Origin: Oscillatoriales cyanobacterium
Lineage (GTDB): Bacteria > Cyanobacteriota > Cyanobacteriia > Cyanobacteriales > Microcoleaceae
Assembly: GCA_004293365.1 (NCBI GenBank)
Contig: RDYN01000042.1
Coordinates: forward strand, 1-64,000
Length of the DNA: 64,000 bases
Reading direction: 5' to 3'
In this document: piece after piece, positions 1 through 64,000 of the stretch
Layout: the number at the start of each line of letters is the position of its first letter
How positions within the stretch are numbered: the stretch's first letter is position 1
Translations under genes and position numbers: made by a program
Notes under the pieces: generated by a model
The model's input: only the letters and a program-made list of their open reading frames with translations
Databases searched by the model: none
Told to the model about the DNA's origin: nothing

Positions 1-45
1 AAAAAAGCCTCAAATGATTGCATAGCAATCATTTGAGGCTTTTTT
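1..45. terminator. Bidirectional rho-independent terminator
   Basis: A perfect 15-bp inverted repeat (7-21 with 25-39) encloses a 3-nt loop and is flanked by A6 at 1-6 and T6 at 40-45, so it can end transcription from both sides. The stop codon of the minus-strand gene at 29-454 lies inside the stem. Confidence 0.85.
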
Positions 46-454
46 GATTCTGAATTATTTTGAAATTAAATCCGATCGAATATCTGCGGAATGTGGGTTT
101 AACTGTCTCGCTCTGAAGGAATTCTTGATAAACCGATTCATCTCCAAAAGAGTCGATCGCAATTTGAGCTTTTGGCATTACCATCAACGGAGATTGAACG
201 GGTAGATATTTGCAATATCCGACAACAATCACCTCAAACTCGTGAGTCGGTATTGCAGTTGGGTACTCCTCAACCCTCACAACGAACCAATCTCCAGTAC
301 GATAGTGAGTGCTAGCACCAGAACCATCAGCGCAGTGAAACTTCAGCAATCTGTATCTCGGTGCGGAGATAGGTTCGTTGGATGAATCAAAATATTCTGC
401 AAGGATATCAGGCATCGGTGAACCCGTCCCACGCGAATCATCTCCATTTAACAC
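29..454 (-). CDS. Conserved-looking hypothetical protein downstream of ftsI
   Basis: I do not recognise this 141-residue protein. It has no membrane segment or signal peptide; the middle is rich in beta-type residues and the C-terminus is basic. The frame opens with GTG at 454, preceded on the minus strand by AGGAAG about 5 nt upstream, and an in-frame ATG lies at 415, so the protein may be 141 or 128 residues. It starts only 8 bp after the stop of the FtsI-type gene, which suggests cotranscription, and its stop codon lies inside the terminator stem at 1-45. The tight 3' end and operon placement support a real gene, but nothing in the sequence identifies a function. Confidence 0.65.
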   Translation of the reverse strand: MLNGDDSRGTGSPMPDILAEYFDSSNEPISAPRYRLLKFHCADGSGASTHYRTGDWFVVRVEEYPTAIPTHEFEVIVVGYCKYLPVQSPLMVMPKAQIAIDSFGDESVYQEFLQSETVKPTFRRYSIGFNFKIIQNQKSLK

Positions 455-462
455 GCAACTTC

Positions 463-2346
463 CTACTTTTTACTCGGTGGAATTTTCTCGATCGAAATCA
501 GCGCCTCCATCACCGACTCCACAATCGGCGCCGCCACAACTCCCCCCGTACCACCACCCTTAGGCTCATCAATCACCGCCAGCACCACATACCGAGGAGC
601 CTCCACAGGCACGATCCCCACAAAGCTAGTAATAATCGCCTTATCAGAATAACCCCTACCAGCGCTAGCTTTTTGAGCCGTCCCCGTTTTGCCAGCAATC
701 CGATACCCAGGAATTTGTGCAGCTTTCCCCGTACCGCCATCCACCACAGTTTCCATCATTTCCAAAACCTGCTTGGTAGTTTGCGGCGAAAAAACCTGCT
801 TCGGAACAGCCCTCGGCAACTTCCAAAAAGGTTGACCATCCCGATCGAAAAGTCCCCGCACAACATGAGGAGTTACCAACTTGCCACCGTTAGCCAAAGC
901 CCCATTAAGCTGCACCAACTGCATCGGAGTAATCGAAAAACCCTGACCAAAAGCAGTAGTAGCAACTTCCACCGGAGAATTAATAAATTGGTCTCGATTT
1001 TTAAGCTGACTCGTTACTTCAAAAGGCAAATCTGTACCCGCAGTTTGTCCCAGTCCCAGTTTTTCTAAAGCTTGATAGTAAAGAGAAGATTTCATGGTGT
1101 TCATTACGTGCACCATCCCCACATTACTAGAATGTTTCAAAATCTCCGTAACAGTCGAAGGGCCGCGGGCGCCTGCTTGTTTGTAATCGGAATTTTGGAT
1201 AGTCCAGACATCCATATAAATCCGACCTTCGTCGTTAAACACACTGTTAGGTTTGACCGCACCGGCTTCTAGGGCGATCGCCACATTAATCGGTTTAAAA
1301 GTCGAACCAGGCTCATAAACATCAGTTACAGCCCAATTTTTATAGCGCGACAAATCGAAATTAAAATATTGATTCGGATCGTAGGAAGGTTCCGCCACCA
1401 CCGACAGCAACTCCCCGTTGCGGGCATCCATCACAATCACCGCACCCCGCTTCGCCTCGTGTTTGAGCATTTTCTCCTTCAGAGCAATCCGGGCCGCCCG
1501 CTGCAAGCGACTGTCGATCGTCAATTGCAATTTCAAGTCATCAAGCTGCACAAAACCCGCCGTCAGTCGATCGGGAAGCCAACGCCCGTCGATCGACTTA
1601 CTAAATTGAATCGACGGCATCGATCGTTCCAGCAAATTCTGCTGGCTGTATTCCACCCCAGCCTGTCCCTTCCGTTCCCCATCCACATAACCGAGAACAT
1701 CCGCCGCCAACTCCTGCTGCGGGTAAAAACGCTGCTGCTGCCGCACCAACTCCAGCCCATCCACGGGACTATCTTTAATTTGCATCCGCCCCACGCGATC
1801 GGCTACCTCTTGAGCCAAAGAACTAGCAATCGTAATACCGCTTTCGGCCAGATTAAACCTTCGCAGCAGTTCAGTTTCCGCCGTATTGCCAGGGGCTACT
1901 TCGATCGGCAGCATCGGAGCCAATGAGGCCGCAATCTCCGCCTTCGAGTGCTTGAACAACTTCGGGTGAGCGTAGAGCGTGTACACCTGTCTGTCGATCG
2001 CCAACACATTCCCCGCGCGATCGACGATCGGGCGTCTCGGCACAAACGGCTTCGTTTTGAGAGTTTGCTGTTGTTCGGCTTGTTTGCGGAGTGCCGGAGC
2101 CCGCGTCACCTGCAAATAAAACAAATTTACTGCCAGCCCCACCCCCCCGAGCATCAACACCACCCACACAGCCCACAAGCGGAACTTGTTGCGTTTTAAA
2201 CGTTCCAGCGGTGGCCGGGGCTGGCTGCTAGCCGTAGCCGCAACTCTGGGTTTGGCTGGCTTGCCCCACCAAGTGGGATCGCTCGACGCTTTTGGACGTT
2301 TAAAATTCGGCGATCTGTAGCGGTCAAAACGGGGATCGTAGCTCAT
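463..2346 (-). CDS. ftsI: Peptidoglycan D,D-transpeptidase FtsI (class B PBP)
   Basis: Class B penicillin-binding protein that cross-links peptidoglycan, most likely at the division septum. Counting from ATG 2346, a basic, proline-rich cytoplasmic tail of about 55 residues is followed by one membrane segment (57-79), a dimerisation/pedestal domain, and the transpeptidase domain. All three penicilloyl-serine motifs are intact: STFK at 348-351 (nucleophile Ser348), SSN at 406-408 and KTG at 553-555. At about 627 residues the length fits the family. TTG at 2355 could also initiate, but ATG 2346 is preferred. Upstream on the same strand lies an FtsL-like protein, which mirrors the ftsL-ftsI order of division clusters. 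FtsI is favoured over an elongation-type PBP2 by that context and by the lack of PBP2-specific features, but the distinction is an inference. Confidence 0.9.
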   Translation of the reverse strand: MSYDPRFDRYRSPNFKRPKASSDPTWWGKPAKPRVAATASSQPRPPLERLKRNKFRLWAVWVVLMLGGVGLAVNLFYLQVTRAPALRKQAEQQQTLKTKPFVPRRPIVDRAGNVLAIDRQVYTLYAHPKLFKHSKAEIAASLAPMLPIEVAPGNTAETELLRRFNLAESGITIASSLAQEVADRVGRMQIKDSPVDGLELVRQQQRFYPQQELAADVLGYVDGERKGQAGVEYSQQNLLERSMPSIQFSKSIDGRWLPDRLTAGFVQLDDLKLQLTIDSRLQRAARIALKEKMLKHEAKRGAVIVMDARNGELLSVVAEPSYDPNQYFNFDLSRYKNWAVTDVYEPGSTFKPINVAIALEAGAVKPNSVFNDEGRIYMDVWTIQNSDYKQAGARGPSTVTEILKHSSNVGMVHVMNTMKSSLYYQALEKLGLGQTAGTDLPFEVTSQLKNRDQFINSPVEVATTAFGQGFSITPMQLVQLNGALANGGKLVTPHVVRGLFDRDGQPFWKLPRAVPKQVFSPQTTKQVLEMMETVVDGGTGKAAQIPGYRIAGKTGTAQKASAGRGYSDKAIITSFVGIVPVEAPRYVVLAVIDEPKGGGTGGVVAAPIVESVMEALISIEKIPPSKK

Positions 2347-2764
2347 AGCATTCAAAGTTCACCGACAAGTTCTACCATTTTAGATTTTAGATTTTAGATT
2401 TTAGATTTATGAATTGAATAATTGAATAATTGGCAATAATTTATAAATATTGGATTTGGATTTGCTGCTTACTTTAGCATTATTTTTTTGAAGTCCTATT
2501 ATTTTAAAATAATATTTTAAAATTTTTACCGACGGTTGGGATGAAAAAATCGATCGGCACTTGCACAAAAATCAAACCCGAAGCAAGGCCCTCGGACACT
2601 TCCCAAGAGGGCCCTCTCCGCGTTGACATTGCCCAAAAACGGATACCGCAGCTCCGACAGACAATCTTTGTGCATATCCCCAAATTTTAGACTCAAGATT
2701 CAAGCCTCCAGATTCACGGCGCTGCGAGTCAATCTAAAATCTAAAATCTAAAATCGACATTGCC
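2347..2764. other. Intergenic spacer between ftsI and the FtsL-like gene
   Basis: About 420 bp, AT-rich. It holds a heptanucleotide tandem repeat (unit TTAGATT) at 2377-2406 and the related unit again at 2736-2757. A 7-bp inverted repeat (GGCCCTC/GAGGGCC) lies at about 2587-2614. No convincing coding frame or RNA gene was seen. Confidence 0.6.
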
Positions 2765-3349
2765 TCAATAGCCCAGTGGCGTTTCGCCACCCGATCGATT
2801 CTTGAGAGCAGGTTCTTCGGAGTTTGGTGCCGCCGCACCGGGCGATCGGTTTTCCGGGGCCGGGCGCAAGAAAATCGTGTCCGCAGGCTTCGGCGCCACC
2901 AAACCGGTTTCTGGATTTTCAGCTTCTTTAGCAAGTTGGTGTTTCAAGACTTCGCTAGCAGCACTCAACTGCTGTTCGCCCCGGCGCAGAGTTTCCAGCT
3001 TTTGATACTCTTGACTCCAGCGCTGCTCGCCGTAAACAGTCAAACCGTAGAGAGTCAGAGCACCGCCCAACAGCAGCACCGCACAGGCCCAGGAGGCGCG
3101 CTCCACCCGCAGGAGCGATCGCAGCCACATCGGATGCGAGGAGCGATCGGGCATCACTTTCAGCACCGATCCTTGGGCTTTCTGTTTGGCCTGTTCGTCG
3201 GCCCGCGAGTAGTTAGGCAATTGGGGCCCAGTTTTTGCCCGTCTAGCTCGGGCAATAGAAGTAACTTTGCTTTTGGCAGCGTCTGTGGTGGGCTTGCCGG
3301 TCGATCGGGAGCGGCGAGGAGAATCCGGGGATCTGATAGCAGCAGTCAT
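2765..3349 (-). CDS. FtsL-like bitopic membrane protein upstream of ftsI
   Basis: A 194-residue protein with FtsL topology. A long basic cytoplasmic N-terminus of about 95 residues is followed by one hydrophobic segment of about 20 residues (around 100-120: ASWACAVLLLGGALTLYG). Then comes a short charged, heptad-like helix (QKLETLRRGEQQLSAASEVL) and a proline-rich tail. Membrane span plus short coiled coil directly upstream of ftsI is the hallmark arrangement of FtsL, which in other bacteria joins FtsB, FtsQ and FtsI. FtsL sequences are barely conserved, so the call rests on topology and position. ATG 3349 is chosen; GTG at 3358 and TTG at 3361 are in frame just upstream. A 418-bp repeat-containing spacer separates it from ftsI. 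Confidence 0.6.
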   Translation of the reverse strand: MTAAIRSPDSPRRSRSTGKPTTDAAKSKVTSIARARRAKTGPQLPNYSRADEQAKQKAQGSVLKVMPDRSSHPMWLRSLLRVERASWACAVLLLGGALTLYGLTVYGEQRWSQEYQKLETLRRGEQQLSAASEVLKHQLAKEAENPETGLVAPKPADTIFLRPAPENRSPGAAAPNSEEPALKNRSGGETPLGY

Positions 3350-3689
3350 AGAGTTCACCAATACGTAAAGTGGGGCAGATCGCAGTTTGAGTGAGGTTAG
3401 AAGTTTTTGCGGTTGCCGATCGCCAATTTCTGGAAATCTCGGATCGATCGGTTATCCTTACCAAAGATACCTCACAAACCAACCAACCCATCCTACCACT
3501 GGTCACTTTTACTTCAGGATTTGCCAAAAAAAATGAATTTTTTGCCGGTTCGCCAGAATCAATGTGAAATTTATTAATAAATGCAGTATTGTAATCAACG
3601 AGCGAATCGTCGATCTATTCGTGCCAGCATTGTTTCTCAAGTACACTATTCCCTTCCTTGCGATGGGTTTTGAATGTTAAGGAGTGTTT

Positions 3690-3950
3690 ATGAACAAGGG
3701 ATTAATTCGTTTGACTTTGGCAATTGGCATTGCAGCAGCCCTCGGCGCCTGTGGAGGAGATACCACCAGCCCCAGCTCTAGCCCCTCTCCCGGCGGTGCT
3801 GGTGGCGGCACAACTCCTCCTCCTCCTGTTTCTGCTCCAGCAACACCAAAGGAATCTCCAAAGGCTTCTCCTGGCGCTGAAAAGTCACCGGGCGCTGAAA
3901 AGTCTCCGGCTGCTGGTGGAACTGCTTCCCCTTCTCCTAAAAAGCCCTAA
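3690..3950 (+). CDS. Small Pro/Ser/Gly-rich lipoprotein
   Basis: An 86-residue predicted lipoprotein. The N-terminal signal peptide ends in the lipobox LGAC (about residues 17-20), so the mature protein would begin with a lipidated Cys. The rest is low complexity: Ser/Pro/Gly blocks followed by a repeated Pro-Gly-Ala-Glu-Lys-Ser motif, and no folded domain is evident. ATG 3690 is the start because TAAGGAG sits 5-6 nt upstream; the in-frame GTG at 3684 overlaps that ribosome-binding site. Envelope location is inferred from the signal; function is unknown. A hairpin at 3997-4026 follows. Confidence 0.75.
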   Translation: MNKGLIRLTLAIGIAAALGACGGDTTSPSSSPSPGGAGGGTTPPPPVSAPATPKESPKASPGAEKSPGAEKSPAAGGTASPSPKKP

Positions 3951-3996
3951 CCAGGGCGATCGCGGAGTACAACCCCAACGGGCCTAGGCTCAAGCG

Positions 3997-4026
3997 TGAA
4001 AAATGGTTCGCTCTTCGCATTTTTCA
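3997..4026 (+). terminator. Hairpin after the lipoprotein gene
   Basis: A 9-bp perfect inverted repeat (TGAAAAATG at 3997-4005, CATTTTTCA at 4018-4026) with a 12-nt loop lies 46 bp after the lipoprotein stop. There is no long T-run, so terminator strength is uncertain. It lies inside the 5' extension of the GST reading frame, which argues that the extension is not translated. Confidence 0.5.
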
Positions 4027-4070
4027 ATCTCATCAGTCTAGGTCTCAAGTTGGGTGTTATTTATAGTCAG

Positions 4071-4742
4071 ATGCTTTTACTACAGTTCAGCACCTCCCCT
4101 TACTGCCGCAAAGTCCGCTTAGCCCTCGGTTACAAGGGCATCCCCTTTCAAGTAGAAAATTTGACACCGGGCCTGCACGTTTTGAAACTCAAGCCTCTCA
4201 CGGGGGGTTTGAGGACAGTGCCGGTACTGCTGCCTCAACTTGAAGGTCAACCAGGGGCGATCGCAGACTCGACGCAAATTTTGCACTGGATCGATTATAG
4301 TTTTCCTTCGCCACCCCTGGTGCCTGCAGACGAGAGTTTGCAAGCAGAGGCTTGGATGCTGGAAGACTGGCTCGATGAAAGCATCGGCATTGCCACTCGA
4401 TTTGTTTACTACGAGTTTCGCGCCGGTGCGGGCAAGGAAATCGACCCATCTCTTTTGAGCCAGTTAGTGATTCAGTTGGCGCGCCGCCAGTTCGGCATTA
4501 ACCGCGCTTCTGCAAAACTCGCCGAGTTGCGCCTGAGCGCTGCTTTAGGCCTGTTGCAGCGTCGCTGGCAAGATGGTTCCTATTTGGTAGGCGACTCCTT
4601 GAGCGTGGCAGATATTACTGCTGTCGCGCTGCTGAGTCCTTTAGCTTTGATTCCTCAATACCGGATTGAGTATCCTTGGCTGCTGGAGCGCATTGTCAAC
4701 ATTCACGAAGTTTGCGGGGAAACCCTGCCTCCGGGATTTTAA
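4071..4742 (+). CDS. Glutathione S-transferase family protein
   Basis: A 223-residue GST-fold protein. The N-terminal thioredoxin-like domain begins MLLLQFSTSPYCRKVRLAL. The SPYCRKVR motif places a Cys at the glutathione site, as in omega/beta-like classes, and the ADSTQILHWID segment corresponds to the glutathione gamma-Glu contact region. The C-terminal helical domain ends with VGDSLSVADITAVALLSPLA, the GST N-capping box. The frame extends upstream to 3996, but that stretch overlaps a hairpin and would prepend 25 residues ahead of the conserved beta-strand, so ATG 4071 is preferred. Substrate unknown; disulfide or xenobiotic chemistry is plausible. Confidence 0.85.
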   Translation: MLLLQFSTSPYCRKVRLALGYKGIPFQVENLTPGLHVLKLKPLTGGLRTVPVLLPQLEGQPGAIADSTQILHWIDYSFPSPPLVPADESLQAEAWMLEDWLDESIGIATRFVYYEFRAGAGKEIDPSLLSQLVIQLARRQFGINRASAKLAELRLSAALGLLQRRWQDGSYLVGDSLSVADITAVALLSPLALIPQYRIEYPWLLERIVNIHEVCGETLPPGF

Positions 4743-5127
4743 AGTGTAGCGGGCGGGCGATCGCCCCAGCCTGAAAATTCCACCAATTAATCATCATTGA
4801 GTTCTCGGCCAAACTCACCCTCCTTGGCCCCCTCGGTTCGCAAATCCACCAGAATTTGCCAAAAACTTAGGTATCACAAAGGTTAAAAAAAGTCAAGGAT
4901 ATTATCGGAAAAATATAAATTTTTCAATCTGTTTTAATATTTCTATACTTAGATGTTAGCCCTTAGCAGTAAAAGCACAGCTCGATCGCCAGCAAGGCGA
5001 CAGCACGCACTCGATTGCAGCGAGCGTGGTAGCATTAGCGATCAAAAATGTATCCAAATGTAAAGTGCAGCGCCCCTCTAGGTTTTGAAAGCCACCATTT
5101 AGTCAAAAGATTGAGGTAAGTAGTTTT
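4743..5127. other. Spacer upstream of glgB
   Basis: 385 bp, AT-rich in the middle (4870-4960), presumably holding the glgB promoter. No ORF, RNA or clear inverted repeat was identified, and no regulator site could be assigned. Confidence 0.4.
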
Positions 5128-7422
5128 ATGCCCGTGACCGTCCCCTTTGAACAGATTGACCGAATTGTTTGGAATCAGCACCACGATCCATTTGAAGTGC
5201 TAGGCCCCCACGCGATCGAAGAAAATGGCAAAAAAGTCTGGGCCGTCCGAGCTTATCTGCCCAATGCCGAAGCAGTATCGGTAGTTTTGCCCGAGGCGAG
5301 GGCCGAATACCCAATGAAATCAGAGCATCACCCTCACTTTTTTGAATGTACGATCGACACCCCAGAACTAGCAAACTATCAACTGCGGGTCAAAGAAGGG
5401 GAACACGAACGCTTTATCTACGACCCCTACGCCTTTCGATCGCCCAAACTCACAGAATTTGACCTGCACCTATTCTCAGAAGGCAACCACCACCGGATTT
5501 ACGAAAAACTAGGAGCCCACTTCACCGAAGTAGACGGCATCACAGGAGTATATTTTGCAGTTTGGGCTCCGAATGCCCGCAACGTATCAGTCTTAGGAGA
5601 TTTCAACCTTTGGGACGGCCGCAAACATCAAATGCGGAAATCGCAAAACGGCATCTGGGAATTATTCATTCCGGGACTAGACCTAGGAACTCACTACAAA
5701 TACGAAGTGAAAAACCAAGACGGACATCCCTACGAAAAATCCGATCCCTACGGTTTCCAGCAAGAAGTACGGCCCAAAACAGCCTCAATTGTCACCGACT
5801 TAGATACCTACACTTGGCACGACAGCGATTGGATCGAACAGCGGCGGCACACAGACCAACTAACGCAGCCGGTTTCGGTTTACGAATGCCACATCGGTTC
5901 TTGGCTGCACGCGGGTACAGCCGAACCTGCGGTACTGCCAAACGGAGAAATACAACCAGCAGTGCCGGTTTCGGAACTGAATCCGGGCGCGCGCTTTTTG
6001 ACTTACCGCGAATTGGCCGATCGGCTAATTCCCTACGTCAAAGACTTAGGATTCACCCACATCGAAATGCTGCCCATCGCCGAACATCCCTTCGACGGTT
6101 CCTGGGGCTATCAAGTAACAGGCTATTTCGCCCCAACATCCCGCTACGGCACACCCGAAGATTTCATGTATTTCGTTGACCAATGCCACGCCAGCGGCAT
6201 AGGCGTACTCGTGGACTGGGTGCCGGGACATTTCCCCAAAGACGGCCACGGTTTAGCTTTCTTTGACGGAACTCACTTGTACGAACACGCCGATCCCCGC
6301 AAGGGCGAGCACAAAGAGTGGGGAACCCTAGTATTTAACTACGGCCGCAACGAAGTTAGAAATTTCCTAGTATCAAATGCTCTGTTCTGGTTTGACAAGT
6401 ATCACATCGACGGCATTCGCGTAGATGCAGTAGCCTCGATGCTGTACTTAGATTACTGCCGCGAACCCGGAGAATGGCTGACCAACCAGTACGGCGGCCG
6501 CGAAAATATCGAGGCGGCAGATTTTCTGCGCCAGACAAATCATACAATTTTTAGCTATTTCCCAGGTGCGCTGTCGATCGCCGAAGAATCTACCTCTTGG
6601 CCGATGGTATCTTGGCCGACTTATGTGGGCGGCTTGGGCTTCAACCTCAAGTGGAACATGGGTTGGATGCACGATATGCTCGACTATTACCACATGGATC
6701 CGTGGTTCCGCCAGTTCCACCAGAACAACATAACTTTTAGTATGTGGTACAACCACAGCGAGAATTTCATGCTGGCTTTATCCCACGATGAAGTCGTCCA
6801 CGGCAAGTCCCACATCATCGGGAAAATGCCAGGGGACGAATGGCAAAAGTTTGCAAACGTGCGGTGTTTGTTTACCTTTATGTTTGCCCATCCCGGAAAG
6901 AAAACGATGTTTATGGGGATGGAGTTCGGCCAGTGGCAAGAGTGGAACGTTTGGGGCGACTTGGAGTGGCAGTTGCTGCAATTTGAGCCACACCAAAAGT
7001 TGAAGCTATTTTTCAAGGATTTGAACAATTTGTACCGCAGCGAAACGGCACTTTACAGTCAAGATTTTGCTGAGGATGGGTTTGAGTGGATTGATTGCAG
7101 CGACAACAGACACAGCGTGGTGGCCTTTGTGCGCCGCCAGAAGGATGGCGACGAGTTTGTGGTGACGGTGTGCAATTTTACGCCGCAACCGCACTCTCAC
7201 TATCGCGTCGGAGTGCCGGAACCGGGTTTCTATACGGAGTTGTTTAACAGCGACGCGCGGGAGTACGGCGGCAGCAATATGGGGAATTTGGGGGGTAAGT
7301 GGACTGATGAGTGGTGGTTCCACAACAGTGCTTATTCGATCGACTTGTGTTTGCCGCCTTTGGGTGTGTTGATCTTAAAGATCGATCGGGAAAAAACAGG
7401 AGCAAAATCTCAAGAGTTTTAA
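5128..7422 (+). CDS. glgB: 1,4-alpha-glucan branching enzyme GlgB
   Basis: Forms alpha-1,6 branches in glycogen by cleaving and transferring alpha-1,4 glucan segments. The 764 residues contain an N-terminal CBM48-type beta-sandwich region (two copies; the second around [20 protein letters not shown], about residue 140-160), a GH13 barrel and a C-terminal all-beta domain. Catalytic residues are present with the same spacing as in the E. coli enzyme: Asp433 (DGIRVDAV), Glu486 (AEEST) and Asp554 ([10 protein letters not shown]). The ATG at 5128 gives the expected full length. The gene stands alone here, without glgA, glgC or glgX, as is common in cyanobacteria. A hairpin with T6 at 7486-7516 ends it. 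Confidence 0.97.
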
Positions 7423-7485
7423 GTTGTGAGAGTTTTGAGTTAACAATCAAAACTTGATTAAGCATCAAACTTTGAGGTTATTCAG

Positions 7486-7516
7486 AAACCCGGTTCTTCA
7501 AGAAACCGGGTTTTTT
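7486..7516 (+). terminator. glgB terminator, built from the GAAACCGGGTTTC repeat family
   Basis: A 10-bp inverted repeat (7486-7495 with 7504-7513) runs into T6 (7511-7516), 64 bp after glgB. Its arms are the AAACCCGGTT core of the palindromic repeat family that recurs at 15.4, 35.9, 38.5 and 43.3 kb. Confidence 0.7.
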
Positions 7517-7570
7517 CTGTAACTCCATATAGCAAAGTTTCTTGTTTGAAGGAGAGAAAAATCGGCTCGC

Positions 7571-7674
7571 GATTTCAAATCGGGTAACTGCGGAATTATT
7601 CAACCACAGAAGAAGCAGAGAAAGAGGAGAGAAATTTATCATTCCCATGCTACCGGATTCGAGATCCCAGAAAA
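7571..7674. repeat. Short interspersed repeat, degenerate copy 1
   Basis: An approximately 88-bp core (about 7577-7664) is nearly identical to 7836-7922, in direct orientation and about 260 bp away. The ends retain only part of the terminal inverted repeat seen in copy 2. The remaining 7675-7826 spacer shows no gene. Confidence 0.75.
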
Positions 7675-7826
7675 ACTCGGTGTTGCAGCGACGGCATCTG
7701 GCGGCGGACTTGTTTTAGTCGATCGCGAGTTATCGGCCGTTCATCTTCGGCAAAAAAAAACCTTAATGAATTTCGCTAGTTTTTTCGTGTACGAACGTAC
7801 ACAATTACGCGACCGAATAAAAACTA

Positions 7827-7926
7827 TTCAGCTCAAATCCGGTAACTGCGGAATTATTCAACCACAGAAGAATCAGAGAAAGACGAGAGAAAATTATCAT
7901 TCCGATGCTAACGGATTTGAGCTGAA
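7827..7926. repeat. Short interspersed repeat with terminal inverted repeats, copy 2
   Basis: A 100-bp element bounded by a perfect 15-bp terminal inverted repeat (TTCAGCTCAAATCCG at 7827-7841 and its complement at 7912-7926). The interior matches copy 1 closely. Size and ends suggest a MITE-like non-autonomous element; no transposase is encoded. Confidence 0.7.
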
Positions 7927-8010
7927 ATAGCGGTTTTATACTTTTTCTCTGGTTCAAATTCACCACGCCTGACAGGGCTGGGTTTTCTAGCACCCTAGCA
8001 ACTCAATCAG

Positions 8011-8055
8011 TGTCCAATTCCCAATTCCCAATTACCAATTCCCAATTCCCAATTT
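8011..8055. repeat. Heptanucleotide tandem repeat (CAATTCC)
   Basis: Six or so copies of a 7-bp unit, CAATTCC with variants such as CAATTAC, abut the 3' end of the glycosyltransferase gene. It is the same type as repeats at 45.06-45.14 kb. Confidence 0.8.
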
Positions 8056-8973
8056 TCAACTGCGAGTATCGGAAGCGCCAAGATTGTAAGAAACTTTAGA
8101 CTGCTCAACTGTTATTACTTCCGAAATAGACTGTTCCGACCCTGCATCTAAATTGGGCAGCGGCATATGCTTCATTTCCCACACTTTGAGCAATATTAAA
8201 TATTCATAAAAAGCTTGTAGCGTGCACCAAGCCAATCCAGCTTGACCGTCAAGAAATCCGCCGAGTAAAATATACATATAGAAAAAGCGCACCACAGGCC
8301 GCAAAGGCAAACGCAAAGAAAAATCTTTCAAAGCGCGGCGCCTTTCCACCTCCGACGCGCCAAACAATAAATCCCACCAATTTACTTGACCCGCTGCTAA
8401 TTGGCGGAGAGTTTCAGCCGCCTCGTCAGTCGAGTAGCGGTTGTGCTTTTCAATCCAGCGAGAAAGACCTTTGCTGCAAGTATAGTGAGGGTAGGTTTCC
8501 TTCAAAAAGTGAGTCGGGCCGTTGCAGACTTCCCGTTCTGTGTGACCGTAGTCAGTAAACCATACTCGCTCTTTGCGAAACAGGCGCATTTGATAGCGCG
8601 GATATTGAGTGCTGCGGCGAATCCAGCGCTCCATAAATATTACTTTTTCAGCTACGTAATAACCGATATATTCTTGACTTTCGATCGCCTTTAAGCATTC
8701 AGCAAACAGTGCAGGCGTCATCCGCTCGTCAGCTTCGAGGATGTAAACCCATTCGTACTTGCATTCTACTTCTTGGAGCATCCAAGTCCGCTGGCGTCCG
8801 TGAGTTTCAAAGCGGTGCTGCACTGTTTGCACCGGATAGTTTTTAACAATCTCAAGGGTGCGATCGCTGCTGAAAGAATCAACTACAATGATATCGTCAC
8901 AAAGCAGTGCCGATTCAATGCAAGCGGCGATATCAATCTCTTCGTTGTAAGTCAGAATATAAATTGAGAACAT
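8056..8973 (-). CDS. Family 2 glycosyltransferase (WaaE/KdtX-like)
   Basis: A 305-residue GT-A glycosyltransferase that probably adds a sugar to a cell-surface polysaccharide or lipid. The N-terminus MFSIYILTYNEEIDIAACIE is the GT2 nucleotide-binding strand. IIVVDSFSSDRTLEIV and the YILEADERMTP segment (metal/donor-binding acidic motif at about 95-105) match the WaaE-like branch. A hydrophobic stretch near 220-240 (VVRFFYMYILLGGFLDG) may attach it to the membrane. ATG 8973 is the only sensible start. It lies on the same strand as the HpsJ-like gene 226 bp upstream; both could relate to exopolysaccharide. Sugar specificity cannot be read from the sequence. Confidence 0.85.
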   Translation of the reverse strand: MFSIYILTYNEEIDIAACIESALLCDDIIVVDSFSSDRTLEIVKNYPVQTVQHRFETHGRQRTWMLQEVECKYEWVYILEADERMTPALFAECLKAIESQEYIGYYVAEKVIFMERWIRRSTQYPRYQMRLFRKERVWFTDYGHTEREVCNGPTHFLKETYPHYTCSKGLSRWIEKHNRYSTDEAAETLRQLAAGQVNWWDLLFGASEVERRRALKDFSLRLPLRPVVRFFYMYILLGGFLDGQAGLAWCTLQAFYEYLILLKVWEMKHMPLPNLDAGSEQSISEVITVEQSKVSYNLGASDTRS

Positions 8974-9072
8974 TCCCAGCTTTCAGTAAGGGCAAACTAT
9001 CCGGCAAATCAAGTATTTATTTTTCAGGGATGTCTCGACTTGCACGCTTTCGGTGATGGCGTCGGTCAGTCG

Positions 9073-9103
9073 ATTTTAGATGTTAGATTTTAGATTTTAG
9101 ATT
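9073..9103. repeat. Heptanucleotide tandem repeat (TTAGATT)
   Basis: About four copies of TTAGATT in the 226-bp spacer between the glycosyltransferase and the HpsJ-like gene. The spacer holds nothing else recognisable. Confidence 0.7.
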
Positions 9104-9199
9104 TACTTGCAGCTCCGTGAATCTGGAGATTGAACTTGCGTCTAAAATTTCGATCTTTCTACGACTTAGGTGTGGCGCTTGTATCCGTTTTTGCGCCGG

Positions 9200-10030
9200 T
9201 CAATTTTTGCGGTGGCCGAACCGCATAATTCCCATACTTCTGAGTCCACTCCAACCAACAGTAATGTAGCCGATGGCCAACAGCAAACTGTTGATTCCAG
9301 TCTGCAAACTCGAATTTCTCGATCGAGTTCTCAACTCTTTCTCTTTTTGTTGCTTCTGGGTACTAATCTCTTTGCGAGCTTGATTTGGCAGTTCTTGGGC
9401 TTGCTGTTCCAAGAACTTATCGAGGGCTTTCGGGTCATTTTTCGACTCCTGAAGCACGGTTTTTAATTCCTTGGGAAGATTTGGATTCTTGAGTTCTTGT
9501 TGCAGCTTCCCGTCGTCTTGCAGTAGCGCGCCTATCTGGCTGCGGAGAAGGCTTTTACGCTGTTCTAACTCAGATTTATACTGCTCGCTTTTAATTTGTG
9601 CATCTAGTTTAGCTTCTGCTTGTCCGGCTTCTTTGTCGAGTAGAACCAGAGCATCTTTGAGTTCCAGGCGAGTATTGTTGAGATGAACGGGAACCAGCAA
9701 TAGGTAAATTAGCCCTAACAAGCTGGAAATCAATAGTGCCCAAAATCGCAAATCAACCCAAACATTGCGGCGGTCAATAGAGACTCCACTGCTGCTGTCC
9801 ACCCAAAAGCCCGTCATCAGCAGGGCGATACCCATCAAAGGAATAATGCCTCGGTCAACTATCTGAGTTGCTGCGGCAAGCTGCCAGCCTCGATTGCTGA
9901 TGTCCGAGATTTCTCCCGGCAGCGATAGAACAATGCTGTTAAGCAAGGCAGAGAGAATCAAGATAATCCCGACTACTTTGAGAGTACGAGCAGCTACTGA
10001 AGAAAATTGACGGCTGTTAGTTGCTTTCAT
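9200..10030 (-). CDS. HpsJ-like membrane protein with coiled coil
   Basis: 276 residues with four hydrophobic segments (about 17-37, 63-80, 95-113, 245-262). Between the third and fourth is a long charged, Glu/Lys/Gln-rich helical region (about 120-235) likely to form a coiled coil. This layout resembles the cyanobacterial HpsJ family, named from the hormogonium polysaccharide locus of Nostoc and linked to exopolysaccharide secretion; many unicellular cyanobacteria also carry relatives. The family call is from memory of its architecture, not from a search. Start ATG 10030 fits the first membrane helix. The glycosyltransferase downstream on the same strand is compatible with a surface-polysaccharide role. 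Confidence 0.55.
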   Translation of the reverse strand: MKATNSRQFSSVAARTLKVVGIILILSALLNSIVLSLPGEISDISNRGWQLAAATQIVDRGIIPLMGIALLMTGFWVDSSSGVSIDRRNVWVDLRFWALLISSLLGLIYLLLVPVHLNNTRLELKDALVLLDKEAGQAEAKLDAQIKSEQYKSELEQRKSLLRSQIGALLQDDGKLQQELKNPNLPKELKTVLQESKNDPKALDKFLEQQAQELPNQARKEISTQKQQKEKELRTRSRNSSLQTGINSLLLAIGYITVGWSGLRSMGIMRFGHRKN

Positions 10031-10162
10031 AATTCCTGTTAGATAATTCTACACCGTTAGATTCAACGAAATTTTGTTTAATGAGTTGACTGATGAGAGG
10101 GTAAGAAACTGTTCGTTGTTTTCCCAACATATTTGGACATTCCTTCCTGTTTGGGTACTTTT

Positions 10163-10312
10163 TCACCCATAGCTGTAACCGTCCTTTTGATGAATTGGTT
10201 TTTCGACATATTCGAGCTTGATACCAATCCGTTTTTTGCCGAAAGTGAGATAGATTTCGCCCTTACCATTGCTGTACGGGCATAGCCTCGCGATATACGT
10301 TCCAGCATTCAC
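10163..10312 (-). pseudogene. Out-of-frame C-terminal end of iscB
   Basis: In the frame one nucleotide away from the iscB reading frame, 10312 to 10163 encodes 49 residues ending in a natural stop. They include AGTYIARLCPYSNGKGEIYL, KKRIGIKLEYVEKPIHQ and the terminal DGYSYG, which is the typical IscB C-terminal beta-region and DGYxY end. In the main frame, translation instead leaves the family consensus after GFCTGDIVKTVIP and stops at 10263. A single extra base between about 10312 and 10330 explains both observations. Confidence 0.85.
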
Positions 10313-11444
10313 ACATGAGAGGAATCACTGTTTTCACAATGTCACCAGTGCAAAAACCATGAATCGGACGCAACGGACGGTACTTCTGTGGATAGCCGAG
10401 TTTATCGGTTTGACATCGCTGCCGTCCGCCTTGACCTGTCGATTTGACTCGCAGAATTTTACTGGTTAAGACTTTAAGAGATTCAACCACACCTACACAG
10501 GCAGCATCTAACCAATGCTCTTTAGGCAGTCCTAACCGAGTACGGTTGTATTTGGTTTGCCCACCTGTCCCCGTCTTAACTGGCAACCCAGTTGCTTTTA
10601 GCATCAAGAATAGCTTCCAGCGAGTAGAGTTCACCGCAGCCGCATCTTTTAGCGGTGATGAAGCTTGTTTGAGGATTCGAGAAACCAGATCGGGCTTGCC
10701 TTTAAGAAAGTCTCGAATGTCTTTGTTTCCTTTCTTTAAGTTGCACTTCTCACAGGCCAAACACAGGTTAGAAACTCGGTCAGTGCCACCATTGGCCCGT
10801 GCTTGAATATGTTCTATCTGCAAGGGCACACCTTCTTTTGAGCAGTAAGTACATTTGCGTCCCCACTTCACAAGAAGATACTCGCGCACCTCATAGCCTG
10901 CTAGAGTTCCTTGCTGATAGTCAGTTCCAGAGATTTCTGGATTCTGCATTTGCTGCATATCAAATTTGACAAGTTCTTGTCTGATTTGGGCCACAGGCGC
11001 AAATTTGCAGAGTCGTTTCACCCACGTTTCAACCGTCAAAACACGGTGCATTAAGCTAGGTGCTAACCAACCTTTTGCACGACTGCGGTTGAGAAACCGA
11101 GCCTGACGGTAGCGAGTATGGCGCCCTCTTCGCCCTCGGCGAACAGCTCTACGTGCTAAGAGAGCGTCCTTGATGCCTTGCCCTCGGTGTTCCAGTTCCA
11201 TCCCCCAGATCGCCTCATTCTGGTTAGTGACAAGGCTGATTCCGGTCGTTTTAGAACCTGGATCGATCTTGAGTGCGAGCGGATAAGTGACGATGTTCTC
11301 CACAGCCCGATTCACGATCAGCGTGAATGGATAACGCCGAAACACGGCAGCTTTGCCTGCTTCCATCAGCTTTCGAGCATGAGCCGGATGAATGGGATTC
11401 ATCGGTGTTTTGTTTGCATCAATCAGAAAAACGTAGTTGCTCAT
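10263..11444 (-). CDS. iscB: IscB RNA-guided endonuclease, C-terminally frameshifted
   Basis: IscB is the RuvC/HNH nuclease ancestral to Cas9, guided by an omegaRNA encoded just upstream. From ATG 11444 (393 residues as read) the domains are: PLMP domain (2-55), RuvC-I with Asp61 (KIDPGSKTTG), Arg-rich bridge helix (98-122), RuvC-II Glu157 (IRQELVKF), HNH with Cys198/Cys201, His212 (EHI), Asn226, Cys231/Cys234, and RuvC-III Asp313 (HWLDAACVG). All catalytic residues are present. The frame opens at 11492, but the PLMP domain fixes the start at 11444. The C-terminal ~50 residues are displaced into another frame (10163-10312), so the nuclease lacks its normal end unless frameshifting occurs. No tnpA lies nearby. 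Confidence 0.93.
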   Translation of the reverse strand: MSNYVFLIDANKTPMNPIHPAHARKLMEAGKAAVFRRYPFTLIVNRAVENIVTYPLALKIDPGSKTTGISLVTNQNEAIWGMELEHRGQGIKDALLARRAVRRGRRGRHTRYRQARFLNRSRAKGWLAPSLMHRVLTVETWVKRLCKFAPVAQIRQELVKFDMQQMQNPEISGTDYQQGTLAGYEVREYLLVKWGRKCTYCSKEGVPLQIEHIQARANGGTDRVSNLCLACEKCNLKKGNKDIRDFLKGKPDLVSRILKQASSPLKDAAAVNSTRWKLFLMLKATGLPVKTGTGGQTKYNRTRLGLPKEHWLDAACVGVVESLKVLTSKILRVKSTGQGGRQRCQTDKLGYPQKYRPLRPIHGFCTGDIVKTVIPLMCECWNVYREAMPVQQW

Positions 11445-11449
11445 GGTGT

Positions 11450-11690
11450 TTTGGTCGGTTTGACCAATCCTTAGTAATGTTTGCTTCGACAATGCTCTTA
11501 AGGCTTGTCATGCAGTATCAGAGGGCTTTCTAGATGTCTCGCCTTTAGTTGATAGTTGCGACAGAGCGGAAAACTAGCGTTCATTCTCCGGTGTCATGAC
11601 CTTGAGAGCGTAGCCAACCTTGCTTTTCGGGCAGGTAACTCTTTTTACGGCTCAGTCATGCACGCTCATCCCACCTACCCAAAATGTTTA
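11450..11690 (-). ncRNA. HEARO / omegaRNA region of the iscB element (approximate limits)
   Basis: IscB genes are preceded by a structured RNA of roughly 200 nt (HEARO, also called omegaRNA), with the guide at its 5' end. Here the minus-strand region upstream of iscB, read from about 11690 down to 11450, has no ORF. It contains GC-rich segments able to pair, such as AAGGTTGGCTACGCTCTCAA and GGTCATGACACCGGAG. The location and lack of coding fit an omegaRNA. I did not fold it, and both ends, including the guide, are estimates. Confidence 0.65.
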
Positions 11691-12486
11691 GTTCTGTGTA
11701 GCTATGGGTAGACATTTACGAGCGGTAAGGTTTAGGTAGGTTTCACCCCCTATATCTCTCGCCTGCGGTGATGGCGCTGCACTTTCATCCCCTGTCTTAT
11801 AGTAATTGATCCACAGAGAGCTGAAAGAAATAATTGTTTCCCAATCTTTTGACCCTGGAATTACCAACTGCACAACACGGCAGTCACGGGAGCATCTCAG
11901 TTTTGAAAAAAGCATTTTTTATTATAGTGCGAGGGTCCCCGCTCGCGAGTATTGCAGGACTCGCGAGCGGGGACCCTCGCACTATTAAATCCAAAACTCA
12001 GATGCTCCCGGCAGTCACTCGATCGATTTGAGATTTTCCGTTTGGGATTTAAGATTTAGACCTATTGGCAAAAATAATGCAACTCTCGGCTCGCGATCGA
12101 ATCCATACGGAATAAGTCATTGCTCGTTGCTCACCGCCCATGGAAAATCGAAAATGTTACTACTGCACAGACTCATCTGGGAGTTTGAACTCTTAGTCTC
12201 AAATTTGGGGCTGCTGGCGGCTGTGGGAAAGCAAGTATCGGTTTTTTTGGTGGGAGGAGAGATACAGGAGTAGCTATTTCCCCCTTTTTCCTTCTGTTTG
12301 CCGGAAAGCGCAGCCGAAGGGCATTCTTGTTTGTTGCTTCCTGCTTAAGAGTGACCAATTACTAATTACCAATTACTAATTGCGAACTACTAATTATTGG
12401 CTGCTCGATCGCTCGTTCAATGGCAAACGCGCTCTTGTCTCACATTTTTTGCTAGGATGATTCATCGCCGTGCAATTTTTTTAGTC
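11691..12486. other. Non-coding stretch between the iscB element and the adenylyltransferase gene
   Basis: About 800 bp without a convincing gene. It contains the nested inverted repeat at 11888-12009 and a heptad repeat (ATTACTA/ATTACCA) at 12355-12390, with otherwise degenerate sequence. Several short frames exist on both strands but none has a plausible start, composition or motif. Confidence 0.5.
11888..12009. repeat. Nested long inverted repeat
   Basis: The inner arms are a perfect 27-bp match (11924-11950 with 11959-11985, 8-nt loop, GC-rich). The outer arms are 18 bp with one mismatch (11888-11905 with 11992-12009). The tract CGGCAGTCAC flanks both sides in direct orientation (about 11878-11887 and 12009-12018), possibly a target-site duplication of an inserted element. 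Confidence 0.85.
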
Positions 12487-12990
12487 ATGAGTGCAATGAT
12501 TTCGGGTGTTTACAGGTTGGGAGAACTTGAAAGATCGATCGCCGACAATCCTCAAAAGTGGCGTCCGATCGTGTTTACTAACGGCTGCTTCGATATCCTG
12601 CACGCGGGGCACGTCCGCTATTTGCAGGCGGCAAAAGCTTTGGGGCGATCGCTCGTGGTGGGCTTGAATAGCGACGTTAGCGTGCAAGCTATCAAACCGC
12701 AGCAGCCGGGATTGCCGCCCCGTCCGATCGTACCGGAAATTCAGCGAGCCGAAGTGCTGGCTGCTCTCAAACCAGTAGACGCCGTGGTAATTTTTTCCGA
12801 AATTACAGCTACTAAACTGATAAGTATCCTGAGGCCTGATATATACGTTAAAGGAGGCGACTATCAACTCGAAAGTTTGCCGGAAGCACCGGCAGTTATT
12901 GCCGGAGGTGGCAAGATTTCTTTGATCGAAATAGAAGTTCCGAGTTCTACCAGTGCGATCGTCAAACGCATTTTGCAGTTAGGCGTTTAA
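12487..12990 (+). CDS. RfaE2/HldE-C-like D-glycero-D-manno-heptose-1-P adenylyltransferase
   Basis: A 167-residue nucleotidyltransferase-fold protein that transfers AMP to a sugar phosphate, by homology heptose 1-phosphate in ADP-heptose synthesis. Motifs: TNGCFDILHAGHVRYLQAAK (the HxGH ATP site), VVGLNSDVSV, RAEVLAALKPVDAVVIF, RPDIYVKGGDY and a C-terminal STSAIVKRI. These are the landmarks of the adenylyltransferase half of HldE; the kinase half is absent, as in stand-alone RfaE2 proteins. The frame opens at a TTG at 12397, but ATG 12487 (or 12496) directly precedes the conserved start. Cyanobacterial copies are often annotated this way although heptose use is not proven for each. Confidence 0.85.
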   Translation: MSAMISGVYRLGELERSIADNPQKWRPIVFTNGCFDILHAGHVRYLQAAKALGRSLVVGLNSDVSVQAIKPQQPGLPPRPIVPEIQRAEVLAALKPVDAVVIFSEITATKLISILRPDIYVKGGDYQLESLPEAPAVIAGGGKISLIEIEVPSSTSAIVKRILQLGV

Positions 12991-13106
12991 CCCCCGATCG
13001 CAAATAGCAAACAGTGAGCTAAACTCAGAAGTTACCCCATCCAAAATACCAAGAGTGCGATCGCTCGTACAATTTTATCCAAATTGCTAAGCAGGAGATA
13101 ATTTTA

Positions 13107-13976
13107 ATGGAACTCACAAGCAATCACACGATCGCCCAAATCCTCGAAAAAAACAAAGCTGAGTTACTAGCAGACTGGCTCAAAGAACTGCAAAACACCG
13201 GGCTGCGGCGGGACGACTTGATGAGAGCCAAAGAATTGCGATCGGAGTGTCAAGAGTTCCTGCAATTGCTCCAAATAGCTGTGGGACACGGTAACTTGAG
13301 CGACATCCAGACACCAGAGTGGGAAAATATGCGGCTGCTGCTGGCCGAAGTTTCGCGATCGCGCGTTCAGAGAGGCTTTACTCCCTCAGAGATAGCCAGT
13401 TTTATCTTATGCTTCAAAAAGCCATTGTTCGATCGGCTGTGTCGCGAATTGACACAAAACCGCGACGCACTTGTCGAACAACTTTGGCTGTCCACCAGCT
13501 TATTAGACCAGCTCGGTCTTTGGGTGACAGAAATCTTTCTCAAAGCTCGCGAAGAAGTCATCGAACGCCAGCAGCAAGAAATGCTCGAATTGTCAACACC
13601 CGTAGTCAAACTTTGGCAAGGTATTCTCGCTTTACCCATGATTGGAACTCTTGACAGCGCCCGCACTCAAATAGTCATGGAAACTCTGTTGCAGGAAATC
13701 ATGGAAACAGGCTCAGAATTTGCGATTTTAGATATTACAGGGGTGCCTACTGTTGATACTTTAGTCGCTCAACATTTATTGAAAACTGTAGCCGCCGCCC
13801 GTTTGATGGGTACTGAGTGCATCATTAGCGGCATTCGCCCACAAATCGCTCAAACCATTGTTCATTTGGGAGTTGACTTGCAGGATATTCTGACCAAAGC
13901 TACTTTGGCAGATGCTTTTAAAGTCGCTTTGCAGCGCCAAGGTTTAACTATCAAAAATATTAAAGAGGAAAGATAA
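13107..13976 (+). CDS. rsbR: RsbR-type stressosome co-antagonist (STAS)
   Basis: 289 residues. The N-terminal ~150 residues are all-helical (RsbR_N, non-haem globin-like sensor). A linker helix (REEVIERQQQEMLELSTPVV) leads to a STAS domain from about 165, containing LDITGVPTVDTLVAQHLLKT and ISGIRPQIAQTIVHLGVDL. These hold the two threonines that RsbT phosphorylates in Bacillus RsbR (TVDT and the GIRPxIAQT region). Together with RsbS it should form the 1.8-MDa stressosome that sequesters RsbT. ATG 13107 follows AGGAG at 13093-13097. First gene of the island 13.1-18.4 kb; the input signal is unknown. Confidence 0.93.
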   Translation: MELTSNHTIAQILEKNKAELLADWLKELQNTGLRRDDLMRAKELRSECQEFLQLLQIAVGHGNLSDIQTPEWENMRLLLAEVSRSRVQRGFTPSEIASFILCFKKPLFDRLCRELTQNRDALVEQLWLSTSLLDQLGLWVTEIFLKAREEVIERQQQEMLELSTPVVKLWQGILALPMIGTLDSARTQIVMETLLQEIMETGSEFAILDITGVPTVDTLVAQHLLKTVAAARLMGTECIISGIRPQIAQTIVHLGVDLQDILTKATLADAFKVALQRQGLTIKNIKEER

Positions 13977-13980
13977 AATA

Positions 13981-14162
13981 TAGTAATGGGTAATGGGTAA
14001 TTGGTAATTGGTAATGGGTAATTGGTAATTGGTAATGGGTAATGGGTAATGGGTAATGGGTAATTGGTAATTGGTAATGGGTAATTGGTAATTGGTAATT
14101 GGTAATGGGTAATTGGTAATTGATAATGGGTAATTGGTAATGGGTAATTGGTAATTGGTAAT
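13981..14162. repeat. Heptanucleotide tandem repeat (GGTAATK), ~26 copies
   Basis: About 180 bp of the 7-bp unit GGTAATG or GGTAATT in mixed order separates rsbR from rsbS. It is the longest heptad array in the window. A frame runs out of it into rsbS but starts well before the conserved protein. Confidence 0.95.
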
Positions 14163-14250
14163 TCCTCTGTTATTTACATTGAAAACCGCTCTATTGTGTT
14201 TATTGCTGCTAAAAATTCATTTAATTCAAAACTCAAATAGAGGTGAATTT

Positions 14251-14625
14251 ATGGAACGGATTCCTATCCTGCAAATGGGAGAGTTTTTGCTAGTAACAAT
14301 CCAAGTGGATATGCACGATCGCTTGGCAATGACGTTGCAAGACGACCTGACAAACCGCATAGTAAAAACGGGAGTTAAAGGTGTTTTGATAGAAATTTCT
14401 TCCTTGGAAATCGTAGATTCTTTTATCGGTCGCATTCTCAACAATATCGCTACCATGTCGCGATTTTTAGATGCTGAAACAGTTGTGGTCGGGATGCAGC
14501 CAGCGGTGGCGATTACGCTGGTTGAATTGGGGCTTTCTTTGACAGGAGTTCGGACAGCTTTAAGCGTTGAGAAGGGGATGAATTTATTGCGAAAATCCTT
14601 GGGTTTGTCTGATTCAGAGGTGTAA
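14251..14625 (+). CDS. rsbS: RsbS-type stressosome scaffold (single STAS domain)
   Basis: 124 residues, essentially one STAS domain: MERIPILQMGEFLLVTIQVD, then VLIEISSLEIVDSFIGRIL with the phosphorylatable Ser of the VDSF motif, and VVGMQPAVAITLVELGLSL. RsbS is the minimal stressosome scaffold that binds RsbT; phosphorylation of this Ser releases it. ATG 14251 has GAGGTG 7-8 nt upstream; the longer frame from 14155 begins in the heptad repeat and is rejected. It follows rsbR after the 180-bp repeat and precedes rsbT by about 310 bp, so cotranscription is not assured. Confidence 0.93.
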   Translation: MERIPILQMGEFLLVTIQVDMHDRLAMTLQDDLTNRIVKTGVKGVLIEISSLEIVDSFIGRILNNIATMSRFLDAETVVVGMQPAVAITLVELGLSLTGVRTALSVEKGMNLLRKSLGLSDSEV

Positions 14626-14937
14626 ATAATCGATGAATTGTCCGGTATTTAGAGACGGAGAATTAAAAACAGGTTTGTTTGTAAATACGTTTTTGAGACA
14701 GTGAAGATTTATTGCCAGAAAGAATTGGTTTAAAGCCCCAAAACTTTTCGTTTTTGAGAAATTAAAATCAGACGATTCATTACTCCAATCATCTTCCTTC
14801 CAGGTATAGATCGCCCTCTTGCGGTCAACTGTTAACTGTCTACTGTTAACTGTCTACTGTCAACTGAAAAGGAACTAGGTTGAGGAGTGTAACTTCTATG
14901 TTTTGTGGAGAAGTTCTATTTTACTAGAGTAGCCGCC
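14626..14937. other. Spacer between rsbS and rsbT
   Basis: 312 bp, AT-rich. It contains a run of GTTAACTGTCTACT-type repeats (about 14824-14866) related to the GTTGACA heptads at 40.8 kb. No gene seen; an independent rsbT promoter could lie here but no clear -35/-10 pair was found. Confidence 0.5.
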
Positions 14938-15336
14938 ATGTCAAAACGTGAGACACTAGAAATTCGATCGTCCTCCGATATAGTCCACGTCCGACAGCAA
15001 GTGCGAAGTTGGGCTGTAGCAATGGGATTCGGCTTGGTAGACCAAACGAAAATTGTTACCGCAGCCAGCGAACTCGCCCGCAATACTGTAGACTACGGCA
15101 AGGGGGGAACTGTAACTCTAGAAACGCTCCAATTAGGTACTCGTAAAGGGCTGCGGCTGATATTTGAAGACAAGGGCCCGGGAATTCCAGACATCGAATT
15201 GGCAATGACTGACGGTTATACTTCCGATCGCGGTTTGGGTTTGGGGCTCAGCGGTTCTAAGCGGTTGATGCACGAATTTGAGATTGTTTCTACGGTGGGT
15301 AAGGGGACTAAAATTGCGATCGTCCGTTGGAGATGA
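14938..15336 (+). CDS. rsbT: RsbT-type serine/threonine switch kinase
   Basis: 132 residues, a GHKL (HATPase) kinase that phosphorylates RsbR and RsbS and, once released, activates a downstream partner. N box ASELARNTVDYGKGG, G1 box EDKGPGIPDI and G2 box RGLGLGLSGSKRLMHEF are all present, as is the C-terminal GTKIAIVRW strand. ATG 14938 aligns with the usual MSKRETLEI start; the 11-residue extension from 14905 lacks family support. Third component of the stressosome. Its release partner is presumably the phosphatase or histidine kinase encoded next, since no RsbU is visible. Confidence 0.93.
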   Translation: MSKRETLEIRSSSDIVHVRQQVRSWAVAMGFGLVDQTKIVTAASELARNTVDYGKGGTVTLETLQLGTRKGLRLIFEDKGPGIPDIELAMTDGYTSDRGLGLGLSGSKRLMHEFEIVSTVGKGTKIAIVRWR

Positions 15337-15397
15337 GAGGGGGAGATGGGGAGATGGGAGATGGGAAGAGGGGGAGATGGGGAGAGGGGGAGATGGG

Positions 15398-15663
15398 GCG
15401 AGAAACCGGGTTTCTACGAGTTTTGCATTGAGTGGCGATAAATCTTCTAAGAAACCCGGTTTCTGAAACCACTGATGACTGATGAGGGGCGAGGAAACCG
15501 GGTTTCTACGAGTTTTGTGTTTGGTTGCGATAAATCTAGGAAGAAACCCGGTTTCTGAAACCACTGATGACTGATGAGAGGCGAGAAACCGGGTTTCTAC
15601 GAGTTTTGTGTTTGGTTGCGATAAATCTAGGAAGAAACCCGGTTTCTGAAACCACTAATGACT
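15398..15663. repeat. Three tandem copies of a GAAACCGGGTTTC palindromic unit
   Basis: Three direct units of about 90 bp. Each starts with GAGAAACCGGGTTTCTACGA and ends with AGAAACCCGGTTTCTGAAAC followed by CACTGATGACTGATGA, so each can fold on itself. They fill most of the 375-bp gap between rsbT and the phosphatase gene; 15345-15397 before them is a G-rich GGGAGAT repeat. Confidence 0.9.
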
Positions 15664-15711
15664 TCTTCCTTTTGAAATGTGCACCACCTTAAGATTAGAA
15701 CTACAAAAATA

Positions 15712-16731
15712 ATGATCGATACCGTAGCCATACCCGTAATAGAAGAAAGTCAAGTCTCAGAAGCGCGGCGAATCGCTGTCGCCCTCGCGGCGGAAGTCGG
15801 ATTTAATGAGACCGATCGCGGTAAAGTGGCAATTGTGACTACCGAAGCAGCAAAAAACCTGGTCAAACACGCCCGCGAAGGAGAAATTTTGCTGCAAACG
15901 GTACAAACACCGACAGGATATAGCATTCAAATAGTAGCGCTAGACCGGGGGCCGGGTATGGCAAATGTCGGTCAGTGTTTGCGGGATGGTTTTTCAACTG
16001 CGGGAACTCTGGGAACCGGACTCGGCGCGATTCAACGCCTTTCTAGTTTTTTTGATATTCATTCTGTGCCGAAACTGGGGACTGCTTTGTTAATGCGGCT
16101 GGAAGTGGCACAAAATAGCCGGGAAGCTTCCAAAAACTGCAATTACTTGGAATTTGGGGTCGTTCACTTGCCGAAAGCAGGAGAGCAAATTTGTGGCGAT
16201 TCCTGGGCGAGGGAAAATTACCTGAACAAAAATCTGATTTTAGTTGCTGATGGCCTTGGCTACGGGGTTTTGGCCCAGGAAGCGTCGCAGGAAGCTGTGC
16301 GAGTTTTTGGGGAAAACGCTAAACTCGGGCCGAAAGCTATTTTGGAGAAGGCCCACGCTGCTTTAAAAAATACCAGAGGAGCGGCTGCTGCGATCGCCCT
16401 GATCGATCGTACTCAAAAAACCATCTGTTTTGCCGGAGTTGGCAACATTACTGGTGTAGTGTTCACAGATAACCAAACCCGCAGCATGGTTTCCCACAAC
16501 GGCACTGTGGGACATCGGATGCAAAAAGTAGCAGAATTTGTCTATCCTTGGTCGTCCCATTCCTTGTTAATTATGCACTCCGATGGTTTGGCGGCGCAGT
16601 GGGATTTAAACCGCTACCCGGGTTTGGCTGCGAGACATCCGGCTTTAATCGCAGCCGTACTCTACCGAGACTTTAAACGCACCCGCGATGACATGACTGT
16701 TGTGGTAGCCAAGGTGAGACAACCAGCTTGA
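15712..16731 (+). CDS. RsbT-like ATPase fused to RsbX-like PP2C phosphatase
   Basis: 339 residues. The first ~135 form a GHKL domain (TTEAAKNLVKHAREGE, ALDRGPGMANV, GTLGTGLGAIQRLSSFF). The rest is a short SpoIIE/PP2C phosphatase with metal-binding acids: ICGDSWA, LVADGLGYG, MHSDGLAAQ and the terminal RDDMTVVVAKV. RsbX resets the stressosome by dephosphorylating RsbR and RsbS; here it is joined to an RsbT-like domain, as in many Gram-negative stressosome loci. ATG 15712 matches the domain start (MIDTVAIPVIEESQ); the frame opens at 15679. Next to rsbT and separated from the kinase gene by about 100 bp, so it likely belongs to the same pathway. Confidence 0.9.
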   Translation: MIDTVAIPVIEESQVSEARRIAVALAAEVGFNETDRGKVAIVTTEAAKNLVKHAREGEILLQTVQTPTGYSIQIVALDRGPGMANVGQCLRDGFSTAGTLGTGLGAIQRLSSFFDIHSVPKLGTALLMRLEVAQNSREASKNCNYLEFGVVHLPKAGEQICGDSWARENYLNKNLILVADGLGYGVLAQEASQEAVRVFGENAKLGPKAILEKAHAALKNTRGAAAAIALIDRTQKTICFAGVGNITGVVFTDNQTRSMVSHNGTVGHRMQKVAEFVYPWSSHSLLIMHSDGLAAQWDLNRYPGLAARHPALIAAVLYRDFKRTRDDMTVVVAKVRQPA

Positions 16732-16834
16732 TATTAGTTCCCAAAAAGCATGAAACTGCTTTGTGAGCTCTAAACCATGATAGTCATCAGTGATTCCCCA
16801 ATCTTCAATGCGAAAATCGAAAATCGAAAATGGC

Positions 16835-18373
16835 ATGATTTACCCAATCCTGACGACGGAAGTCCGCTTTGAACAAGACATCGTACAAGTACGCCAAAGA
16901 GCTCGCCAAATAGGCGCATTGTTGGGATTCGATTCCCAAACACAAACGCGCATCGCGACAGCAGTTTCCGAAATTGCTCGCAATGCTTTTAAATATGCAG
17001 GCGGCGGCAAGGTAGAATTTTTTGTGGAAGGGGAATCGCCGCAGGTTTTTCGGACTCGGATTTCTGACAGCGGGCCGGGAATTCCTGATTTACCGACGGT
17101 TTTGGGCCCCAATTTTCGATCGCAAACTGGTGCGGGAATGGGTTTAGCAGCAGCAAAGCGGTTGATGGATGAGGTGCAAATCGATTCGGCGCCCGATCGC
17201 GGCACGGCTGTACAATTAATCAAGCAGTTTTCTAAGCTGATGCCTGCGCTGAGTGCGATCGAACTCAACAAATTACTTGACAAACTAGCACGCCAAATTC
17301 CTGAAGATCCCTACGCCGAGATTCAGCAGCAAAATCAAGAATTGCTGCGGACTTTAGACGAACTCCGCCAGCGTCAAGAAGAACTCGTACAATTAAATCA
17401 AGAACTAGAAGATACCAATCGCGGAGTCGTCGCACTTTATGCCGAATTGAACGATAAAGCCGAATCTCTCCAGCGAGAGGGCGAACTCAAAACTAGCTTT
17501 CTCTCCAACATGAGCCACGAGTTTCGCACTCCGCTAACCACAATTCTCAGTATTTCCGAAATCTTGTTAAATCGCATCGACGGAGAACTTTCGCCCGAAC
17601 AAGACAAGCAAGTAAATTTTATTCGCAAATCCGCCGAATCTCTGGCAGAACTTGTTGATGATTCGTTAGATTTAGCTAAAGTCGAAGCCGGAAAAGTAAC
17701 TGTGCGCGTGACTGATTTTGAAGTCGAAGATTTGTTCAGCGCGCTGCGCGGAATGATGCGCCCCCTGCTACCGCAAAACTCGCCCGTCAGTCTAATTTTT
17801 GAAGTGCCTCTGGAAGTACCAACGCTTACCACTGACGAGGGAAAAGTTTCTCAGATTTTGCGAAATCTGATTTCTAATGCGCTGAAATTTACCGAAGCGG
17901 GAGAAGTGAGAGTTGCGGCCGAAATGGGAGAGGGGGGAATGGTTACTTTTTCTGTTGCTGATACGGGTATTGGTATTCCGCCCGCCGACCAAACGCGAGT
18001 TTTTGAAGAATTTGTCCAAGTAGAAAATCACTTGCAGAAGGGCGTGAAAGGTACGGGATTGGGATTGTCTCTGTGTAGGAAAATGGCTGAATTTCTGGGG
18101 GGAAGTATTGAAATAGAAAGTTCGCCCGGGGTGGGTTCGACTTTTTTGGTGAATTTGCCGATCGCCTATGTTGGAGATTCAGAAGTATCTGCGGAAATTT
18201 CTGGATCTCAACCAGAGGAAACAGGGCGGGCGATGGAGAATTTGCGATCGGCTGGGCGGGATCGGACACCAAAAGTTTTGATTGTGAAGGAGCAAAAGAG
18301 TTTTTCGGTATTTGGTGAAAGACTTGCGGGCAGAAATTCATTGTACTGCGACGTGCGCCGCCAACGATGGTGA
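16835..18373 (+). CDS. Histidine kinase with N-terminal RsbT-like domain
   Basis: 512 residues. Domain 1 (1-135) is RsbT-like (VSEIARNAFKYAGGG, ISDSGPGIPDL, GAGMGLAAAKRLMDE). A coiled-coil linker (150-215) follows, then HisKA with His228 (MSHEFRTPL) and a full HATPase (LISNALKFTEA, VADTGIGIPP, GVKGTGLGLSLCRK). The C-terminal PKVLIV strand looks like the start of a receiver domain that is cut short by a frameshift after about 25 residues. GTG 16790 and ATG 16808 are also in frame, but the stretch between is AAAATCG-type repeat; ATG 16835 aligns with RsbT. Likely output arm of the stressosome, converting RsbT release into phosphorelay. Confidence 0.9.
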   Translation: MIYPILTTEVRFEQDIVQVRQRARQIGALLGFDSQTQTRIATAVSEIARNAFKYAGGGKVEFFVEGESPQVFRTRISDSGPGIPDLPTVLGPNFRSQTGAGMGLAAAKRLMDEVQIDSAPDRGTAVQLIKQFSKLMPALSAIELNKLLDKLARQIPEDPYAEIQQQNQELLRTLDELRQRQEELVQLNQELEDTNRGVVALYAELNDKAESLQREGELKTSFLSNMSHEFRTPLTTILSISEILLNRIDGELSPEQDKQVNFIRKSAESLAELVDDSLDLAKVEAGKVTVRVTDFEVEDLFSALRGMMRPLLPQNSPVSLIFEVPLEVPTLTTDEGKVSQILRNLISNALKFTEAGEVRVAAEMGEGGMVTFSVADTGIGIPPADQTRVFEEFVQVENHLQKGVKGTGLGLSLCRKMAEFLGGSIEIESSPGVGSTFLVNLPIAYVGDSEVSAEISGSQPEETGRAMENLRSAGRDRTPKVLIVKEQKSFSVFGERLAGRNSLYCDVRRQRW

Positions 18374-18419
18374 ATATTTGCGATCGGCTAGTCTTGAGAC
18401 TTATGGCATAAATTTTTGA
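18271..18419 (+). pseudogene. Remnant of a receiver domain after the kinase
   Basis: The kinase frame enters a receiver-like strand (PKVLIV) without the usual acidic pair, then stops at 18373. Another frame over about 18342-18419 reads TCAANDGEYLRSASLE, resembling the second-helix region of receiver domains (AANGEEALRLA), and stops at 18419. This suggests a frameshift and loss of the rest. The similarity is short, so it is tentative. Confidence 0.4.
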
Positions 18420-18872
18420 TTGATAGTCAACCGCAGATGTAAGGTAGATAAACCCAGATCGACGCAGATAATTTGAAGATTGATCGGGCGGCGGTTGAAA
18501 CCGCGTCTACATAAACGAAGTTTATTTAATTTGCAACAGCATTTAACTTTGTGCTGTAAAATGTAGCAGTTCTCAGTTGCCGACTATACCGTAGGGACTG
18601 AGACTGTGCTTTTGTTCGTGTTTGCGATCGGCTAAAATCCATGATAAATCTCGTTCTTATACCATTTTTCTAAAATCGTGCAACACTCTTCGACCCCCCC
18701 TAGCCCCCCCGCTGTATTGCGGGGGAAGAATACTGTTGCATTCTTTTTTTAAATTGGTATTAGCAAAATATCGATAAAAAATAATGCAACTGTAGGTAAG
18801 ATGCGAACCCACATAGAATCAGCCCTTCCCAATTGTTAAATCTAAAATCTAAAATCCAAAATCTAAAATCGC
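18420..18872. other. Spacer before the MBOAT gene, with repeats
   Basis: About 450 bp without a gene. It contains one copy of the GCGGTTGAAACCGC repeat (about 18487-18511), a C-rich/G-rich short inverted repeat near 18695-18727, and an AAATCTA heptad repeat at 18838-18871 ending just before the start codon. Confidence 0.6.
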
Positions 18873-20345
18873 ATGACTTTCATTTCCCTTCAATATGCCC
18901 TGTTTTTGTTAGTTTTGTTCGCGGCTTACTGGTTGGTTCCCCTGCGGTGGTGGCGGCTGTTTGTCATGCTGGCGGGAAGTCTGATTTTTTACGCTTCGCT
19001 GCAAATTTGGTACATTCCTCTGCTGTTAATCGGTGTTGTGTTTAATTACTGCTTGGCGATGGCGATCGGGGAACCTTTGGATTGGCGGATTGCTAATGAA
19101 TCTTGGAATCGCCGGCGCTTGTTGGTACTGTGGCTGGGAATAGGGCTGAATGTGTTGCTGCTGCTGGGTTTTAAGTATGTACCTTTTTTCTTGAGTTCGA
19201 TCGGCACTTTGTTAAATTGGCCTGTTGCTTTAGATAGCGCTAACTGGGTAAAAACTCACGTCATCGCACCCCTGGGATTGAGTTTCTTTTGCTTTGAGTG
19301 TATTGCTTATTTGATTGACGTGTACCGAGGCGCGCCGGCTGCTACTTCGCTGCTGCACTTTGCTGCTTACAAGTTGTTTTTTCCGAAACTAATTTCCGGG
19401 CCCATTACTCGCTATCATAACTTGATATATCAACTGAAATCCCAGAAATTTCCGACGCCCGATCGCATTTCTGAGGCCCTTTGGACGATCGCCTTCGGTG
19501 CAGTAAAAAAAGGTCTTTTCGCCGACAACTTGGGAATTTATGTCGATTTAAGCTTTACCAACTTGCAGCGGGCGGGAAGCGAGGATTTGTGGCTGGCGAT
19601 TGTTGCTTACGGGCTGCAACTTTATCTCGACTTTAGCGGCTACGTTGACATGGCGCGCGGTACTGCTTTGCTGCTGGGTTGGTATTTGCCGCCAAATTTT
19701 GATTTTCCTTATTTTAGTACCAGCATCGCTGATTTTTGGCGGCGCTGGCACATGACTTTGGGGGATTGGCTGCGGAATTATTTGTATTTTCCCTTGGGAG
19801 GTTCGCGCGTTGGTTTGTGGCGCACTTGTCTGAATTTATCTCTGGTGATGTTAATTGCGGGAATTTGGCACGGGGCGGCTTGGGGATTTATAGTGTGGGG
19901 AGGTTTGCACGGTTTGGCTTTGGCGGTGCACCGGGTGACGGATGTGACTTTTAAGAAGTTGCGGATCGAGTTTTTGTGGGAAAATCCGATCGGAATGGCA
20001 ATGGGTTGGCTGTTAACTCAAACGATGGTTTTTGGTAGTTGGATATTTTTCCGGCTTCCCGATTTAAAGAATTCGGGATGGGCGATTTCGCATTTGTGGG
20101 GACATCCTGCTGACGTGCAGTTTTCGCATAAAGTTTATGTGGAAGCTTTGGGTTTGGAAAGAATACATTTAACGTGGATATTGGCTGCTGTGGCTGCGGC
20201 GATGCTGGGGAATTATGCGTTGAGTCGGGCTTTGAAATTGGAGTTAAATTGGCCCGTGAAATTGGTGTTGGTGCCGCTTTGTTTGTATGCGGTTTGGATG
20301 TTGGCCCCGGAGGGCGGTTTGCCTTATATTTATTTCGATTTTTAG
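18873..20345 (+). CDS. MBOAT-family membrane O-acyltransferase (AlgI-like)
   Basis: 490 residues with about ten membrane spans. MBOAT landmarks are the conserved polar motif DFWRRWHMTLGDWLRNYLYF (His293) and the catalytic His333 in MLIAGIWHGAAWGFI, with DFSGYVDMARG before them, as in alginate acetyltransferase AlgI and D-alanyl transferase DltB. The family moves acyl groups across the membrane to extracellular polymers, so acetylation of an exopolysaccharide is a reasonable inference. The usual periplasmic SGNH/AlgX-type partner is not adjacent. ATG 18873 directly follows a heptad repeat; no Shine-Dalgarno is evident. Full length, ending YIYFDF. Confidence 0.9.
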   Translation: MTFISLQYALFLLVLFAAYWLVPLRWWRLFVMLAGSLIFYASLQIWYIPLLLIGVVFNYCLAMAIGEPLDWRIANESWNRRRLLVLWLGIGLNVLLLLGFKYVPFFLSSIGTLLNWPVALDSANWVKTHVIAPLGLSFFCFECIAYLIDVYRGAPAATSLLHFAAYKLFFPKLISGPITRYHNLIYQLKSQKFPTPDRISEALWTIAFGAVKKGLFADNLGIYVDLSFTNLQRAGSEDLWLAIVAYGLQLYLDFSGYVDMARGTALLLGWYLPPNFDFPYFSTSIADFWRRWHMTLGDWLRNYLYFPLGGSRVGLWRTCLNLSLVMLIAGIWHGAAWGFIVWGGLHGLALAVHRVTDVTFKKLRIEFLWENPIGMAMGWLLTQTMVFGSWIFFRLPDLKNSGWAISHLWGHPADVQFSHKVYVEALGLERIHLTWILAAVAAAMLGNYALSRALKLELNWPVKLVLVPLCLYAVWMLAPEGGLPYIYFDF

Positions 20346-20351
20346 GAAACG

Positions 20352-20625
20352 GGGCGGTTGAAACCGCGTCTGTACATACCAAACCCACCTCCGCGGGTTC
20401 AAGAAACCGGGCGGTTGAAACCGCGTCTGTACAGACGAAACCCACCTCCGTGGGTTGAAGATAAGTTTGATTCCCTGTAAGGTGCGCATTGCGCACCATT
20501 CTTTAGTCCGCGGAGGCGGACATCGTTTGTATAGATGCGGTTTCAACCGCCGAATCTTCTTGGTGCTTTGGTGCGCATTGCGCACCCTACGAATATATTG
20601 AGGTGCGCATTGCGCACCCTACAAC
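20352..20625. repeat. Cluster of GCGGTTGAAACCGC and GGTGCGCATTGCGCACC repeats
   Basis: Two tandem units built on GGGCGGTTGAAACCGCGTCT lie at 20352-20460, with a reversed relative around 20535-20560. Three copies of the palindrome GGTGCGCATTGCGCACC lie at about 20480, 20571 and 20601. They fill the gap between two convergent genes and could serve as bidirectional terminators. Confidence 0.85.
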
Positions 20626-21443
20626 TGATAGGAACACCAGTCACTCCAGCTACCGACATAGAGTTTAGCATCGGGAATTCCGGCGATTTCTAAGGAGAGT
20701 AAATTTACGCAAGCTGTCACCCCGGAACCGCAATAAACGATGATTTCTTCGGCTTTTTCTAATTCCGCCCACCGCTGTTTTTGTTCGGAGGTCGATCGCA
20801 CTTTTCCAGTTTCATCCGTCACCCCTTGCCAAGGGTAGTTGACAGCACCCGGAATGTGGCCTGCAATGGGGTCGATCGGCTCCCGCAAGCCCTCGTATCT
20901 CTCACTTTCTCGCGAATCAACCAAAACCGTCTCCGGCAAGTCTTTTCGCTCTTTTACAGCCTCAATGTCAACCGCCATATCCGGCTGCAATTTCACCACG
21001 AATTTACCCTCGCGGGGTTCCGACAAAGTATTTGTTACCGGATATCCCGCCGCTTTCCAGGCGCTGAAACCGCCGTCTAACAAAGCGACTTTGCTGTGTC
21101 CCATGTATCGCAGCAGCCACCACAAGCGAGATGCAAAAGCCAGCCGCGAATCGTCATAAGCCACGACTAAAGTTTCTGATGAATTAATGCCGATCGCGCT
21201 CAATTTCTCAGCTAATTCTGCAATATTTGGCAGCGGGTGTCTGCCGCCGTGCGTGCCAACTACACTAGCGAGATCTCGGTTTAAATCTAAATAGAAAGCT
21301 CCGGTAATATGACTTTCTTGATATTGTTTTTGTCCTAATTCTGCGTCAGCGAGAGCAAACCGACAGTCCACAATTACAACTTGCGGATTTTGGGTATTGG
21401 CGGCCAACCATTCAGCGGAAACAATTAAATTGTTGTCATTCAT
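20619..21443 (-). CDS. sseA: Thiosulfate/3-mercaptopyruvate sulfurtransferase (rhodanese)
   Basis: 274 residues with two rhodanese domains. The N-terminal inactive domain carries IVDCRFALADAE and LVVAYDDSRLAFASRLWWLL; the C-terminal catalytic domain has the loop CGSGVTAC with Cys238. The loop CGSGVT is typical of 3-mercaptopyruvate sulfurtransferases (SseA), while classical rhodaneses usually have CRxGxR/K; hence the SseA preference. Transfers sulfane sulfur to cyanide or thiols, probably cytosolic. ATG 21443 begins MNDNNLIVSAEWLA. Convergent with the MBOAT gene across a repeat cluster. The actual donor in vivo is unknown. Confidence 0.9.
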   Translation of the reverse strand: MNDNNLIVSAEWLAANTQNPQVVIVDCRFALADAELGQKQYQESHITGAFYLDLNRDLASVVGTHGGRHPLPNIAELAEKLSAIGINSSETLVVAYDDSRLAFASRLWWLLRYMGHSKVALLDGGFSAWKAAGYPVTNTLSEPREGKFVVKLQPDMAVDIEAVKERKDLPETVLVDSRESERYEGLREPIDPIAGHIPGAVNYPWQGVTDETGKVRSTSEQKQRWAELEKAEEIIVYCGSGVTACVNLLSLEIAGIPDAKLYVGSWSDWCSYQL

Positions 21444-21520
21444 AACTATTCTAATTTGGGGTGGGACATCGACAATTACACATAAATACCCAATAAACCA
21501 GAAGATATAGGCTAATTCTT

Positions 21521-21723
21521 AGGTATGTAGTTGCGCTTCAGCGCTCTTTCTTATATAGCGGTTTTCAGAAAGATGAGGTATGACTGACAGCTTGTAGAAC
21601 CTATCAACGTATAGGGTTCTCGAACCAACAACATCCGCGAATCTTTTTGAGAAAGGCTATACCTCATCTTTTTGAGAAAGGCTATATATGCAACAAAGAG
21701 CGCTGAAGCGCAACTACGTACCT
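21521..21723. repeat. Nested MITE-like elements
   Basis: The outer inverted repeat is 29 bp with one mismatch (21521-21549 with 21695-21723, core GTAGTTGCGCTTCAGCGCTC). Inside its loop sits a second element with imperfect 29-bp ends (21552-21580 with 21660-21688, core AAGATGAGGTA/TACCTCATCTT). The outer family occurs as a simple hairpin at 46529-46577, and the inner family recurs at 27852-27950. Confidence 0.85.
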
Positions 21724-21744
21724 TTCGTTGCGTCCAGAACTAAT

Positions 21745-22740
21745 TTATCGAGAAGGAGTTGCTTTCTGAGGTTCTGCTTTTTCGGAATTGGCTTTCTTAG
21801 GATTAGGTTTTTCGGAGCTTTCTTTTTCGGAATTGGCTTTTTTAGAAGTTGGTTTCTCCGGTTCTGCTTTTTCGGAATTGGCTTTCTTAGAAGTAGCTTT
21901 TTCTGCTGTTGCGGGAGTTGGCTCTAGGGGAGGTGGATTTACTGCTGATTCTTGAGCGTAAAGCAGATATTTTTGATACTCAATTACTTTTGTCTGAGCT
22001 AGTTCGTGGTTGGCGCTGGATACGGGTACTCTTCTCATCAACGATACCGCTTCTTGCCAGCGATCGACAACGATCGCCCAATCTTCCTTCGTTTTTGCCA
22101 CTCGCCCTAACTCTGCTGCTTTGAGGGCGCTGTTAACGGCCTCTCGAAAGGTATCCGGTACAGTTGCTACATTGGCAGTTTCATCTGGATTCTGCCCCGC
22201 AGTGGCTGGCGGCTCGTTTAACATCTTACTGACAAAGGCCACCACGGCGATCGCCAACAAACCCGTTACCAGCCCGACGACAATGAAAGTCGATCGCAAT
22301 CGGTTCTCAAATGCAGCCAATTCCGGCGATTTCTCCTCATCCATATTTGTACTCTCCCCTTCTGTGCGATCGTCCATATTAGCAACATTAGCAACCGCAA
22401 TATTTGGGACAGCTTCTCCCGCAAAGTTGTGTGGTTCCAAAATACTGCTCTCCAAACTAAACTCTTGACTCCAAACAGCCCCAATCTCACCGCTTTCTCG
22501 CCCCTCAACCTTCACTTTCCGAATCGACTTCGGCTGCAAATCTGTCAGTTTTTCACGGACAAAATCAACTAATATATCTTCTATCGGTAATTGCTCGGCC
22601 TCCAAAATTACATCCAAACAGTCGCCGTCGAGATTCGCGGAGGCTGTGATGCCTTCTGATTGTAAGTTGCTGTTGAGCCAAGATGCGATCGCCTGTGGAT
22701 TTCCCTGCTTGGCAAGTTCCTGAAAATTAAGCTCTGTCAT
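21745..22740 (-). CDS. Membrane-anchored protein with Lys/Glu/Pro repeat tail
   Basis: 331 residues. The N-terminal ~85 residues (MTELNFQELAKQGNPQAIAS onward to AVWSQEFSLE) belong to a domain seen repeatedly in cyanobacterial proteins of unknown function. A single membrane segment (about 145-167, FIVVGLVTGLLAIAVVAFVS) follows, then a helical extracytoplasmic part, and a C-terminus of about 55 residues made of repeats on the theme SKKANSEKAEPEK. The tail is highly charged and low complexity, and the repeated codons look recently expanded. ATG 22740 is used; the extension from 22788 runs into spacer repeats. Function unknown. Confidence 0.75.
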   Translation of the reverse strand: MTELNFQELAKQGNPQAIASWLNSNLQSEGITASANLDGDCLDVILEAEQLPIEDILVDFVREKLTDLQPKSIRKVKVEGRESGEIGAVWSQEFSLESSILEPHNFAGEAVPNIAVANVANMDDRTEGESTNMDEEKSPELAAFENRLRSTFIVVGLVTGLLAIAVVAFVSKMLNEPPATAGQNPDETANVATVPDTFREAVNSALKAAELGRVAKTKEDWAIVVDRWQEAVSLMRRVPVSSANHELAQTKVIEYQKYLLYAQESAVNPPPLEPTPATAEKATSKKANSEKAEPEKPTSKKANSEKESSEKPNPKKANSEKAEPQKATPSR

Positions 22741-22782
22741 AGCTCGACACCTGATAATGCAGAAAGGAAGGAAGAAGTCATT

Positions 22783-22838
22783 AGTCATTAGTCATTAGTC
22801 ATTAGTCATTAGTCATTAGTCATCAGTCATTAGTCATC
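22783..22838. repeat. Heptanucleotide tandem repeat (GTCATTA)
   Basis: Eight or so copies of AGTCATT, one variant with C, upstream of the Lys/Glu-rich protein gene, followed by a short GGAAGAA run (22840-22856). The 525-bp spacer 22741-23265 otherwise holds only the palindromic repeat at 23007-23061 and presumably the glmU promoter. Confidence 0.85.
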
Positions 22839-23006
22839 AGGAAGAAGGAAGAAGGAATGAAAAAGTCACGAAACAATAGTTTTTTTTAGCTGAAAAGAGC
22901 ATAACTGAAATTCAACGAACAGTATAATCTATATAATCGCTCTCGGTAAATTCAAGCTCAAAGATGCAAATTATCACTCTCGCTCCCCCTTGCATCCCTC
23001 GGGGAA

Positions 23007-23061
23007 GGACTGAAGTCCTTACTACGAACAGAACTCAGGTTCGTAGTGAGGACTTCAGTCC
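23007..23061. repeat. GGTTCGTAGTGAGGACTTTAGTCC family repeat (copy 1)
   Basis: Inverted pair: GGACTGAAGTCCTTACTACG at 23007 and its near-complement at 23039-23061, separated by 9 nt. First of about ten loci of this family in the window. Confidence 0.9.
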
Positions 23062-23265
23062 TCAGCAATTTGATACCGCGCGCAACTCCAAGATACCGCA
23101 AGCATCGCCTCTCAAACCGACATCTGGCTGCAAAAAGACCTGCGGCGCCTGGATTTGAGATTGGAGATTAAAAAATTGTGCGATCGCACCACCACCGACG
23201 GACAGCGAGTGATATCATCATTTAGTCAATATTCTAGTTTTTATAGCAAATAGCTCGATCGCACA

Positions 23266-24651
23266 ATGATAGCAATAGCAATTTTAGCTGCTGGACGCGG
23301 CACCCGCATGAAATCTGACTTGCCCAAAGTTCTTCACGAATTGGGCGGGCGATCGCTAGTTGAGCGAGTCCTCCAAAGCTGTCAAGAAATTGAAATTTCC
23401 CGGCGACTTGTCATCGTCGGTTATCGAGGCGAACTCGTTAAACAAGCGCTGATTGGAGATCAAGAAATATCCGAAAAATCCGATTTCCCTCCCCTAGAAT
23501 TTGTCGAACAAACCGAACAATTAGGAACAGGCCACGCCATCCAGCAATTGCTGCCTCACTTACAGGGATTTTCAGGAGATTTGCTGGTATTAAATGGCGA
23601 TGTACCTTTGCTGAGAGCAGAAACTATCAAACAATTGATGGCAACTCATCAACAGCACCAAAACTCTGCTACTATATTGACAGCTAATTTGCCGAATCCT
23701 CAAGGATACGGGCGAGTATTTACTGACAGTCAAAACTTAGTGCAGCAAATTGTCGAAGACCGCGATTGTACAACAGATCAAAAGCAAAACCAGCGAATTA
23801 ATGCAGGTGTTTACTGTTTTCACTGGCCGCATTTAGAGAAAATTTTGCCAGATTTGAAAGCAGACAATGACCAAAAAGAATATTACCTAACTGATACGGT
23901 AAGTATTCTCTCTCCCGTGATGGCGGTGGATGTTGAAGATTATCAAGAAATCTTGGGAATTAACGATCGCAAACATTTAGCCACAGCTTCCGATATTTTG
24001 CAAGGGCGGGTAAAGGATAAGTGGATGAGGGCGGGCGTGACGCTGATCGATCCCCAAAGCATCACGATCGATGATACCGTAGAGTTGCAGCCGGATGTGG
24101 TAATTGAACCGCAAACCCATCTGCGGGGGAAAACTTCGATCGGCTCAGGAAGTCGCATCGGGCCCGGTAGTTTGATTGAAAACAGTCAAATTAAGGAAAA
24201 CGTGACTGTGCTTTATTCGGTAATTTCGGACAGTATGGTGGCGGAAAATGCGCGAATTGGCCCCTACGCACACTTGCGGGGACACGCGCAAATAGGGGCC
24301 AACTGTCGCGTCGGCAATTTTGTAGAATTGAAAAATGCTCAACTAGGCGATCGCACGAATGTCGCTCACTTGTCCTATTTAGGCGATGCGACTTTGGGAG
24401 AAAAAGTCAACATCGGCGCTGGGACAATTACCGCCAATTACGACGGCAAAAACAAGCACAAAACTCAAATAGGCGATCGGAGCAAAACAGGTTCCAATAG
24501 TGTCTTGGTGGCGCCGATAACCTTGGGAGAAGATGTTAATGTAGCTGCGGGTTCTATAGTAACAGAAGATGTGCCCAATGACTGCTTAGTAATTGCCCGT
24601 TCCCGCCAAGTTGTCAAACCAGGTTGGAAGTTGAAAGATGGAAACAAATAA
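23266..24651 (+). CDS. glmU: Bifunctional GlmU (GlcNAc-1-P uridyltransferase / GlcN-1-P acetyltransferase)
   Basis: 461 residues; makes UDP-GlcNAc for peptidoglycan and other polymers. N-terminal Rossmann-type pyrophosphorylase ([20 protein letters not shown], residues 6-25; [17 protein letters not shown]) and a C-terminal left-handed beta-helix from about 250 with hexapeptide repeats and the acetyltransferase signature ([31 protein letters not shown]). Full length. ATG 23266 gives the expected [10 protein letters not shown] start. Cytosolic, normally trimeric. Followed by a palindromic repeat that overlaps the next gene. Confidence 0.97.
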
Positions 24652-24655
24652 CTAG

Positions 24656-24750
24656 GCTTGTAGTGAGGACTTTAGTCCGCAAAAAGAACTAGGTTTGATC
24701 GTTCGGACTTTACTCCGCATAATTTTTACTAAAGTCCTCATTACAAACAC
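24656..24750. repeat. GGTTCGTAGTGAGGACTTTAGTCC family repeat overlapping a gene end
   Basis: A degenerate pair (GGCTTGTAGTGAGGACTTTA at 24657 and ACTAAAGTCCTCATTACAAA near 24728) lies after glmU. Its right arm encodes the last residues (around CNEDFSKNYAE) of the minus-strand protein ending at 24710. Confidence 0.8.
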
Positions 24751-25498
24751 TTTCGTGCGATCGCGCGTGCAGGTAGTTATTAATCGCTTTGGCGATTTCT
24801 AGTTGCTTGTACGGGCTCATAGTGTGGGGAAGGGATATGCGATCTCCTCCACTAACTAACAGTCTGACTTCGTACCAAACATCATGATCCCGATCTTTTG
24901 TGCGATCGACTTCCACCCCATAAATGTCGCACAGAGAGCGTTGAATTACTTTACGTGCCAACAAACCCCGCCGTTTAACAGTCAAGGTGTTGGAAGTTCC
25001 ATAGAAGCTGTAGGTTTCTTTATTTCCCAAGACGATGACTCCGACTGCTGCGAGCACAAATATGCCTCCTGTCCATCCCAACCAGCGATCGTCTTGGCTT
25101 AAGCGCAGCAAGCGATGTTTTGCATTCTTAACAAAAAAATTGATGTCCGAAGCAGCAGCGTCTTTATTCCCCCAGTTAGTCGAGTTAGCACTGAAAGGAA
25201 CATCCCCAACCTTCGTCACAAGTACAACTCTGCTTTTGGAGCCAAATCTTTCAACTTTAGCTCCCTGCAAAGCAGCAAGCTGAATTTCTTGGATGTTCGA
25301 TCCCAGTAAGTGCGATCGCACCAACTGACAATTTCCTTGTTTTTCGTGCGATCGCTGGCAGCTCAAAGTTGCTGCATGATAGTCAAAAGTCAGCCCGATC
25401 AGTCCAAATGTCATTAATAAACAACTAGGGAACCAAAAATCTAATATGCTTTTAGTCTGAATTATTAGTTCCGTTGCTGTGTACTTGATTATTTTCAT
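24710..25498 (-). CDS. Membrane protein with PH-like C-terminal module, paralogue A
   Basis: 262 residues, member of the array at 24.7-30.4 kb. A short amphipathic N-terminus (MKIIKYTATELIIQTKSILDF) and membrane helix 1 (24-42) precede an extracytoplasmic domain with two conserved Cys (TLSCQRSHEKQGNCQL). Membrane helix 2 (about 148-167) follows, then a cytoplasmic module of about 90 residues containing NTLTVKRRGLLARKVIQRSL and GDRISLPHTM, resembling bacterial PH-like domains. Function unknown; the paired Cys suggests a disulfide outside the membrane. The C-terminal dozen residues are encoded by the adjoining palindromic repeat, so the native end may have been replaced. ATG 25498 is clear. Confidence 0.75.
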   Translation of the reverse strand: MKIIKYTATELIIQTKSILDFWFPSCLLMTFGLIGLTFDYHAATLSCQRSHEKQGNCQLVRSHLLGSNIQEIQLAALQGAKVERFGSKSRVVLVTKVGDVPFSANSTNWGNKDAAASDINFFVKNAKHRLLRLSQDDRWLGWTGGIFVLAAVGVIVLGNKETYSFYGTSNTLTVKRRGLLARKVIQRSLCDIYGVEVDRTKDRDHDVWYEVRLLVSGGDRISLPHTMSPYKQLEIAKAINNYLHARSHESVCNEDFSKNYAE

Positions 25499-25932
25499 TT
25501 ACTTCACCTTTTAAATCCAAAACTGATGTTACAGATCGACTTCCCGACCAGGCTACGTCAAATTGTTAAGTTATATATTATTGGAAGCGATCCTATAGGA
25601 TAACCCTTTTTATCTTGCTAATAGGCTAGCACTAAAATGTCTAACCGACAACAAATGTCGCGAGTTCACCTGCGGCTGCGTTTGAGAGACCTTTCCGTGA
25701 TTTAAGGAGATGAATCTGAAAAATATATTAATTATTTCATTGGGAGTGAAACCTTAGCTTTATAGCGCGATTGTACAGGAAGTAATGGCTAACAAAAATG
25801 AAGAAAACTTTATAATGTAACAGAATGTAAAGATTATTAGCGCCTACCTAAGTATCGTTAATTATTGATTTGGGCGATTCAGCCAAGAGGGATAGCTGCG
25901 CCGCGCGTACTTAAAGTCGCAGGTGCATTCAT
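25499..25932. other. Spacer between paralogues A and B
   Basis: 434 bp, AT-rich. The small palindrome ATCCTATAGGAT lies near 25591. No frame, RNA or family repeat recognised; presumably promoter of gene A and 3' region of gene B. Confidence 0.4.
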
Positions 25933-26754
25933 TTAGTGCGATCGCTTGTCCAAATAGCTGCAAATCAAGTCAGCCATTTTTTGTTGCTCTTCCCGATTCA
26001 AGCCACCGCTTAAACATAGGCTATCTCCCACATTCATTAGCAAATGCACATCGTACCAGGTATAGCTGTCCATATGTTCTGTTTTGTGTACGTGAACTGT
26101 TTTTAATTCGACTTCAGAAATTTCACTGAGCGATTTTTCGGTCACTTCATTCACCCTTATCCCCCTTTTTTTAATAGTTAGGATACTTGCATTTTTATCA
26201 AAAATATAAGTTTCAACACTGAATAAATTATGGAACACAAAATATATTGCAGCGAAACCAATAACGACAAAGCTGCCCTGAAAAAGTATCGAGCCGAAAT
26301 TTGCTAGCCGATTATCTTTTTCTATTACTAATTTACTGACAGAGGTTTGTATATATTTATTGAACAACTCTGCATCCTTAACAGTTTGGTACGGTAGATA
26401 AACATCTCCTTGGTTAGTTGCCAGAAATACATTCTGTTTGAAAGTTGAATTCCCATCGCTATCAGTAGTCTCTATTTTGTCAACTCTAGCCTCCTTGACT
26501 TGTTGGATGGACTCTAATTCCCCTTTAACTAATCCCATAAAACTTGATGTACTCATTTCGCAACTTACGATTTTTGGCTCAATTTTTGTGCACGAAAGTC
26601 TTTCCACTCCAGAAGAGGACATCGTGATAAATATCATTAACAAGGGTATTCCTGAAAATCCTGTAACCCATACAGTAGGAAATAGCAAACCAGACAAACT
26701 TAATCCATTTTTAAGCTTGAGAAGATGTTCGGTTTTTTCAATTATTTTCATCAT
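25933..26754 (-). CDS. Membrane protein with PH-like C-terminal module, paralogue B
   Basis: 273 residues from ATG 26754 (ATG 26751 is adjacent and equally possible). Same plan as paralogue C next door: N-terminal KIIEKTEHLLKLKNG, membrane helix (VWVTGFSGIPLLMIFITM), extracytoplasmic domain with two Cys (LSCTKIEPKIVSCEM) and a DSDGN loop, a second membrane region (FVVIGFAAIYFVFHNLF), then YIFDKNASILTIKKRGIRVN and SEISEVELKTV. It is much closer to C than to A, so B and C arose by a recent tandem duplication. The frame can be extended to a TTG at 26841 overlapping the stop of C, but the family start is at 26754/26751. Function unknown. Confidence 0.75.
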   Translation of the reverse strand: MMKIIEKTEHLLKLKNGLSLSGLLFPTVWVTGFSGIPLLMIFITMSSSGVERLSCTKIEPKIVSCEMSTSSFMGLVKGELESIQQVKEARVDKIETTDSDGNSTFKQNVFLATNQGDVYLPYQTVKDAELFNKYIQTSVSKLVIEKDNRLANFGSILFQGSFVVIGFAAIYFVFHNLFSVETYIFDKNASILTIKKRGIRVNEVTEKSLSEISEVELKTVHVHKTEHMDSYTWYDVHLLMNVGDSLCLSGGLNREEQQKMADLICSYLDKRSH

Positions 26755-26837
26755 CGGTATCCACTCCCGTTTAATTAATTGATAGTCTGCAAAATTTTCC
26801 AGATTGCTCTTGAAGTCTATGTATATATTCAGAGGGA

Positions 26838-27629
26838 TCAACCATTGAGGTGGCTGCGAATCGAATCAGCCATTTTTTGTTGCTCTTTCTGATTTGAGCT
26901 ACTGCCTAAAGATAGGCGATCGCCCTCATTCATTAGCAAACAAACCTCCCATAACATACTGTTTTCGCCGTATATTGTTTCTAATTTAACCTCCGAAATT
27001 TCGCTGAGCGATCGTTCGGCAACTTCCTTCACCCATATTCCTTTTTTCTTAAGAGTTAAGGTACTTGCATCTTTATCAAAAATGTAAGTTTCAACAATAA
27101 AATAACGCAATACACCAGAAAATACCCTAAAACCAATAACTAAAAACAAACTGGGAAAAAGCATTATTCCAAAACCAAATAACCGATTGTCTGTTTCTAT
27201 CACCAACACTCCGGTCGAGGTTTGTATATATTTATTAAACGAATTTGCATCCTTGGCACTTTGATTTGTCAACAAAAACTCCCATTCCTTGCTTACCAAA
27301 AATACATTGTTCACAGTCATGGGTTTGCCATCACTATCGGTGGTCTTGCTTGTCTCAAATCTAGCTCCCTGAACTTGATCTATCGAGGTTACTTCGCCTT
27401 TATTTAATCCCATAAAAGTTGACCTACTGAGTTCGCAATTTGCGCTTTTTGGCTCAATCTTTTTGCAGGAAAGTCTTTCCACTCCAGTAGATGCCATAAT
27501 CAAGAACATCATAAATAAAGGTATTCCTGAAAATCCCGTCACCCATATGGTAGGAGATATCGCACTATAAATCATTTCCCATAAATTATTAAGCATTAGA
27601 AGATGTTCGTTTTTTTTAATAACTTTCAT
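26838..27629 (-). CDS. Membrane protein with PH-like C-terminal module, paralogue C
   Basis: 263 residues, tandem sibling of B. MKVIKKNEHLLMLNNLWEMI, then a membrane helix (IWVTGFSGIPLFMMFLIMA), the Cys pair (LSCKKIEPKSANCEL), TTDSDGKPM, the NKYIQTSTGVLVIETDNRL segment shared with B, a second membrane region, and the C-terminal module YIFDKDASTLTLKKKGIWVK plus SEISEVKLETI. The gene is upstream of B, about 83 bp apart, and likely cotranscribed. The conserved Cys and the two membrane spans place residues 40-150 outside the cytoplasm. No catalytic motif can be seen; a structural or sensory role is possible but not supported. Confidence 0.75.
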   Translation of the reverse strand: MKVIKKNEHLLMLNNLWEMIYSAISPTIWVTGFSGIPLFMMFLIMASTGVERLSCKKIEPKSANCELSRSTFMGLNKGEVTSIDQVQGARFETSKTTDSDGKPMTVNNVFLVSKEWEFLLTNQSAKDANSFNKYIQTSTGVLVIETDNRLFGFGIMLFPSLFLVIGFRVFSGVLRYFIVETYIFDKDASTLTLKKKGIWVKEVAERSLSEISEVKLETIYGENSMLWEVCLLMNEGDRLSLGSSSNQKEQQKMADSIRSHLNG

Positions 27630-27851
27630 GTTAGGTATAATCTCCGATGTAAGTGATTGACGGGGTTACAAAAATTAGCAGACTAGGGACTAAGAACTTT
27701 CGTTATTATATGATTTCTATAGCAAAGCTCTTAACTACAATTATGCAACAGTTTTCTTTTCAGGTCAATTCATAAATGTCATTGATTAACTTCATAAAAG
27801 TCATAATTGTATTCTTGAAAATTCAGCCTAGAAACGGGTTTTTCTACGAAA

Positions 27852-27950
27852 GATAGCCTTTCGAGCGAAAGATGAGGTACTCATGGGCATTGGCCAAACA
27901 GGCCAAATAGGGCATTGGGCATACCTCACTTTTTTGAGAAAGCCTATAAT
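27852..27950. repeat. MITE-like element, second copy of the inner 21.55 kb family
   Basis: Ends GATAGCCTTTCGAGCGAAAG with ATGAGGTA (27854-27881) and TACCTCACTTTTTTGAGAAA with GCCTATA (about 27922-27948) mirror those of the 21552-21688 element. The interior differs and contains TTGGCCAAACAGGCCAA. Confidence 0.7.
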
Positions 27951-27989
27951 AGCGAATACGTTAATTTTTATATTTTCCAGTACCTACTT

Positions 27990-28587
27990 CTACTCATAAA
28001 TCTCGGAATAAAAGTATTCGGTAAAATTATTCACCCGCCAACCCCGTTGTTCAACAGTCATTTTACCGAAAATTTTATCAAAGCTATAGATTTAATTTTT
28101 CGCGCTTCCAAACATATGGTAATACCCCAGCCAGCACAAATATGCTCCCAAATATCCATGCACCCCGGCGATCGTCTTGACTGAGATTCAACGATTTGCG
28201 ATCGGGATTTGCAACAAAATCATTGATTTTATTAGCAAGATCATTTTTATCCCCCCAAGAAGTAGTGTAGTAATCCGTAAACGGAATTCCCCCTGATTTG
28301 GTTAACAGTTCAACTCTGGTGCTACCCTTGGAACCTTTGGTAACTTTGCCTCCCACTAAATTATCCAGAGATATTTCTTGAGTATTTGAACCCAACAAGA
28401 TCGTTTTTGTGAGTTTACAATTGCCTTGTTTAGATTCTATACGTTGGCAACTTAGAGTTGCATTTGGTGCATAAAAAACCAGCCATAATCCAGCGATAAT
28501 TAAGAACAAGCTAGATAACAAGTTCAGCCTGATGTTAGAACTTTGAATTTTTAGTTCATTATATGGTGTTCCCTGGAGTTTTTTCAT
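27990..28587 (-). pseudogene. Paralogue D of the membrane-protein array, frameshifted and truncated
   Basis: From ATG 28587 (MKKLQGTPYNELKIQSS) the frame follows paralogue A closely: LSCQRIESKQGNCKLTKTIL, LLGSNTQEISL, a TTSWGDKN segment and LSQDDRRGAW. After WKREK the frame stops at 28084. One nucleotide away, 28088 to 27990 continues with YSFDKIFGKMTVEQRGWRVN, the start of the PH-like module, then stops early. So D carries a 1-nt frameshift in an A-rich run and lacks the last ~60 residues. The upstream extension of the frame to 28740 overlaps gene E and is spurious. Possibly still makes a two-helix protein, but the cytoplasmic module is gone. Confidence 0.8.
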
Positions 28588-28660
28588 GAATTCATCCTTT
28601 TGATGACACAAAAACTTGAAGTGGCAATTTCTTTTTTGCGTCAATTTTATCATGCACAGA

Positions 28661-29164
28661 TTATTTGACAAGGCCTCCGGTGCACTTGCTGGGCAAAGAT
28701 ATTGCTTCAGTGCTATGACTGCGATCGCACGTCGAGACATAGCTGCGAATCAAGTCAACCATTTGGCATTGTTCTGTTACTGAATTGCTTCTCAAACAAA
28801 TGCGATCGCACCCCAACATCAATAGCTCAACATAGTAGCTATAATTTCCTTCGCCATCTCCTATTTCCTCCAATTCGACTGCACAAATATCGCGAATCGA
28901 TCGTTCGACAACATGATTAAGCGACAAACCCCGTCGTTTAACGGTCATTTTCCCCAAAATCTTATCAAAGATATATATTTCAGATATCGCGCCGTCCAAC
29001 AAGCACAGCGAGAATAACAGAAATATACCTCCACCGATCCAGTTGGACGCCAAGATGATCTGCAATAATCCAATTACAATGAAGGGAGAAATTAAGACTA
29101 AACCGTCCCAGATGCTAGAATTTTGAATTATTAGTTTAGTTGGTGTTTGCTTGAGAACTTTCAT
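28661..29164 (-). CDS. Short membrane protein with PH-like module, paralogue E
   Basis: 167 residues. It keeps the array's N-terminus (MKVLKQTPTKLIIQNSSIWD) and C-terminal module (YIFDKILGKMTVKRRGLSLN, ERSIRDICAVELEEI, CDRICLRSNS) but has no extracytoplasmic domain. Two close membrane helices (about 22-40 and 43-60) replace it. E and G therefore form a short subtype, whereas A-D form a long subtype. ATG 29164 is clear. E is followed at once by the degenerate D. Function unknown. Confidence 0.7.
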   Translation of the reverse strand: MKVLKQTPTKLIIQNSSIWDGLVLISPFIVIGLLQIILASNWIGGGIFLLFSLCLLDGAISEIYIFDKILGKMTVKRRGLSLNHVVERSIRDICAVELEEIGDGEGNYSYYVELLMLGCDRICLRSNSVTEQCQMVDLIRSYVSTCDRSHSTEAISLPSKCTGGLVK

Positions 29165-29238
29165 AAGCTTATCCTGTTATTTTTGAGAACGATCTAAATT
29201 ACTGATTTCTCTGCTGTACGCAATTTGTCATGCACGGA

Positions 29239-29513
29239 TTATTTAGTGCGACTGCCTGCGATCGCCATTTTGGTATTGTCAACAGCCTTGATAGCATAAG
29301 CATCGCCCGGAAGCACCTGCAAAGCTCTATCAAAATTAATTAAAGCCGTTTGGTAGTCTCTCTGCGTGTAGTAGACATAGCCAAGTTTCATTGATTTTTT
29401 GAATTCATCTTTGTTACCGGGTACAGATGCTGCATCAAGTCGAGGAGATGGCTGAGTACCCGGAGATGATTCTTGAGTTGCTGGTGGGGAAACATCGGTT
29501 TCTTGAGTCTAAG
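29239..29513 (-). pseudogene. Duplicated 3' fragment of the TPR gene H
   Basis: About 90 codons without a start. They read TQESSPGTQPSPR, then KDEFKKSMKLGYVYYTQRDY, QTALINFDRALQVLPGDAYA and end AIAGSRTK. That matches the last ~75 residues of the protein ending at 30375 almost residue for residue. The fragment begins directly after an in-frame TAG and ends 26 bp downstream of its left edge partner region, 26 bp before gene G's stop at 29539. It records a partial tandem duplication. Confidence 0.85.
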
Positions 29514-29538
29514 TGCATCAATCTCGATCGGATTAACC

Positions 29539-30333
29539 TCACTTTCCAAGCATTCCCCAATAAGCCGCACCGTAAAGTTGAGCCGCCTGCATAGCTTCCT
29601 CGTCATAACCTTGACTTTTGAAAAGAGCCTCGGCTTGTTTTAGGTAGCCCATTGCTTGTTCTTTATTGTTTGTTTTGTCTTGACTAATCAAAGCCAATCC
29701 TAATCTCATGTGAGCATCAGCATCATTAGAATCACTTTCGATCGCAGTTTTCCAGTGGGCAATTTCCTCTTCTATAGTCTTCCATTGAAGTTCGTTAGAT
29801 CTGTCTGTGGGAAAGCCGTCTATACCGTAATTTTGGATACCCAAAAATATCGCAATGACTTCAGCTTGTTTATGATAGCCTCCCAAACTACCAGTGGTAA
29901 AACCAGAAGTTAGAGGAACACGCTGCTTACCTGAGTGCAATACAACGCAGATACGATATTTATTACTCTCACTATCTGAAATTTCCTGTATTTCCACACC
30001 TGAAATATCTTGAAGCAGGTGGTTAATAAGTTTTGTTTCCTGTATTTCTATGCCTGAAATACGTTGAATAAACTGTTTGAGGAATTTCCTTTTTGCAATA
30101 AGTGGTTTATGTCGTTTGATGGTCATATGACCGAGATTTTTATCAAAGGTAATAGTCTCAATTTCTACAAATATTACCAATGCCAAACCAAGGAGCGCAA
30201 ATAAAGCAGCGAAAAAACCTCCAGAAAACAAAACCGCAAACAAACCGAACAACAAAAAACTCCCCCCAACAAATAGCTGTATCCAAAATGCGGACATTTC
30301 TACGAATTCTAGTTTGTCTGATGTTTGTTTCAT
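29539..30333 (-). CDS. PH-like-module membrane protein with TPR tail, paralogue G
   Basis: 264 residues from ATG 30333 (MKQTSDKLEFVEMSAFW); the TTG at 30357 is not needed. Two membrane helices (about 20-37, 40-57) are followed by TITFDKNLGHMTIKRHKPLI and a PH-like region in which IQRISGIEIQET and LQDISGVEIQEI form an internal duplication of the ISGxEIQE strand. The last ~85 residues form one to two TPR-like helix pairs (HWKTAIESDSNDADAHMRLG, EQAMGYLKQAEALFKSQGYD). It fuses the array's short subtype to a TPR module like that of the neighbouring gene H. Function unknown. Confidence 0.7.
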   Translation of the reverse strand: MKQTSDKLEFVEMSAFWIQLFVGGSFLLFGLFAVLFSGGFFAALFALLGLALVIFVEIETITFDKNLGHMTIKRHKPLIAKRKFLKQFIQRISGIEIQETKLINHLLQDISGVEIQEISDSESNKYRICVVLHSGKQRVPLTSGFTTGSLGGYHKQAEVIAIFLGIQNYGIDGFPTDRSNELQWKTIEEEIAHWKTAIESDSNDADAHMRLGLALISQDKTNNKEQAMGYLKQAEALFKSQGYDEEAMQAAQLYGAAYWGMLGK

Positions 30334-30374
30334 GATTTTATGTTTAATGAATTTCAAGTGAATGTGAACGTGGA

Positions 30375-30968
30375 TTATTTAGTCCGACTGCCGGCGATCG
30401 CCATTTTGGTATTGTCAACAGCCTTGATAGCATAAGCATCGCCCGGACGCACCTGCAAAGCTCTGTTAAAATTAATTAAAGCCGTTTGATATTCTCTCTG
30501 TCCGTAGTAGATATAGCCAAGTTTCATCGATTGTTTGAATTCGTCTTTTTGAATCGGCGCTATAAAACTTTGAGGAGATGGCTCAGCAGCCGGAGATGAT
30601 TCTTGACTTGGTGATGGAGAAGTGTTAAGATCCGAAGGAAAAGAAGAAGGAGAGCTATCGTTATTTTTTAGTTCTTGATTCTGGCTAGGATCGGATATTT
30701 GTGTGAAATTTCCGCCATAAAATACTGAAGTAGTAACACCTCCCAAGACAAACATTAGCAAACCAGCACATTGAATCAAGAAGGTTTTTCTGATTTTTGT
30801 GTTGCTCCAATTTTTGACATAAAAAACAAAGCCTGCAAAGGGAACAAGCAAGTAAAGGACTCCCCAAAGAGTTTCCTCTCCAAAAGCTTGAACTAATCCC
30901 CAAATATAACCAACAAGACTTAAAACCAAACCGAGGACGAAAAATAAGGCGATCGCAATTCCAGGCAT
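30375..30968 (-). CDS. TPR-containing membrane protein H
   Basis: 197 residues. Three hydrophobic segments lie in the first ~80 residues (IALFFVLGLVLSLVGYIWGL, LWGVLYLLVPFAGFVFYV, CAGLLMFVLGGVTTSVFY). A Ser/Pro-rich linker (about 95-135) follows, then one TPR unit (SMKLGYIYYGQREYQTALIN, FNRALQVRPGDAYAIKAVDN). ATG 30968 has GGAGAAAT 3-5 nt upstream. It is the promoter-proximal gene of the array, and its 3' part was copied to 29239-29513. Function unknown; probably a membrane scaffold. Confidence 0.75.
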   Translation of the reverse strand: MPGIAIALFFVLGLVLSLVGYIWGLVQAFGEETLWGVLYLLVPFAGFVFYVKNWSNTKIRKTFLIQCAGLLMFVLGGVTTSVFYGGNFTQISDPSQNQELKNNDSSPSSFPSDLNTSPSPSQESSPAAEPSPQSFIAPIQKDEFKQSMKLGYIYYGQREYQTALINFNRALQVRPGDAYAIKAVDNTKMAIAGSRTK

Positions 30969-31163
30969 TTTATTTCTCCGGTTAATGTAGAATTATTTAG
31001 CAAACTGTAAAAGTCAGGATTTCGGCACATTTTTTACCGAAAGCTCTTTTGGCTGTTTGCTGTGTTAAAAATAGATTAGTGGTGAAAGCAGTCCGATCGC
31101 GCACAGCGAATGTTAGGATTTTGGTTAGGAATTTGACTAGGAACTCGATCGCGACTGCCACAA

Positions 31164-32414
31164 ATGACACCCTCAAACCTCGATCGACCCGAAGAACCGT
31201 TTGTACGGGCAATTTACGACTGGGACATCGAAAAGCTCTACAGCGACTTAGCCAATGCCAAACTAGAATTCGCCCCCCACACCCGAAGAGGGCTGACACC
31301 CGTGGAAAAAAGGCACTTGTGCGGCTTGCTGTGCGGTTACAGCCCCGCCGAGATGGCGGTACTTCTTAACAAACAAATCAAGGGTGTAGAGGTTGACTTA
31401 TCCAAAACCTTGTACCGATACATAGAAATATTGACAAATCGACCCCGAAATGCGCTCAAAAATTGGAGGGATGCGATCGACTGGCTGGTAATAGCCGGGT
31501 ATAAAAAACAACCAAAAACCTCATCCGGCGCAGTCTTAAAAGCCACTCTCCACCATTCAGACAGCATTCTCTCGGCTGCGATCAGTCCCGACGGACAATT
31601 ACTAGCAACGGGATCTCACGACAGTACAGTGAAAGTTTGGAGTTTGCACAGCGGGGAACTGCTGCGGACTATTTGCGGACATTCAACCGCCGTGTTGCTA
31701 GTTGCTTTCAGCCCCGCTAGCAAAACGCTGCTGACGCGATCGCGCGCGGGTACAGTCAAACTGTGGAACCTGCAAAATGGAGAACAGATGAAGCGTTTAG
31801 CAGACGTACACCGCCACGAATCTGTCGCTGTGAGTCCCGACTGGCAAATTTTGGCGATCGGCACCACCTGTGGCACTGTCAAGCTGCAACACCTCAACAG
31901 CGGCCAACTGCTGCAAGTTTTGAAAGGCTATCAAGGAGATGACATAAGTGCGATCGCCCTGAGTCCCAACGGCAAAATGTTAATAGCCAGCGGGCTGAAT
32001 GCAACCAGCGGTTTCTGTCGCGCTACCGTGACTTTGTGGGAATTACCGGGGGGAGAAGTGCGGCGAACATTTGGTAGCGAAAATTATGTAGCAATTACTC
32101 CAGACAGCCAAATTCTAGTCTGTCATTCCAACAAAACGATCGCCCTGTGGAATTTGGAAACAGGCGAATTATTGCATTCGGTGCAAACCGGAATTCGCAT
32201 CACTTCCGCCGCCGCCATTAGCCCCGACGGGAAATATTTTGCTGTGGGCTGTTTTGACGGTACTGTTAGGCTTTGGAATTTGCGAGGCGAATTGCTGCAC
32301 GCTTTGGAGGGACATTCGGGCCCGGTGTCGGCGGTGGCGATCGGGAAGTTGGGCGACACTCTGGTCAGCGGTAGCGATAATGGTACAGTTAAACTTTGGC
32401 AGTTGCGAATTTAA
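31164..32414 (+). CDS. WD40 repeat protein with N-terminal helical/HTH-like domain
   Basis: 416 residues. The first ~110 (RRGLTPVEKRHLCGLLCGYS through LTNRPRNALKNW) resemble the HTH-like domain found at the N-terminus of many cyanobacterial signalling ATPases (vWA-MoxR-associated type). The rest is one beta-propeller of about seven WD40 blades, each ending near VKLWNL/VRLWNL (SPDGQLLATGSHDSTVKVWS is the first clear blade). No NACHT, protease or other effector domain lies between. ATG 31164 is the first sensible start. A protein-interaction role is likely; partners unknown. Confidence 0.85.
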   Translation: MTPSNLDRPEEPFVRAIYDWDIEKLYSDLANAKLEFAPHTRRGLTPVEKRHLCGLLCGYSPAEMAVLLNKQIKGVEVDLSKTLYRYIEILTNRPRNALKNWRDAIDWLVIAGYKKQPKTSSGAVLKATLHHSDSILSAAISPDGQLLATGSHDSTVKVWSLHSGELLRTICGHSTAVLLVAFSPASKTLLTRSRAGTVKLWNLQNGEQMKRLADVHRHESVAVSPDWQILAIGTTCGTVKLQHLNSGQLLQVLKGYQGDDISAIALSPNGKMLIASGLNATSGFCRATVTLWELPGGEVRRTFGSENYVAITPDSQILVCHSNKTIALWNLETGELLHSVQTGIRITSAAAISPDGKYFAVGCFDGTVRLWNLRGELLHALEGHSGPVSAVAIGKLGDTLVSGSDNGTVKLWQLRI

Positions 32415-32489
32415 GATGGTTGAGGTGAATGGTGATGATTAAATTATTATAGTATAATTGATTTAAGGTTTTTTAGAAGGGCCCAGACA

Positions 32490-32786
32490 ATGAACGTTAC
32501 CCTAACACCCGAACAAGAAAATTACGTGCGCTCGCAATTACAAGGTGGCAACTATGACAGCGTTCAAGAACTACTTAGCGAAGCATTGCAACTGCTAGAA
32601 GAAAGAAATCGCGCATTGAAACAGCAGCGTCTGGCAGCACTCAGACAAAAAATTGCTAGCGGTACTGAGCAAATTGCTCAAGGAAAAGTGACTGATGGTG
32701 AAGTAGTTTTTGCCAGATTGCAGGAAAAAATTCGCTTAATTTCTGAGTCTGGAGCCGGAATGAGTCGGCGATCTTTGCTAAACTAG
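32490..32786 (+). CDS. ParD-like antitoxin-type protein
   Basis: 98 residues. MNVTLTPEQENYVRSQLQGG, then YDSVQELLSEALQLLEERN, is the ribbon-helix-helix DNA-binding start of ParD (CC2985 family) antitoxins. The C-terminal half is helical and longer than typical ParD. No ParE toxin follows; instead there are two other small genes (32809 and 33129) in the same direction 22 bp downstream. ATG 32490 has the weak GAAGGG about 12 nt upstream. It may regulate this small operon or be an orphan antitoxin. Confidence 0.75.
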   Translation: MNVTLTPEQENYVRSQLQGGNYDSVQELLSEALQLLEERNRALKQQRLAALRQKIASGTEQIAQGKVTDGEVVFARLQEKIRLISESGAGMSRRSLLN

Positions 32787-32808
32787 ATTCAGAGCTAATA
32801 CAAAAACT

Positions 32809-33132
32809 ATGATAACAGCACCTGCCGGATGGAAACCCCGCCACATCTCTGACAAATACAAAAAAACTCCGATTTCTCCCGAAGAGAAAGCAAAACAAAA
32901 AGCTGAAAGCCAACTGCGGTGGCAGCGCTGTCGCCCGATTTTTGAACGAGTCCGCGACGAACTCATGGCGACTCACTACAATTGGTACGTTGTTATCGAT
33001 CCTGATAGTGGCGAATATTTTGTTGAGAAAGATCAACTCGTCGCTTTTGGGAAGCTGTTAACAAATTCTCCCCAAAAACTAATGGTTGTTCGGCGCTTGA
33101 ATGAGACCGGAGTTTGTGGCAGTATTTTATGA
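32809..33132 (+). CDS. Hypothetical protein coupled to a retropepsin-like protease
   Basis: 107 residues, not firmly recognised. The N-terminal half is rich in Lys, Glu and Arg (about 25-60, helical); the C-terminal half reads NWYVVIDPDSGEYFVEKDQL, a beta-strand pair often seen in small cyanobacterial proteins encoded beside aspartic proteases. Its stop overlaps the start of the next gene by ATGA (33129-33132), which implies translational coupling and a functional link. It begins 22 bp after the ParD-like gene. Confidence 0.65.
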   Translation: MITAPAGWKPRHISDKYKKTPISPEEKAKQKAESQLRWQRCRPIFERVRDELMATHYNWYVVIDPDSGEYFVEKDQLVAFGKLLTNSPQKLMVVRRLNETGVCGSIL

Positions 33133-33494
33133 TTCAAGGAAAGTTTGATGAAGAGACAAATCAACTATTTTTTGAAATAAGTTTGGTAGCTGCTGATGGG
33201 GAAGTCATATTTGCGGATGCGCTTCTAGATACAGGATTCAGCGGTTGGTTGGCGATAAACAGCCAAGATTTAGATTTTAATTGGCTGCTTGTAGATGATG
33301 AATACCCCATGAAGACTGCACGAGGAGAAGGTACTTTTAATATTTATATCGGCACTGTGCAAATTGACGGTCAAGAATTTAATATTCCTGTGGTAGCAGG
33401 AGATGAGATACCAGAAATTATCATCGGGATGGAATGGCTGAAAACTAAACGGTTAGTGGTAGATTTGGCGGCGGGAATCCTGACCTTGGGGTGA
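33129..33494 (+). CDS. Retropepsin-like (clan AA) aspartic protease
   Basis: 121 residues. Catalytic-loop motif ALLDTGFSGWLAI (DTGFSG) near residue 32 and the C-terminal hydrophobic motif EIIIGMEWLKTKRLVVDLAA are characteristic of single-domain clan AA proteases that work as homodimers. ATG 33129 lies in the ATGA overlap with the preceding gene and begins MIQGKFDEETNQLFF; the upstream TTG/GTG-type starts would overlap further. Cytosolic, substrate unknown. Being coupled to the 107-residue protein and near a ParD-like protein, it might act on one of them, but that is speculation. Confidence 0.8.
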   Translation: MIQGKFDEETNQLFFEISLVAADGEVIFADALLDTGFSGWLAINSQDLDFNWLLVDDEYPMKTARGEGTFNIYIGTVQIDGQEFNIPVVAGDEIPEIIIGMEWLKTKRLVVDLAAGILTLG

Positions 33495-33535
33495 AGTTTT
33501 TGGCTCGTTACGAGATAGCTACCGTTCGTCTTATC

Positions 33536-33629
33536 TTAATATCATGTCCGAATCGGAACGAGGCTACCGGACATGATATTAAACTAACGCCGATCGAGAT
33601 TCCCGACAACTCCTGCGAAGTCGGGAATC
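33536..33629. terminator. Two consecutive hairpins between convergent genes
   Basis: Perfect 15-bp arms at 33536-33550/33568-33582 (17-nt loop) and perfect 10-bp arms at 33598-33607/33620-33629 (GATTCCCGAC) lie between the protease gene (+) and the isoaspartyl peptidase gene (-). Neither has a T-run, but position and strength suggest bidirectional termination. Confidence 0.65.
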
Positions 33630-33652
33630 TAAACCACCGCTTCTATGCAAAT

Positions 33653-34588
33653 TTAAGCAACAAAAACTAACGTTCCCTTCTTTGTTTCCAAAGTATCGCC
33701 CATTTCCGTACCGTTGTGAAAAGCACCGAGAATGATCTCGCTAGTTTTGCCGATCGCGATCGCACCATTAGCATCAATCCCGATCGCACCAAAATCCCGT
33801 TTGCGATCGTCAGCTTCCGCAAAAGAACGCTCAAAAGCAGCTTTCAAACTCAAACCATCCGTTACCCGAATCACAATTCGCGCCGCCAAACACTCATCCA
33901 TGATGTGCTCGCCGATACCAGTACAGCTAACCGCCGCATTGCCCGTCGCGTAATTTCCCGCAGGCATTGCTGAGTCGCTAACCCGCCCGATGCGCTCAAA
34001 ACCCTTGCCGCCAGTCGATGTTCCCGCAGCCAAGCGTCCCTCAGTATCCAAAGCTACAACTCCGATGGTGCCAACACCCGCAGGTTCCGCGACCACATTA
34101 GCCATTGCTCTGTTAAAATTGCCTTGGCGTTCCTGCATCCACTCGTGCAACCGCAAATCCGTCATCGGATCGTAAATCGGTAAGTGAAGTTCTCGCAGCA
34201 ATTCCGCCGCACCGTAATCTGAGAGTACGCGATCGTCCGAAGTCTGCAAAAATTGAGCAAGTTCGATCGGATTTTGAACGCGAGCCACATTAATTGTGCC
34301 GCTGAAACGCTGCGCCAAACCGTCCATCAGCGAAGCACTCATCCGAATTTGCCCGTCCGACTGTACCACAGAACCCGTGCCCGCATTAAATCGCGGGTCA
34401 TCTTCCAACAACCGACAGCCCTGCACTACTGCATCTACGGCACTTGCGCCATTTTTCAGCAGCGGATACACTGCCTCCAAAACATCGTAAAGCGACTTCC
34501 GCACCGCTTCAATTCCGCCCTTGCTTTGCAGACAACTACCGGCACCGCCGTGAATAACTAGCTTTGGTTGCACCTGTTGCGATGCCAT
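33653..34588 (-). CDS. iaaA: Isoaspartyl peptidase / L-asparaginase (Ntn hydrolase)
   Basis: 311 residues; hydrolyses beta-aspartyl dipeptides and asparagine after self-cleavage. KLVIHGGAGSCLQS opens the alpha subunit; the autocleavage site is GTIGVVALD, whose Thr becomes the N-terminal nucleophile of the beta subunit, followed by the STGGKGFERIGRVSDSAM and GNYATGNAAVSCTGIGEHIM substrate loops. Full length for the family. ATG 34588 (MASQQVQPKLVIHGG) is chosen over a TTG at 34645. Cytosolic. Symbol follows the E. coli enzyme of this family. Confidence 0.93.
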   Translation of the reverse strand: MASQQVQPKLVIHGGAGSCLQSKGGIEAVRKSLYDVLEAVYPLLKNGASAVDAVVQGCRLLEDDPRFNAGTGSVVQSDGQIRMSASLMDGLAQRFSGTINVARVQNPIELAQFLQTSDDRVLSDYGAAELLRELHLPIYDPMTDLRLHEWMQERQGNFNRAMANVVAEPAGVGTIGVVALDTEGRLAAGTSTGGKGFERIGRVSDSAMPAGNYATGNAAVSCTGIGEHIMDECLAARIVIRVTDGLSLKAAFERSFAEADDRKRDFGAIGIDANGAIAIGKTSEIILGAFHNGTEMGDTLETKKGTLVFVA

Positions 34589-34652
34589 ACTTCTAACCGT
34601 GAAATTTTTCCTTTGCAATCTTAGCCTCAGTTTGGCAAATGGCAAGACATTC

Positions 34653-34808
34653 TTAATTTTCTGTGCTATTACGGCGGCGGCGACAGCGATCCGAGCAGTA
34701 TTTCACCTCATCCCAGCAGTCGGCCCATTTTTTGCGCCAAGTAAAAGGTCGATCGCACACCGGACACATCTTAGTCGGTAAATCGGACTTCGATCGTTGC
34801 TTTGCCAT
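34653..34808 (-). CDS. DUF2256 zinc-ribbon-like mini-protein
   Basis: A 51-residue gene not obvious from ORF length alone. From ATG 34808 it reads [20 protein letters not shown], then [20 protein letters not shown] and [11 protein letters not shown], stop at 34653. The four Cys (CPVC and YCSDRC) and the PFxWRKKW/WDEVKYC signature match the DUF2256 family, widespread in cyanobacteria and often fused to or near photolyase-related genes. It probably binds zinc. It lies divergent from trmJ and 64 bp upstream of the isoaspartyl peptidase gene on the same strand. Confidence 0.88.
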
Positions 34809-34860
34809 GCTAATTTTGACAGTGGATTACTAACTTAGATATTGTATTATTCTGATTATG

Positions 34861-34923
34861 AACAGGCAAGATGCCTGTTCCACAAGAGAATTAAATTCTT
34901 GTGGAACAGGCATCTTGCCTGTT
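34861..34923. repeat. 27-bp perfect inverted repeat upstream of trmJ
   Basis: Arms AACAGGCAAGATGCCTGTTC plus CACAAGA at 34861-34887 and the exact complement at 34897-34923, loop 9 nt. The same reading frame as trmJ runs through it, giving a spurious N-terminus rich in RQDACST and GILPV, a peptide commonly mis-annotated in cyanobacteria from this repeat. Confidence 0.9.
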
Positions 34924-34968
34924 GCTGAAGAAACAACCCAATTTCAGCCAAAAATCTCCCCAGTAAAA

Positions 34969-35865
34969 ATGCTCGCAACGGCATCAGCCAACATCCGAAT
35001 CGTCTTAGTCGAACCCGCAGGGCCCTTAAATGTGGGTTCTGTGGCCCGCGTGATGAAAAATATGGGTTTGCACCAATTAATTTTGGTGAATCCCCAGTGC
35101 GATTATTTAGGGGAAGAAGCCCGGTTGATGGCTGTGCGCGCCGCCTCAATACTAGAAACGGCGATAGTAGTTGAGAGTTTGCCGGCTGCTTTGGTAGGAT
35201 GTGTCAGGGCGATCGCAACTACAGGAGATGATTGTCGATCGCACCCAATGCCGCTAGAAGCACCCGCAGATGCTTTACCTTGGTTGCTAGAAGCCCCCAG
35301 CGCCCTAATTTTTGGTCGAGAAGATTGTGGATTGACTAACGCCGAATTAAACCGCGCCCAGCGCTTGATTCGGATTCCTAGCAGCGATGCTTACACTTCC
35401 TTAAATCTCGCTCAAGCCGTAGCTATTTGCTGCTATGAATTGTATCTAGACGAAGGAAGAAGGAAGAAGGAAGAAGGAAGAGGGAAGAAGGAAGAGGGAA
35501 GTTCAGCAACGGATTCTGTAGCGGATGTAACGGATAGAAAGAATAAGGAAGAGGCAATATTTGCCCAATCTCCCAATCTCCCCCTCTCCCCCTCTCCCAA
35601 CAGTGCTCCGTTGGAAAATTTGGAGGGATATTACCAGCAATTAGAAGGGCTGCTACTGAAAATTGGGTATTTGCAGCCGCACACAGCAGCAAGTCGGATG
35701 GAAAAATTTCGGCGTTTGTACAACAGGGCTTATCCGACAGTGGATGAAGTCGCCATGCTGCGGGGCGCGATCCGTCAAACAGAATGGGGATTGAAAAATT
35801 ATCCGCGATCGCCAGTTTCTGATACTCTGGATGGGGCGCTGCCGGAAAATCCAACGGATAGCTAG
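34969..35865 (+). CDS. trmJ: tRNA 2'-O-methyltransferase TrmJ (SPOUT), with internal heptad repeat
   Basis: 298 residues; SpoU-type methyltransferase that modifies position 32 of tRNAs. Motif 1 RIVLVEPAGPLNVGSVARVM (N-terminus), motif 2 ALIFGREDCGLTNAEL and motif 3 IPSSDAYTSLNLAQAVAICC (knot) are present, then a C-terminal helical domain (ENLEGYYQQLEGLLLKIGYL). Between knot and helical domain is an insert of about 50 residues encoded by GGAAGAA heptads (35453-35501, peptide GRRKKEEGRGKKEEG) and by a CTCCCCCTCTCCC run (NLPLSPSPN). The repeat keeps the frame. ATG 34969 is chosen because upstream codons lie in an inverted repeat. Confidence 0.92.
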   Translation: MLATASANIRIVLVEPAGPLNVGSVARVMKNMGLHQLILVNPQCDYLGEEARLMAVRAASILETAIVVESLPAALVGCVRAIATTGDDCRSHPMPLEAPADALPWLLEAPSALIFGREDCGLTNAELNRAQRLIRIPSSDAYTSLNLAQAVAICCYELYLDEGRRKKEEGRGKKEEGSSATDSVADVTDRKNKEEAIFAQSPNLPLSPSPNSAPLENLEGYYQQLEGLLLKIGYLQPHTAASRMEKFRRLYNRAYPTVDEVAMLRGAIRQTEWGLKNYPRSPVSDTLDGALPENPTDS

Positions 35866-35878
35866 GTGTAGTGGTATT

Positions 35879-35948
35879 AGAAACCGGGTTTCTTGCCGGG
35901 AAATTACCTTAAAGCCTAGGTTTTTAGTCAAGAAACCCGGTTTCTTGG
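35879..35948. repeat. GAAACCGGGTTTC palindromic repeat pair
   Basis: AGAAACCGGGTTTCTTGCCG at 35879 and AAGAAACCCGGTTTCTTGGG ending near 35948 can pair across the intervening ~30 nt. Lies 14 bp after the trmJ stop and may act as its terminator. Confidence 0.85.
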
Positions 35949-35984
35949 GTGACAATTGCGTGCACGGGTGCGTGTGGAGTAAAT

Positions 35985-36061
35985 CTAAAATCCCAAATCT
36001 AAAATCTAAAATCTAAAATCTAAAATCTAAAATCTAAAATCTAAAATCTAAAATCTAAAAG
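35985..36061. repeat. Heptanucleotide tandem repeat (AAATCTA), ~11 copies
   Basis: An almost perfect run of the 7-bp unit AAATCTA lies upstream of the beta-lactamase-like gene. Same unit as at 18.84 kb, reverse complement of the TTAGATT runs at 2.4 and 9.1 kb. Confidence 0.95.
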
Positions 36062-36122
36062 TGATTGGCTGTTAAGCTAAAAAATCTTAAACTTGAAATT
36101 TACAGTGCAGAAGGAGTAAGAC

Positions 36123-37739
36123 GTGGCAGAGCGGTTTCCCAAACGATCGATATTATCAGTGATGTCCTCGATAGCCTCTGCCAACTCCGGCCCGCAGCCG
36201 CCTCAATCCGGCGCTTCAACCGAGTCTGGCAAATCCAGCCGTCGCCGCCCTCCCCAACCGCAAAACAGCAATGGGGAAATTCCCACATCAGAAACTGCGA
36301 CTTTCCCACCGCAAACAAGCCGCAGCAGAAGTAGAGCAAAATCTCCCGCACCTACCCCCGCAGAATTGAGCGCGCAGGACTTTTTGTCCAATCCCCAATC
36401 AGCAATTAATCCCAGAAAACCCAAAACCGCTAAAACCACCAAAATTGGGGAGGCGAAGAGCCGCCAACCTCGCAAAAAAGGCCTCGCTGCTGTCGATATG
36501 TTCGCTTTTCCCGAACCGAATTCCCCTGTCAGCACTCGGGCCAGCAATCCCATCAGCGAACCCGAAACGACAAGTCCCCCCCCAGCCCGTAAAAGTCGGG
36601 TTAGCGCACCGCCAGAGAGCATTCCAGACCCGGTAACAGCCCCCAAGCTCAAAAAAGCCCCCGTGCCGAAACCGCGCCCCCAAGCGAATCAGAGACCGGG
36701 AAAACGCTCTGCAACTCGGAACGTGCCGCCGTTGGTATACGCTACTCGGTTGCTGATTTTGGGAGTTGGGATGGCGGTGATTTGCGGTACGCTGCTGTCA
36801 GTGGTGAATGCTGTAAGTCGATCGGGCGTAGCCACACAGGAAACCCCCGCAGACCAGAAAAACCCAGCCGATAGCGCAGTTGCCGCACCAGCCACCCCAG
36901 AAGCCCTGCAACTGAATCAAGAATTAGCAGCTTTGAAAACACAAGTTCAGGTGATAGCAACAGAAAATCCTACTTTAACAGCCGGAATATTTCTAGTTGA
37001 TTTAGATACAGGAAGCTACCTAAATTTTAACGGCGATGCTCCTTTTGCTTCAGCGAGCACGATTAAAGTCCCAATTTTAGTAGCTTTTTTCCAAGCAGTA
37101 GATGAGGGCAAAATCCAGTTAGATCAGATGTTGACGCTGAAACCGGAACATATTGCTGAGGGTTCTGGGGATATGCAAGACGACGCACCGGGCCAGAAAT
37201 ATTCGGCTTTGGAAGTTGCGAAAAAGATGATTGTTGTCAGCGACAATACGGCGACAAATATGATGATTGAGTTGTTGGGAGGTGCGGAGGTTTTAAATCA
37301 GCAATTTGCTAACTGGGGATTGAGGGCGACGGTGCTGCGGAATAAGTTGCCGGATTTGGAGGGAACGAATACTAGCAGCCCGAAGGATTTGATAAATATT
37401 ATGGCTCAAGTCGATCGCGGAAATTTGGTTTCTGTCAAATCGCGCGATCGAATTTTGCAAATCATGCGGCAAACTAAAAACGATACTTTGCTACCGAGAG
37501 GCTTGGGCGAAGGAGCAGTGATTGCTCACAAAACCGGCAACATCAATACAATGCTAGCCGATGCGGGGATGGTAGATTTGCCCAACGGCAAGCGCTATTT
37601 AGTAGCAGTGATGGTGAAGCATCCGCCGGAAACCGAGAAGCCCGCTCAAAGTTTGATTCGGGATATTTCTAAGATGAGTTACCGCTATTTGAACGACGGG
37701 GAAACGCCCGCCGATTCCCAAGTAAAAATTAAAAATTAA
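36123..37739 (+). CDS. Class A beta-lactamase-like serine hydrolase, membrane-anchored
   Basis: 538 residues. An N-terminal cytoplasmic tail of about 200 residues is Pro/Ser/Lys-rich and looks disordered. One membrane segment (about 205-226, LLILGVGMAVICGTLLSVVN) leads to an extracytoplasmic class A beta-lactamase fold with STIK (nucleophile Ser312), SDN 373-375 and HKTGN (KTG 470-472). The usual Glu166-type ExxLN omega-loop appears altered (around LRNKLPDLEGTN). GTG 36123 is supported by AGGAG 7-11 nt upstream. Many cyanobacterial relatives are annotated as serine hydrolases; a cell-wall peptidase role is as likely as resistance. Confidence 0.85.
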   Translation: MAERFPKRSILSVMSSIASANSGPQPPQSGASTESGKSSRRRPPQPQNSNGEIPTSETATFPPQTSRSRSRAKSPAPTPAELSAQDFLSNPQSAINPRKPKTAKTTKIGEAKSRQPRKKGLAAVDMFAFPEPNSPVSTRASNPISEPETTSPPPARKSRVSAPPESIPDPVTAPKLKKAPVPKPRPQANQRPGKRSATRNVPPLVYATRLLILGVGMAVICGTLLSVVNAVSRSGVATQETPADQKNPADSAVAAPATPEALQLNQELAALKTQVQVIATENPTLTAGIFLVDLDTGSYLNFNGDAPFASASTIKVPILVAFFQAVDEGKIQLDQMLTLKPEHIAEGSGDMQDDAPGQKYSALEVAKKMIVVSDNTATNMMIELLGGAEVLNQQFANWGLRATVLRNKLPDLEGTNTSSPKDLINIMAQVDRGNLVSVKSRDRILQIMRQTKNDTLLPRGLGEGAVIAHKTGNINTMLADAGMVDLPNGKRYLVAVMVKHPPETEKPAQSLIRDISKMSYRYLNDGETPADSQVKIKN

Positions 37740-37748
37740 TTGATTCTA

Positions 37749-37872
37749 GGTTCGTAGTGAGGACTTTAGTCCGCATCCAAATCCGAGGACTAGCATTCCT
37801 CACCTAAAATAGGTTCGTAGTGAGGACTTCAGTCCGCATCCAAATCCGAGGACTGAAGTCCTCACTACAAAC
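37749..37872. repeat. GGTTCGTAGTGAGGACTTTAGTCC family repeats (two units)
   Basis: Two forward arms (about 37749 and 37812) share the following GCATCCAAATCCGAGGACT stretch, with one reverse arm (GGACTGAAGTCCTCACTACA near 37850). The first reverse arm is decayed (GGACTAGCATTCCTCACC). Between two + genes. Confidence 0.85.
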
Positions 37873-37976
37873 CGATAAAAACCTCTAAATTCGAGGCTAT
37901 TCAGAGAATTTTTAACTCTTCCGGGTATGTTAGCGCAAGTCCCGTAGAGTTTACAAACTATAAATGAGTTTGTATT

Positions 37977-38378
37977 ATGAAACTAACCACCCGACTTGCT
38001 TGTTTGCTAGCACTCTCAACCTTAGCCGTGGGAGTCTCCCCCGCCTTCAGCAATCCCCTTCGCTCTTCTCAAAGTGAATTCACGGATATTACAGTTATTT
38101 CCAATAATATCGAACTGAATCGAGCGAAAAACCTAGCCCGTCAAGCAGCAGAAAATGCTAACGGCGGTTTGGGCAAATATCGAGCCGAAGCATCAATGCA
38201 CGGCGCATCAGCAGAATCGCCTTTTGTTGACAATGGTGACGGTACTTGGACATTTACTTTTCAAGGTTACAAACCCGGTTCGTCTGTATATACGGTTGAG
38301 ACGGTTGTGACTGTTTCCCAAGAAGGAAGAATCACAGTCAATTACAACGGACGCATTCGCAGCTCAAACCGATTTTAA
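37977..38378 (+). CDS. Small secreted protein of unknown function
   Basis: 133 residues. A Sec signal peptide is evident (MKLTTRLACLLALSTLAVGV, cleavage likely after SPAFS, about residue 25). The mature part of about 108 residues has GDGTWTFTFQGYKPGSSVYT and VETVVTVSQEGRITVNYNGR, regular beta-strands resembling a small beta-sandwich. No Cys, no catalytic motif. ATG 37977. I do not recognise a family. Exported to periplasm or medium by inference. Confidence 0.75.
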   Translation: MKLTTRLACLLALSTLAVGVSPAFSNPLRSSQSEFTDITVISNNIELNRAKNLARQAAENANGGLGKYRAEASMHGASAESPFVDNGDGTWTFTFQGYKPGSSVYTVETVVTVSQEGRITVNYNGRIRSSNRF

Positions 38379-38472
38379 GAAGGCTTTGAACAGTTGCGAT
38401 CGATCCTAGAATTATTGTAGGCCGATCGCGCTGTCAGTCAATTTTAGATTTACAGAAGCGTGACGCATGGGG

Positions 38473-38737
38473 GGCGAGAAACCGGGTTTCTTCCTATATT
38501 TCTAATTACTAAGCGTAAAATCTCGTAGAAACCCGGTTTCTGAGGCGCCAAACTCTTGAGAGGGCGAGAAACCGGGTTTCTTCCTTCTATTTCTGATTGC
38601 TAGACGTAAAATCTCGTAGAAACCCGGTTTCTGAGGCGCCAAACTCTTGAGAGGGCGAGAAACCGGGTTTCTTCCTTCTATTTTTGATTGCTGGGCGTAA
38701 AATCTCGTAGAAACCCGGTTTCTGAGGCGCCAAACTG
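38473..38737. repeat. Three tandem GAAACCGGGTTTC units
   Basis: Three direct units of about 92 bp, each GGCGAGAAACCGGGTTTCTT, then a middle with CGTAAAATCTCGTAG, then AAACCCGGTTTCTGAGGCGC and CAAACTCTTGAGA. The flanks resemble the 15.4 kb array in layout but differ in spacer. No gene in 38379-38777. Confidence 0.92.
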
Positions 38738-38777
38738 TTCAGACGTAACAAATAAGCCCTGTCAGTCGATTTGATAT

Positions 38778-38993
38778 TTACAGAGATTCAAAAGTAGCAG
38801 TAAAACCCTCTAAAGTCAAGCATTCATCCATAAAATCCTCTACATCATTGACATTTTCCAATTGATATTCCATGATACGTTCACCGTCGCCTTTCATCTT
38901 TTTAGAAGAAAGAGGCGTAGCCGGATATTTGTCAGCAATGACTTTGAAAGCTTTGGAATTGAGAGTCCAGCTTTCCGCAGAACATTTAATCAT
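38778..38993 (-). CDS. Small hypothetical protein
   Basis: 71 residues from ATG 38993 (MIKCSAESWTLNSKAFKVIA); GTG 39005 and TTG 39011 are in frame upstream. The acidic C-terminal half (ENVNDVEDFMDECLTLEGFT) and absence of repeat sequence suggest a real gene, but it is isolated among repeats and I do not recognise it. Confidence 0.5.
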   Translation of the reverse strand: MIKCSAESWTLNSKAFKVIADKYPATPLSSKKMKGDGERIMEYQLENVNDVEDFMDECLTLEGFTATFESL

Positions 38994-39044
38994 TAAAAGC
39001 CACACGATCAAATCCCTCCTTGGGTTTGGTTTATTAAGAGAAAA

Positions 39045-39240
39045 CTCGGCGGTTGAAACCGCGGCGACACAGCCAAAACCTGCCTCCGCAGGTTGAAGAG
39101 CGAACCGTTAAAATAACGTGATTTTCTTCTATTTTCTTCATTAGTCCGCGCACCATCCGGACTTTGTTTGTGTAGACGCGGTTTCAACCGCCGTCTTCTT
39201 TATCTTTGTTTTTGTAGAGGCGGTTGAAACCGCCGTCTTC
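39045..39240. repeat. GCGGTTGAAACCGC repeat cluster
   Basis: Copies at about 39049 (GGCGGTTGAAACCGCGGCGA), 39176 (reverse, GACGCGGTTTCAACCGCCGT) and 39217, just before the 3' end of the phosphohexomutase gene. Same family as 18.49 and 20.35 kb. Confidence 0.85.
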
Positions 39241-39241
39241 C

Positions 39242-40777
39242 TTATCTACTCGATAAAGCCGACAAATCAAGGGATTCTGTTGTTTGGAAAAAAGCTAAAA
39301 GCCGATCGACTATTTGAGCAACACCACCCTTAACATTCGACTCAACATTCAAAGGCATCACCGGATCGTGCAGTGACAAGCGTAGCAGAAACCAGCCCGA
39401 TTCGCTAGCTGACGTGCAGGAAACTCGCAAACCTTCGTAATTATTGGGTACAATTTGCCAGTCGGCTTGGGTTGAGACAAATTCTTGCAGTTGCTCAATG
39501 ACCAAATTTCCCTGAGCTTTGAAATCGTCCACACCAATTTTAATCCGAAACTCGGAACTTTCTTCAGGTTCTTGTAAATTCGCAATTAAGTCGGGCAAAG
39601 ATTTATTTTCCAGCTTGGATTTAGCCAATTCAATCAATAATTTGCTGACCAAATAAGCGCCATCATCCAGAAAGTAATTTTCCTTCAAAGCGCCATGTCC
39701 AGAAGTTTCAATCGCCAGCCACGATTCCTGTCCCGCTGCATTCAGGCGAATCGACTCATCGATCACATTTTTGTAACCGCGTTTAAAGCGATGGTGAATT
39801 CCTTTCAAATCCTGTTCGATGAATTGCGTTAAGCCATCGGATGTGATAGAATCCGTAACGATGGTTGAGCCTGGGTGCTCTTGTAGGACGATCGCCGAAA
39901 TCAACGCGATTAAGCGATTGCGATTGAGTTCCTTGCCAATGTAATCCACCGCCGCACTGCGATCGACATCCGTATCAAAAATAATCCCAAAATCAGCTTG
40001 ATTGGCAATAACCGCTTGACAAATTGACTGCATTGCCTGTTTATCTTCGGGATTCGGCACGTGATTGGGGAAAGTACCATCCGGTTCTAAAAATTGACTG
40101 CCCGTCGTGTCTGCACCTAAAGGCTTTAAGACTTTATCAACATAAAATCCGCCCGCACCATTACCCGCATCCACAACAATTTTCAACCCTGTCAGCGGCT
40201 GCTCAAAATTCTCGGGATGATTGACTGATTCCCTAATTTTCTCGACAAATTGATTACCGTAAACTGAGATAAAATCATGCTTGGTAATAGTACCGGGAAC
40301 GGCAGCTTTTTTAAACTCATTGGTTTCGGCAAATGTTAAGATGTCGGTAATATCTTTTTTTTGCAATCCACCCTTAGCGGTGAAAAACTTTAAGCCGTTG
40401 CGATTAAATGGTAAATGGCTAGCAGTCAGCATAATTGCGCCGTCGCACTCAAAACCGGGGGTGATTGTACTCATAAACATGGCGGGAGTTGATGCCATTT
40501 CAAAGTCATATACTGTAGAACCAACTGAGGCGATGCCCTCCATGACTGCTTGCATTAAAGTTGGCCCGGAGAGGCGGCTGTCACGCCCGATCGCAATTAT
40601 CAACTTTTCAGCAGGTTTATTGACTTTTTGCACCAGCCAACTGACAAAGGATTGACCTAAAATTGTCGCAATTTCCGGCGTGAGGTTGACTGTTTCGCCG
40701 GGAACCCCTTCGAGGGCGATACCGCGAATGTCCGAGCCATTTTGGAGTTTTTTCCAGTTATAGTTTTGCATAATCAT
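39242..40777 (-). CDS. Phosphomannomutase/phosphoglucomutase (alpha-D-phosphohexomutase)
   Basis: 511 residues; interconverts hexose 1- and 6-phosphates for polysaccharide synthesis. N-terminus WKKLQNGSDIRGIALEG, active-site serine loop LTASHLPFNRNGLKFF (Ser120 phosphorylated), metal loop IFDTDVDRSAAVD, sugar loop ETSGHGALKENYFLDDG and C-terminal phosphate-binding SGWFLLRLSLHDP. ATG 40777 or 40771 (MIMQNYN) is the likely start; the frame continues into a GTTGACA heptad repeat and that part is not conserved. Its size suggests the PMM/PGM group rather than GlmM. The sugar preference is not determinable here. Confidence 0.9.
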   Translation of the reverse strand: MIMQNYNWKKLQNGSDIRGIALEGVPGETVNLTPEIATILGQSFVSWLVQKVNKPAEKLIIAIGRDSRLSGPTLMQAVMEGIASVGSTVYDFEMASTPAMFMSTITPGFECDGAIMLTASHLPFNRNGLKFFTAKGGLQKKDITDILTFAETNEFKKAAVPGTITKHDFISVYGNQFVEKIRESVNHPENFEQPLTGLKIVVDAGNGAGGFYVDKVLKPLGADTTGSQFLEPDGTFPNHVPNPEDKQAMQSICQAVIANQADFGIIFDTDVDRSAAVDYIGKELNRNRLIALISAIVLQEHPGSTIVTDSITSDGLTQFIEQDLKGIHHRFKRGYKNVIDESIRLNAAGQESWLAIETSGHGALKENYFLDDGAYLVSKLLIELAKSKLENKSLPDLIANLQEPEESSEFRIKIGVDDFKAQGNLVIEQLQEFVSTQADWQIVPNNYEGLRVSCTSASESGWFLLRLSLHDPVMPLNVESNVKGGVAQIVDRLLAFFQTTESLDLSALSSR

Positions 40778-40793
40778 TGATGGTAAGTATAGC

Positions 40794-40831
40794 AGTTGAC
40801 AGTTGACAGTTGACAGTTGACAGTTGACAGT
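40794..40831. repeat. Heptanucleotide tandem repeat (GTTGACA)
   Basis: Five copies of GTTGACA just upstream of the phosphohexomutase start; the reading frame runs through it but without family similarity. Confidence 0.9.
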
Positions 40832-40942
40832 GAATTTTTTGGATGGAGATTCAAACCCTACCCTCAAACAATCCATATTATAGGTGAGGGAGTTAAACCC
40901 GCTTTCGATCCAATTATCAATTGCCCATTGTTAAAAGCCTTG

Positions 40943-41284
40943 TCAAACTGTATCACTTTCTTGACTGTCTAGGATAGCGGCAAGATGTTTGCGGATTGTG
41001 GGTGAGCGAAATCCCAAAATGATATCTTTGTTACAGACACCGCGCTGAATTAGCTCTTGATCGATGAAGACTTCGGTGCTATTTTGCTGAATCCAAACTT
41101 GGCCCTCGATGATATCTAAGTGCATGGCGCAACCATATATGCGATATTCATCGCGCCAACTATGATGTATCACCAAATAGCGATCGCGTGAATGGTCAAA
41201 AATTAACTGAGCTTGGGTGTCGTCTTTGGCGAAGTCTTCGAGAAATTGACAAACAATTTGGCGATACTCATTTATTCTATCCAT
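40943..41284 (-). CDS. xisI: XisI-family protein
   Basis: 113 residues matching the XisI family (fdxN element excision controlling factor): RINEYRQIVCQFLEDFAKDD, QLIFDHSRDRYLVIHHSWRD, then IYGCAMHLDIIEGQVWIQQN and a C-terminal GFRSPTIRKHL. XisI was described with XisH and XisF in heterocyst element excision, but xisH-xisI pairs are widespread in cyanobacteria without such elements, so excision is not implied here. ATG 41284 lies inside the 3' end of xisH (13-bp overlap), so the pair is translationally coupled. Confidence 0.93.
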   Translation of the reverse strand: MDRINEYRQIVCQFLEDFAKDDTQAQLIFDHSRDRYLVIHHSWRDEYRIYGCAMHLDIIEGQVWIQQNSTEVFIDQELIQRGVCNKDIILGFRSPTIRKHLAAILDSQESDTV

Positions 41285-41688
41285 TGTTCAATAGCCTCAC
41301 TATTTGGATTATAAACAATTAACCGAACCTGATACCGCTCAATGACAGTTTTTGCTGGTTCAAAACGTAAAAAGGTTTGATAAGCATCTCTTGGTACTGC
41401 TAGATACAAAATACGCCCTGGTTCATCAGAAACTTCTATGGCAATTCGGTAGTTTAGAAATTGACCAAGAGCCGTGTGAAATGCTGAAATGTTAGAGCCA
41501 CTAATAAAGCTTTTTACTTCTACTGCGATTTGACTGCCTTCTTTTTCGGCTGCGATCGCTGATTCGGCAGCTAAGTCAATGTAGATATCAGCTATACCAT
41601 AGCGCAGTTGATAAGGATCGTGGGTGATTTGCCAACCTTCTTTTTGAAGAGCGATTTTGACGGTGTTATGAAATATGTCTTTTGCCAT
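41272..41688 (-). CDS. xisH: XisH-family endonuclease-fold protein
   Basis: 138 residues matching XisH: MAKDIFHNTVKIALQKEGWQ, then GIADIYIDLAAESAIAAEKE, GSQIAVEVKSFISGSNISAF and the C-terminal EAIEQWIE. The Asp (IYID) and the EVKSF motif correspond to a PD-(D/E)xK-like nuclease core. It overlaps xisI by 13 bp. Upstream on the same strand, 13 bp away, lies a broken small gene (41701-41897). The biochemical role in this host is unknown. Confidence 0.93.
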   Translation of the reverse strand: MAKDIFHNTVKIALQKEGWQITHDPYQLRYGIADIYIDLAAESAIAAEKEGSQIAVEVKSFISGSNISAFHTALGQFLNYRIAIEVSDEPGRILYLAVPRDAYQTFLRFEPAKTVIERYQVRLIVYNPNSEAIEQWIE

Positions 41689-41700
41689 AGTAATTAATGA

Positions 41701-41897
41701 TTATCGTTGAGAAATTGTATAAACTCTTTGAAGTCTTGATTCAGCATTTTTATATTTCCATTGGTGATAACTATGACGAATTTCTTCTAATGCCTTAAGT
41801 CTGGCTTGATAAGATTGAGTTTGCCAATAAGAAAAATCACTTTTTTGTTCTTTGAGGTTTATTTTACGACAAAGAATGGTCTTTTATTTGTATCCAT
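41701..41897 (-). pseudogene. Frameshifted small gene upstream of xisH
   Basis: ATG 41897 opens MDTNKRPFFVVK and stops at TAA. Skipping one base in the AAAA run joins NLKEQKSDFSYWQTQSYQAR, LKALEEIRHSYHQWKYKNAE and SRLQRVYTISQR, stop at 41701. YWQTQSYxxRLxALEEIR...RLQRVY is a motif I associate with small cyanobacterial proteins encoded beside nucleotidyltransferase-type toxins. The start overlaps the upstream stop as TAATG. Probably inactive unless frameshifting occurs. Confidence 0.7.
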
Positions 41898-42070
41898 TAT
41901 GTAGATTTAAATTGATTAATTTGATAGATTTCTTGAGCATCTTCCAAGGAATATTCAATTTCATCATCTTCGTAGAAAAGTTGCGTTAATGAATAGTCTT
42001 GCCACTCGGTACTTTGCCACTCAGTATATTCGGATATTATATCAAATTCATTGGTATTAGAATTATTCAT
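41897..42070 (-). CDS. Small acidic hypothetical protein
   Basis: 57 residues from ATG 42070 (MNNSNTNEFDIISEYTEWQS); the frame extends to 42130 through a GCAGAGAGCGCAGAGAACAC-type repeat that is not believed to be coding. Very acidic, with LTQLFYEDDEIEYSLEDAQE. Its TAA overlaps the ATG of the broken small gene (TAATG), so the two form a coupled pair that could be a remnant toxin-antitoxin or accessory module of xisHI. Not recognised. Confidence 0.5.
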   Translation of the reverse strand: MNNSNTNEFDIISEYTEWQSTEWQDYSLTQLFYEDDEIEYSLEDAQEIYQINQFKST

Positions 42071-42289
42071 CTCTCTCTTTTCTGACTCTGTGTTCTCTGC
42101 GCTCTCTGCGGTTAAATCATTCCGATCCAAGCTTAAACGATATTAGCTGTTGATTTGTCCATAACTTCTCTTGATATCTCATTATAGCAATATCTCTGAG
42201 GGTAAGACTTAGGCATTACGGTGACAGAGTTTTTCAACTCTATCATGAAAATTATAGCCCCATCACCGCTGAGATTAAACTCTCATTCC

Positions 42290-43195
42290 TTAGTCGCGCT
42301 CAACGCTGTAAATTGCCTGCAAACTGAACTCACCATGGGCGGGGACTTCGACAATATCCGTCGCCGCATTGGTCGTTTCCACGCAGATTAAGCGCTGATA
42401 ATCTGCATCGTCGAGGTCGGCCATGTTTGCAGAAATTGTCACCCAGGGATTCCACACGACGGCGGATTTACTACCAGATGATTTAATGCGAATCCGACGG
42501 TTGAGGGAGGCGTCGTCTATGACTAATTCGTTGGTGACATTGAGATAAATTCGATCGACCTCACCGACTGCTACCACTGCACCTACTTGAGTTTTTTCGA
42601 CTCCACCGTCAACTTTATCAAGATACTGGCTGTTTTCTAAACCCAACACCTGCACGCGGTTGATGTCTCCGACTAGGAAGTAGGTGTGGAAGGCTTGGGT
42701 GAGGGGAAATGCTTTTTCGCCCTTATTGCGGGTGATTAATTCTACTGTGAGAGTGGTGCCGACGGTAATTGCGATCGCCAGTTCAAAAGCTTGGGGCCAA
42801 ATTGCTCTAGTTTCCTCAGTATCCTTGAGGCCTAGGGTGACTTGGGTTGCGCCGTCAGGAGTTGTACCGGTGTTGACGACATTCCACAGGCGATTGCGGA
42901 CAAACCCGTGGGCTGGGCGGCCCAAACCTTCGGGATCTGGGCCAAACCAGGGCCAGCAGATGGGTACACCGCCTTTGATGGCTTTCCCTTCGGCGTAGTA
43001 AGCTTTGTCGCTGAGGAACATCAAATCTGCGGTTTCGGTGGCTGGTTGGAAGGAGAGCACTTGGCCGGAATACACAGATATCAAGGCTTTGGCTTGGCCG
43101 TTGTCGATGTGAATCATCGGGAAACCGCCGTTTCCGCTGGCGAAGGTGAGGTGGCCGGCGATGCTGTAGTCTGTGTTTAGTTGGTCAATACTCAT
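42290..43195 (-). CDS. D-hexose-6-phosphate mutarotase (YeaD-like epimerase)
   Basis: 301 residues of the aldose-1-epimerase superfamily, converting alpha and beta anomers of glucose 6-phosphate. Landmarks are GGVPICWPWFGPDPEGLGRP with HGFVRNRLW (catalytic His), FPLTQAFHTYFLVGDINRVQ (second His) and the C-terminal LICVETTNA with the catalytic Glu. Full length. ATG 43195. Fits carbohydrate metabolism beside the phosphohexomutase, though repeats and unrelated genes lie between. Confidence 0.9.
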   Translation of the reverse strand: MSIDQLNTDYSIAGHLTFASGNGGFPMIHIDNGQAKALISVYSGQVLSFQPATETADLMFLSDKAYYAEGKAIKGGVPICWPWFGPDPEGLGRPAHGFVRNRLWNVVNTGTTPDGATQVTLGLKDTEETRAIWPQAFELAIAITVGTTLTVELITRNKGEKAFPLTQAFHTYFLVGDINRVQVLGLENSQYLDKVDGGVEKTQVGAVVAVGEVDRIYLNVTNELVIDDASLNRRIRIKSSGSKSAVVWNPWVTISANMADLDDADYQRLICVETTNAATDIVEVPAHGEFSLQAIYSVERD

Positions 43196-43313
43196 GCTGG
43201 TGGCGGAGGTTAATTGCTTTCCAATTATCTGATATTATGGTTGCTGCGGTTGTTTGTATTGTTGAGTTTGAGTGGAATGCGCGATCGGCTGTTTCTCTTA
43301 ATTATGCAAAGAT

Positions 43314-43672
43314 TAAGAAACCGGGTTTCTGGGAAAATTTAGGTTTGGTGGTGAAAGATTTCGGAAGAAACCCGGTTTCTCTTAATTCTGCAAAGATTAA
43401 GAACCCGGTTTCTCTTAATTCTGCAAAGATTAAGAAACCGGGTTTCTGGGAAAATTTAGGTTTGGTGGTGAGAGATTTTGGCAGAAACCCGGTTTCTGGA
43501 AATTGTGCAAAGATTAAGAACCGGGTTTCTAAGAAAATTTAGGTTTGGTGGCGAGAGATTTTGGCAGAAACCCGGTTTCTCTTAATTATGCAAAGATTAA
43601 GAAACCGGGTTTCTGGGAAAATTTAGGTTTGGTGGCGAGAGATTTTGGCAGAAACCCGGTTTCTCTTAATTA
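43314..43672. repeat. Array of GAAACCGGGTTTC units (about four)
   Basis: Units of about 85-120 bp alternate forward core TAAGAAACCGGGTTTCTGGG, middle AAAATTTAGGTTTGGTGG(C/T)GA and reverse core AGAAACCCGGTTTCTCTTAA with TTATGCAAAGAT. Several copies are partly deleted. Fills most of the 514-bp gap between the mutarotase and obg genes. It can be read as protein but composition is repeat-driven. Confidence 0.93.
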
Positions 43673-43709
43673 TGCAAGGATTAAATACAACCGAAAACTC
43701 AGAACCGGG

Positions 43710-44750
43710 CTACAAAACTCCCACTGCTGATAGCGCCTCCGCCTCAACCTCATTCATCTCGTCGAGTTTCAGCCAAACTTGCTGCATCAACTCATCCAAC
43801 CCAACTCGACTCACAGCCGAAATCATCAACACCGGAGCACCGCTGATTTCCTGCAATCGCGCGATCGCATTTCCAATTTCCTCATCCTCAAGATCGATCG
43901 CATCTACCTTATTAAAAGCCAAAATCTGCGGCCGATCCGCCAAACCCCGCCCGTAAGCCTTCAACTCTTCCTGAATTGTGATGTAATCGGCGATCGGATC
44001 TTCATCAGTAATATCCACCAAATGCAGCAACAACCGAGTCCGTTCAATGTGCCGCAAAAACTCGTAACCCAAACCCGCGCCTTCGTGAGCCCCGGCAATT
44101 AATCCTGGAATATCAGCAAAAACAGTACCGTCGCCCGTCGGTTTTTTGACTACGCCCAAATTCGGGATTAAAGTTGTAAACGGATAATCTGCAATCTTCG
44201 GGCGCGCCGCCGACAAAGCAGAAATTAAGGTTGATTTGCCCGCATTCGGCAAACCAATAATTCCCACTTCAGCTAATAGCTTCAATTCCAACCGCAAAAA
44301 CTTGTGTTCTCCTTCTTTTCCCGGCATCGCATAATCTGGAGCGCGGTTAGAATTGGTCAGAAAACACTTATTTCCTAAACCGCCTTTGCCGCCTTTGGCA
44401 ACACAAAAAGTCTGTCCGGGCGTCACCAAATCTGCTAAAATTGCCTGAGTTTCCGCATCGTAAACTACTGTACCGCAGGGAACTTCGATCGTGCGATCGC
44501 TCCCTGAAGCACCAGTCATATTCTTCGGCGCGCCCTTCTTCCCGTTTTCGCCCTTAAAAATCCGGTTGTACTGGAAATCCAGCAGCGTTTGCAGGCTTTC
44601 CACCGCCACCATAAACACAGAACCGCCCCGCCCGCCGGTGCCCCCGCTCGGCCCGCCCGCCGGTATATACTTTTCTCTGCGAAAAGCTACCATACCGTCG
44701 CCGCCTTTCCCGGCTGCGACTTGAATATCTGCGCGATCGATAAATTGCAT
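43710..44750 (-). CDS. obg: GTPase Obg/CgtA
   Basis: 346 residues. N-terminal glycine-rich Obg fold (MQFIDRADIQVAAGKGGDGM through GSVFMVAV, with GGKGGLGNKCFLTNSNRAP), then a G domain: G1 GLPNAGKST (about 165-173), G2/switch FTTLIPNLGVV, G3 DIPGLIAGA, G4 NKVD and G5 SAVS. Functions in late 50S ribosome assembly and stress response in other bacteria. ATG 44750. No extra C-terminal domain. Its 3' end abuts the palindrome array at 43.3-43.67 kb. Confidence 0.97.
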   Translation of the reverse strand: MQFIDRADIQVAAGKGGDGMVAFRREKYIPAGGPSGGTGGRGGSVFMVAVESLQTLLDFQYNRIFKGENGKKGAPKNMTGASGSDRTIEVPCGTVVYDAETQAILADLVTPGQTFCVAKGGKGGLGNKCFLTNSNRAPDYAMPGKEGEHKFLRLELKLLAEVGIIGLPNAGKSTLISALSAARPKIADYPFTTLIPNLGVVKKPTGDGTVFADIPGLIAGAHEGAGLGYEFLRHIERTRLLLHLVDITDEDPIADYITIQEELKAYGRGLADRPQILAFNKVDAIDLEDEEIGNAIARLQEISGAPVLMISAVSRVGLDELMQQVWLKLDEMNEVEAEALSAVGVL

Positions 44751-44760
44751 AATTTAGTTA

Positions 44761-45145
44761 ATAGTCAGTAGTCATTAGTCAGCAGTCAGTAGTCATTAGT
44801 CATTAGTCATTCGTTATGATACCAGATCCAACTACAATCTTGATCTTTTGGTGTGCATTACACATCCTACTCCCTACTCGGGAGCATCTCTGTTTTGCTT
44901 TTGTAGTGCTGTCCCCGCTCGGGTGCTTATATAATCACGCCAGCAGTGACAGCACTCAAACAAAAAATGTTTTTACCAAACTAAAATGCACCCTCCTACT
45001 CAACTAATTAGTAGTCATTGGTTCATAGCATACAGTCATTAATCGAAAATCTCACAAAATTGACCAATTACCAATTACCAATTACCAATTCCCCATTCCC
45101 AATGCCCTGCGCGGGCCAATTCCCAATTCCCAATTCCCAATGCCC
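44761..45145. repeat. Spacer with heptad repeats (GTCATTA and CAATTCC/ATTACCA)
   Basis: A GTCATTA/GTCAGCA run (44761-44813) upstream of obg and an ATTACCA to CAATTCC run (45061-45141) beside the next gene. The 44816-45060 centre contains no gene I can support. Confidence 0.85.
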
Positions 45146-46024
45146 CTAACAATAGGTTGATACATCTTCCTTGCAATCATCTGCCAAATAGCAGAGAGCT
45201 CGAAAGCGCATCCCCACCAATTGTTCGTACAGCGGGTTAATCTTGCACATCGCCGGAATGTGGACGATTTTGCGGCCAAATAACACGACATCTCGCTCAA
45301 ACGGACACTGCGGTGGAATCATTTTGCAGACAAAACGTGCCACTCTCGGATCGTGAACTTCCCAGCCGTCAAGCCAATCTTTGACGGGTTGCAGGACATT
45401 TTTATGGTGAGGTTTATGTAGCCCCGATGAAAGCGGTGTTGCTGCATAATCAACGGCTGTTTGGCTGCTTGATTCCGGAGGCCGATCGCTGCTGTCTTCG
45501 ATCGTGTGTCGCAGAGATTCGATCGCCTCCACGTTGTGACCCAAAGCTGTGCAAAAATTGTAAAGTACCTCGTCTTCCGAGAGCGAGTACGTACCGTCTG
45601 CTAAGGCTACCATGACTGCTGTTCTCAAAAAATTCTCCCCGTTGGTGGTACCTATCCCGAACACAGCAGCTAGTTCCTCTGCGGTAATCGGTTCAAAACC
45701 GGTCTCAAAAGATACCGGATTTAGTTCATCCTGAGTCAGGCTAGCAATCATTTTTTGCTCGTTTTCGTCAAAGTTGCCGTCAGCCCAAGCAATTGTCAGC
45801 AATCCCCGCAGCCAAGCGGCAATCTCTCTATCCGTGCAGTTCGATTTTGCGTTACTCATCAGCGTTTCCAGTTGGATGATATACCAGTCAAGTTGTTGGT
45901 TTGGAGCGGGATAAATATTCCCTCCTAAATAATTTTTACTGCTTTTTTGCTCGATCGATCTTTTTGTTGAAGGTTTGTGCCCGAAGATTGCTCCAAACGC
46001 TTGTAGTGGACGTGTTAAAAGCAT
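45146..46024 (-). CDS. Mo-dependent nitrogenase C-terminal domain protein with TerB-like domain
   Basis: 292 residues. A central helical TerB-like region (about 65-170: LLTIAWADGNFDENEQKMIA, MVALADGTYSLSEDEVLYNF) is followed by a C-terminal domain (about 205-290) with DWLDGWEVHDPRVARFVCKM, IPPQCPFERDV, HIPAMCKINPLYEQLVGMRF and RALCYLADDC. That is the cyanobacterial family named Mo-dependent nitrogenase C-terminus. The name is historical; no nitrogenase gene is in this window. Seven Cys in the C-terminal part suggest metal binding or disulfides. ATG 46024. Confidence 0.85.
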   Translation of the reverse strand: MLLTRPLQAFGAIFGHKPSTKRSIEQKSSKNYLGGNIYPAPNQQLDWYIIQLETLMSNAKSNCTDREIAAWLRGLLTIAWADGNFDENEQKMIASLTQDELNPVSFETGFEPITAEELAAVFGIGTTNGENFLRTAVMVALADGTYSLSEDEVLYNFCTALGHNVEAIESLRHTIEDSSDRPPESSSQTAVDYAATPLSSGLHKPHHKNVLQPVKDWLDGWEVHDPRVARFVCKMIPPQCPFERDVVLFGRKIVHIPAMCKINPLYEQLVGMRFRALCYLADDCKEDVSTYC

Positions 46025-46463
46025 ATTTTGTTCTCAAGAGCTTCGCCAATTAGCGAGCTAATGTATGGTTTAATCCTCTTCCCCTAAAGTGTCGTCTATC
46101 TTGAGGAATAGGTTTTGTTGATTCATTGTTAAGTATAGTTGCACCGCTTGTAGATGGCGTATCGAATTTTACGTAATTTCAACGCCAGAGCGACCAAATT
46201 TATCGCAAGCAATCACAGGTTTGCCAAGATAGGATCTAATCAGCAAGCGGGTTTCTCACCCAGGGGCGATTCTACTTCGCTATGTTTACATTTTAATATA
46301 TATATTTGTAAATTTTGTGTAAAAACTCCGCAACATTTGACAACAAGTTGTCTTTATAGTGGGGAAATAAAAAGAGTTGATGGAACTATTACCGCCTGTC
46401 AAGACCTGTGATTGCTGGGGCAGTTTATAAATCAGCCCGAGACGGAACAATAACATCAAATCA
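46025..46463. other. Spacer upstream of the Mo-nitrogenase-domain gene
   Basis: About 440 bp, AT-rich, without a supported gene. One frame at 46154-46411 has an unremarkable composition and no recognisable protein. Confidence 0.4.
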
Positions 46464-46577
46464 AGGTAGGTTGTTGCGCTTGGGCGCTCTTGTGAAGCGC
46501 AACAACCTACCTCAAGTATTAAAGGCACGTAGTTGCGCTTGGGCGCTCTTGATGAAAGAGCGCCCAAGCGCAACTAC
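46464..46577. repeat. Two palindromic hairpins of the GTAGTTGCGCTT family
   Basis: Hairpin 1 has perfect 18-bp arms (46464-46481/46495-46512). Hairpin 2 has perfect 22-bp arms (46529-46550/46556-46577) with a 5-nt loop. Hairpin 2 is the uninterrupted form of the outer element at 21521-21723. Confidence 0.92.
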
Positions 46578-46593
46578 ATACCTCAACTCTTAC

Positions 46594-47667
46594 TTAGCTG
46601 CGGCGGCACAAAATCCAGCGCAATTCCATGGGCGGCCGTCCATTTGCCATCGGGAAAACATCTCTACCGGTGGCCCAACTCGGGAACCAGGGCGTCGGCG
46701 GCCAGGCTTCTTTTGGCAGGTGCTGGCGTTCGTATTCCCACACCAATTCGTCGGATATTTGGACTAAGGGCAAGCCTTCCATGGCGGAGGCGAGCTCTTG
46801 GGGTGTAAATAAAGTAGACCAGGAAAGTTGTGCAACTTGTCGCACGAGGGCGTCTGGCTGGTAGTCGCCGACGGTTAAGAATGTGCTGAATAGCAACACG
46901 CCTCCGGGACAGAGGAAATCGCACATTTTCGCGAGGAAAAGCCTTACTTGATCGATGTCCCGAAAATGCGAGATGACTTCGGCGGCAACTGCCAACTGGT
47001 AGCGGGCTGGTTTCATCCGCATTAAGGGATCGAGCACGTCGCCTTCTGTTACTGTGACGGGAAGGTTTTCGGCTGTTGCGGCTGCTTGCAGTTGTTCTGC
47101 AAAAGCTGGGGTTAGCTCGATCGCATCTACAGAATAGCCCAATCTCGCCAGCGGTAAGGTATTGCGCCCGGTACCGGCCCCCACGTCTAAGATGCGGATG
47201 CGATCGGGATTTCCCAATTTAGCAGCCGTTGCCATCAATTTTGCATCGGGATGGGAACCAAATAGAGGCGGTTCTCTGGTGTCAACCCAGCTTTTATATT
47301 GTTCTCCTACTGTTGAAGTAGTGACAATTACTTTGCAAGCTAAACCGGTTTGTGGCGGCTGCACTGATTCGTATTGCAGAATCATCATCGATGCTGTTGA
47401 AGTGCGGTAGCCCTGTTCTAATTTAGTCGCTAAAAGCTTTCTGAGTTCCTCTTTACGGTCTTCTGGCAGGGGTCTGTCGAGGGTGCTAAATAGCTTTTCG
47501 ATTGACTTGAGATAGTGGTTTACCATTCCCGGTACGCAGGGGAAAATTAATTCTCCGCGTGCGGTGACGCGAGTGTTAATTTTGTAGAGGATGGCTTGCT
47601 GGAGAATTTCGGGATTGACTACCAGCGGCATTTGTTCGGTTTGGTCGATCGTGTTTTCGGCGCCCAT
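46594..47667 (-). CDS. SAM-dependent methyltransferase
   Basis: 357 residues. The N-terminal ~115 residues are helical (EILQQAILYKINTRVTARGE) and unassigned. The class I methyltransferase domain begins near 140 with RIRILDVGAGTGRNTLPLAR (motif I), DAIELTPAFAEQL (motif II acidic), VTEGDVLD and QLAVAAEVISHF. The C-terminal part is rich in Trp/Pro (AWPPTPWFPSWATGRDVFP). ATG 47667 lies 9 bp from a GGAAGAA heptad repeat. Substrate unknown. Confidence 0.85.
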   Translation of the reverse strand: MGAENTIDQTEQMPLVVNPEILQQAILYKINTRVTARGELIFPCVPGMVNHYLKSIEKLFSTLDRPLPEDRKEELRKLLATKLEQGYRTSTASMMILQYESVQPPQTGLACKVIVTTSTVGEQYKSWVDTREPPLFGSHPDAKLMATAAKLGNPDRIRILDVGAGTGRNTLPLARLGYSVDAIELTPAFAEQLQAAATAENLPVTVTEGDVLDPLMRMKPARYQLAVAAEVISHFRDIDQVRLFLAKMCDFLCPGGVLLFSTFLTVGDYQPDALVRQVAQLSWSTLFTPQELASAMEGLPLVQISDELVWEYERQHLPKEAWPPTPWFPSWATGRDVFPMANGRPPMELRWILCRRS

Positions 47668-47675
47668 AAGTTCCA

Positions 47676-47766
47676 GGAAGAAGGAAGAAGGAAGAAGGAA
47701 GAAGGAAGAAGGAAGAAGGAAGAAGGAAGAAGGAAGAAGGAAGAAGGAAGAAGGAAGAAGGAAGAG
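47676..47766. repeat. Heptanucleotide tandem repeat (GGAAGAA), ~13 copies
   Basis: An uninterrupted run of the 7-bp unit immediately upstream of the methyltransferase start. The same unit lies inside trmJ at 35.45 kb. Confidence 0.95.
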
Positions 47767-47821
47767 GCTATTGGTGTCAACAAGCGCGTTAAATGTAGTC
47801 TTCTGTTTGACGATTAGGCCT

Positions 47822-47906
47822 TCGATCCCCCCTAACCCCCCTTAAAAAGGGGGGGACAAGAGTCTTGTCAAAGTCCCCCTTTTTAAGGGGGATTTAGGGG
47901 GATCGA
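47822..47906. repeat. Long imperfect hairpin of C-rich/G-rich arms
   Basis: TCGATCCCCCCTAACCCCCC at the left pairs with GGGGGATTTAGGGGGATCGA at the right; inside lie a second pair (CTTAAAAAGGGGG and CCCCCTTTTTAAG) and the central palindrome CAAGAGTCTTG. A shorter relative is near 18.69 kb. Confidence 0.85.
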
Positions 47907-48042
47907 GACTTTGATACAAACCATAGATACAAAGGATTTTAGATGTAGGTAGACACGCTTTGAGAATAGGTTCGAGGGAGGTTTGTCGATCGCTGACTGT
48001 ACAATTTGAGATTAAAAAAAAACAGATTATTTTGAAAAAATA

Positions 48043-48283
48043 CGGTTTGTAGTGAGGACTTTAGTCCGCATCAATTTTTGCGGACTAAAGTCCTCACTAC
48101 AAACCTGTCCGCATCAATTTTTGCGGACTAAAGTCCTCACTACAAACCTGTTTTTCGGAGATGATATTTAAAATATCGATCGGCTGTAGCGCATTTAAAT
48201 TCATGGGGACTAAAGTCCTCACTACAAACCTGTTTTTCGGAGATGATATTTAAAATATCGATCGGCTGTAGCGCATTTAAATT
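48043..48283. repeat. GGTTTGTAGTGAGGAC family repeats plus a 77-bp direct duplication
   Basis: One palindromic unit (48043-48107) is followed by reverse arms. The block 48126-48202 (starting GGACTAAAGTCCTCACTACA and ending GTAGCGCATTTAAATT) is repeated at 48207-48283 virtually unchanged. The remaining spacer to 48390 has no gene. Confidence 0.9.
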
Positions 48284-48390
48284 GTATTTTTCAGAGGTGG
48301 AAAAAGCAAATCCTCTCGCCTTCTCCCCCTCTATCGTTTTCCTGTCAGCCATCACAGGCAATTTATAGATGTAGCAACTGCAAGCTGGGC

Positions 48391-48690
48391 TTAGTTGCTG
48401 CCGGTAAAAGTCACTTCGGGGAACCTTGACTGAGCCTCAGGCATCGGGCGCCGTCTGCCTTCTTCTTGCCAGTAGTTGATAACTTCTGTAGCTTGGTTGA
48501 GGATTTCGACGCGATCGTTGTCAGCAATCCAGTGTTTGGCTTCGAGTTCGTTTTTGAGTTCTTCCCACGCATCTTTGCGGGGCCAGAAAAAGTAAGCTGT
48601 CAGCGGGCTAGTTCCTTTGCCGACAACTTGGTCAACGGCGAGGGCAACATTCTCTTCTAGCCAGAGAACTTTTAAGATGAACTTGGACAA
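48391..48690 (-). CDS. Ribosomal protein PSRP-3 / Ycf65
   Basis: 99 residues matching the cyanobacterial and plastid small-subunit protein PSRP-3 (Ycf65): [40 protein letters not shown] and [20 protein letters not shown], then [10 protein letters not shown]. It is found only in cyanobacteria and plastids, which supports the taxonomic call. The start is TTG at 48690 with a strong GGAGG 5 nt upstream; there is no ATG near. Divergent to the HAD gene at 48880. Confidence 0.95.
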
Positions 48691-48879
48691 GCAAACCTCC
48701 AGGGTTCCGATCGAACTTATTAAAAATTTCTACAATCGCTAAGCGTAGCACATTCTGTTCAATAATGAGTCATCGGCGATTAAAAGTTTTGTCGCGCGGC
48801 TGGGTTTACCGCTGCTTAGGGGCTGGAAACCGATAAAATTTATGAACTCACTCGCCCCAGCTACAGGAATAATTAAGTT

Positions 48880-49665
48880 ATGAGTAGATTTATTTTAGTT
48901 TTTGACATTGATGGTGTAGTGCGGGATGTGTCCGGTTCCTATCGGCGGGCGATCGCCGATGCGGTAGAACATTTCACGGCTGGTGCTTTTCGCCCGAATT
49001 CTGTGGATATCGACTCTCTCAAGTCTGAGGGTGTGTGGAATAATGACTGGGAAGCGTCTTTGGAGTTGGTTTGCCGTTATTTTGAGCGGATTGGGCGATC
49101 GCGAAATCAACTCGATTTCAAATATGACGAATTAATCGCTTTTTTCCAAAGTCGCTATCGCGGGAATGATGATAAAAATTGGACTGGTTATATTTGTGAC
49201 GAACCGCTGCTGTTAAGTCCAGCTTACCTGGAAACTTTAACAATTGGAGGCGTTGCTTGGGGATTTTTTAGCGGCGCGATGCGAGATGAAGCAGCTTATG
49301 TTTTGTCAGGGAAACTGAGTTTAAATTCCCCCGTGTTAGTCGCCATGGAAGATGCACCGGGAAAACCCGATCCGACTGGACTTTTCGCAGCAATTGAACA
49401 GTTGGAAAACCTGCACGGTTTAGAAAGCAATTTGCCCGTAATTTACGCCGGAGATACTGTTGCTGATATTTACACTGTTGTGAAAGCGCGGGAATTACAA
49501 CCGAATCGGCTTTGGCTGGGTGCAGGAATTTTGCCACCTCACGTTTTGGATGATTCTGCTCGCTGTGAATCCTATGCTCTGGCGCTAAAAACTGCTGGTG
49601 CAGCAGCAGTTTTCAGGAATGTCGAAGAATTGAATACTGCACGAATTGGAGAATTAGTTAAGTAA
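48880..49665 (+). CDS. HAD-type hydrolase (TIGR01548-like)
   Basis: 261 residues. HAD motif I FDIDGVVRDVSGSYRRAI (nucleophile Asp), motif II FFSGAMRDE, motif III lysine near APGKPDPTGL and motif IV VIYAGDTVADIYTV are intact, with a helical cap between 20 and 110. It resembles the cyanobacterial and plant family TIGR01548 of unknown substrate, in which the HAD unit may act with histidinol-phosphate aminotransferase-like proteins. ATG 48880. Phosphatase activity is inferred. Confidence 0.85.
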   Translation: MSRFILVFDIDGVVRDVSGSYRRAIADAVEHFTAGAFRPNSVDIDSLKSEGVWNNDWEASLELVCRYFERIGRSRNQLDFKYDELIAFFQSRYRGNDDKNWTGYICDEPLLLSPAYLETLTIGGVAWGFFSGAMRDEAAYVLSGKLSLNSPVLVAMEDAPGKPDPTGLFAAIEQLENLHGLESNLPVIYAGDTVADIYTVVKARELQPNRLWLGAGILPPHVLDDSARCESYALALKTAGAAAVFRNVEELNTARIGELVK

Positions 49666-49726
49666 GAATCCAACCTGCTGCTGATTCCCAAAATACCTAC
49701 AATCCCGGTCTAAAGCCATAAAAAAA

Positions 49727-49957
49727 AGGTTTGTAGTGCGGACTTTAGTCCGCAAAATGCTGCGGACTAAAGTCCGCACTACGAACCAATTTTACTGTCC
49801 GCAAAATGCTGCGGACTAAAGTCCGCACTACGAACCAATTTTACTGTCCGCAAAATGCTGCGGACTAAAGTCCGCACTACGAACCTTTAAGTCCGCACTA
49901 CGAACCAATTTTACTGTCCGCAAAATGCTGCGGACTAAAGTCCGCACTACGAACCTT
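49727..49957. repeat. Array of GGTTTGTAGTGCGGACTTTAGTCCGC repeats
   Basis: One forward arm (GGTTTGTAGTGCGGACTTTA at 49728) is followed by four direct copies of GCAAAATGCTGCGGACTAAA with GTCCGCACTACGAACC, three of them joined by AATTTTACTGTCC. The unit has been tandemly amplified (about 51 bp period). Confidence 0.93.
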
Positions 49958-50023
49958 TTTTACTGCGGTTAATGGCTCGGATGCGATATTACCAATTTTC
50001 CATTACCCATTACCATTTAGAGA

Positions 50024-50842
50024 TTATTTCAAGTTCAAGAATTTGTCTAAGGCGCTAACAACAACTGGCGGCCAGCGGCGGGTTTTTGCCACCCAGTCGA
50101 GGTCTTTGTAGCGAGAATCGAGACCGACTGCGGCTACCCAATTGCTCTCAGCTTCACCGCGCTGTCCGACCTCCCAAAGACAGGCGCTGAGGGCTGCTCT
50201 CATATCAGCAAATTGGGGATATCTGCGGACAATGTTTTTCATGTTGCGAATTGCTTCTTTGGCTTGCCCGTTTTGATAAAGTGCGAGGGCGTGGTTGGCA
50301 CGCGCAAAGGCATATTCTGGAGCTAATTCAAAGGCTTTGCTGTAGTCTTTAATGGCTATTTCCCATTGTCCTAAACCTGCTTCGGCGTTACCTCGGTTGT
50401 TGTAGGCGGCTGGATCTTTGGGGTCTAATTCTAGTACGTGATTGTAGTCGGCGATCGCATCTTCCCATTTTCCTAAACCTTCTAAAGCTGTACCGCGATT
50501 TAGGTAGGGATCGGGGGCATTGGGAGCTAGTTCGATCGCCTTTTCGTAGTCAGCAATTGCTAATTGTAGTTTGTTTTGGCTGACTCTCGAATTGCCTCGG
50601 TTGCTCCAAGCGGCGGCTTGTGAGGGAAATTTGTCAATAATTTCTGTCCACAAAGTTTCTGCGGCGGGAAATTTGCCTTCGTTTGTAGCCTCAAAAGCTT
50701 TCTGAACAAGTTCTCCTAATTCCTGCTGCTGAGGGGTGAGCTCTGTTGCTTGTAGTTGTGCGGCGGCGGGCGCGATATTTCCCAACCAAACTAACCCGGT
50801 TACAATTAATACTGTAAAAAATGTGAAAAGTGAGCGAATCAT
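50024..50842 (-). CDS. Exported TPR protein
   Basis: 272 residues. A signal peptide (MIRSLFTFFTVLIVTGLVWL, then GNIAPAAAQ) is followed by at least four TPR units (AAWSNRGNSRVSQNKLQLAI, APDPYLNRGTALEGLGKWED, PAAYNNRGNAEAGLGQWEIA, YAFARANHALALYQNGQAKE). The TPR phase is regular, with NRG motifs as in many cyanobacterial thylakoid-lumen or periplasmic TPR proteins. C-terminal ~60 residues: WVAAVGLDSRYKDLDWVAKT, conserved-looking. ATG 50842. Divergent to cobK. Likely a scaffold; partner unknown. Confidence 0.85.
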   Translation of the reverse strand: MIRSLFTFFTVLIVTGLVWLGNIAPAAAQLQATELTPQQQELGELVQKAFEATNEGKFPAAETLWTEIIDKFPSQAAAWSNRGNSRVSQNKLQLAIADYEKAIELAPNAPDPYLNRGTALEGLGKWEDAIADYNHVLELDPKDPAAYNNRGNAEAGLGQWEIAIKDYSKAFELAPEYAFARANHALALYQNGQAKEAIRNMKNIVRRYPQFADMRAALSACLWEVGQRGEAESNWVAAVGLDSRYKDLDWVAKTRRWPPVVVSALDKFLNLK

Positions 50843-50924
50843 CTTTGGTGGCAGTTGAAACTTTACTTAAAGATATTATTAACCAAAATTCCGGCTATTG
50901 GTTCGATATGTTAGGACTAATTTT

Positions 50925-51674
50925 ATGAAAAAACGCTTATTAATTTTGGGCGGAACGGGTGATGCTGTTGAATTAGCTGCCAGAGCTTCTCAAATTGCTG
51001 ATATGGAGGTGATATCTTCGCTGGCAGGGCGGACTAAACAGCCTTTGACCCCAAAAACGGGTACGGTGCGGATTGGGGGGTTTGGTGGGGCTGCTGGGCT
51101 GGCTGAGTTTTTGCGTTGTAGCCCGATCGACTTTTTAATCGATGCAACTCATCCGTTTGCCGCGCAGATTTCAGCGAATGCTGCGGTGGCTGCGGTTGAG
51201 TGTAATGTCCCTCATTTGATGCTGGTGCGCCCACCTTGGGAGAGGGTGGAGGGCGATCGCTGGATAGAAGTCGCCAGCCACTCGGAGGCTGCAAGGGCTT
51301 TGTCAGGGCATTCTCGGCGGGTGTTTCTCACGATTGGGAGGCAGGAATTGGCGGAGTTTGCGGGTTTGGAGGATGTTTGGTGTTTGATGCGGGCGATCGA
51401 TCCTCCAGCACCAAATACTCCTATTCCTCACGGTGAATTATTATTAGCAAGGGGGCCTTTTTCATTGGCAGATGAGCGGCAATTGCTCTTAGAATATCAG
51501 ATTGATACAATTGTTAGCAAAAACAGCGGTGGCGCTGCTACCTATGCGAAAATTATCGCGGCTAGGGAGTTAGGTATTCCTGTTGTAATGGTGCAGCGGA
51601 CTTTGATTCCCAATGTTGAGTGGGTTGCTGATGTGGCAGGGGCGATTGATTGGCTGATTCAGCAGTTGAAGTAA
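50925..51674 (+). CDS. cobK: Precorrin-6A/cobalt-precorrin-6A reductase CobK
   Basis: 249 residues; NAD(P)H-dependent reductase of corrin-ring synthesis. MKKRLLILGGTGDAVELAAR is the nucleotide-binding strand, followed by GTVRIGGFGGAAGLAEFL, FLIDATHPFAAQISANA and VFLTIGRQELAEFAGLEDVW, all typical of CobK/CbiJ, with TIVSKNSGGAATYAKIIAAR near the end. Full length. ATG 50925; the frame opens at 50898 but MKKRLLI is the family start. The only cobalamin synthesis gene in the window, 4.6 kb from a cobalamin riboswitch. Confidence 0.93.
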   Translation: MKKRLLILGGTGDAVELAARASQIADMEVISSLAGRTKQPLTPKTGTVRIGGFGGAAGLAEFLRCSPIDFLIDATHPFAAQISANAAVAAVECNVPHLMLVRPPWERVEGDRWIEVASHSEAARALSGHSRRVFLTIGRQELAEFAGLEDVWCLMRAIDPPAPNTPIPHGELLLARGPFSLADERQLLLEYQIDTIVSKNSGGAATYAKIIAARELGIPVVMVQRTLIPNVEWVADVAGAIDWLIQQLK

Positions 51675-51698
51675 AACCATTATACATTTAAAGACAAC

Positions 51699-51914
51699 AG
51701 GTTCGTAGTGAGGACTTTAGTCCGCATAAAGAAGGACTAAAGTCCTCACTACGAACCGATTTGATGAATTTTTTCCGAGTGCTGTTCAATGAGTTAAGAT
51801 GATTGTTCAGGTTCGTAGTGAGGACTTTAGTCCGCATAAAGAAGGACTAAAGTCAGGTTGGTAGTGAGGACTTTAGTCCGCATAAAGAAGGACTAAAGTC
51901 CTCACTACGAACCT
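51699..51914. repeat. GGTTCGTAGTGAGGACTTTAGTCC repeats
   Basis: Three forward arms (about 51701, 51810 and 51856) share the loop GCATAAAGAAGGACTAAAGTC. Two complete reverse arms end near 51757 and 51913. The segment GATTTGATGAATTTTTTCCG to TTAAGATGA after the first unit is echoed after the last (51914-51958), so the repeat duplicated the end of the capA-like gene. The array reaches the stop codon of that gene at 51913. Confidence 0.9.
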
Positions 51915-53136
51915 ATTTGATGGATTTTTTACGAATGCTGTTTAATGAGTTAAGATGAGCGTTCATCTCTTGTAGATATCCTTTCAAAACTGGATACTGC
52001 GAAGTTGCGAGCAGCGCATCTTTTTTCTGAATGACAGTTATTTCTAACGGCAAAACGCGATACTTAGATTTATTGTTCAGAGTGTAGCGGTGTACCCAAG
52101 TCGGAATTATTTTGATGCTGGTGATTTCTGTAGTCTTTTCGGGGAATTTCTTGCGGATATTTATTTGCAAAATTACGCCTAAGTCAGTATAATCTTTGCT
52201 CTGCCCCGAGATGAAGTTTCCCATAGAATAAATTGCTACGGCTTTTCTTGTTTTCCCATTCTTACCTTTGAATTTAAATATTTTGTAAGGCTGGACGACG
52301 TGGGGATGGCTGCCGAGAATGATATCTGCACCAGCTTTTAAGAGGTTTTCAACTAATTGTTTTTGTTGGGCGTTTGGCTGTCGTTGATATTCGTCGCCAA
52401 AATGCAGGGAAATTGCGATCGCATCTGCTCCTTTTTTTCGGGCTTTGGCGATATCTTTGACTATCTGTTTTTCGTCAATTAGCGAAACTAAGTAATCTTT
52501 GCCTTTCGGTATCGGGATGCCGTTGGTGCCGTAGCTGTAGGCTAGCATTGCTAGCGATATGTTGTTTTTGGTGATGATTAAAGTGCGATCGCCCGCTGCT
52601 TTAGACTTGGCTGTCCCTGTTGATGCAATTTTGCGATCGCCCAAATTTGCGATCGTCCTAATTACCCCTATTTCCCCCCGATCCAAAGCATGATTGTTCG
52701 CCGTTGTCAAGATATTAAATCCAGCTTTTTTCGCAGCATCCAGTAATTGAGCCGGTGCGTTAAATAGCGGATATCCCGTATATCCGCCCGCATCTTCGCC
52801 CGCTAAAGGTGTTTCCAGGTTTCCCGTTACCCAATCGCCTTTTGACAGGATACTTTTAACTGGTGCGAAGAAGCTGTCAAAATTGTATGTTTGCTTTTTT
52901 GCATCGTAGCCCGATCGCGTTTGCGTAATGTGCATCATGATATCGCCGACAGCAATTAGTTGCGCTTCTTTAATCTCTGACTTGGGTTTAGCCGGCACAG
53001 ATGTTGCCCTTGGCGATGGCGTCGGGCCCCGCAAGCTAGGAGTTTCTGTACGCTGTGTATTGGTTTTTGCCGTTTGGATGTCGCAGCTTGCGATCGAAAC
53101 CACGGCAATTACCGAAAGCAACCGACGAAAAGTCAT
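51913..53136 (-). CDS. CapA-family metallophosphatase-fold lipoprotein
   Basis: 407 residues. Signal peptide with lipobox SIASC (MTFRRLLSVIAVVSIASCDI) and a Thr/Pro-rich linker precede the CapA/PgsA domain: AQLIAVGDIMMHITQT (metal loop), WVTGNLETPLAGEDAG, TANNHALDRGEIGVI (Asn-His), IAISLHFGDEYQRQPN, GADIILGSHPHVVQPYKIFK (His ligands) and AIYSMGNFISGQ. The family participates in poly-gamma-glutamate capsule synthesis in Bacillus; other members have unknown roles. ATG 53136 fits the signal peptide; the frame runs to 53220. Its 3' end is embedded in a repeat. Confidence 0.88.
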   Translation of the reverse strand: MTFRRLLSVIAVVSIASCDIQTAKTNTQRTETPSLRGPTPSPRATSVPAKPKSEIKEAQLIAVGDIMMHITQTRSGYDAKKQTYNFDSFFAPVKSILSKGDWVTGNLETPLAGEDAGGYTGYPLFNAPAQLLDAAKKAGFNILTTANNHALDRGEIGVIRTIANLGDRKIASTGTAKSKAAGDRTLIITKNNISLAMLAYSYGTNGIPIPKGKDYLVSLIDEKQIVKDIAKARKKGADAIAISLHFGDEYQRQPNAQQKQLVENLLKAGADIILGSHPHVVQPYKIFKFKGKNGKTRKAVAIYSMGNFISGQSKDYTDLGVILQINIRKKFPEKTTEITSIKIIPTWVHRYTLNNKSKYRVLPLEITVIQKKDALLATSQYPVLKGYLQEMNAHLNSLNSIRKKSIK

Positions 53137-53317
53137 AACTTTTAAGAGTGATTTATCGGCATCTATGATATCATCATTATGCCTTGCACACCGTTGGCTG
53201 GAAACTAGGTTTTTCAACAAAAATATTGGCTAAAAACTCTCAATCTTCCTTAAAAAACCCGGGTTATTTGTTCGGATTACGCAATTTATAATGACTCGAT
53301 TAGTTACACCCAAATAA

Positions 53318-54298
53318 ATGACAAAAAAATATCTCATTATTGCCTTTATTGTTTTCTTCTCAATTACGGGTTTTGGTATTTTGAGTTACGCTCAGAGTTC
53401 GAGCGATCGACCTTTTGAATTTGCCTTAATTGGCGATTTGCCTTACAGCGCAGAACAAGAAGCAAAATTTCCGAATTTGATTGCAGATATCAATCGATCG
53501 CCCGCAGCCTTTGTCATTCACGACGGCGATATCAAAAGCGGTGGATCTGTCTGCGATGATGCAACTTTTGTCAGCCGCCAGCAGTTATTTAATAAATTTG
53601 AAATGCCCTTCATTCTCGCCTATGGTGATAACGAATGGACTGACTGTCACCGTTCAAATAACGCCAGTTACAACAATCCCATAGAAAGACTTGCTAAACT
53701 GCGAGAAATCTTCAGCAAAGGTACTCAAAGTTTGGGGAAACGTACCTTAACTCTCACCCGCCAAAGCGAAAATTCGCAGTTTGCTAAATATCGTGAAAAT
53801 GTCCGCTGGATTTATAACGGGATAACATTTTTGGCGATAAATATGCCGGGAAGCAACAACAATTTTGGCCGGACTCCCGAACAGGATAAAGAATATGCCG
53901 ATCGCAATTTCGCTAATTTAGCCTGGATTAAAGAATCTTTTGCTTCAGCAAAACGCAGCAACAGCAAAGGAATCATGTTAGTTGCACAGGCAAATCCGGG
54001 CTTTGAACTCGATCGAACCGACAAAAGAATAACCGGATACAACGATTTTATCGCAACTCTGGAAACAGAAACGCGCAATTTTCCCGGACAAGTCGTATTC
54101 GTGCACGGCGATACTCACTATTTCCGCATCGACAAACCTTTACCTCGTTTTGACGATGATACCCAACTCCCCAGACTGCTAAACTTTACCAGAGTTGAAA
54201 CTTTTGGTTCTCCAAACGTGCATTGGTTGCGGGCTTTTTATGACCCCAAAAATCCTAACGTGTTTGAATTTAAACAGCAGATTGTTCCCAAAAATTAG
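53318..54298 (+). CDS. Secreted metallophosphoesterase-like protein
   Basis: 326 residues. Signal peptide (MTKKYLIIAFIVFFSITGFG, then ILSYAQSS) followed by a calcineurin-type phosphoesterase domain: FALIGDLPYSAEQEAKFPNL (GD), FVIHDGDIKSGGSVCDD (GDI), ILAYGDNEWTDCHRSNN (GDNEW, for GNHE), and FVHGDTHYFRIDKPL (GHxH-like). The usual GNH[E/D] is changed to GDNEW, as in a group of exported cyanobacterial and proteobacterial proteins of unknown substrate. Three Cys are present. ATG 53318; neighbours unrelated. Confidence 0.85.
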   Translation: MTKKYLIIAFIVFFSITGFGILSYAQSSSDRPFEFALIGDLPYSAEQEAKFPNLIADINRSPAAFVIHDGDIKSGGSVCDDATFVSRQQLFNKFEMPFILAYGDNEWTDCHRSNNASYNNPIERLAKLREIFSKGTQSLGKRTLTLTRQSENSQFAKYRENVRWIYNGITFLAINMPGSNNNFGRTPEQDKEYADRNFANLAWIKESFASAKRSNSKGIMLVAQANPGFELDRTDKRITGYNDFIATLETETRNFPGQVVFVHGDTHYFRIDKPLPRFDDDTQLPRLLNFTRVETFGSPNVHWLRAFYDPKNPNVFEFKQQIVPKN

Positions 54299-54376
54299 GC
54301 AAATTAACACCAGTTGTATCCCAGATAAATATTGTTTCGCTTATACTGAAGATCGCTAGCATGGAGGAATTTATTT

Positions 54377-54952
54377 ATGACGATCGCAACTGAGCGCATC
54401 ACCGTTGAAGAATTTCTGAAATTGCCAGAAACTAAACCAGCCAGTGAATACATTCAGGGTGAGATCGTACAAAAACCTCTGCCGAAAACAAAGCACAGCC
54501 TATTGCGATCGAGAACCTGTAACGAAATTAATCAGGTGACGGAAACTCCCAAGATAGCTTATGCTTTTCCAGAGTTGCGGTGTACGTTTGGCGGGCGCTC
54601 GATTGTTCCCGATATTTCTGTACTATTGTGGGAACAAATTCAATTTGATGAGAGTGGCGAATTAGTAGACAATGTGCTAATTGCACCGTATTGGGCGATC
54701 GAAATTCTATCGCCAGAACAAAGCTCAAACCGCGTAACTAAAAAAATTATTCACTGTCTCGAACATGGCTGTCAGTTGGGATGGCTAGTCGATCCAGGCG
54801 ATCGATCGATTTTAGCATTTTTACCCAATCAACAACCGCAATTTTGCGAAGGTAGCGATGTCCTTCCCGTGCCCGAAATCATTCCCTTGAATATCACCGC
54901 CGAACAAGTATTTAGCTGGTTGAGAATGCAAGCATCAACGACAGGTTCGTAG
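54377..54952 (+). CDS. Uma2-family (DUF820) endonuclease-fold protein
   Basis: 191 residues, PD-(D/E)xK-fold family greatly expanded in cyanobacteria. Motifs: ITVEEFLKLPETKPASEYIQ with GEIV, the catalytic Asp in GGRSIVPDISVLLW (PDIS), and APYWAIEILSPEQSSNRVTK (EILS then the downstream Lys). The conserved core is complete. ATG 54377 with GGAGG 8-12 nt upstream. The last residues and stop codon are formed by the palindromic repeat at 54942. Function of the family is not settled; nuclease activity is inferred from fold. Confidence 0.9.
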   Translation: MTIATERITVEEFLKLPETKPASEYIQGEIVQKPLPKTKHSLLRSRTCNEINQVTETPKIAYAFPELRCTFGGRSIVPDISVLLWEQIQFDESGELVDNVLIAPYWAIEILSPEQSSNRVTKKIIHCLEHGCQLGWLVDPGDRSILAFLPNQQPQFCEGSDVLPVPEIIPLNITAEQVFSWLRMQASTTGS

Positions 54953-55004
54953 TGAGGACTTTAGTCCTCATCAAAACAGAGGACTAAAGTCCTCACTACG
55001 AACC
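54942..55004. repeat. GGTTCGTAGTGAGGACTTTAGTCC repeat overlapping a stop codon
   Basis: The forward arm (GGTTCGTAGTGAGGACTTTA at 54944) contains the stop codon TAG (54950-54952) of the Uma2 gene. The reverse arm (GGACTAAAGTCCTCACTACG) ends near 55003. Confidence 0.92.
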
Positions 55005-55140
55005 TTCACCTAAGCACGCAATCGCATTGCTGATTGACAGTATGAATCGAGTTCTGCCCAAAAAGTCTATGTTTTACTCAAGGGTAAAAAATGTGAATTC
55101 ATACCCAAGTTCAGCAACGCCAAATTTTCGCTACTTATCT

Positions 55141-55557
55141 CTAATTTCCCAGCGGTGGAATCTTAGCCAAAACGCCTTTTTTCAGAGCTTGAGGACGCTC
55201 AGACCAAGGTAACAAACCATCCGGCTTAGCATAGTATTGACCCGCGCATTCGAGTACAGCCTCGACACTTTCCGGCTCATTGGCAGGCAAATCACCAAAC
55301 AGATAAGTATACTTTCCAGCAGCAGCAAAAGACACCGCACAAGAATGACTGCAAGCACTCATGCACTCAACTTCTAGAATATCAAACTGCTCGCAAAACT
55401 CCCAATCTTGAGCGAGTTTCGATAAGTCTTCCATGAATTGTTGACCGCCGCTTTTACCTTGGCGCTTGCCGTCTTTCCAAACACTAGCGCAAGCAGTACA
55501 AACTAAAAGACAGTGTTTTGTGCGTACAACAGTGTTTCGTTTAGTTCCATTCATCAT
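55141..55557 (-). CDS. DUF1636 metal-binding protein
   Basis: 138 residues. Cysteines in CLLVCTACASVW (N-terminus), the middle FCEQFDILEVECMSACSHSC and EAVLECAGQYYA follow the DUF1636 pattern, thought to be a thioredoxin-like ferredoxin-fold metal protein. The family is often found under cobalamin riboswitches and near cobalt-transport or B12-independent enzymes. ATG 55557 (MMNGTKRN) with GAGG about 6 nt upstream, downstream of the riboswitch at 55591-55735. Likely induced when cobalamin is scarce; function unknown. Confidence 0.85.
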   Translation of the reverse strand: MMNGTKRNTVVRTKHCLLVCTACASVWKDGKRQGKSGGQQFMEDLSKLAQDWEFCEQFDILEVECMSACSHSCAVSFAAAGKYTYLFGDLPANEPESVEAVLECAGQYYAKPDGLLPWSERPQALKKGVLAKIPPLGN

Positions 55558-55590
55558 CCATACCTCGTAGATGCGTTCAAAAGTTAGTTA

Positions 55591-55735
<145 letters not shown>

Positions 55736-55825
55736 TCAAATCCTATCATACTTGCCGCCCTTTCCCAAAAAAGTTATCTTGGTAAAAGCAAGTTTTAATA
55801 TCTACCCACATAAATTAACCCCGTT

Positions 55826-55884
55826 CGTAGTAAGGACTTTAGTCCTCTGATATTTCTGCGGACTGAAGTCCTCACTACGAACCT
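55826..55884. repeat. GGTTCGTAGTAAGGACTTTAGTCC repeat before the kinase gene
   Basis: Forward arm at about 55823-55845 and reverse arm (GGACTGAAGTCCTCACTACG, then AACC) ending at 55883, directly adjacent to the kinase ATG at 55886. Any ribosome-binding site would fall inside the repeat. Confidence 0.9.
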
Positions 55885-55885
55885 T

Positions 55886-57925
55886 ATGAACGATTTTCCC
55901 AACTTTTCCCAACATGGCTATCAAGTAACCCGCGAACTCGGATACAACAGTTTGGGCGGCCGCGTCACCTATCTCGCCACAAAAATTAACACAAACAAGT
56001 CCGTTGTAATTAAGCAATTTCAATTCGCCCAATTAGGTGCTAGCTGGACAGAATACGATGCTTACGAACAGGAAATCAAAGTGCTCGAAAGTTTGGATTT
56101 CCCGGGAATTCCCCGCTATCTCGATGCTTTCGGGACTGACAGCGGATTTTGCATGGTGCAGGAATACAAAAATGCCGAAAGTGCGATCGCCCGTAATTTC
56201 TCGCCGCCGGATATTAAACAAATTGCGATCGCCACTTTAGAAATTCTAGCTTACCTGCAATCCCAAAAACCGCCCGTAATCCACCGCGACATCAAACCAG
56301 AAAACTTGTTAATCGATGACGAGTTAAATGTTTACTTAGTAGACTTCGGTTTTGCGCGCTTAGGAGGCGGAAACATCGCAGCCAGCAGCGTTGTCAAAGG
56401 CACAATGGGATTCATGCCGCCGGAACAAATGTTTAACCGGCAATTAACAGAAGCATCCGACTTGTACGGCTTGGGCGCGACGCTAATTTGTTTGTTGACT
56501 GGTACGAAATCTGGGGATGTCGGCAACTTAATCGACGATAATTATAGCATTCATTTTCGGCATTTAGTACCGCCATTGCAGCAGGGTTGGATGAACTGGC
56601 TGGAAACAATGGTAGCGCCGAGAATTCAAGATAGATACAAGTCGGCGGCTGATGCTTTGACGGCTTTGAGGTCTCTTGATGCCAGCAGTTTGCCGAAAGT
56701 GAGGCTTGAGCGCGATCGCATTCAATTTACCGCCACAGAATATGGAGAAATCTTAACACAAACTATTGCCATTAGCAACCCAATTCCCGATACAATGCTT
56801 TGTGGCAGGTGGGAAGTCGCGCCGCATCCGAACGATCCGCCCCACACGCCCTACGACCACTCTTGGATCTCCTTTGAACCGCAGGCATTTGAAAGCAATA
56901 ATATCGAGTGCACAATCGCCGTCGATACGAGCAAATTGCTGGAAAGTCAAACTTACAACCGCCAAATCATCTTGCGCGCAAATTCTGAACCCGAAACTCA
57001 TACAATAGAATTGCAAGCTACAACAGCCCCGCTGCCCGTACCGCAAAAAACTAATTTTTTGTCGGTATTCAGGCTGATTTTTATGTTCTGTTTGATATTA
57101 GCAAGTTTTATGTGCTGTTTGCTGTTAACAGTTTTCATATTTTACTGGATTGATTATCAGTTCGTCCCTCCGGAGGTTGACATCTTTTTGTATTCTGGGA
57201 CTACTACTATCCTGCTTCCAATCTGTTTTACCAGTGGCTTATTGGGATTTTTAGTCGCCGAAATCGCCATTACAGCCCAATCAAACAAATATGATTTTAA
57301 TTGGTTTCTAGCTTTATGTGGAGGGTTAATAGGATTGATTTTTTCGGGTTTTATTAGCAGCATACTAACCAGTCTTCTTGTTGATATCGCGAAGGGTACG
57401 ATCGATTATCAATTAATAAATTTTGTGTATGCTGGGTCAGGGCTGGTTTCGATCCCAGTAACTTTACTTGCAGCCTTAATACTAGGACGAAGGATTACGA
57501 ATCTTATGATCGAAAATGTTACAGTAGCAGTTATTATGCTGCTTTTATCATTTTCATTGTATACTCAGACCGTTAGATTCGTCTTGATTCTAGCGCTGGC
57601 ATCCCTGATTTACAAAATAGTCTATTCGGTATTTAACAAGCTGATTGACCAGCAGATAGCCAAACAAATTATTGAAGTAGATGCTACCAAAAGAGCTTTT
57701 CTTACTGCCGGATTTTGTATGAGTTTGTCTGTAGCATTTCTTCTGTTTATAAGATTAGATTTTTCCTTAAAAGGGGTTGAAACAATAGAAATATTAGTTG
57801 TAGGAGGAACGATAATAACATCTCTAGCCGTCACTGGAATTCCGTTAATTGACTCGCTCGTTTTTAAACCAAAAAGAATGCTTGCCAACTATCGCAAATC
57901 CCGACCAAATTTAATTAAACTGTAA
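55886..57925 (+). CDS. Serine/threonine kinase with beta-sandwich and multi-span membrane domain
   Basis: 679 residues. Hanks-type kinase domain (11-275): Lys43 (VVIKQF), HRD loop VIHRDIKPENLLI (Asp135), DFG 153-155 (VDFGFARL), activation segment with GTMGFMPPEQM. Residues about 275-385 are a beta-rich, Ig-like region (RIQFTATEYGEILTQTIAIS). The C-terminal 280 residues have about eight hydrophobic helices (FLSVFRLIFMFCLILASFMC, LGFLVAEIAI, FLALCGGLIGLIFSGFISSI and others). Sensor-like placement of the membrane part after the kinase is unusual. Full kinase motifs suggest activity. Paralogous over its kinase domain to the gene at 58131. Confidence 0.9.
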   Translation: MNDFPNFSQHGYQVTRELGYNSLGGRVTYLATKINTNKSVVIKQFQFAQLGASWTEYDAYEQEIKVLESLDFPGIPRYLDAFGTDSGFCMVQEYKNAESAIARNFSPPDIKQIAIATLEILAYLQSQKPPVIHRDIKPENLLIDDELNVYLVDFGFARLGGGNIAASSVVKGTMGFMPPEQMFNRQLTEASDLYGLGATLICLLTGTKSGDVGNLIDDNYSIHFRHLVPPLQQGWMNWLETMVAPRIQDRYKSAADALTALRSLDASSLPKVRLERDRIQFTATEYGEILTQTIAISNPIPDTMLCGRWEVAPHPNDPPHTPYDHSWISFEPQAFESNNIECTIAVDTSKLLESQTYNRQIILRANSEPETHTIELQATTAPLPVPQKTNFLSVFRLIFMFCLILASFMCCLLLTVFIFYWIDYQFVPPEVDIFLYSGTTTILLPICFTSGLLGFLVAEIAITAQSNKYDFNWFLALCGGLIGLIFSGFISSILTSLLVDIAKGTIDYQLINFVYAGSGLVSIPVTLLAALILGRRITNLMIENVTVAVIMLLLSFSLYTQTVRFVLILALASLIYKIVYSVFNKLIDQQIAKQIIEVDATKRAFLTAGFCMSLSVAFLLFIRLDFSLKGVETIEILVVGGTIITSLAVTGIPLIDSLVFKPKRMLANYRKSRPNLIKL

Positions 57926-57929
57926 AAAC

Positions 57930-57983
57930 TTGTTCGCAGCAAGGACTTTCAACCTCAATGACTGAAGTCCTCACTACAAACCT
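57930..57983. repeat. Degenerate GTTCGTAGTGAGGAC repeat between kinases
   Basis: Forward arm TTGTTCGCAGCAAGGACTTT at about 57930, reverse arm GACTGAAGTCCTCACTACAA ending near 57982. The AACTATC heptad run at 58087-58125 lies just before the second kinase. Confidence 0.75.
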
Positions 57984-58130
57984 TACCAAACATTAAGAGT
58001 CTGCATTCCTGCCTGTTGTTGGCGGATTGTTTCGAGAGTTCGCTTTAAATCCAACTTTTAAAAACCTCGCTATTAACTATCACAACTCTCAACTACTAAC
58101 TATCAACTATCAACTATCAACTATTTACCT

Positions 58131-59387
58131 ATGAATGCTTTTCCTGACTTTTCCAACTACGGCTATCAAATAACCCGCGAACTCGGACACAATCGCGCTG
58201 GCGGTAGAGTTACTTATCTCGCTACCGAAATTAATACCAAACGTTCCGTCGCCGTCAAACAATTTCAATTTGCCCAAACAGGCGCTAATTGGGCTCAATA
58301 TCAAGCTTGCGAACAAGAAATTCAGATTTTGCGAGAACTCGACCATCCCAGCATTCCCCGGTATTTAGATTCCTTCCCAACTGCATCGGGTTTCTGCATG
58401 GTGCAAGAATACAAAGATGCCCCTTCCTTGGCAAATTCTAACCGCTGGAAGCCCGCACAAATCAAGCAAATTGCTATCTCTGTTTTAGAAATACTCAAAT
58501 ACCTGCAAAATCGGGTGCCACCAGTTATCCACAGAGATTTGAAGCCGGAAAATATCTTGGTTGATGACAGGATGAATGTCAGCCTTGTCGATTTCGGATT
58601 TGCTAGAATCGGGGGGGGAGAAGTGGCCGCCAGCAGCGTTGTCAAAGGCACTTTGGGCTTTATGCCGCCAGAACAAATGTTCAACCGCCAGCTAACAGTC
58701 GCATCCGATTTATACAGCCTCGGCGCGACGCTAATTTGCTTGCTAATCGGCATCAATTCTACCGAAATTGGCAGCTTGATGGACGATACCGGGCGGATTA
58801 ATTTTAAACATCGCTTGCCGCAGCTAACTCCAGAGTTTCTTGACTGGCTGCAAAAAATGGTGGAACCTAATTTCAAACACCGCTATCCTTCGGCGGATGC
58901 TGCCCTCAATGCTTTGATTCCCCTAGAGGTAGTTCAGCAGCGTAACAAGTCAAAACTCGCACTCATATCAGTCGGATTATTAACAGCAATTGCTGCTATT
59001 TTTATTCCTTTGCTCTGGAAATTTGTCGATCTCAAACCAGTAATCACCGCAGAAAAGTTAAATACTCAGACTCAAGTGATGTTAACTGACGAATTAGAAT
59101 CGAAAAAAACTAGAGATGTTTGGTCTTTGAAACAAAAAAAGAAAGTCTACTTTAGTGTAAGTGCTACTAACTTGCCAGAAGGAAAATATAGAAGTTATTG
59201 TAAGGTTGTCAACCCTGAAGGACTATTCGCAGCCCAGAGTCAATCTTATTTAAAAACGACGGGCGATCGATTAAATACTTGGTGCTGGTACAATTTTAAA
59301 CAAGATGACAAACCTGGCAATTGGCAGTTTCAATTTTACTTAGGGGGTCAAAGAGTGGCGCAAAATAGTTTCAAGGTTTTACCTTAA
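58131..59387 (+). CDS. Serine/threonine kinase with single span and C-terminal beta domain
   Basis: 418 residues. Kinase domain 11-275 very like its neighbour: Lys43 (VAVKQF), HRDLKPENILV (Asp136), DFG 154-156, GTLGFMPPEQM. One membrane helix (about 282-304, LALISVGLLTAIAAIFIPLL) precedes an extracytoplasmic beta domain of about 110 residues (RDVWSLKQKKKVYFSVSATN, WYNFKQDDKPGNWQFQFYLG) resembling DUF2914-like ligand-binding regions. So the kinase is shared, but the outer part differs from the upstream kinase. ATG 58131. Its stop overlaps the 3' end of the convergent pilin-like gene by 9 bp. Confidence 0.9.
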   Translation: MNAFPDFSNYGYQITRELGHNRAGGRVTYLATEINTKRSVAVKQFQFAQTGANWAQYQACEQEIQILRELDHPSIPRYLDSFPTASGFCMVQEYKDAPSLANSNRWKPAQIKQIAISVLEILKYLQNRVPPVIHRDLKPENILVDDRMNVSLVDFGFARIGGGEVAASSVVKGTLGFMPPEQMFNRQLTVASDLYSLGATLICLLIGINSTEIGSLMDDTGRINFKHRLPQLTPEFLDWLQKMVEPNFKHRYPSADAALNALIPLEVVQQRNKSKLALISVGLLTAIAAIFIPLLWKFVDLKPVITAEKLNTQTQVMLTDELESKKTRDVWSLKQKKKVYFSVSATNLPEGKYRSYCKVVNPEGLFAAQSQSYLKTTGDRLNTWCWYNFKQDDKPGNWQFQFYLGGQRVAQNSFKVLP

Positions 59388-59981
59388 CATAGTTGTTCCG
59401 GGCTGGCATTTAATTTCTTTGCCGTCAAAAGTTGGCGGGTTCCAAGTTTCTGCATAAGTTCCGTTCTCGCGATCGCTCTCGCATATAGCACTAATAGTTT
59501 TTATTAGATTGCTACCCTTTTCTTTGTAAGCAAATACTGCGCCAGTGTAGGATCTCTCGGGGTTCCTATCAGTAGGTTTGGCGCTCGCGATCGCGCTTTC
59601 AAATTGTGCTGGTTCGCGGTGATTGTGCCTAGTTTGAACCGGACCCATTGATGAGACGATCGTGTAATTATAGTTCTTGGTCTGTTCTTTAAGTCCCAGA
59701 CCCAATTTTGCAATGGAATCGCTAAATTGACCGTACTCTGCATAGTAAGCTTGCTGCCCTCTATTGATGCTTGTAATATACTGTCTGCCTTCTAAAAATG
59801 TCTGACCCCTTGGCGGGGACGAGGGCAGGGCGATCGTATTGAGTTTGAAATCGTAACATGACGCCATGATGCCAGCCACAAGCGCGCTGTAAATTGCAAT
59901 CCTCGGCAGCAAACTGGATACTGACAATCTCGATTTTTTACTGGCTTTAACTACATTGACTGACATTTTTTTAACTGTCAT
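59379..59981 (-). CDS. Type IV pilin-like G/H family protein
   Basis: 200 residues from ATG 59981 (or 59966). One hydrophobic segment (about 20-38, LLPRIAIYSALVAGIMASC) followed by a lumen/periplasm domain with ITSINRGQQAYYAEYGQFSD, SIAKLGLGLKEQTKNYNYTI and an AICESDRENGTYAET segment. The RGQQAYY...LGLGL pattern matches the cyanobacterial pilin G/H family. It lacks the canonical prepilin GFTLxE motif, so it is probably not processed by PilD. The TTG 60017 frame start overlaps a palindrome and is rejected. Function unknown. Confidence 0.8.
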   Translation of the reverse strand: MTVKKMSVNVVKASKKSRLSVSSLLPRIAIYSALVAGIMASCYDFKLNTIALPSSPPRGQTFLEGRQYITSINRGQQAYYAEYGQFSDSIAKLGLGLKEQTKNYNYTIVSSMGPVQTRHNHREPAQFESAIASAKPTDRNPERSYTGAVFAYKEKGSNLIKTISAICESDRENGTYAETWNPPTFDGKEIKCQPGTTMLR

Positions 59982-60001
59982 AAAGTAAATTTGCCAAGCT
60001 T

Positions 60002-60026
60002 GTAGGGTGCGCCACAAGCACCCTAC
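60002..60026. repeat. Short palindrome GTAGGGTGC/GCACCCTAC
   Basis: 9-bp perfect arms with a 7-nt loop lie between clpX and the pilin-like gene, 11 bp after the clpX stop on the minus strand. Related to the GGTGCGCATTGCGCACC elements at 20.5 kb. Could terminate clpX, but no T-run follows. Confidence 0.7.
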
Positions 60027-60036
60027 AAACTATAAA

Positions 60037-61419
60037 TTATGCAGTTTCGTGCTGTTTGTGCCATGCCGGATGCCACAGCAATTCCGCAGTCGATCGCTTC
60101 TCGACCATTTCCTTCGTGATCGTACACTGAGCCACATCCTTGCGAGAAGGCAACTCGTACATCACATCCAGCATTAACTCCTCCAAAATGCTGCGGAGAG
60201 CTCTCGCGCCGGTTTTGCGTCGGTAGGCCTCCTGGGCGATCGCCCGCAGCGCCTCCGGGTCAAATTCCAACTCCACACTATCCATCTTCAACAGCTTCTG
60301 ATACTGCTTCACCAGCGCATTCCGGGGCTCAGTCAAAATCTGCATCAAAGCCGCCTCATCCAGCGGCGAAATCACCGTCACCACCGGAATCCGCCCCACA
60401 AACTCAGGAATTAAACCAAACTTGACCAAATCATCCGGCTGTACCTGCTGCAAAATATCAGCCGCCCGCTTATCTTTTGCCGGCAAAGTCGAGTTGCTTT
60501 CGGTTTCTGTTGGCTGAATAAAGCCCAAGGATTTTTTACCCAAACGCTGGTCAACTATTTTTTCTAAACCGACAAAAGCACCGCCACAAATAAATAGAAT
60601 CTTGCTCGTATCAACTTGAATAAAATCTTGGTAAGGATGTTTGCGGCCACCTTGGGGAGGCACGTTAACTACCGTTCCTTCCAACATTTTTAGCAGCGCT
60701 TGCTGCACTCCTTCTCCCGATACATCTCTGGTAATCGAAGTGTTTTCGCTTTTGCGAGCAATCTTGTCAATTTCATCAATATAAATAATCCCGCGCTGTG
60801 CAGATTCGACATCAAAATCTGACATTTGTAACAGCCGCAGCAAGATATTTTCTACATCGTCGCCGACATATCCAGCTTCTGTCAGCGTCGTCGCATCAGC
60901 TACCGCAAACGGCACTTCTAGCATTTGCGCCAAACTCTGCGCTAATAAGGTTTTGCCGCAACCTGTGGGCCCGACTAGCATGATGTTGGATTTTTGCAGT
61001 TCCACATCGCTGTCGGGGGAAGATTTGCCGCTGTCTTTGGCTTGGTCTACACTCAAGCGCTTGTAATGGTTGTAAACTGCTACAGAAAGGACTTTTTTGG
61101 CTGAGTGCTGGCCGATGACGTGGTTGTCTAAATGCTGTTTAATTTCTGTGGGTTTGGGAATTTGGGCTAGAACAATTTTCGATTTGCTCGATCGACTCTG
61201 GCGTTTCGATCCTTGTCCCTGAGACTCTCGCACCTCTGACTGGGGAACCTGTTGACCAATTGTTTTGCTAGAGTCAAAGAACTCCTCCTCTAAAATTTCA
61301 TTGCACAATTCCACGCATTCATCGCAAATGTAGACGCCGGGCCCAGCTATTAACTTGCGGACGTACTCCTGCGACTTACCGCAAAAGGAGCATCTGAGAT
61401 GGGAGTCATATTTTGACAT
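60037..61419 (-). CDS. clpX: ClpX, unfoldase subunit of the Clp protease
   Basis: 460 residues. N-terminal C4 zinc-binding domain (Cys10, Cys13, Cys32, Cys35), linker rich in Ser/Gln/Lys (45-85), AAA+ domain with Walker A GPTGCGKT (150-157), pore loop GYVGD (183-187), Walker B IIYIDEID (211-218) and the IGF-equivalent loop further on. C-terminal domain ends [23 protein letters not shown]+ unfoldase delivering substrates to ClpP. ATG 61419. clpP is not adjacent here. Confidence 0.97.
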
Positions 61420-61499
61420 ATTTAGCCTCTTACTTTACGGTTGCGGTTGTTTGTTTTGACTGGGGAAGTTGCAGCGGGCTCGATCGAGTGCTCAGCCCT

Positions 61500-61640
61500 A
61501 GAAAGGTTTCCCGATCTGACACCAAAACCAGTCAAGCTTCGCGGACTCTATTTCTAAGTTAACAGTTAGCAAAAACATGGACAAATATCCTGTCATGCTT
61601 TTTTAAATTCATTCGGTGTTATCCGAATCGGGCGAACTGC
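61500..61640 (-). ncRNA. Predicted TnpB omegaRNA/right-end region (approximate)
   Basis: TnpB guides derive from an RNA that overlaps the 3' end of tnpB and runs into the element's right end. Here the minus-strand sequence from about 61640 to 61500 includes the end of tnpB and AT-rich, possibly folded, non-coding sequence before clpX. The assignment rests on general knowledge of TnpB systems; no boundary or guide was identified. Confidence 0.35.
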
Positions 61641-62825
61641 ACGCCCACTATCCCTATACACAAGTGCTGTTGGGAATACTTTCCTGAGTATGTTATAAGA
61701 ACCATTTACGTCAGCATTGATTATTGTTCCGCCTGCTGACTTGTAGAGTCCTCTCTTTATCCTACGTCCACTGAACTTGAGTGCTGAGTCCTTCTTTCCA
61801 TAAGTTGGGATTGGGTCATTATCTAAGAAACTTGATTTGCTAGTGTAGCTTTCTTCGGTGAGAATTACTTTAATTCCAACTAACTCAGCTTTGTAAGTCA
61901 GCATCTCCACAAACTTTGCATGAGGAATAGAAACAAATTGTTGATTGTTTCTTCTTCCCAGACTCGACTCCTGCTTCCATAAATCATTCTTACCGATAAC
62001 CAGCGTTCCTATTTCATTCGGGAGCAGATAATTAATGATTAAGCGAGAAGCCTTATGCAAGTAACCATCAACTTGATTGTTTCTCTTAGCGGATAATTGC
62101 TGAATTCGCTTTGATGTTTGAGCTTTACCTTTGAGCAGAGATTGCAGCTTAGCTTTCTGCTTGTTGTAGTGCTGGTTGAGTGCTTTGAGTGGCTTGCCGT
62201 TAATCAATAAAGGATTAAACCCTTTCTGATTTGAAGTTACTGCCGCTAAGTTACTGACTCCAATATCAATTGCTGCAATATGCTGGAAGTTTAACTGGTT
62301 AAGCTTTGATGCTATTTCATAGACTACCTCGATGACATACTGACCTGATTGCGGGATGATTCTAATCTGTTGAACATTTTGACATTTAGTGGGAAATTCA
62401 ATGCTTGTCTTGGAAAGCTTTACTAATCCCTTGACTAATGCAGGCTTGCTAATCGCTCCTTTCTCATAGACAACGCAGAAACGTCCTTTGAGATTATCTT
62501 TGTACTTCGGCAATTTAGGTTTGCCCAAAAACTTGCCTGGATTTTGTTTCCATTCCTTCATAGCCTCAAAAAATGACTTCCAGTTTCGATGCAGACTAAT
62601 CAGGACTTGATTGCTGACTTTGGCAGGAAGCGCCTTGTAGGATTCATGAGATTTAACTTCATGATAGATTTGGCAATTATCAAGATAAGTATTCTCTAAA
62701 ACAAAAGACTGCCTCACTAAGTAATTACAATAGTTGTAGAGATTTTTGGAACGCCATGCTAAATCGTCGCACTCCTTAGAGAAACTGTGACTTTTATCAA
62801 TAATGTGACGCTCTACCAATCTCAT
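61593..62825 (-). CDS. tnpB: TnpB RNA-guided nuclease (IS200/IS605 family), no zinc-ribbon cysteines
   Basis: 410 residues. N-terminal helical/WED region, RuvC-I Asp187 (AAIDIGVSNLAAV), the central helix with AKLQSLLKGKAQTSKRIQQL, RuvC-II Glu324/Glu325 (ILTEESYTSKSS) and RuvC-III Asp372 (NADVNGSYNIL). The zinc-ribbon that in many TnpBs has two CxxC pairs is replaced by a Cys-free segment (FLDNDPIPTYGKKDSALKF), a known variant. ATG 62825 with AGGAG about 7 nt upstream. No tnpA is present, so it is a stand-alone TnpB element. Reading frame complete, so activity is possible. Confidence 0.92.
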   Translation of the reverse strand: MRLVERHIIDKSHSFSKECDDLAWRSKNLYNYCNYLVRQSFVLENTYLDNCQIYHEVKSHESYKALPAKVSNQVLISLHRNWKSFFEAMKEWKQNPGKFLGKPKLPKYKDNLKGRFCVVYEKGAISKPALVKGLVKLSKTSIEFPTKCQNVQQIRIIPQSGQYVIEVVYEIASKLNQLNFQHIAAIDIGVSNLAAVTSNQKGFNPLLINGKPLKALNQHYNKQKAKLQSLLKGKAQTSKRIQQLSAKRNNQVDGYLHKASRLIINYLLPNEIGTLVIGKNDLWKQESSLGRRNNQQFVSIPHAKFVEMLTYKAELVGIKVILTEESYTSKSSFLDNDPIPTYGKKDSALKFSGRRIKRGLYKSAGGTIINADVNGSYNILRKVFPTALVYRDSGRAVRPIRITPNEFKKA

Positions 62826-63083
62826 TCTTCTTCTCCTTTGCTAGCTGAACTCGACTGCAACTCTAAAATTCACTTCTCGGTTTTCCTTGCCGATCGCCCT
62901 CGCTCTGACCAGATTTCCACCATCTGCGAGCAGTATTATAGGAAACTCCTGCTTTCTTGGCATAGTCCGACCGCTTCATACCCCTATATTACCTTAGTCC
63001 TTGGGAATAATAAAAAATTCTGACGAAGGCAAGGCCTTCTACATAAGTCCCGAAAGCAAGCCTTCTGCCGAAACCAAACTGGC
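62826..63083. other. Spacer between tnpB and cynS
   Basis: 258 bp that would include the left end of the TnpB element. Palindrome GAAGGCAAGGCCTTC at about 63026-63040. No gene supported, and I could not locate the element end exactly. Confidence 0.4.
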
Positions 63084-63527
63084 TTACCATTTTTTGTATT
63101 CCAAAAATTTTCCCGACATAATTATTTTCACTCGATCGCCTTTTGGGTCTGCTTCTTTCTCCACATCCAAAGTAAAGTCGATCGCGCTCATAATCCCGTC
63201 ACCAAATTTTTCGTGGATCACTGCTTTGAGCGGCATCCCGTACACCTGCATAATTTCATAGAAGCGATAAATCAGCGGGTCAACCGGAACTGCTGCATCC
63301 AAAGAACCTTTCAACGGAGGTTCGCACAGCACCGCAGCCGTCTCGCTATCCAATCCCAAAGCCGAGACAATTTTCTCGGCTTCATCCAACGATGCGGTAG
63401 CTTGACGGTAAATAACCGCCGCAATCCAAACTTCATCGCGACCCAAAACTTTTTCCAATTCAGCAAAACTCATTCCCTTAGCTTTTTTAGCAGCCAAAAG
63501 CTTTTCTGTAATTTCTGAAATTGCCAT
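63084..63527 (-). CDS. cynS: Cyanate hydratase (cyanase) CynS
   Basis: 147 residues; converts cyanate and bicarbonate to ammonia and CO2, forming a homodecamer in E. coli. N-terminal helix-turn-helix-like domain ([20 protein letters not shown]) and the catalytic C-terminal domain. Active-site residues are conserved with the E. coli spacing: Arg88, Glu91 ([15 protein letters not shown]) and Ser114 ([14 protein letters not shown]). ATG 63527. The usual cyanobacterial cynABD transport genes are not adjacent. Gives the cell a nitrogen source and cyanate detoxification. Confidence 0.97.
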
Positions 63528-63563
63528 TAAATATTCTCCAACTCACTGCTGTACCAGATATGA

Positions 63564-63594
63564 AATATCTCTCACATTTTGGTAATTTTGTCAA
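63564..63594 (-). promoter_or_regulatory. Possible sigma-70-type promoter of cynS
   Basis: On the minus strand TTGACA (63594-63589) is followed after 19 nt by GATATT (63569-63564), about 40 bp upstream of the cynS start. The spacing is slightly long and the -10 imperfect. No NtcA site of the form GTA-N8-TAC was seen. Confidence 0.35.
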
Positions 63595-63599
63595 TGGCA

Positions 63600-64000
63600 A
63601 CTAGATCTAAAAAATAGAATTGATGTTCGGAGCTTCAGAAAAACCAGGTCTCGTCAACCTTGACAACTCATACAATTTTCGCATTGGAGTATAGAAGATT
63701 AGAGATGGGCAATAAGTTATCAATACCAGGGTTTAGAGCTGGTCTACTGTTGCATGATTTTTTTCAAATTGCATCGCAACAGATCGAGCCCAAAAAACAC
63801 TCCTAACTGCCCTCTGACAATGATACAGTTGGCAGTATATCTAGTGCAAGTTACACAAACAAAGGCAAACGGCCCAGTTTGGATCGTGCCAGCGTGACCC
63901 CCGCCCAAACACGGATAGAAGTCCCCGACAGGAGTCGCCAGCCGCCCCAAATTTTAGAATTAGGTTCCTGCTCCCAGATTGATCTATGGAGTAGTAAATC
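63600..64000. other. Right end of window, no gene supported
   Basis: About 400 bp with only short frames on either strand; the 68-residue frame at 63744-63950 (-) lacks a convincing start or composition. Could be the 5' region of a gene beyond the window. Confidence 0.4.

What the first reader, a model, noticed from the sequence alone, without database searches (positions are those of the whole stretch)
10163..11444. iscB with intact nuclease core but a +1 frameshift before its C-terminal domain
The reading frame holds all RuvC and HNH residues, then departs from the IscB consensus after GFCTGDIVKTVIP and stops at 10263. The missing end (AGTYIARLCPYSNGKGEIYL through DGYSYG) is fully preserved one frame over, down to its natural stop at 10163. 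Everything else is undamaged, so this is either a very recent loss of function, a sequencing error, or expression by frameshifting.
Basis: partly seen in the sequence, partly recalled or inferred. Interest (0 to 1): 0.75.

Follow-up and report, generated by a model that had tools for sequence, protein, structure and literature searches.

The report
Frameshifted iscB mobile-element nuclease gene
A cyanobacterial copy of a transposon-carried RNA-guided DNA-cutting gene (iscB) has a small mutation that garbles its last domain, most likely an ordinary recent inactivation of one copy rather than a new expression mechanism.

Summary
On the minus strand an iscB gene runs from ATG 11444 with its RuvC and HNH catalytic residues, leaves the family frame at about 10324-10307 and stops at 10265-10263. 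The rest of the protein continues in the +1 frame from 10306 to TGA 10165-10163. It sits in an otherwise complete-looking IscB element: left end about 11720, HEARO/omegaRNA 11665-11474, iscB, right end about 10103.

The change leaves strand 1 and removes strands 2-5 of the C-terminal five-stranded beta-barrel, presumably the TAM-interacting (TI) domain. That should abolish double-stranded DNA targeting and spare the nuclease core. A sequencing slip is unlikely: 0 of 81 orthologous ORFs in the window are split between frames, and several neighbouring bases are changed. Recoding is unlikely: of 146 copies spanning the site 141 are in one frame, and none of the other four broken ones has this shift; RNA folding there is unremarkable. 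Broken iscB copies are common; one of three loci in this genome is intact.

Best reading: recent loss of one iscB copy. Low-probability novel reading: a natural TI-less IscB acting on single strands, like engineered R-IscB. Two copies in another genome have a stop at nearly the same point.

The parts
10266..11444 (-). iscB zero-frame ORF: PLMP region, RuvC-I to III, bridge helix, HNH, first strand of the C-terminal barrel, then about 18 out-of-family residues; stop TAA 10265-10263
   Evidence: D61, E157, H212, H310 and D313 (alignment numbering) conserved in the window row
10163..10306 (-). rest of the IscB C-terminal (presumed TAM-interacting) domain in the +1 frame, 47 codons plus stop TGA
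   Evidence: against the intact Phorm 6 copy 17 of 47 codons unchanged, 18 changed synonymously, 12 non-synonymously
10307..10324 (-). site of the reading-frame change; block differs from the AAA-GG(T/C) codons of the seven closest relatives shown
   Evidence: alignment; frame limits
11474..11665 (-). HEARO / omegaRNA scaffold upstream of iscB
   Evidence: Rfam RF02033, 65.9 bits, E 1.6e-12, below the gathering score of 83; near relatives L080-L084 score 65.3-77.6, the other seven sources 86.7-171
11709..11720 (-). left end of the element, directly after host CTTACC (boundary by eye)
   Evidence: similarity to host sequence of G023 and G011 fades here; similarity to the L005 and L006 elements begins about here
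10103..10162 (-). right-end segment after iscB, ending near ...CTTACC (boundary by eye); host sequence resumes at about 10102

Best explanation
A single, fairly recent mutation at the start of the C-terminal domain has inactivated one copy of an IS200/IS605-type iscB element in a Microcoleus-like cyanobacterium. Shown: the two frames, the conserved core, the omegaRNA match, the element ends by comparison, and close homologues in one frame. Inferred: translation stops at 10263 and yields a 393-residue protein without strands 2-5 of the TAM-interacting beta-barrel and with a scrambled end. Such a protein could still bind omegaRNA but should not recognise the TAM, so it should no longer cut double-stranded DNA at the empty donor site. 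The element is then a non-functional or trans-dependent passenger.
For: The nine best-matching genus loci L005-L013 each hold core and tail in one frame, among them the Phorm 6 copy, 79% identical in the core, and the G006/G011 copies, 77%. No other copy has this shift, and the 18-mer at the site occurs in 5 of 265 fetched loci, all five being this same place. Broken iscB copies are common: in this genome one of three loci over the family cut-off is intact, and the C80 copy is in three frames. The tail still shows a third-position excess of differences against Phorm 6 (9/7/23 by codon position; core 70/48/187), so little decay has followed. The model of the intact relative has a five-stranded C-terminal unit at 368-418; in the model of the window protein 357-393 is under pLDDT 50. 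[quoted passage not shown]
Against: No reads were available. The core shows no second lesion, so a function of the truncated protein cannot be ruled out. Calling the lost barrel the TI domain rests on a predicted model of moderate confidence (mean pLDDT 75.7, pTM 0.61) and on a structural alignment to OgeuIscB that spans model 1-426 and chain 1-492 with 221 aligned residues (8csz_D, Z 21.3). It does not rest on sequence similarity: the profile match to OgeuIscB ends before this domain.
Confidence: 0.83

Rival explanations
1. Assembly or sequencing error: the real gene is intact in one frame.
For: Most copies are single-frame and the rest of this gene is undamaged.
Against: 0 of 81 orthologous ORFs (at least 120 aa, from stretches of G006 and G011, so some window genes count twice and opposite-strand ORFs are included; hits under 75% identity or 85% coverage dropped) are split between frames in the window. 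Eight rows were flagged for in-frame stops; six lie opposite larger ORFs and two differ by three or four codons at one end. The site is not a homopolymer and several neighbouring bases differ from the conserved codons.
Confidence: 0.08
2. Programmed +1 frameshifting or transcriptional slippage makes full-length IscB.
For: The tail is preserved in the +1 frame, and the two frames overlap for 59 bases.
Against: The shift is not conserved in any other copy examined. The longest single-base run in the overlap is three bases, and I saw no known slippery or shifty-stop motif (sequence read by eye, motifs recalled). RNA structure z -0.07.
Confidence: 0.03
3. The truncated protein is functional as a natural TI-less IscB that binds single-stranded RNA or DNA, like engineered R-IscB.
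For: Core and catalytic residues intact, omegaRNA present. PMC12991159 (part 1 of 4 of the text and found passages seen) reports that removing the TI domain turns OgeuIscB into a single-strand binder. Two iscB copies in genome G037 carry a TAA at the equivalent point.
Against: One locus only. About 18 unrelated residues follow the break. The G037 copies have close relatives without the stop in G037 and G038, one of them (L137) also has an inserted codon in the RuvC-III region, and no selection on the truncated form is shown.
Confidence: 0.05

Closest known systems
IscB of IS200/IS605-type elements (NCBIfam NF040563)
   Same: Core architecture, catalytic residues, HEARO/omegaRNA upstream, element ends beside a TTACC-like sequence
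   Different: C-terminal presumed TAM-interacting domain split off by a frame change
   Same: 79% core identity, same tail type, same element layout
   Different: Single open frame of 426 codons
R-IscB, engineered TI-less OgeuIscB (PMC12991159, passages seen)
   Same: Nuclease core without the TI domain
   Different: R-IscB is designed, keeps the strand that follows the TI domain and carries other mutations; the window protein ends in unrelated residues and is untested

Membership tests
IscB (RNA-guided endonuclease) | IscB profile match over the curated cut-off | tested here: met
   456.8 bits vs 175
IscB (RNA-guided endonuclease) | RuvC D/E/H/D and HNH His conserved | tested here: met
   D61, E157, H310, D313 and H212 in the window row of A1; roles transferred from OgeuIscB (PMC9640706 passages)
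IscB (RNA-guided endonuclease) | HEARO/omegaRNA directly upstream | tested here: met
   RF02033 65.9 bits, below the gathering score of 83 but like the near relatives L080-L084 (65.3-77.6); seven other sources score 86.7-171
IscB (RNA-guided endonuclease) | C-terminal TAM-interacting domain in the same ORF | tested here: not met
   Tail lies in the +1 frame; so this is a disrupted iscB, not an intact IscB
IscB (RNA-guided endonuclease) | RNA-guided dsDNA cleavage | not testable with these tools
   needs biochemistry
Programmed frameshift gene | Shift conserved in relatives | tested here: not met
   of 146 distinct copies spanning the site only this one has a shift between profile positions 374 and 379
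R-IscB-like single-strand effector | TI-less core binds guide-matched single strands | not testable with these tools
   needs biochemistry

The most novel reading that the evidence does not exclude
Natural IscB lineages repeatedly shed the TAM-interacting barrel at its first strand (frameshift here, a stop in two copies of genome G037), giving truncated omegaRNA-guided proteins that bind single-stranded RNA or DNA instead of cutting double-stranded DNA: a natural counterpart of engineered R-IscB.
Probability: 0.05. Interest if true: 0.75.

Novelty: new member of a known kind. Interest (0 to 1): 0.22.

Why it matters
If ordinary, it is one more decaying copy that shows how readily iscB dies in genomes rich in these elements. 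If the truncated form works, it would show that evolution makes the same TI-less form that engineers made to turn IscB into an RNA-targeting tool.

Tried and rejected
Programmed frameshifting: rejected for lack of conservation, motif and RNA structure. A separate restart for the tail: a GTG lies in the tail frame just before AGTY, but I saw no ribosome-binding sequence before it (by eye); not tested further. Local copying from the element's right junction: the 8-mer CCTCTCAT occurs at the damaged site (10322-10315) and at the right host junction (10100-10093), 4 times in the window against 1.40 expected, with 3 of 100 shuffles reaching 4; post hoc, left unexplained.

A conserved stop/recoding in G037: two copies share a TAA at the equivalent point, and tail differences between them are 5 of 129 bases, 4 at third positions. 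One other G037 copy and four G038 copies shown lack the stop, and L229 is closer to the stop-free G038 copies (96.5-96.6%) than to L227, with which it shares the stop (94.9%), so gene conversion or shared descent suffices.

C-terminal clustering of breaks: considered and dropped, because the 20 regions fetched were mostly chosen for being short or carrying stops, so one search is not an unbiased sample. Its internal breaks lie from profile position about 47 to 394. Left out of that count were L001, L004 and L050 (this locus again), L002 and L003 (own genome; the C80 copy re-enters as L155, L003 is open in one frame), L034-L049 (fetched for flanks), domain hits under 8 bits and chains under 60 bits; identical copies were counted once.

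Mobilising transposase: a Y1-transposase search of this genome gave four matches over the cut-off, three of them in open frames of 202-208 residues; whether any moves this element was not tested.

Wider copies: the genome-contig scan gave 56 loci, best 79%. The plasmid search gave 77 records, 7 of them in the 60-80% identity band and the best listed 64.3%. Paper searches (most listings capped) listed no paper that by title or abstract start is about natural frameshifted or TI-less IscB.

Full report
What is there. The window comes from a Microcoleus-like cyanobacterium. The nearest genomes seen are G006 and G011, which by matching contig lengths are Oscillatoriales cyanobacterium PH2015_09S_45_247 and Microcoleus sp. 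bin48, with 97.5-97.7% identity over about 906 bases of the neighbouring hpsJ region (hpsJ by NCBIfam). On the minus strand an iscB gene starts at ATG 11444 and is open for 393 codons to TAA 10265-10263. The usual end of the protein follows in the +1 frame from 10306 to TGA 10165-10163. The core scores 456.8 bits against the IscB model (cut-off 175). In an alignment with ten relatives the catalytic residues are present: D61, E157, H310 and D313 of RuvC, H212 of HNH (roles by transfer from OgeuIscB, PMC9640706, passages seen).

The element around it. A HEARO/omegaRNA match covers 11665-11474 (65.9 bits, under Rfam's gathering score of 83). The near relatives score alike (L080 75.0, L081 65.3, L082 76.9, L083 77.6, L084 74.4). 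The other seven of the 12 sources score higher, 86.7-171, among them this genome's broken C80 copy with 118.2. The low score therefore looks like a property of this subfamily, not decay. Host sequence shared with other Microcoleus-group genomes ends in CTTACC at about 11721, where sequence shared with other IscB elements begins. On the right the element ends in ...CTTACC at about 10103 and host sequence resumes at about 10102 (boundaries by eye). Relative to G023 about 600 bp of host intergenic DNA is missing on the right side (259-867 of the L036 stretch used). In G011 and G006 a TnpB-type gene lies at the same CTTACC (named by eye, not searched; the two stretches are 99% identical).

The break. 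Of the nine single-frame relatives shown, the seven closest have AAA-GG(T/C) codons (PKG) at the site; the two more distant ones have other residues. The window has a changed block of about seven bases there, which shifts the frame. Both sides of the break are at ordinary divergence from the Phorm 6 copy: differences by codon position 70/48/187 over 375 core codons, 9/7/23 over 47 tail codons. The tail has not visibly decayed, so the break is young relative to that divergence.

What is lost. The model of the intact relative L080 (426 residues, 29 sequences, mean pLDDT 75.7, pTM 0.61) ends in five strands at 368-374, 381-389, 394-399, 406-409 and 413-418. It aligns from end to end to OgeuIscB (8csz_D, model 1-426, chain 1-492, Z 21.3, rmsd 2.9, 221 aligned). 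PMC9640706 describes the TI domain as a five-stranded beta-barrel whose last strand joins the RuvC sheet (section 7). In the model of the window's 393-residue protein (25 sequences, mean pLDDT 73.7), 357-393 is under pLDDT 50. The frameshift therefore leaves strand 1 and removes strands 2-5 of the presumed TI domain.

Is it an artefact? Of 81 ORFs of at least 120 aa from the fetched stretches of G006 and G011 with a match in the window (at least 75% identity and 85% coverage; lesser matches dropped), 73 are single and open, none is split between frames, and eight have an in-frame stop. Six of the eight rows lie opposite a larger ORF and the other two differ by three or four codons at one end. 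Small indel errors are thus rare here. Reads would settle it.

Is it recoding? Of 154 distinct copies, 120 are full length in one frame and 34 are not, this one included. Part of the sample was chosen for being short or broken, so this is not a rate. Of 146 that span profile positions 360-400, 141 do so in one frame. The five others are this one, L182 (frame change at 393/394), L112 (in-frame stop at 362-365) and L136 and L137 (in-frame stop at 372-384). In the same genome three loci pass the IscB cut-off: C26 intact, C80 in pieces, and this one (the C80 copy is in three frames). RNA folding at the site equals shuffles (z -0.07).

A parallel. Two copies in genome G037 have TAA at profile position 372-384, with the rest of the domain open behind it. 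They are 95.3% identical over 1566 bases. Copies in G037 and G038 without the stop exist. This is a second, separate loss of the same domain, perhaps spread by copying or gene conversion. It keeps the R-IscB-like reading alive but does not support it strongly: one of the two copies (L137) also has an inserted codon in the RuvC-III region.

Verdict. A real, recent inactivating mutation in one copy of a common mobile-element nuclease is most likely. The bold alternative is a natural TI-less, single-strand-binding IscB, by analogy with R-IscB (PMC12991159: part 1 of 4 of the text and found passages seen).

Noticed in passing
11921-11988: A near-perfect 68-base inverted repeat between the element and the next gene; weak matches, far under the gathering scores, to plant microRNA families. 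Looks like a small palindromic repeat.
   Followed up: no
L034 about 4219-5340 (G011:C104) and the same place in G006:C59: A TnpB-type gene (named by eye) sits at the same CTTACC where the window has the IscB element, so this intergenic region beside hpsJ seems to be used by different IS200/IS605-type elements in sister genomes.
   Followed up: partly
window right flank at 10102; L036 as reference: About 600 bp of host DNA present in G023 is missing beside the right end of the IscB element.
   Followed up: partly
L081 (Chamaesiphon) and L008 (G025) against L080: Copies whose cores are 79% and 74% identical to the window core have a quite different C-terminal domain, which suggests that this domain is exchanged between elements.
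   Followed up: no
L227, L229 (G037) against L228, L230 (G038): TAA shared by two copies at the start of the TI domain although L229 is closer overall to stop-free copies, as expected from gene conversion.
   Followed up: partly
55580-55743, minus strand: Cobalamin riboswitch, 50.3 bits against a gathering score of 31.5.
   Followed up: no
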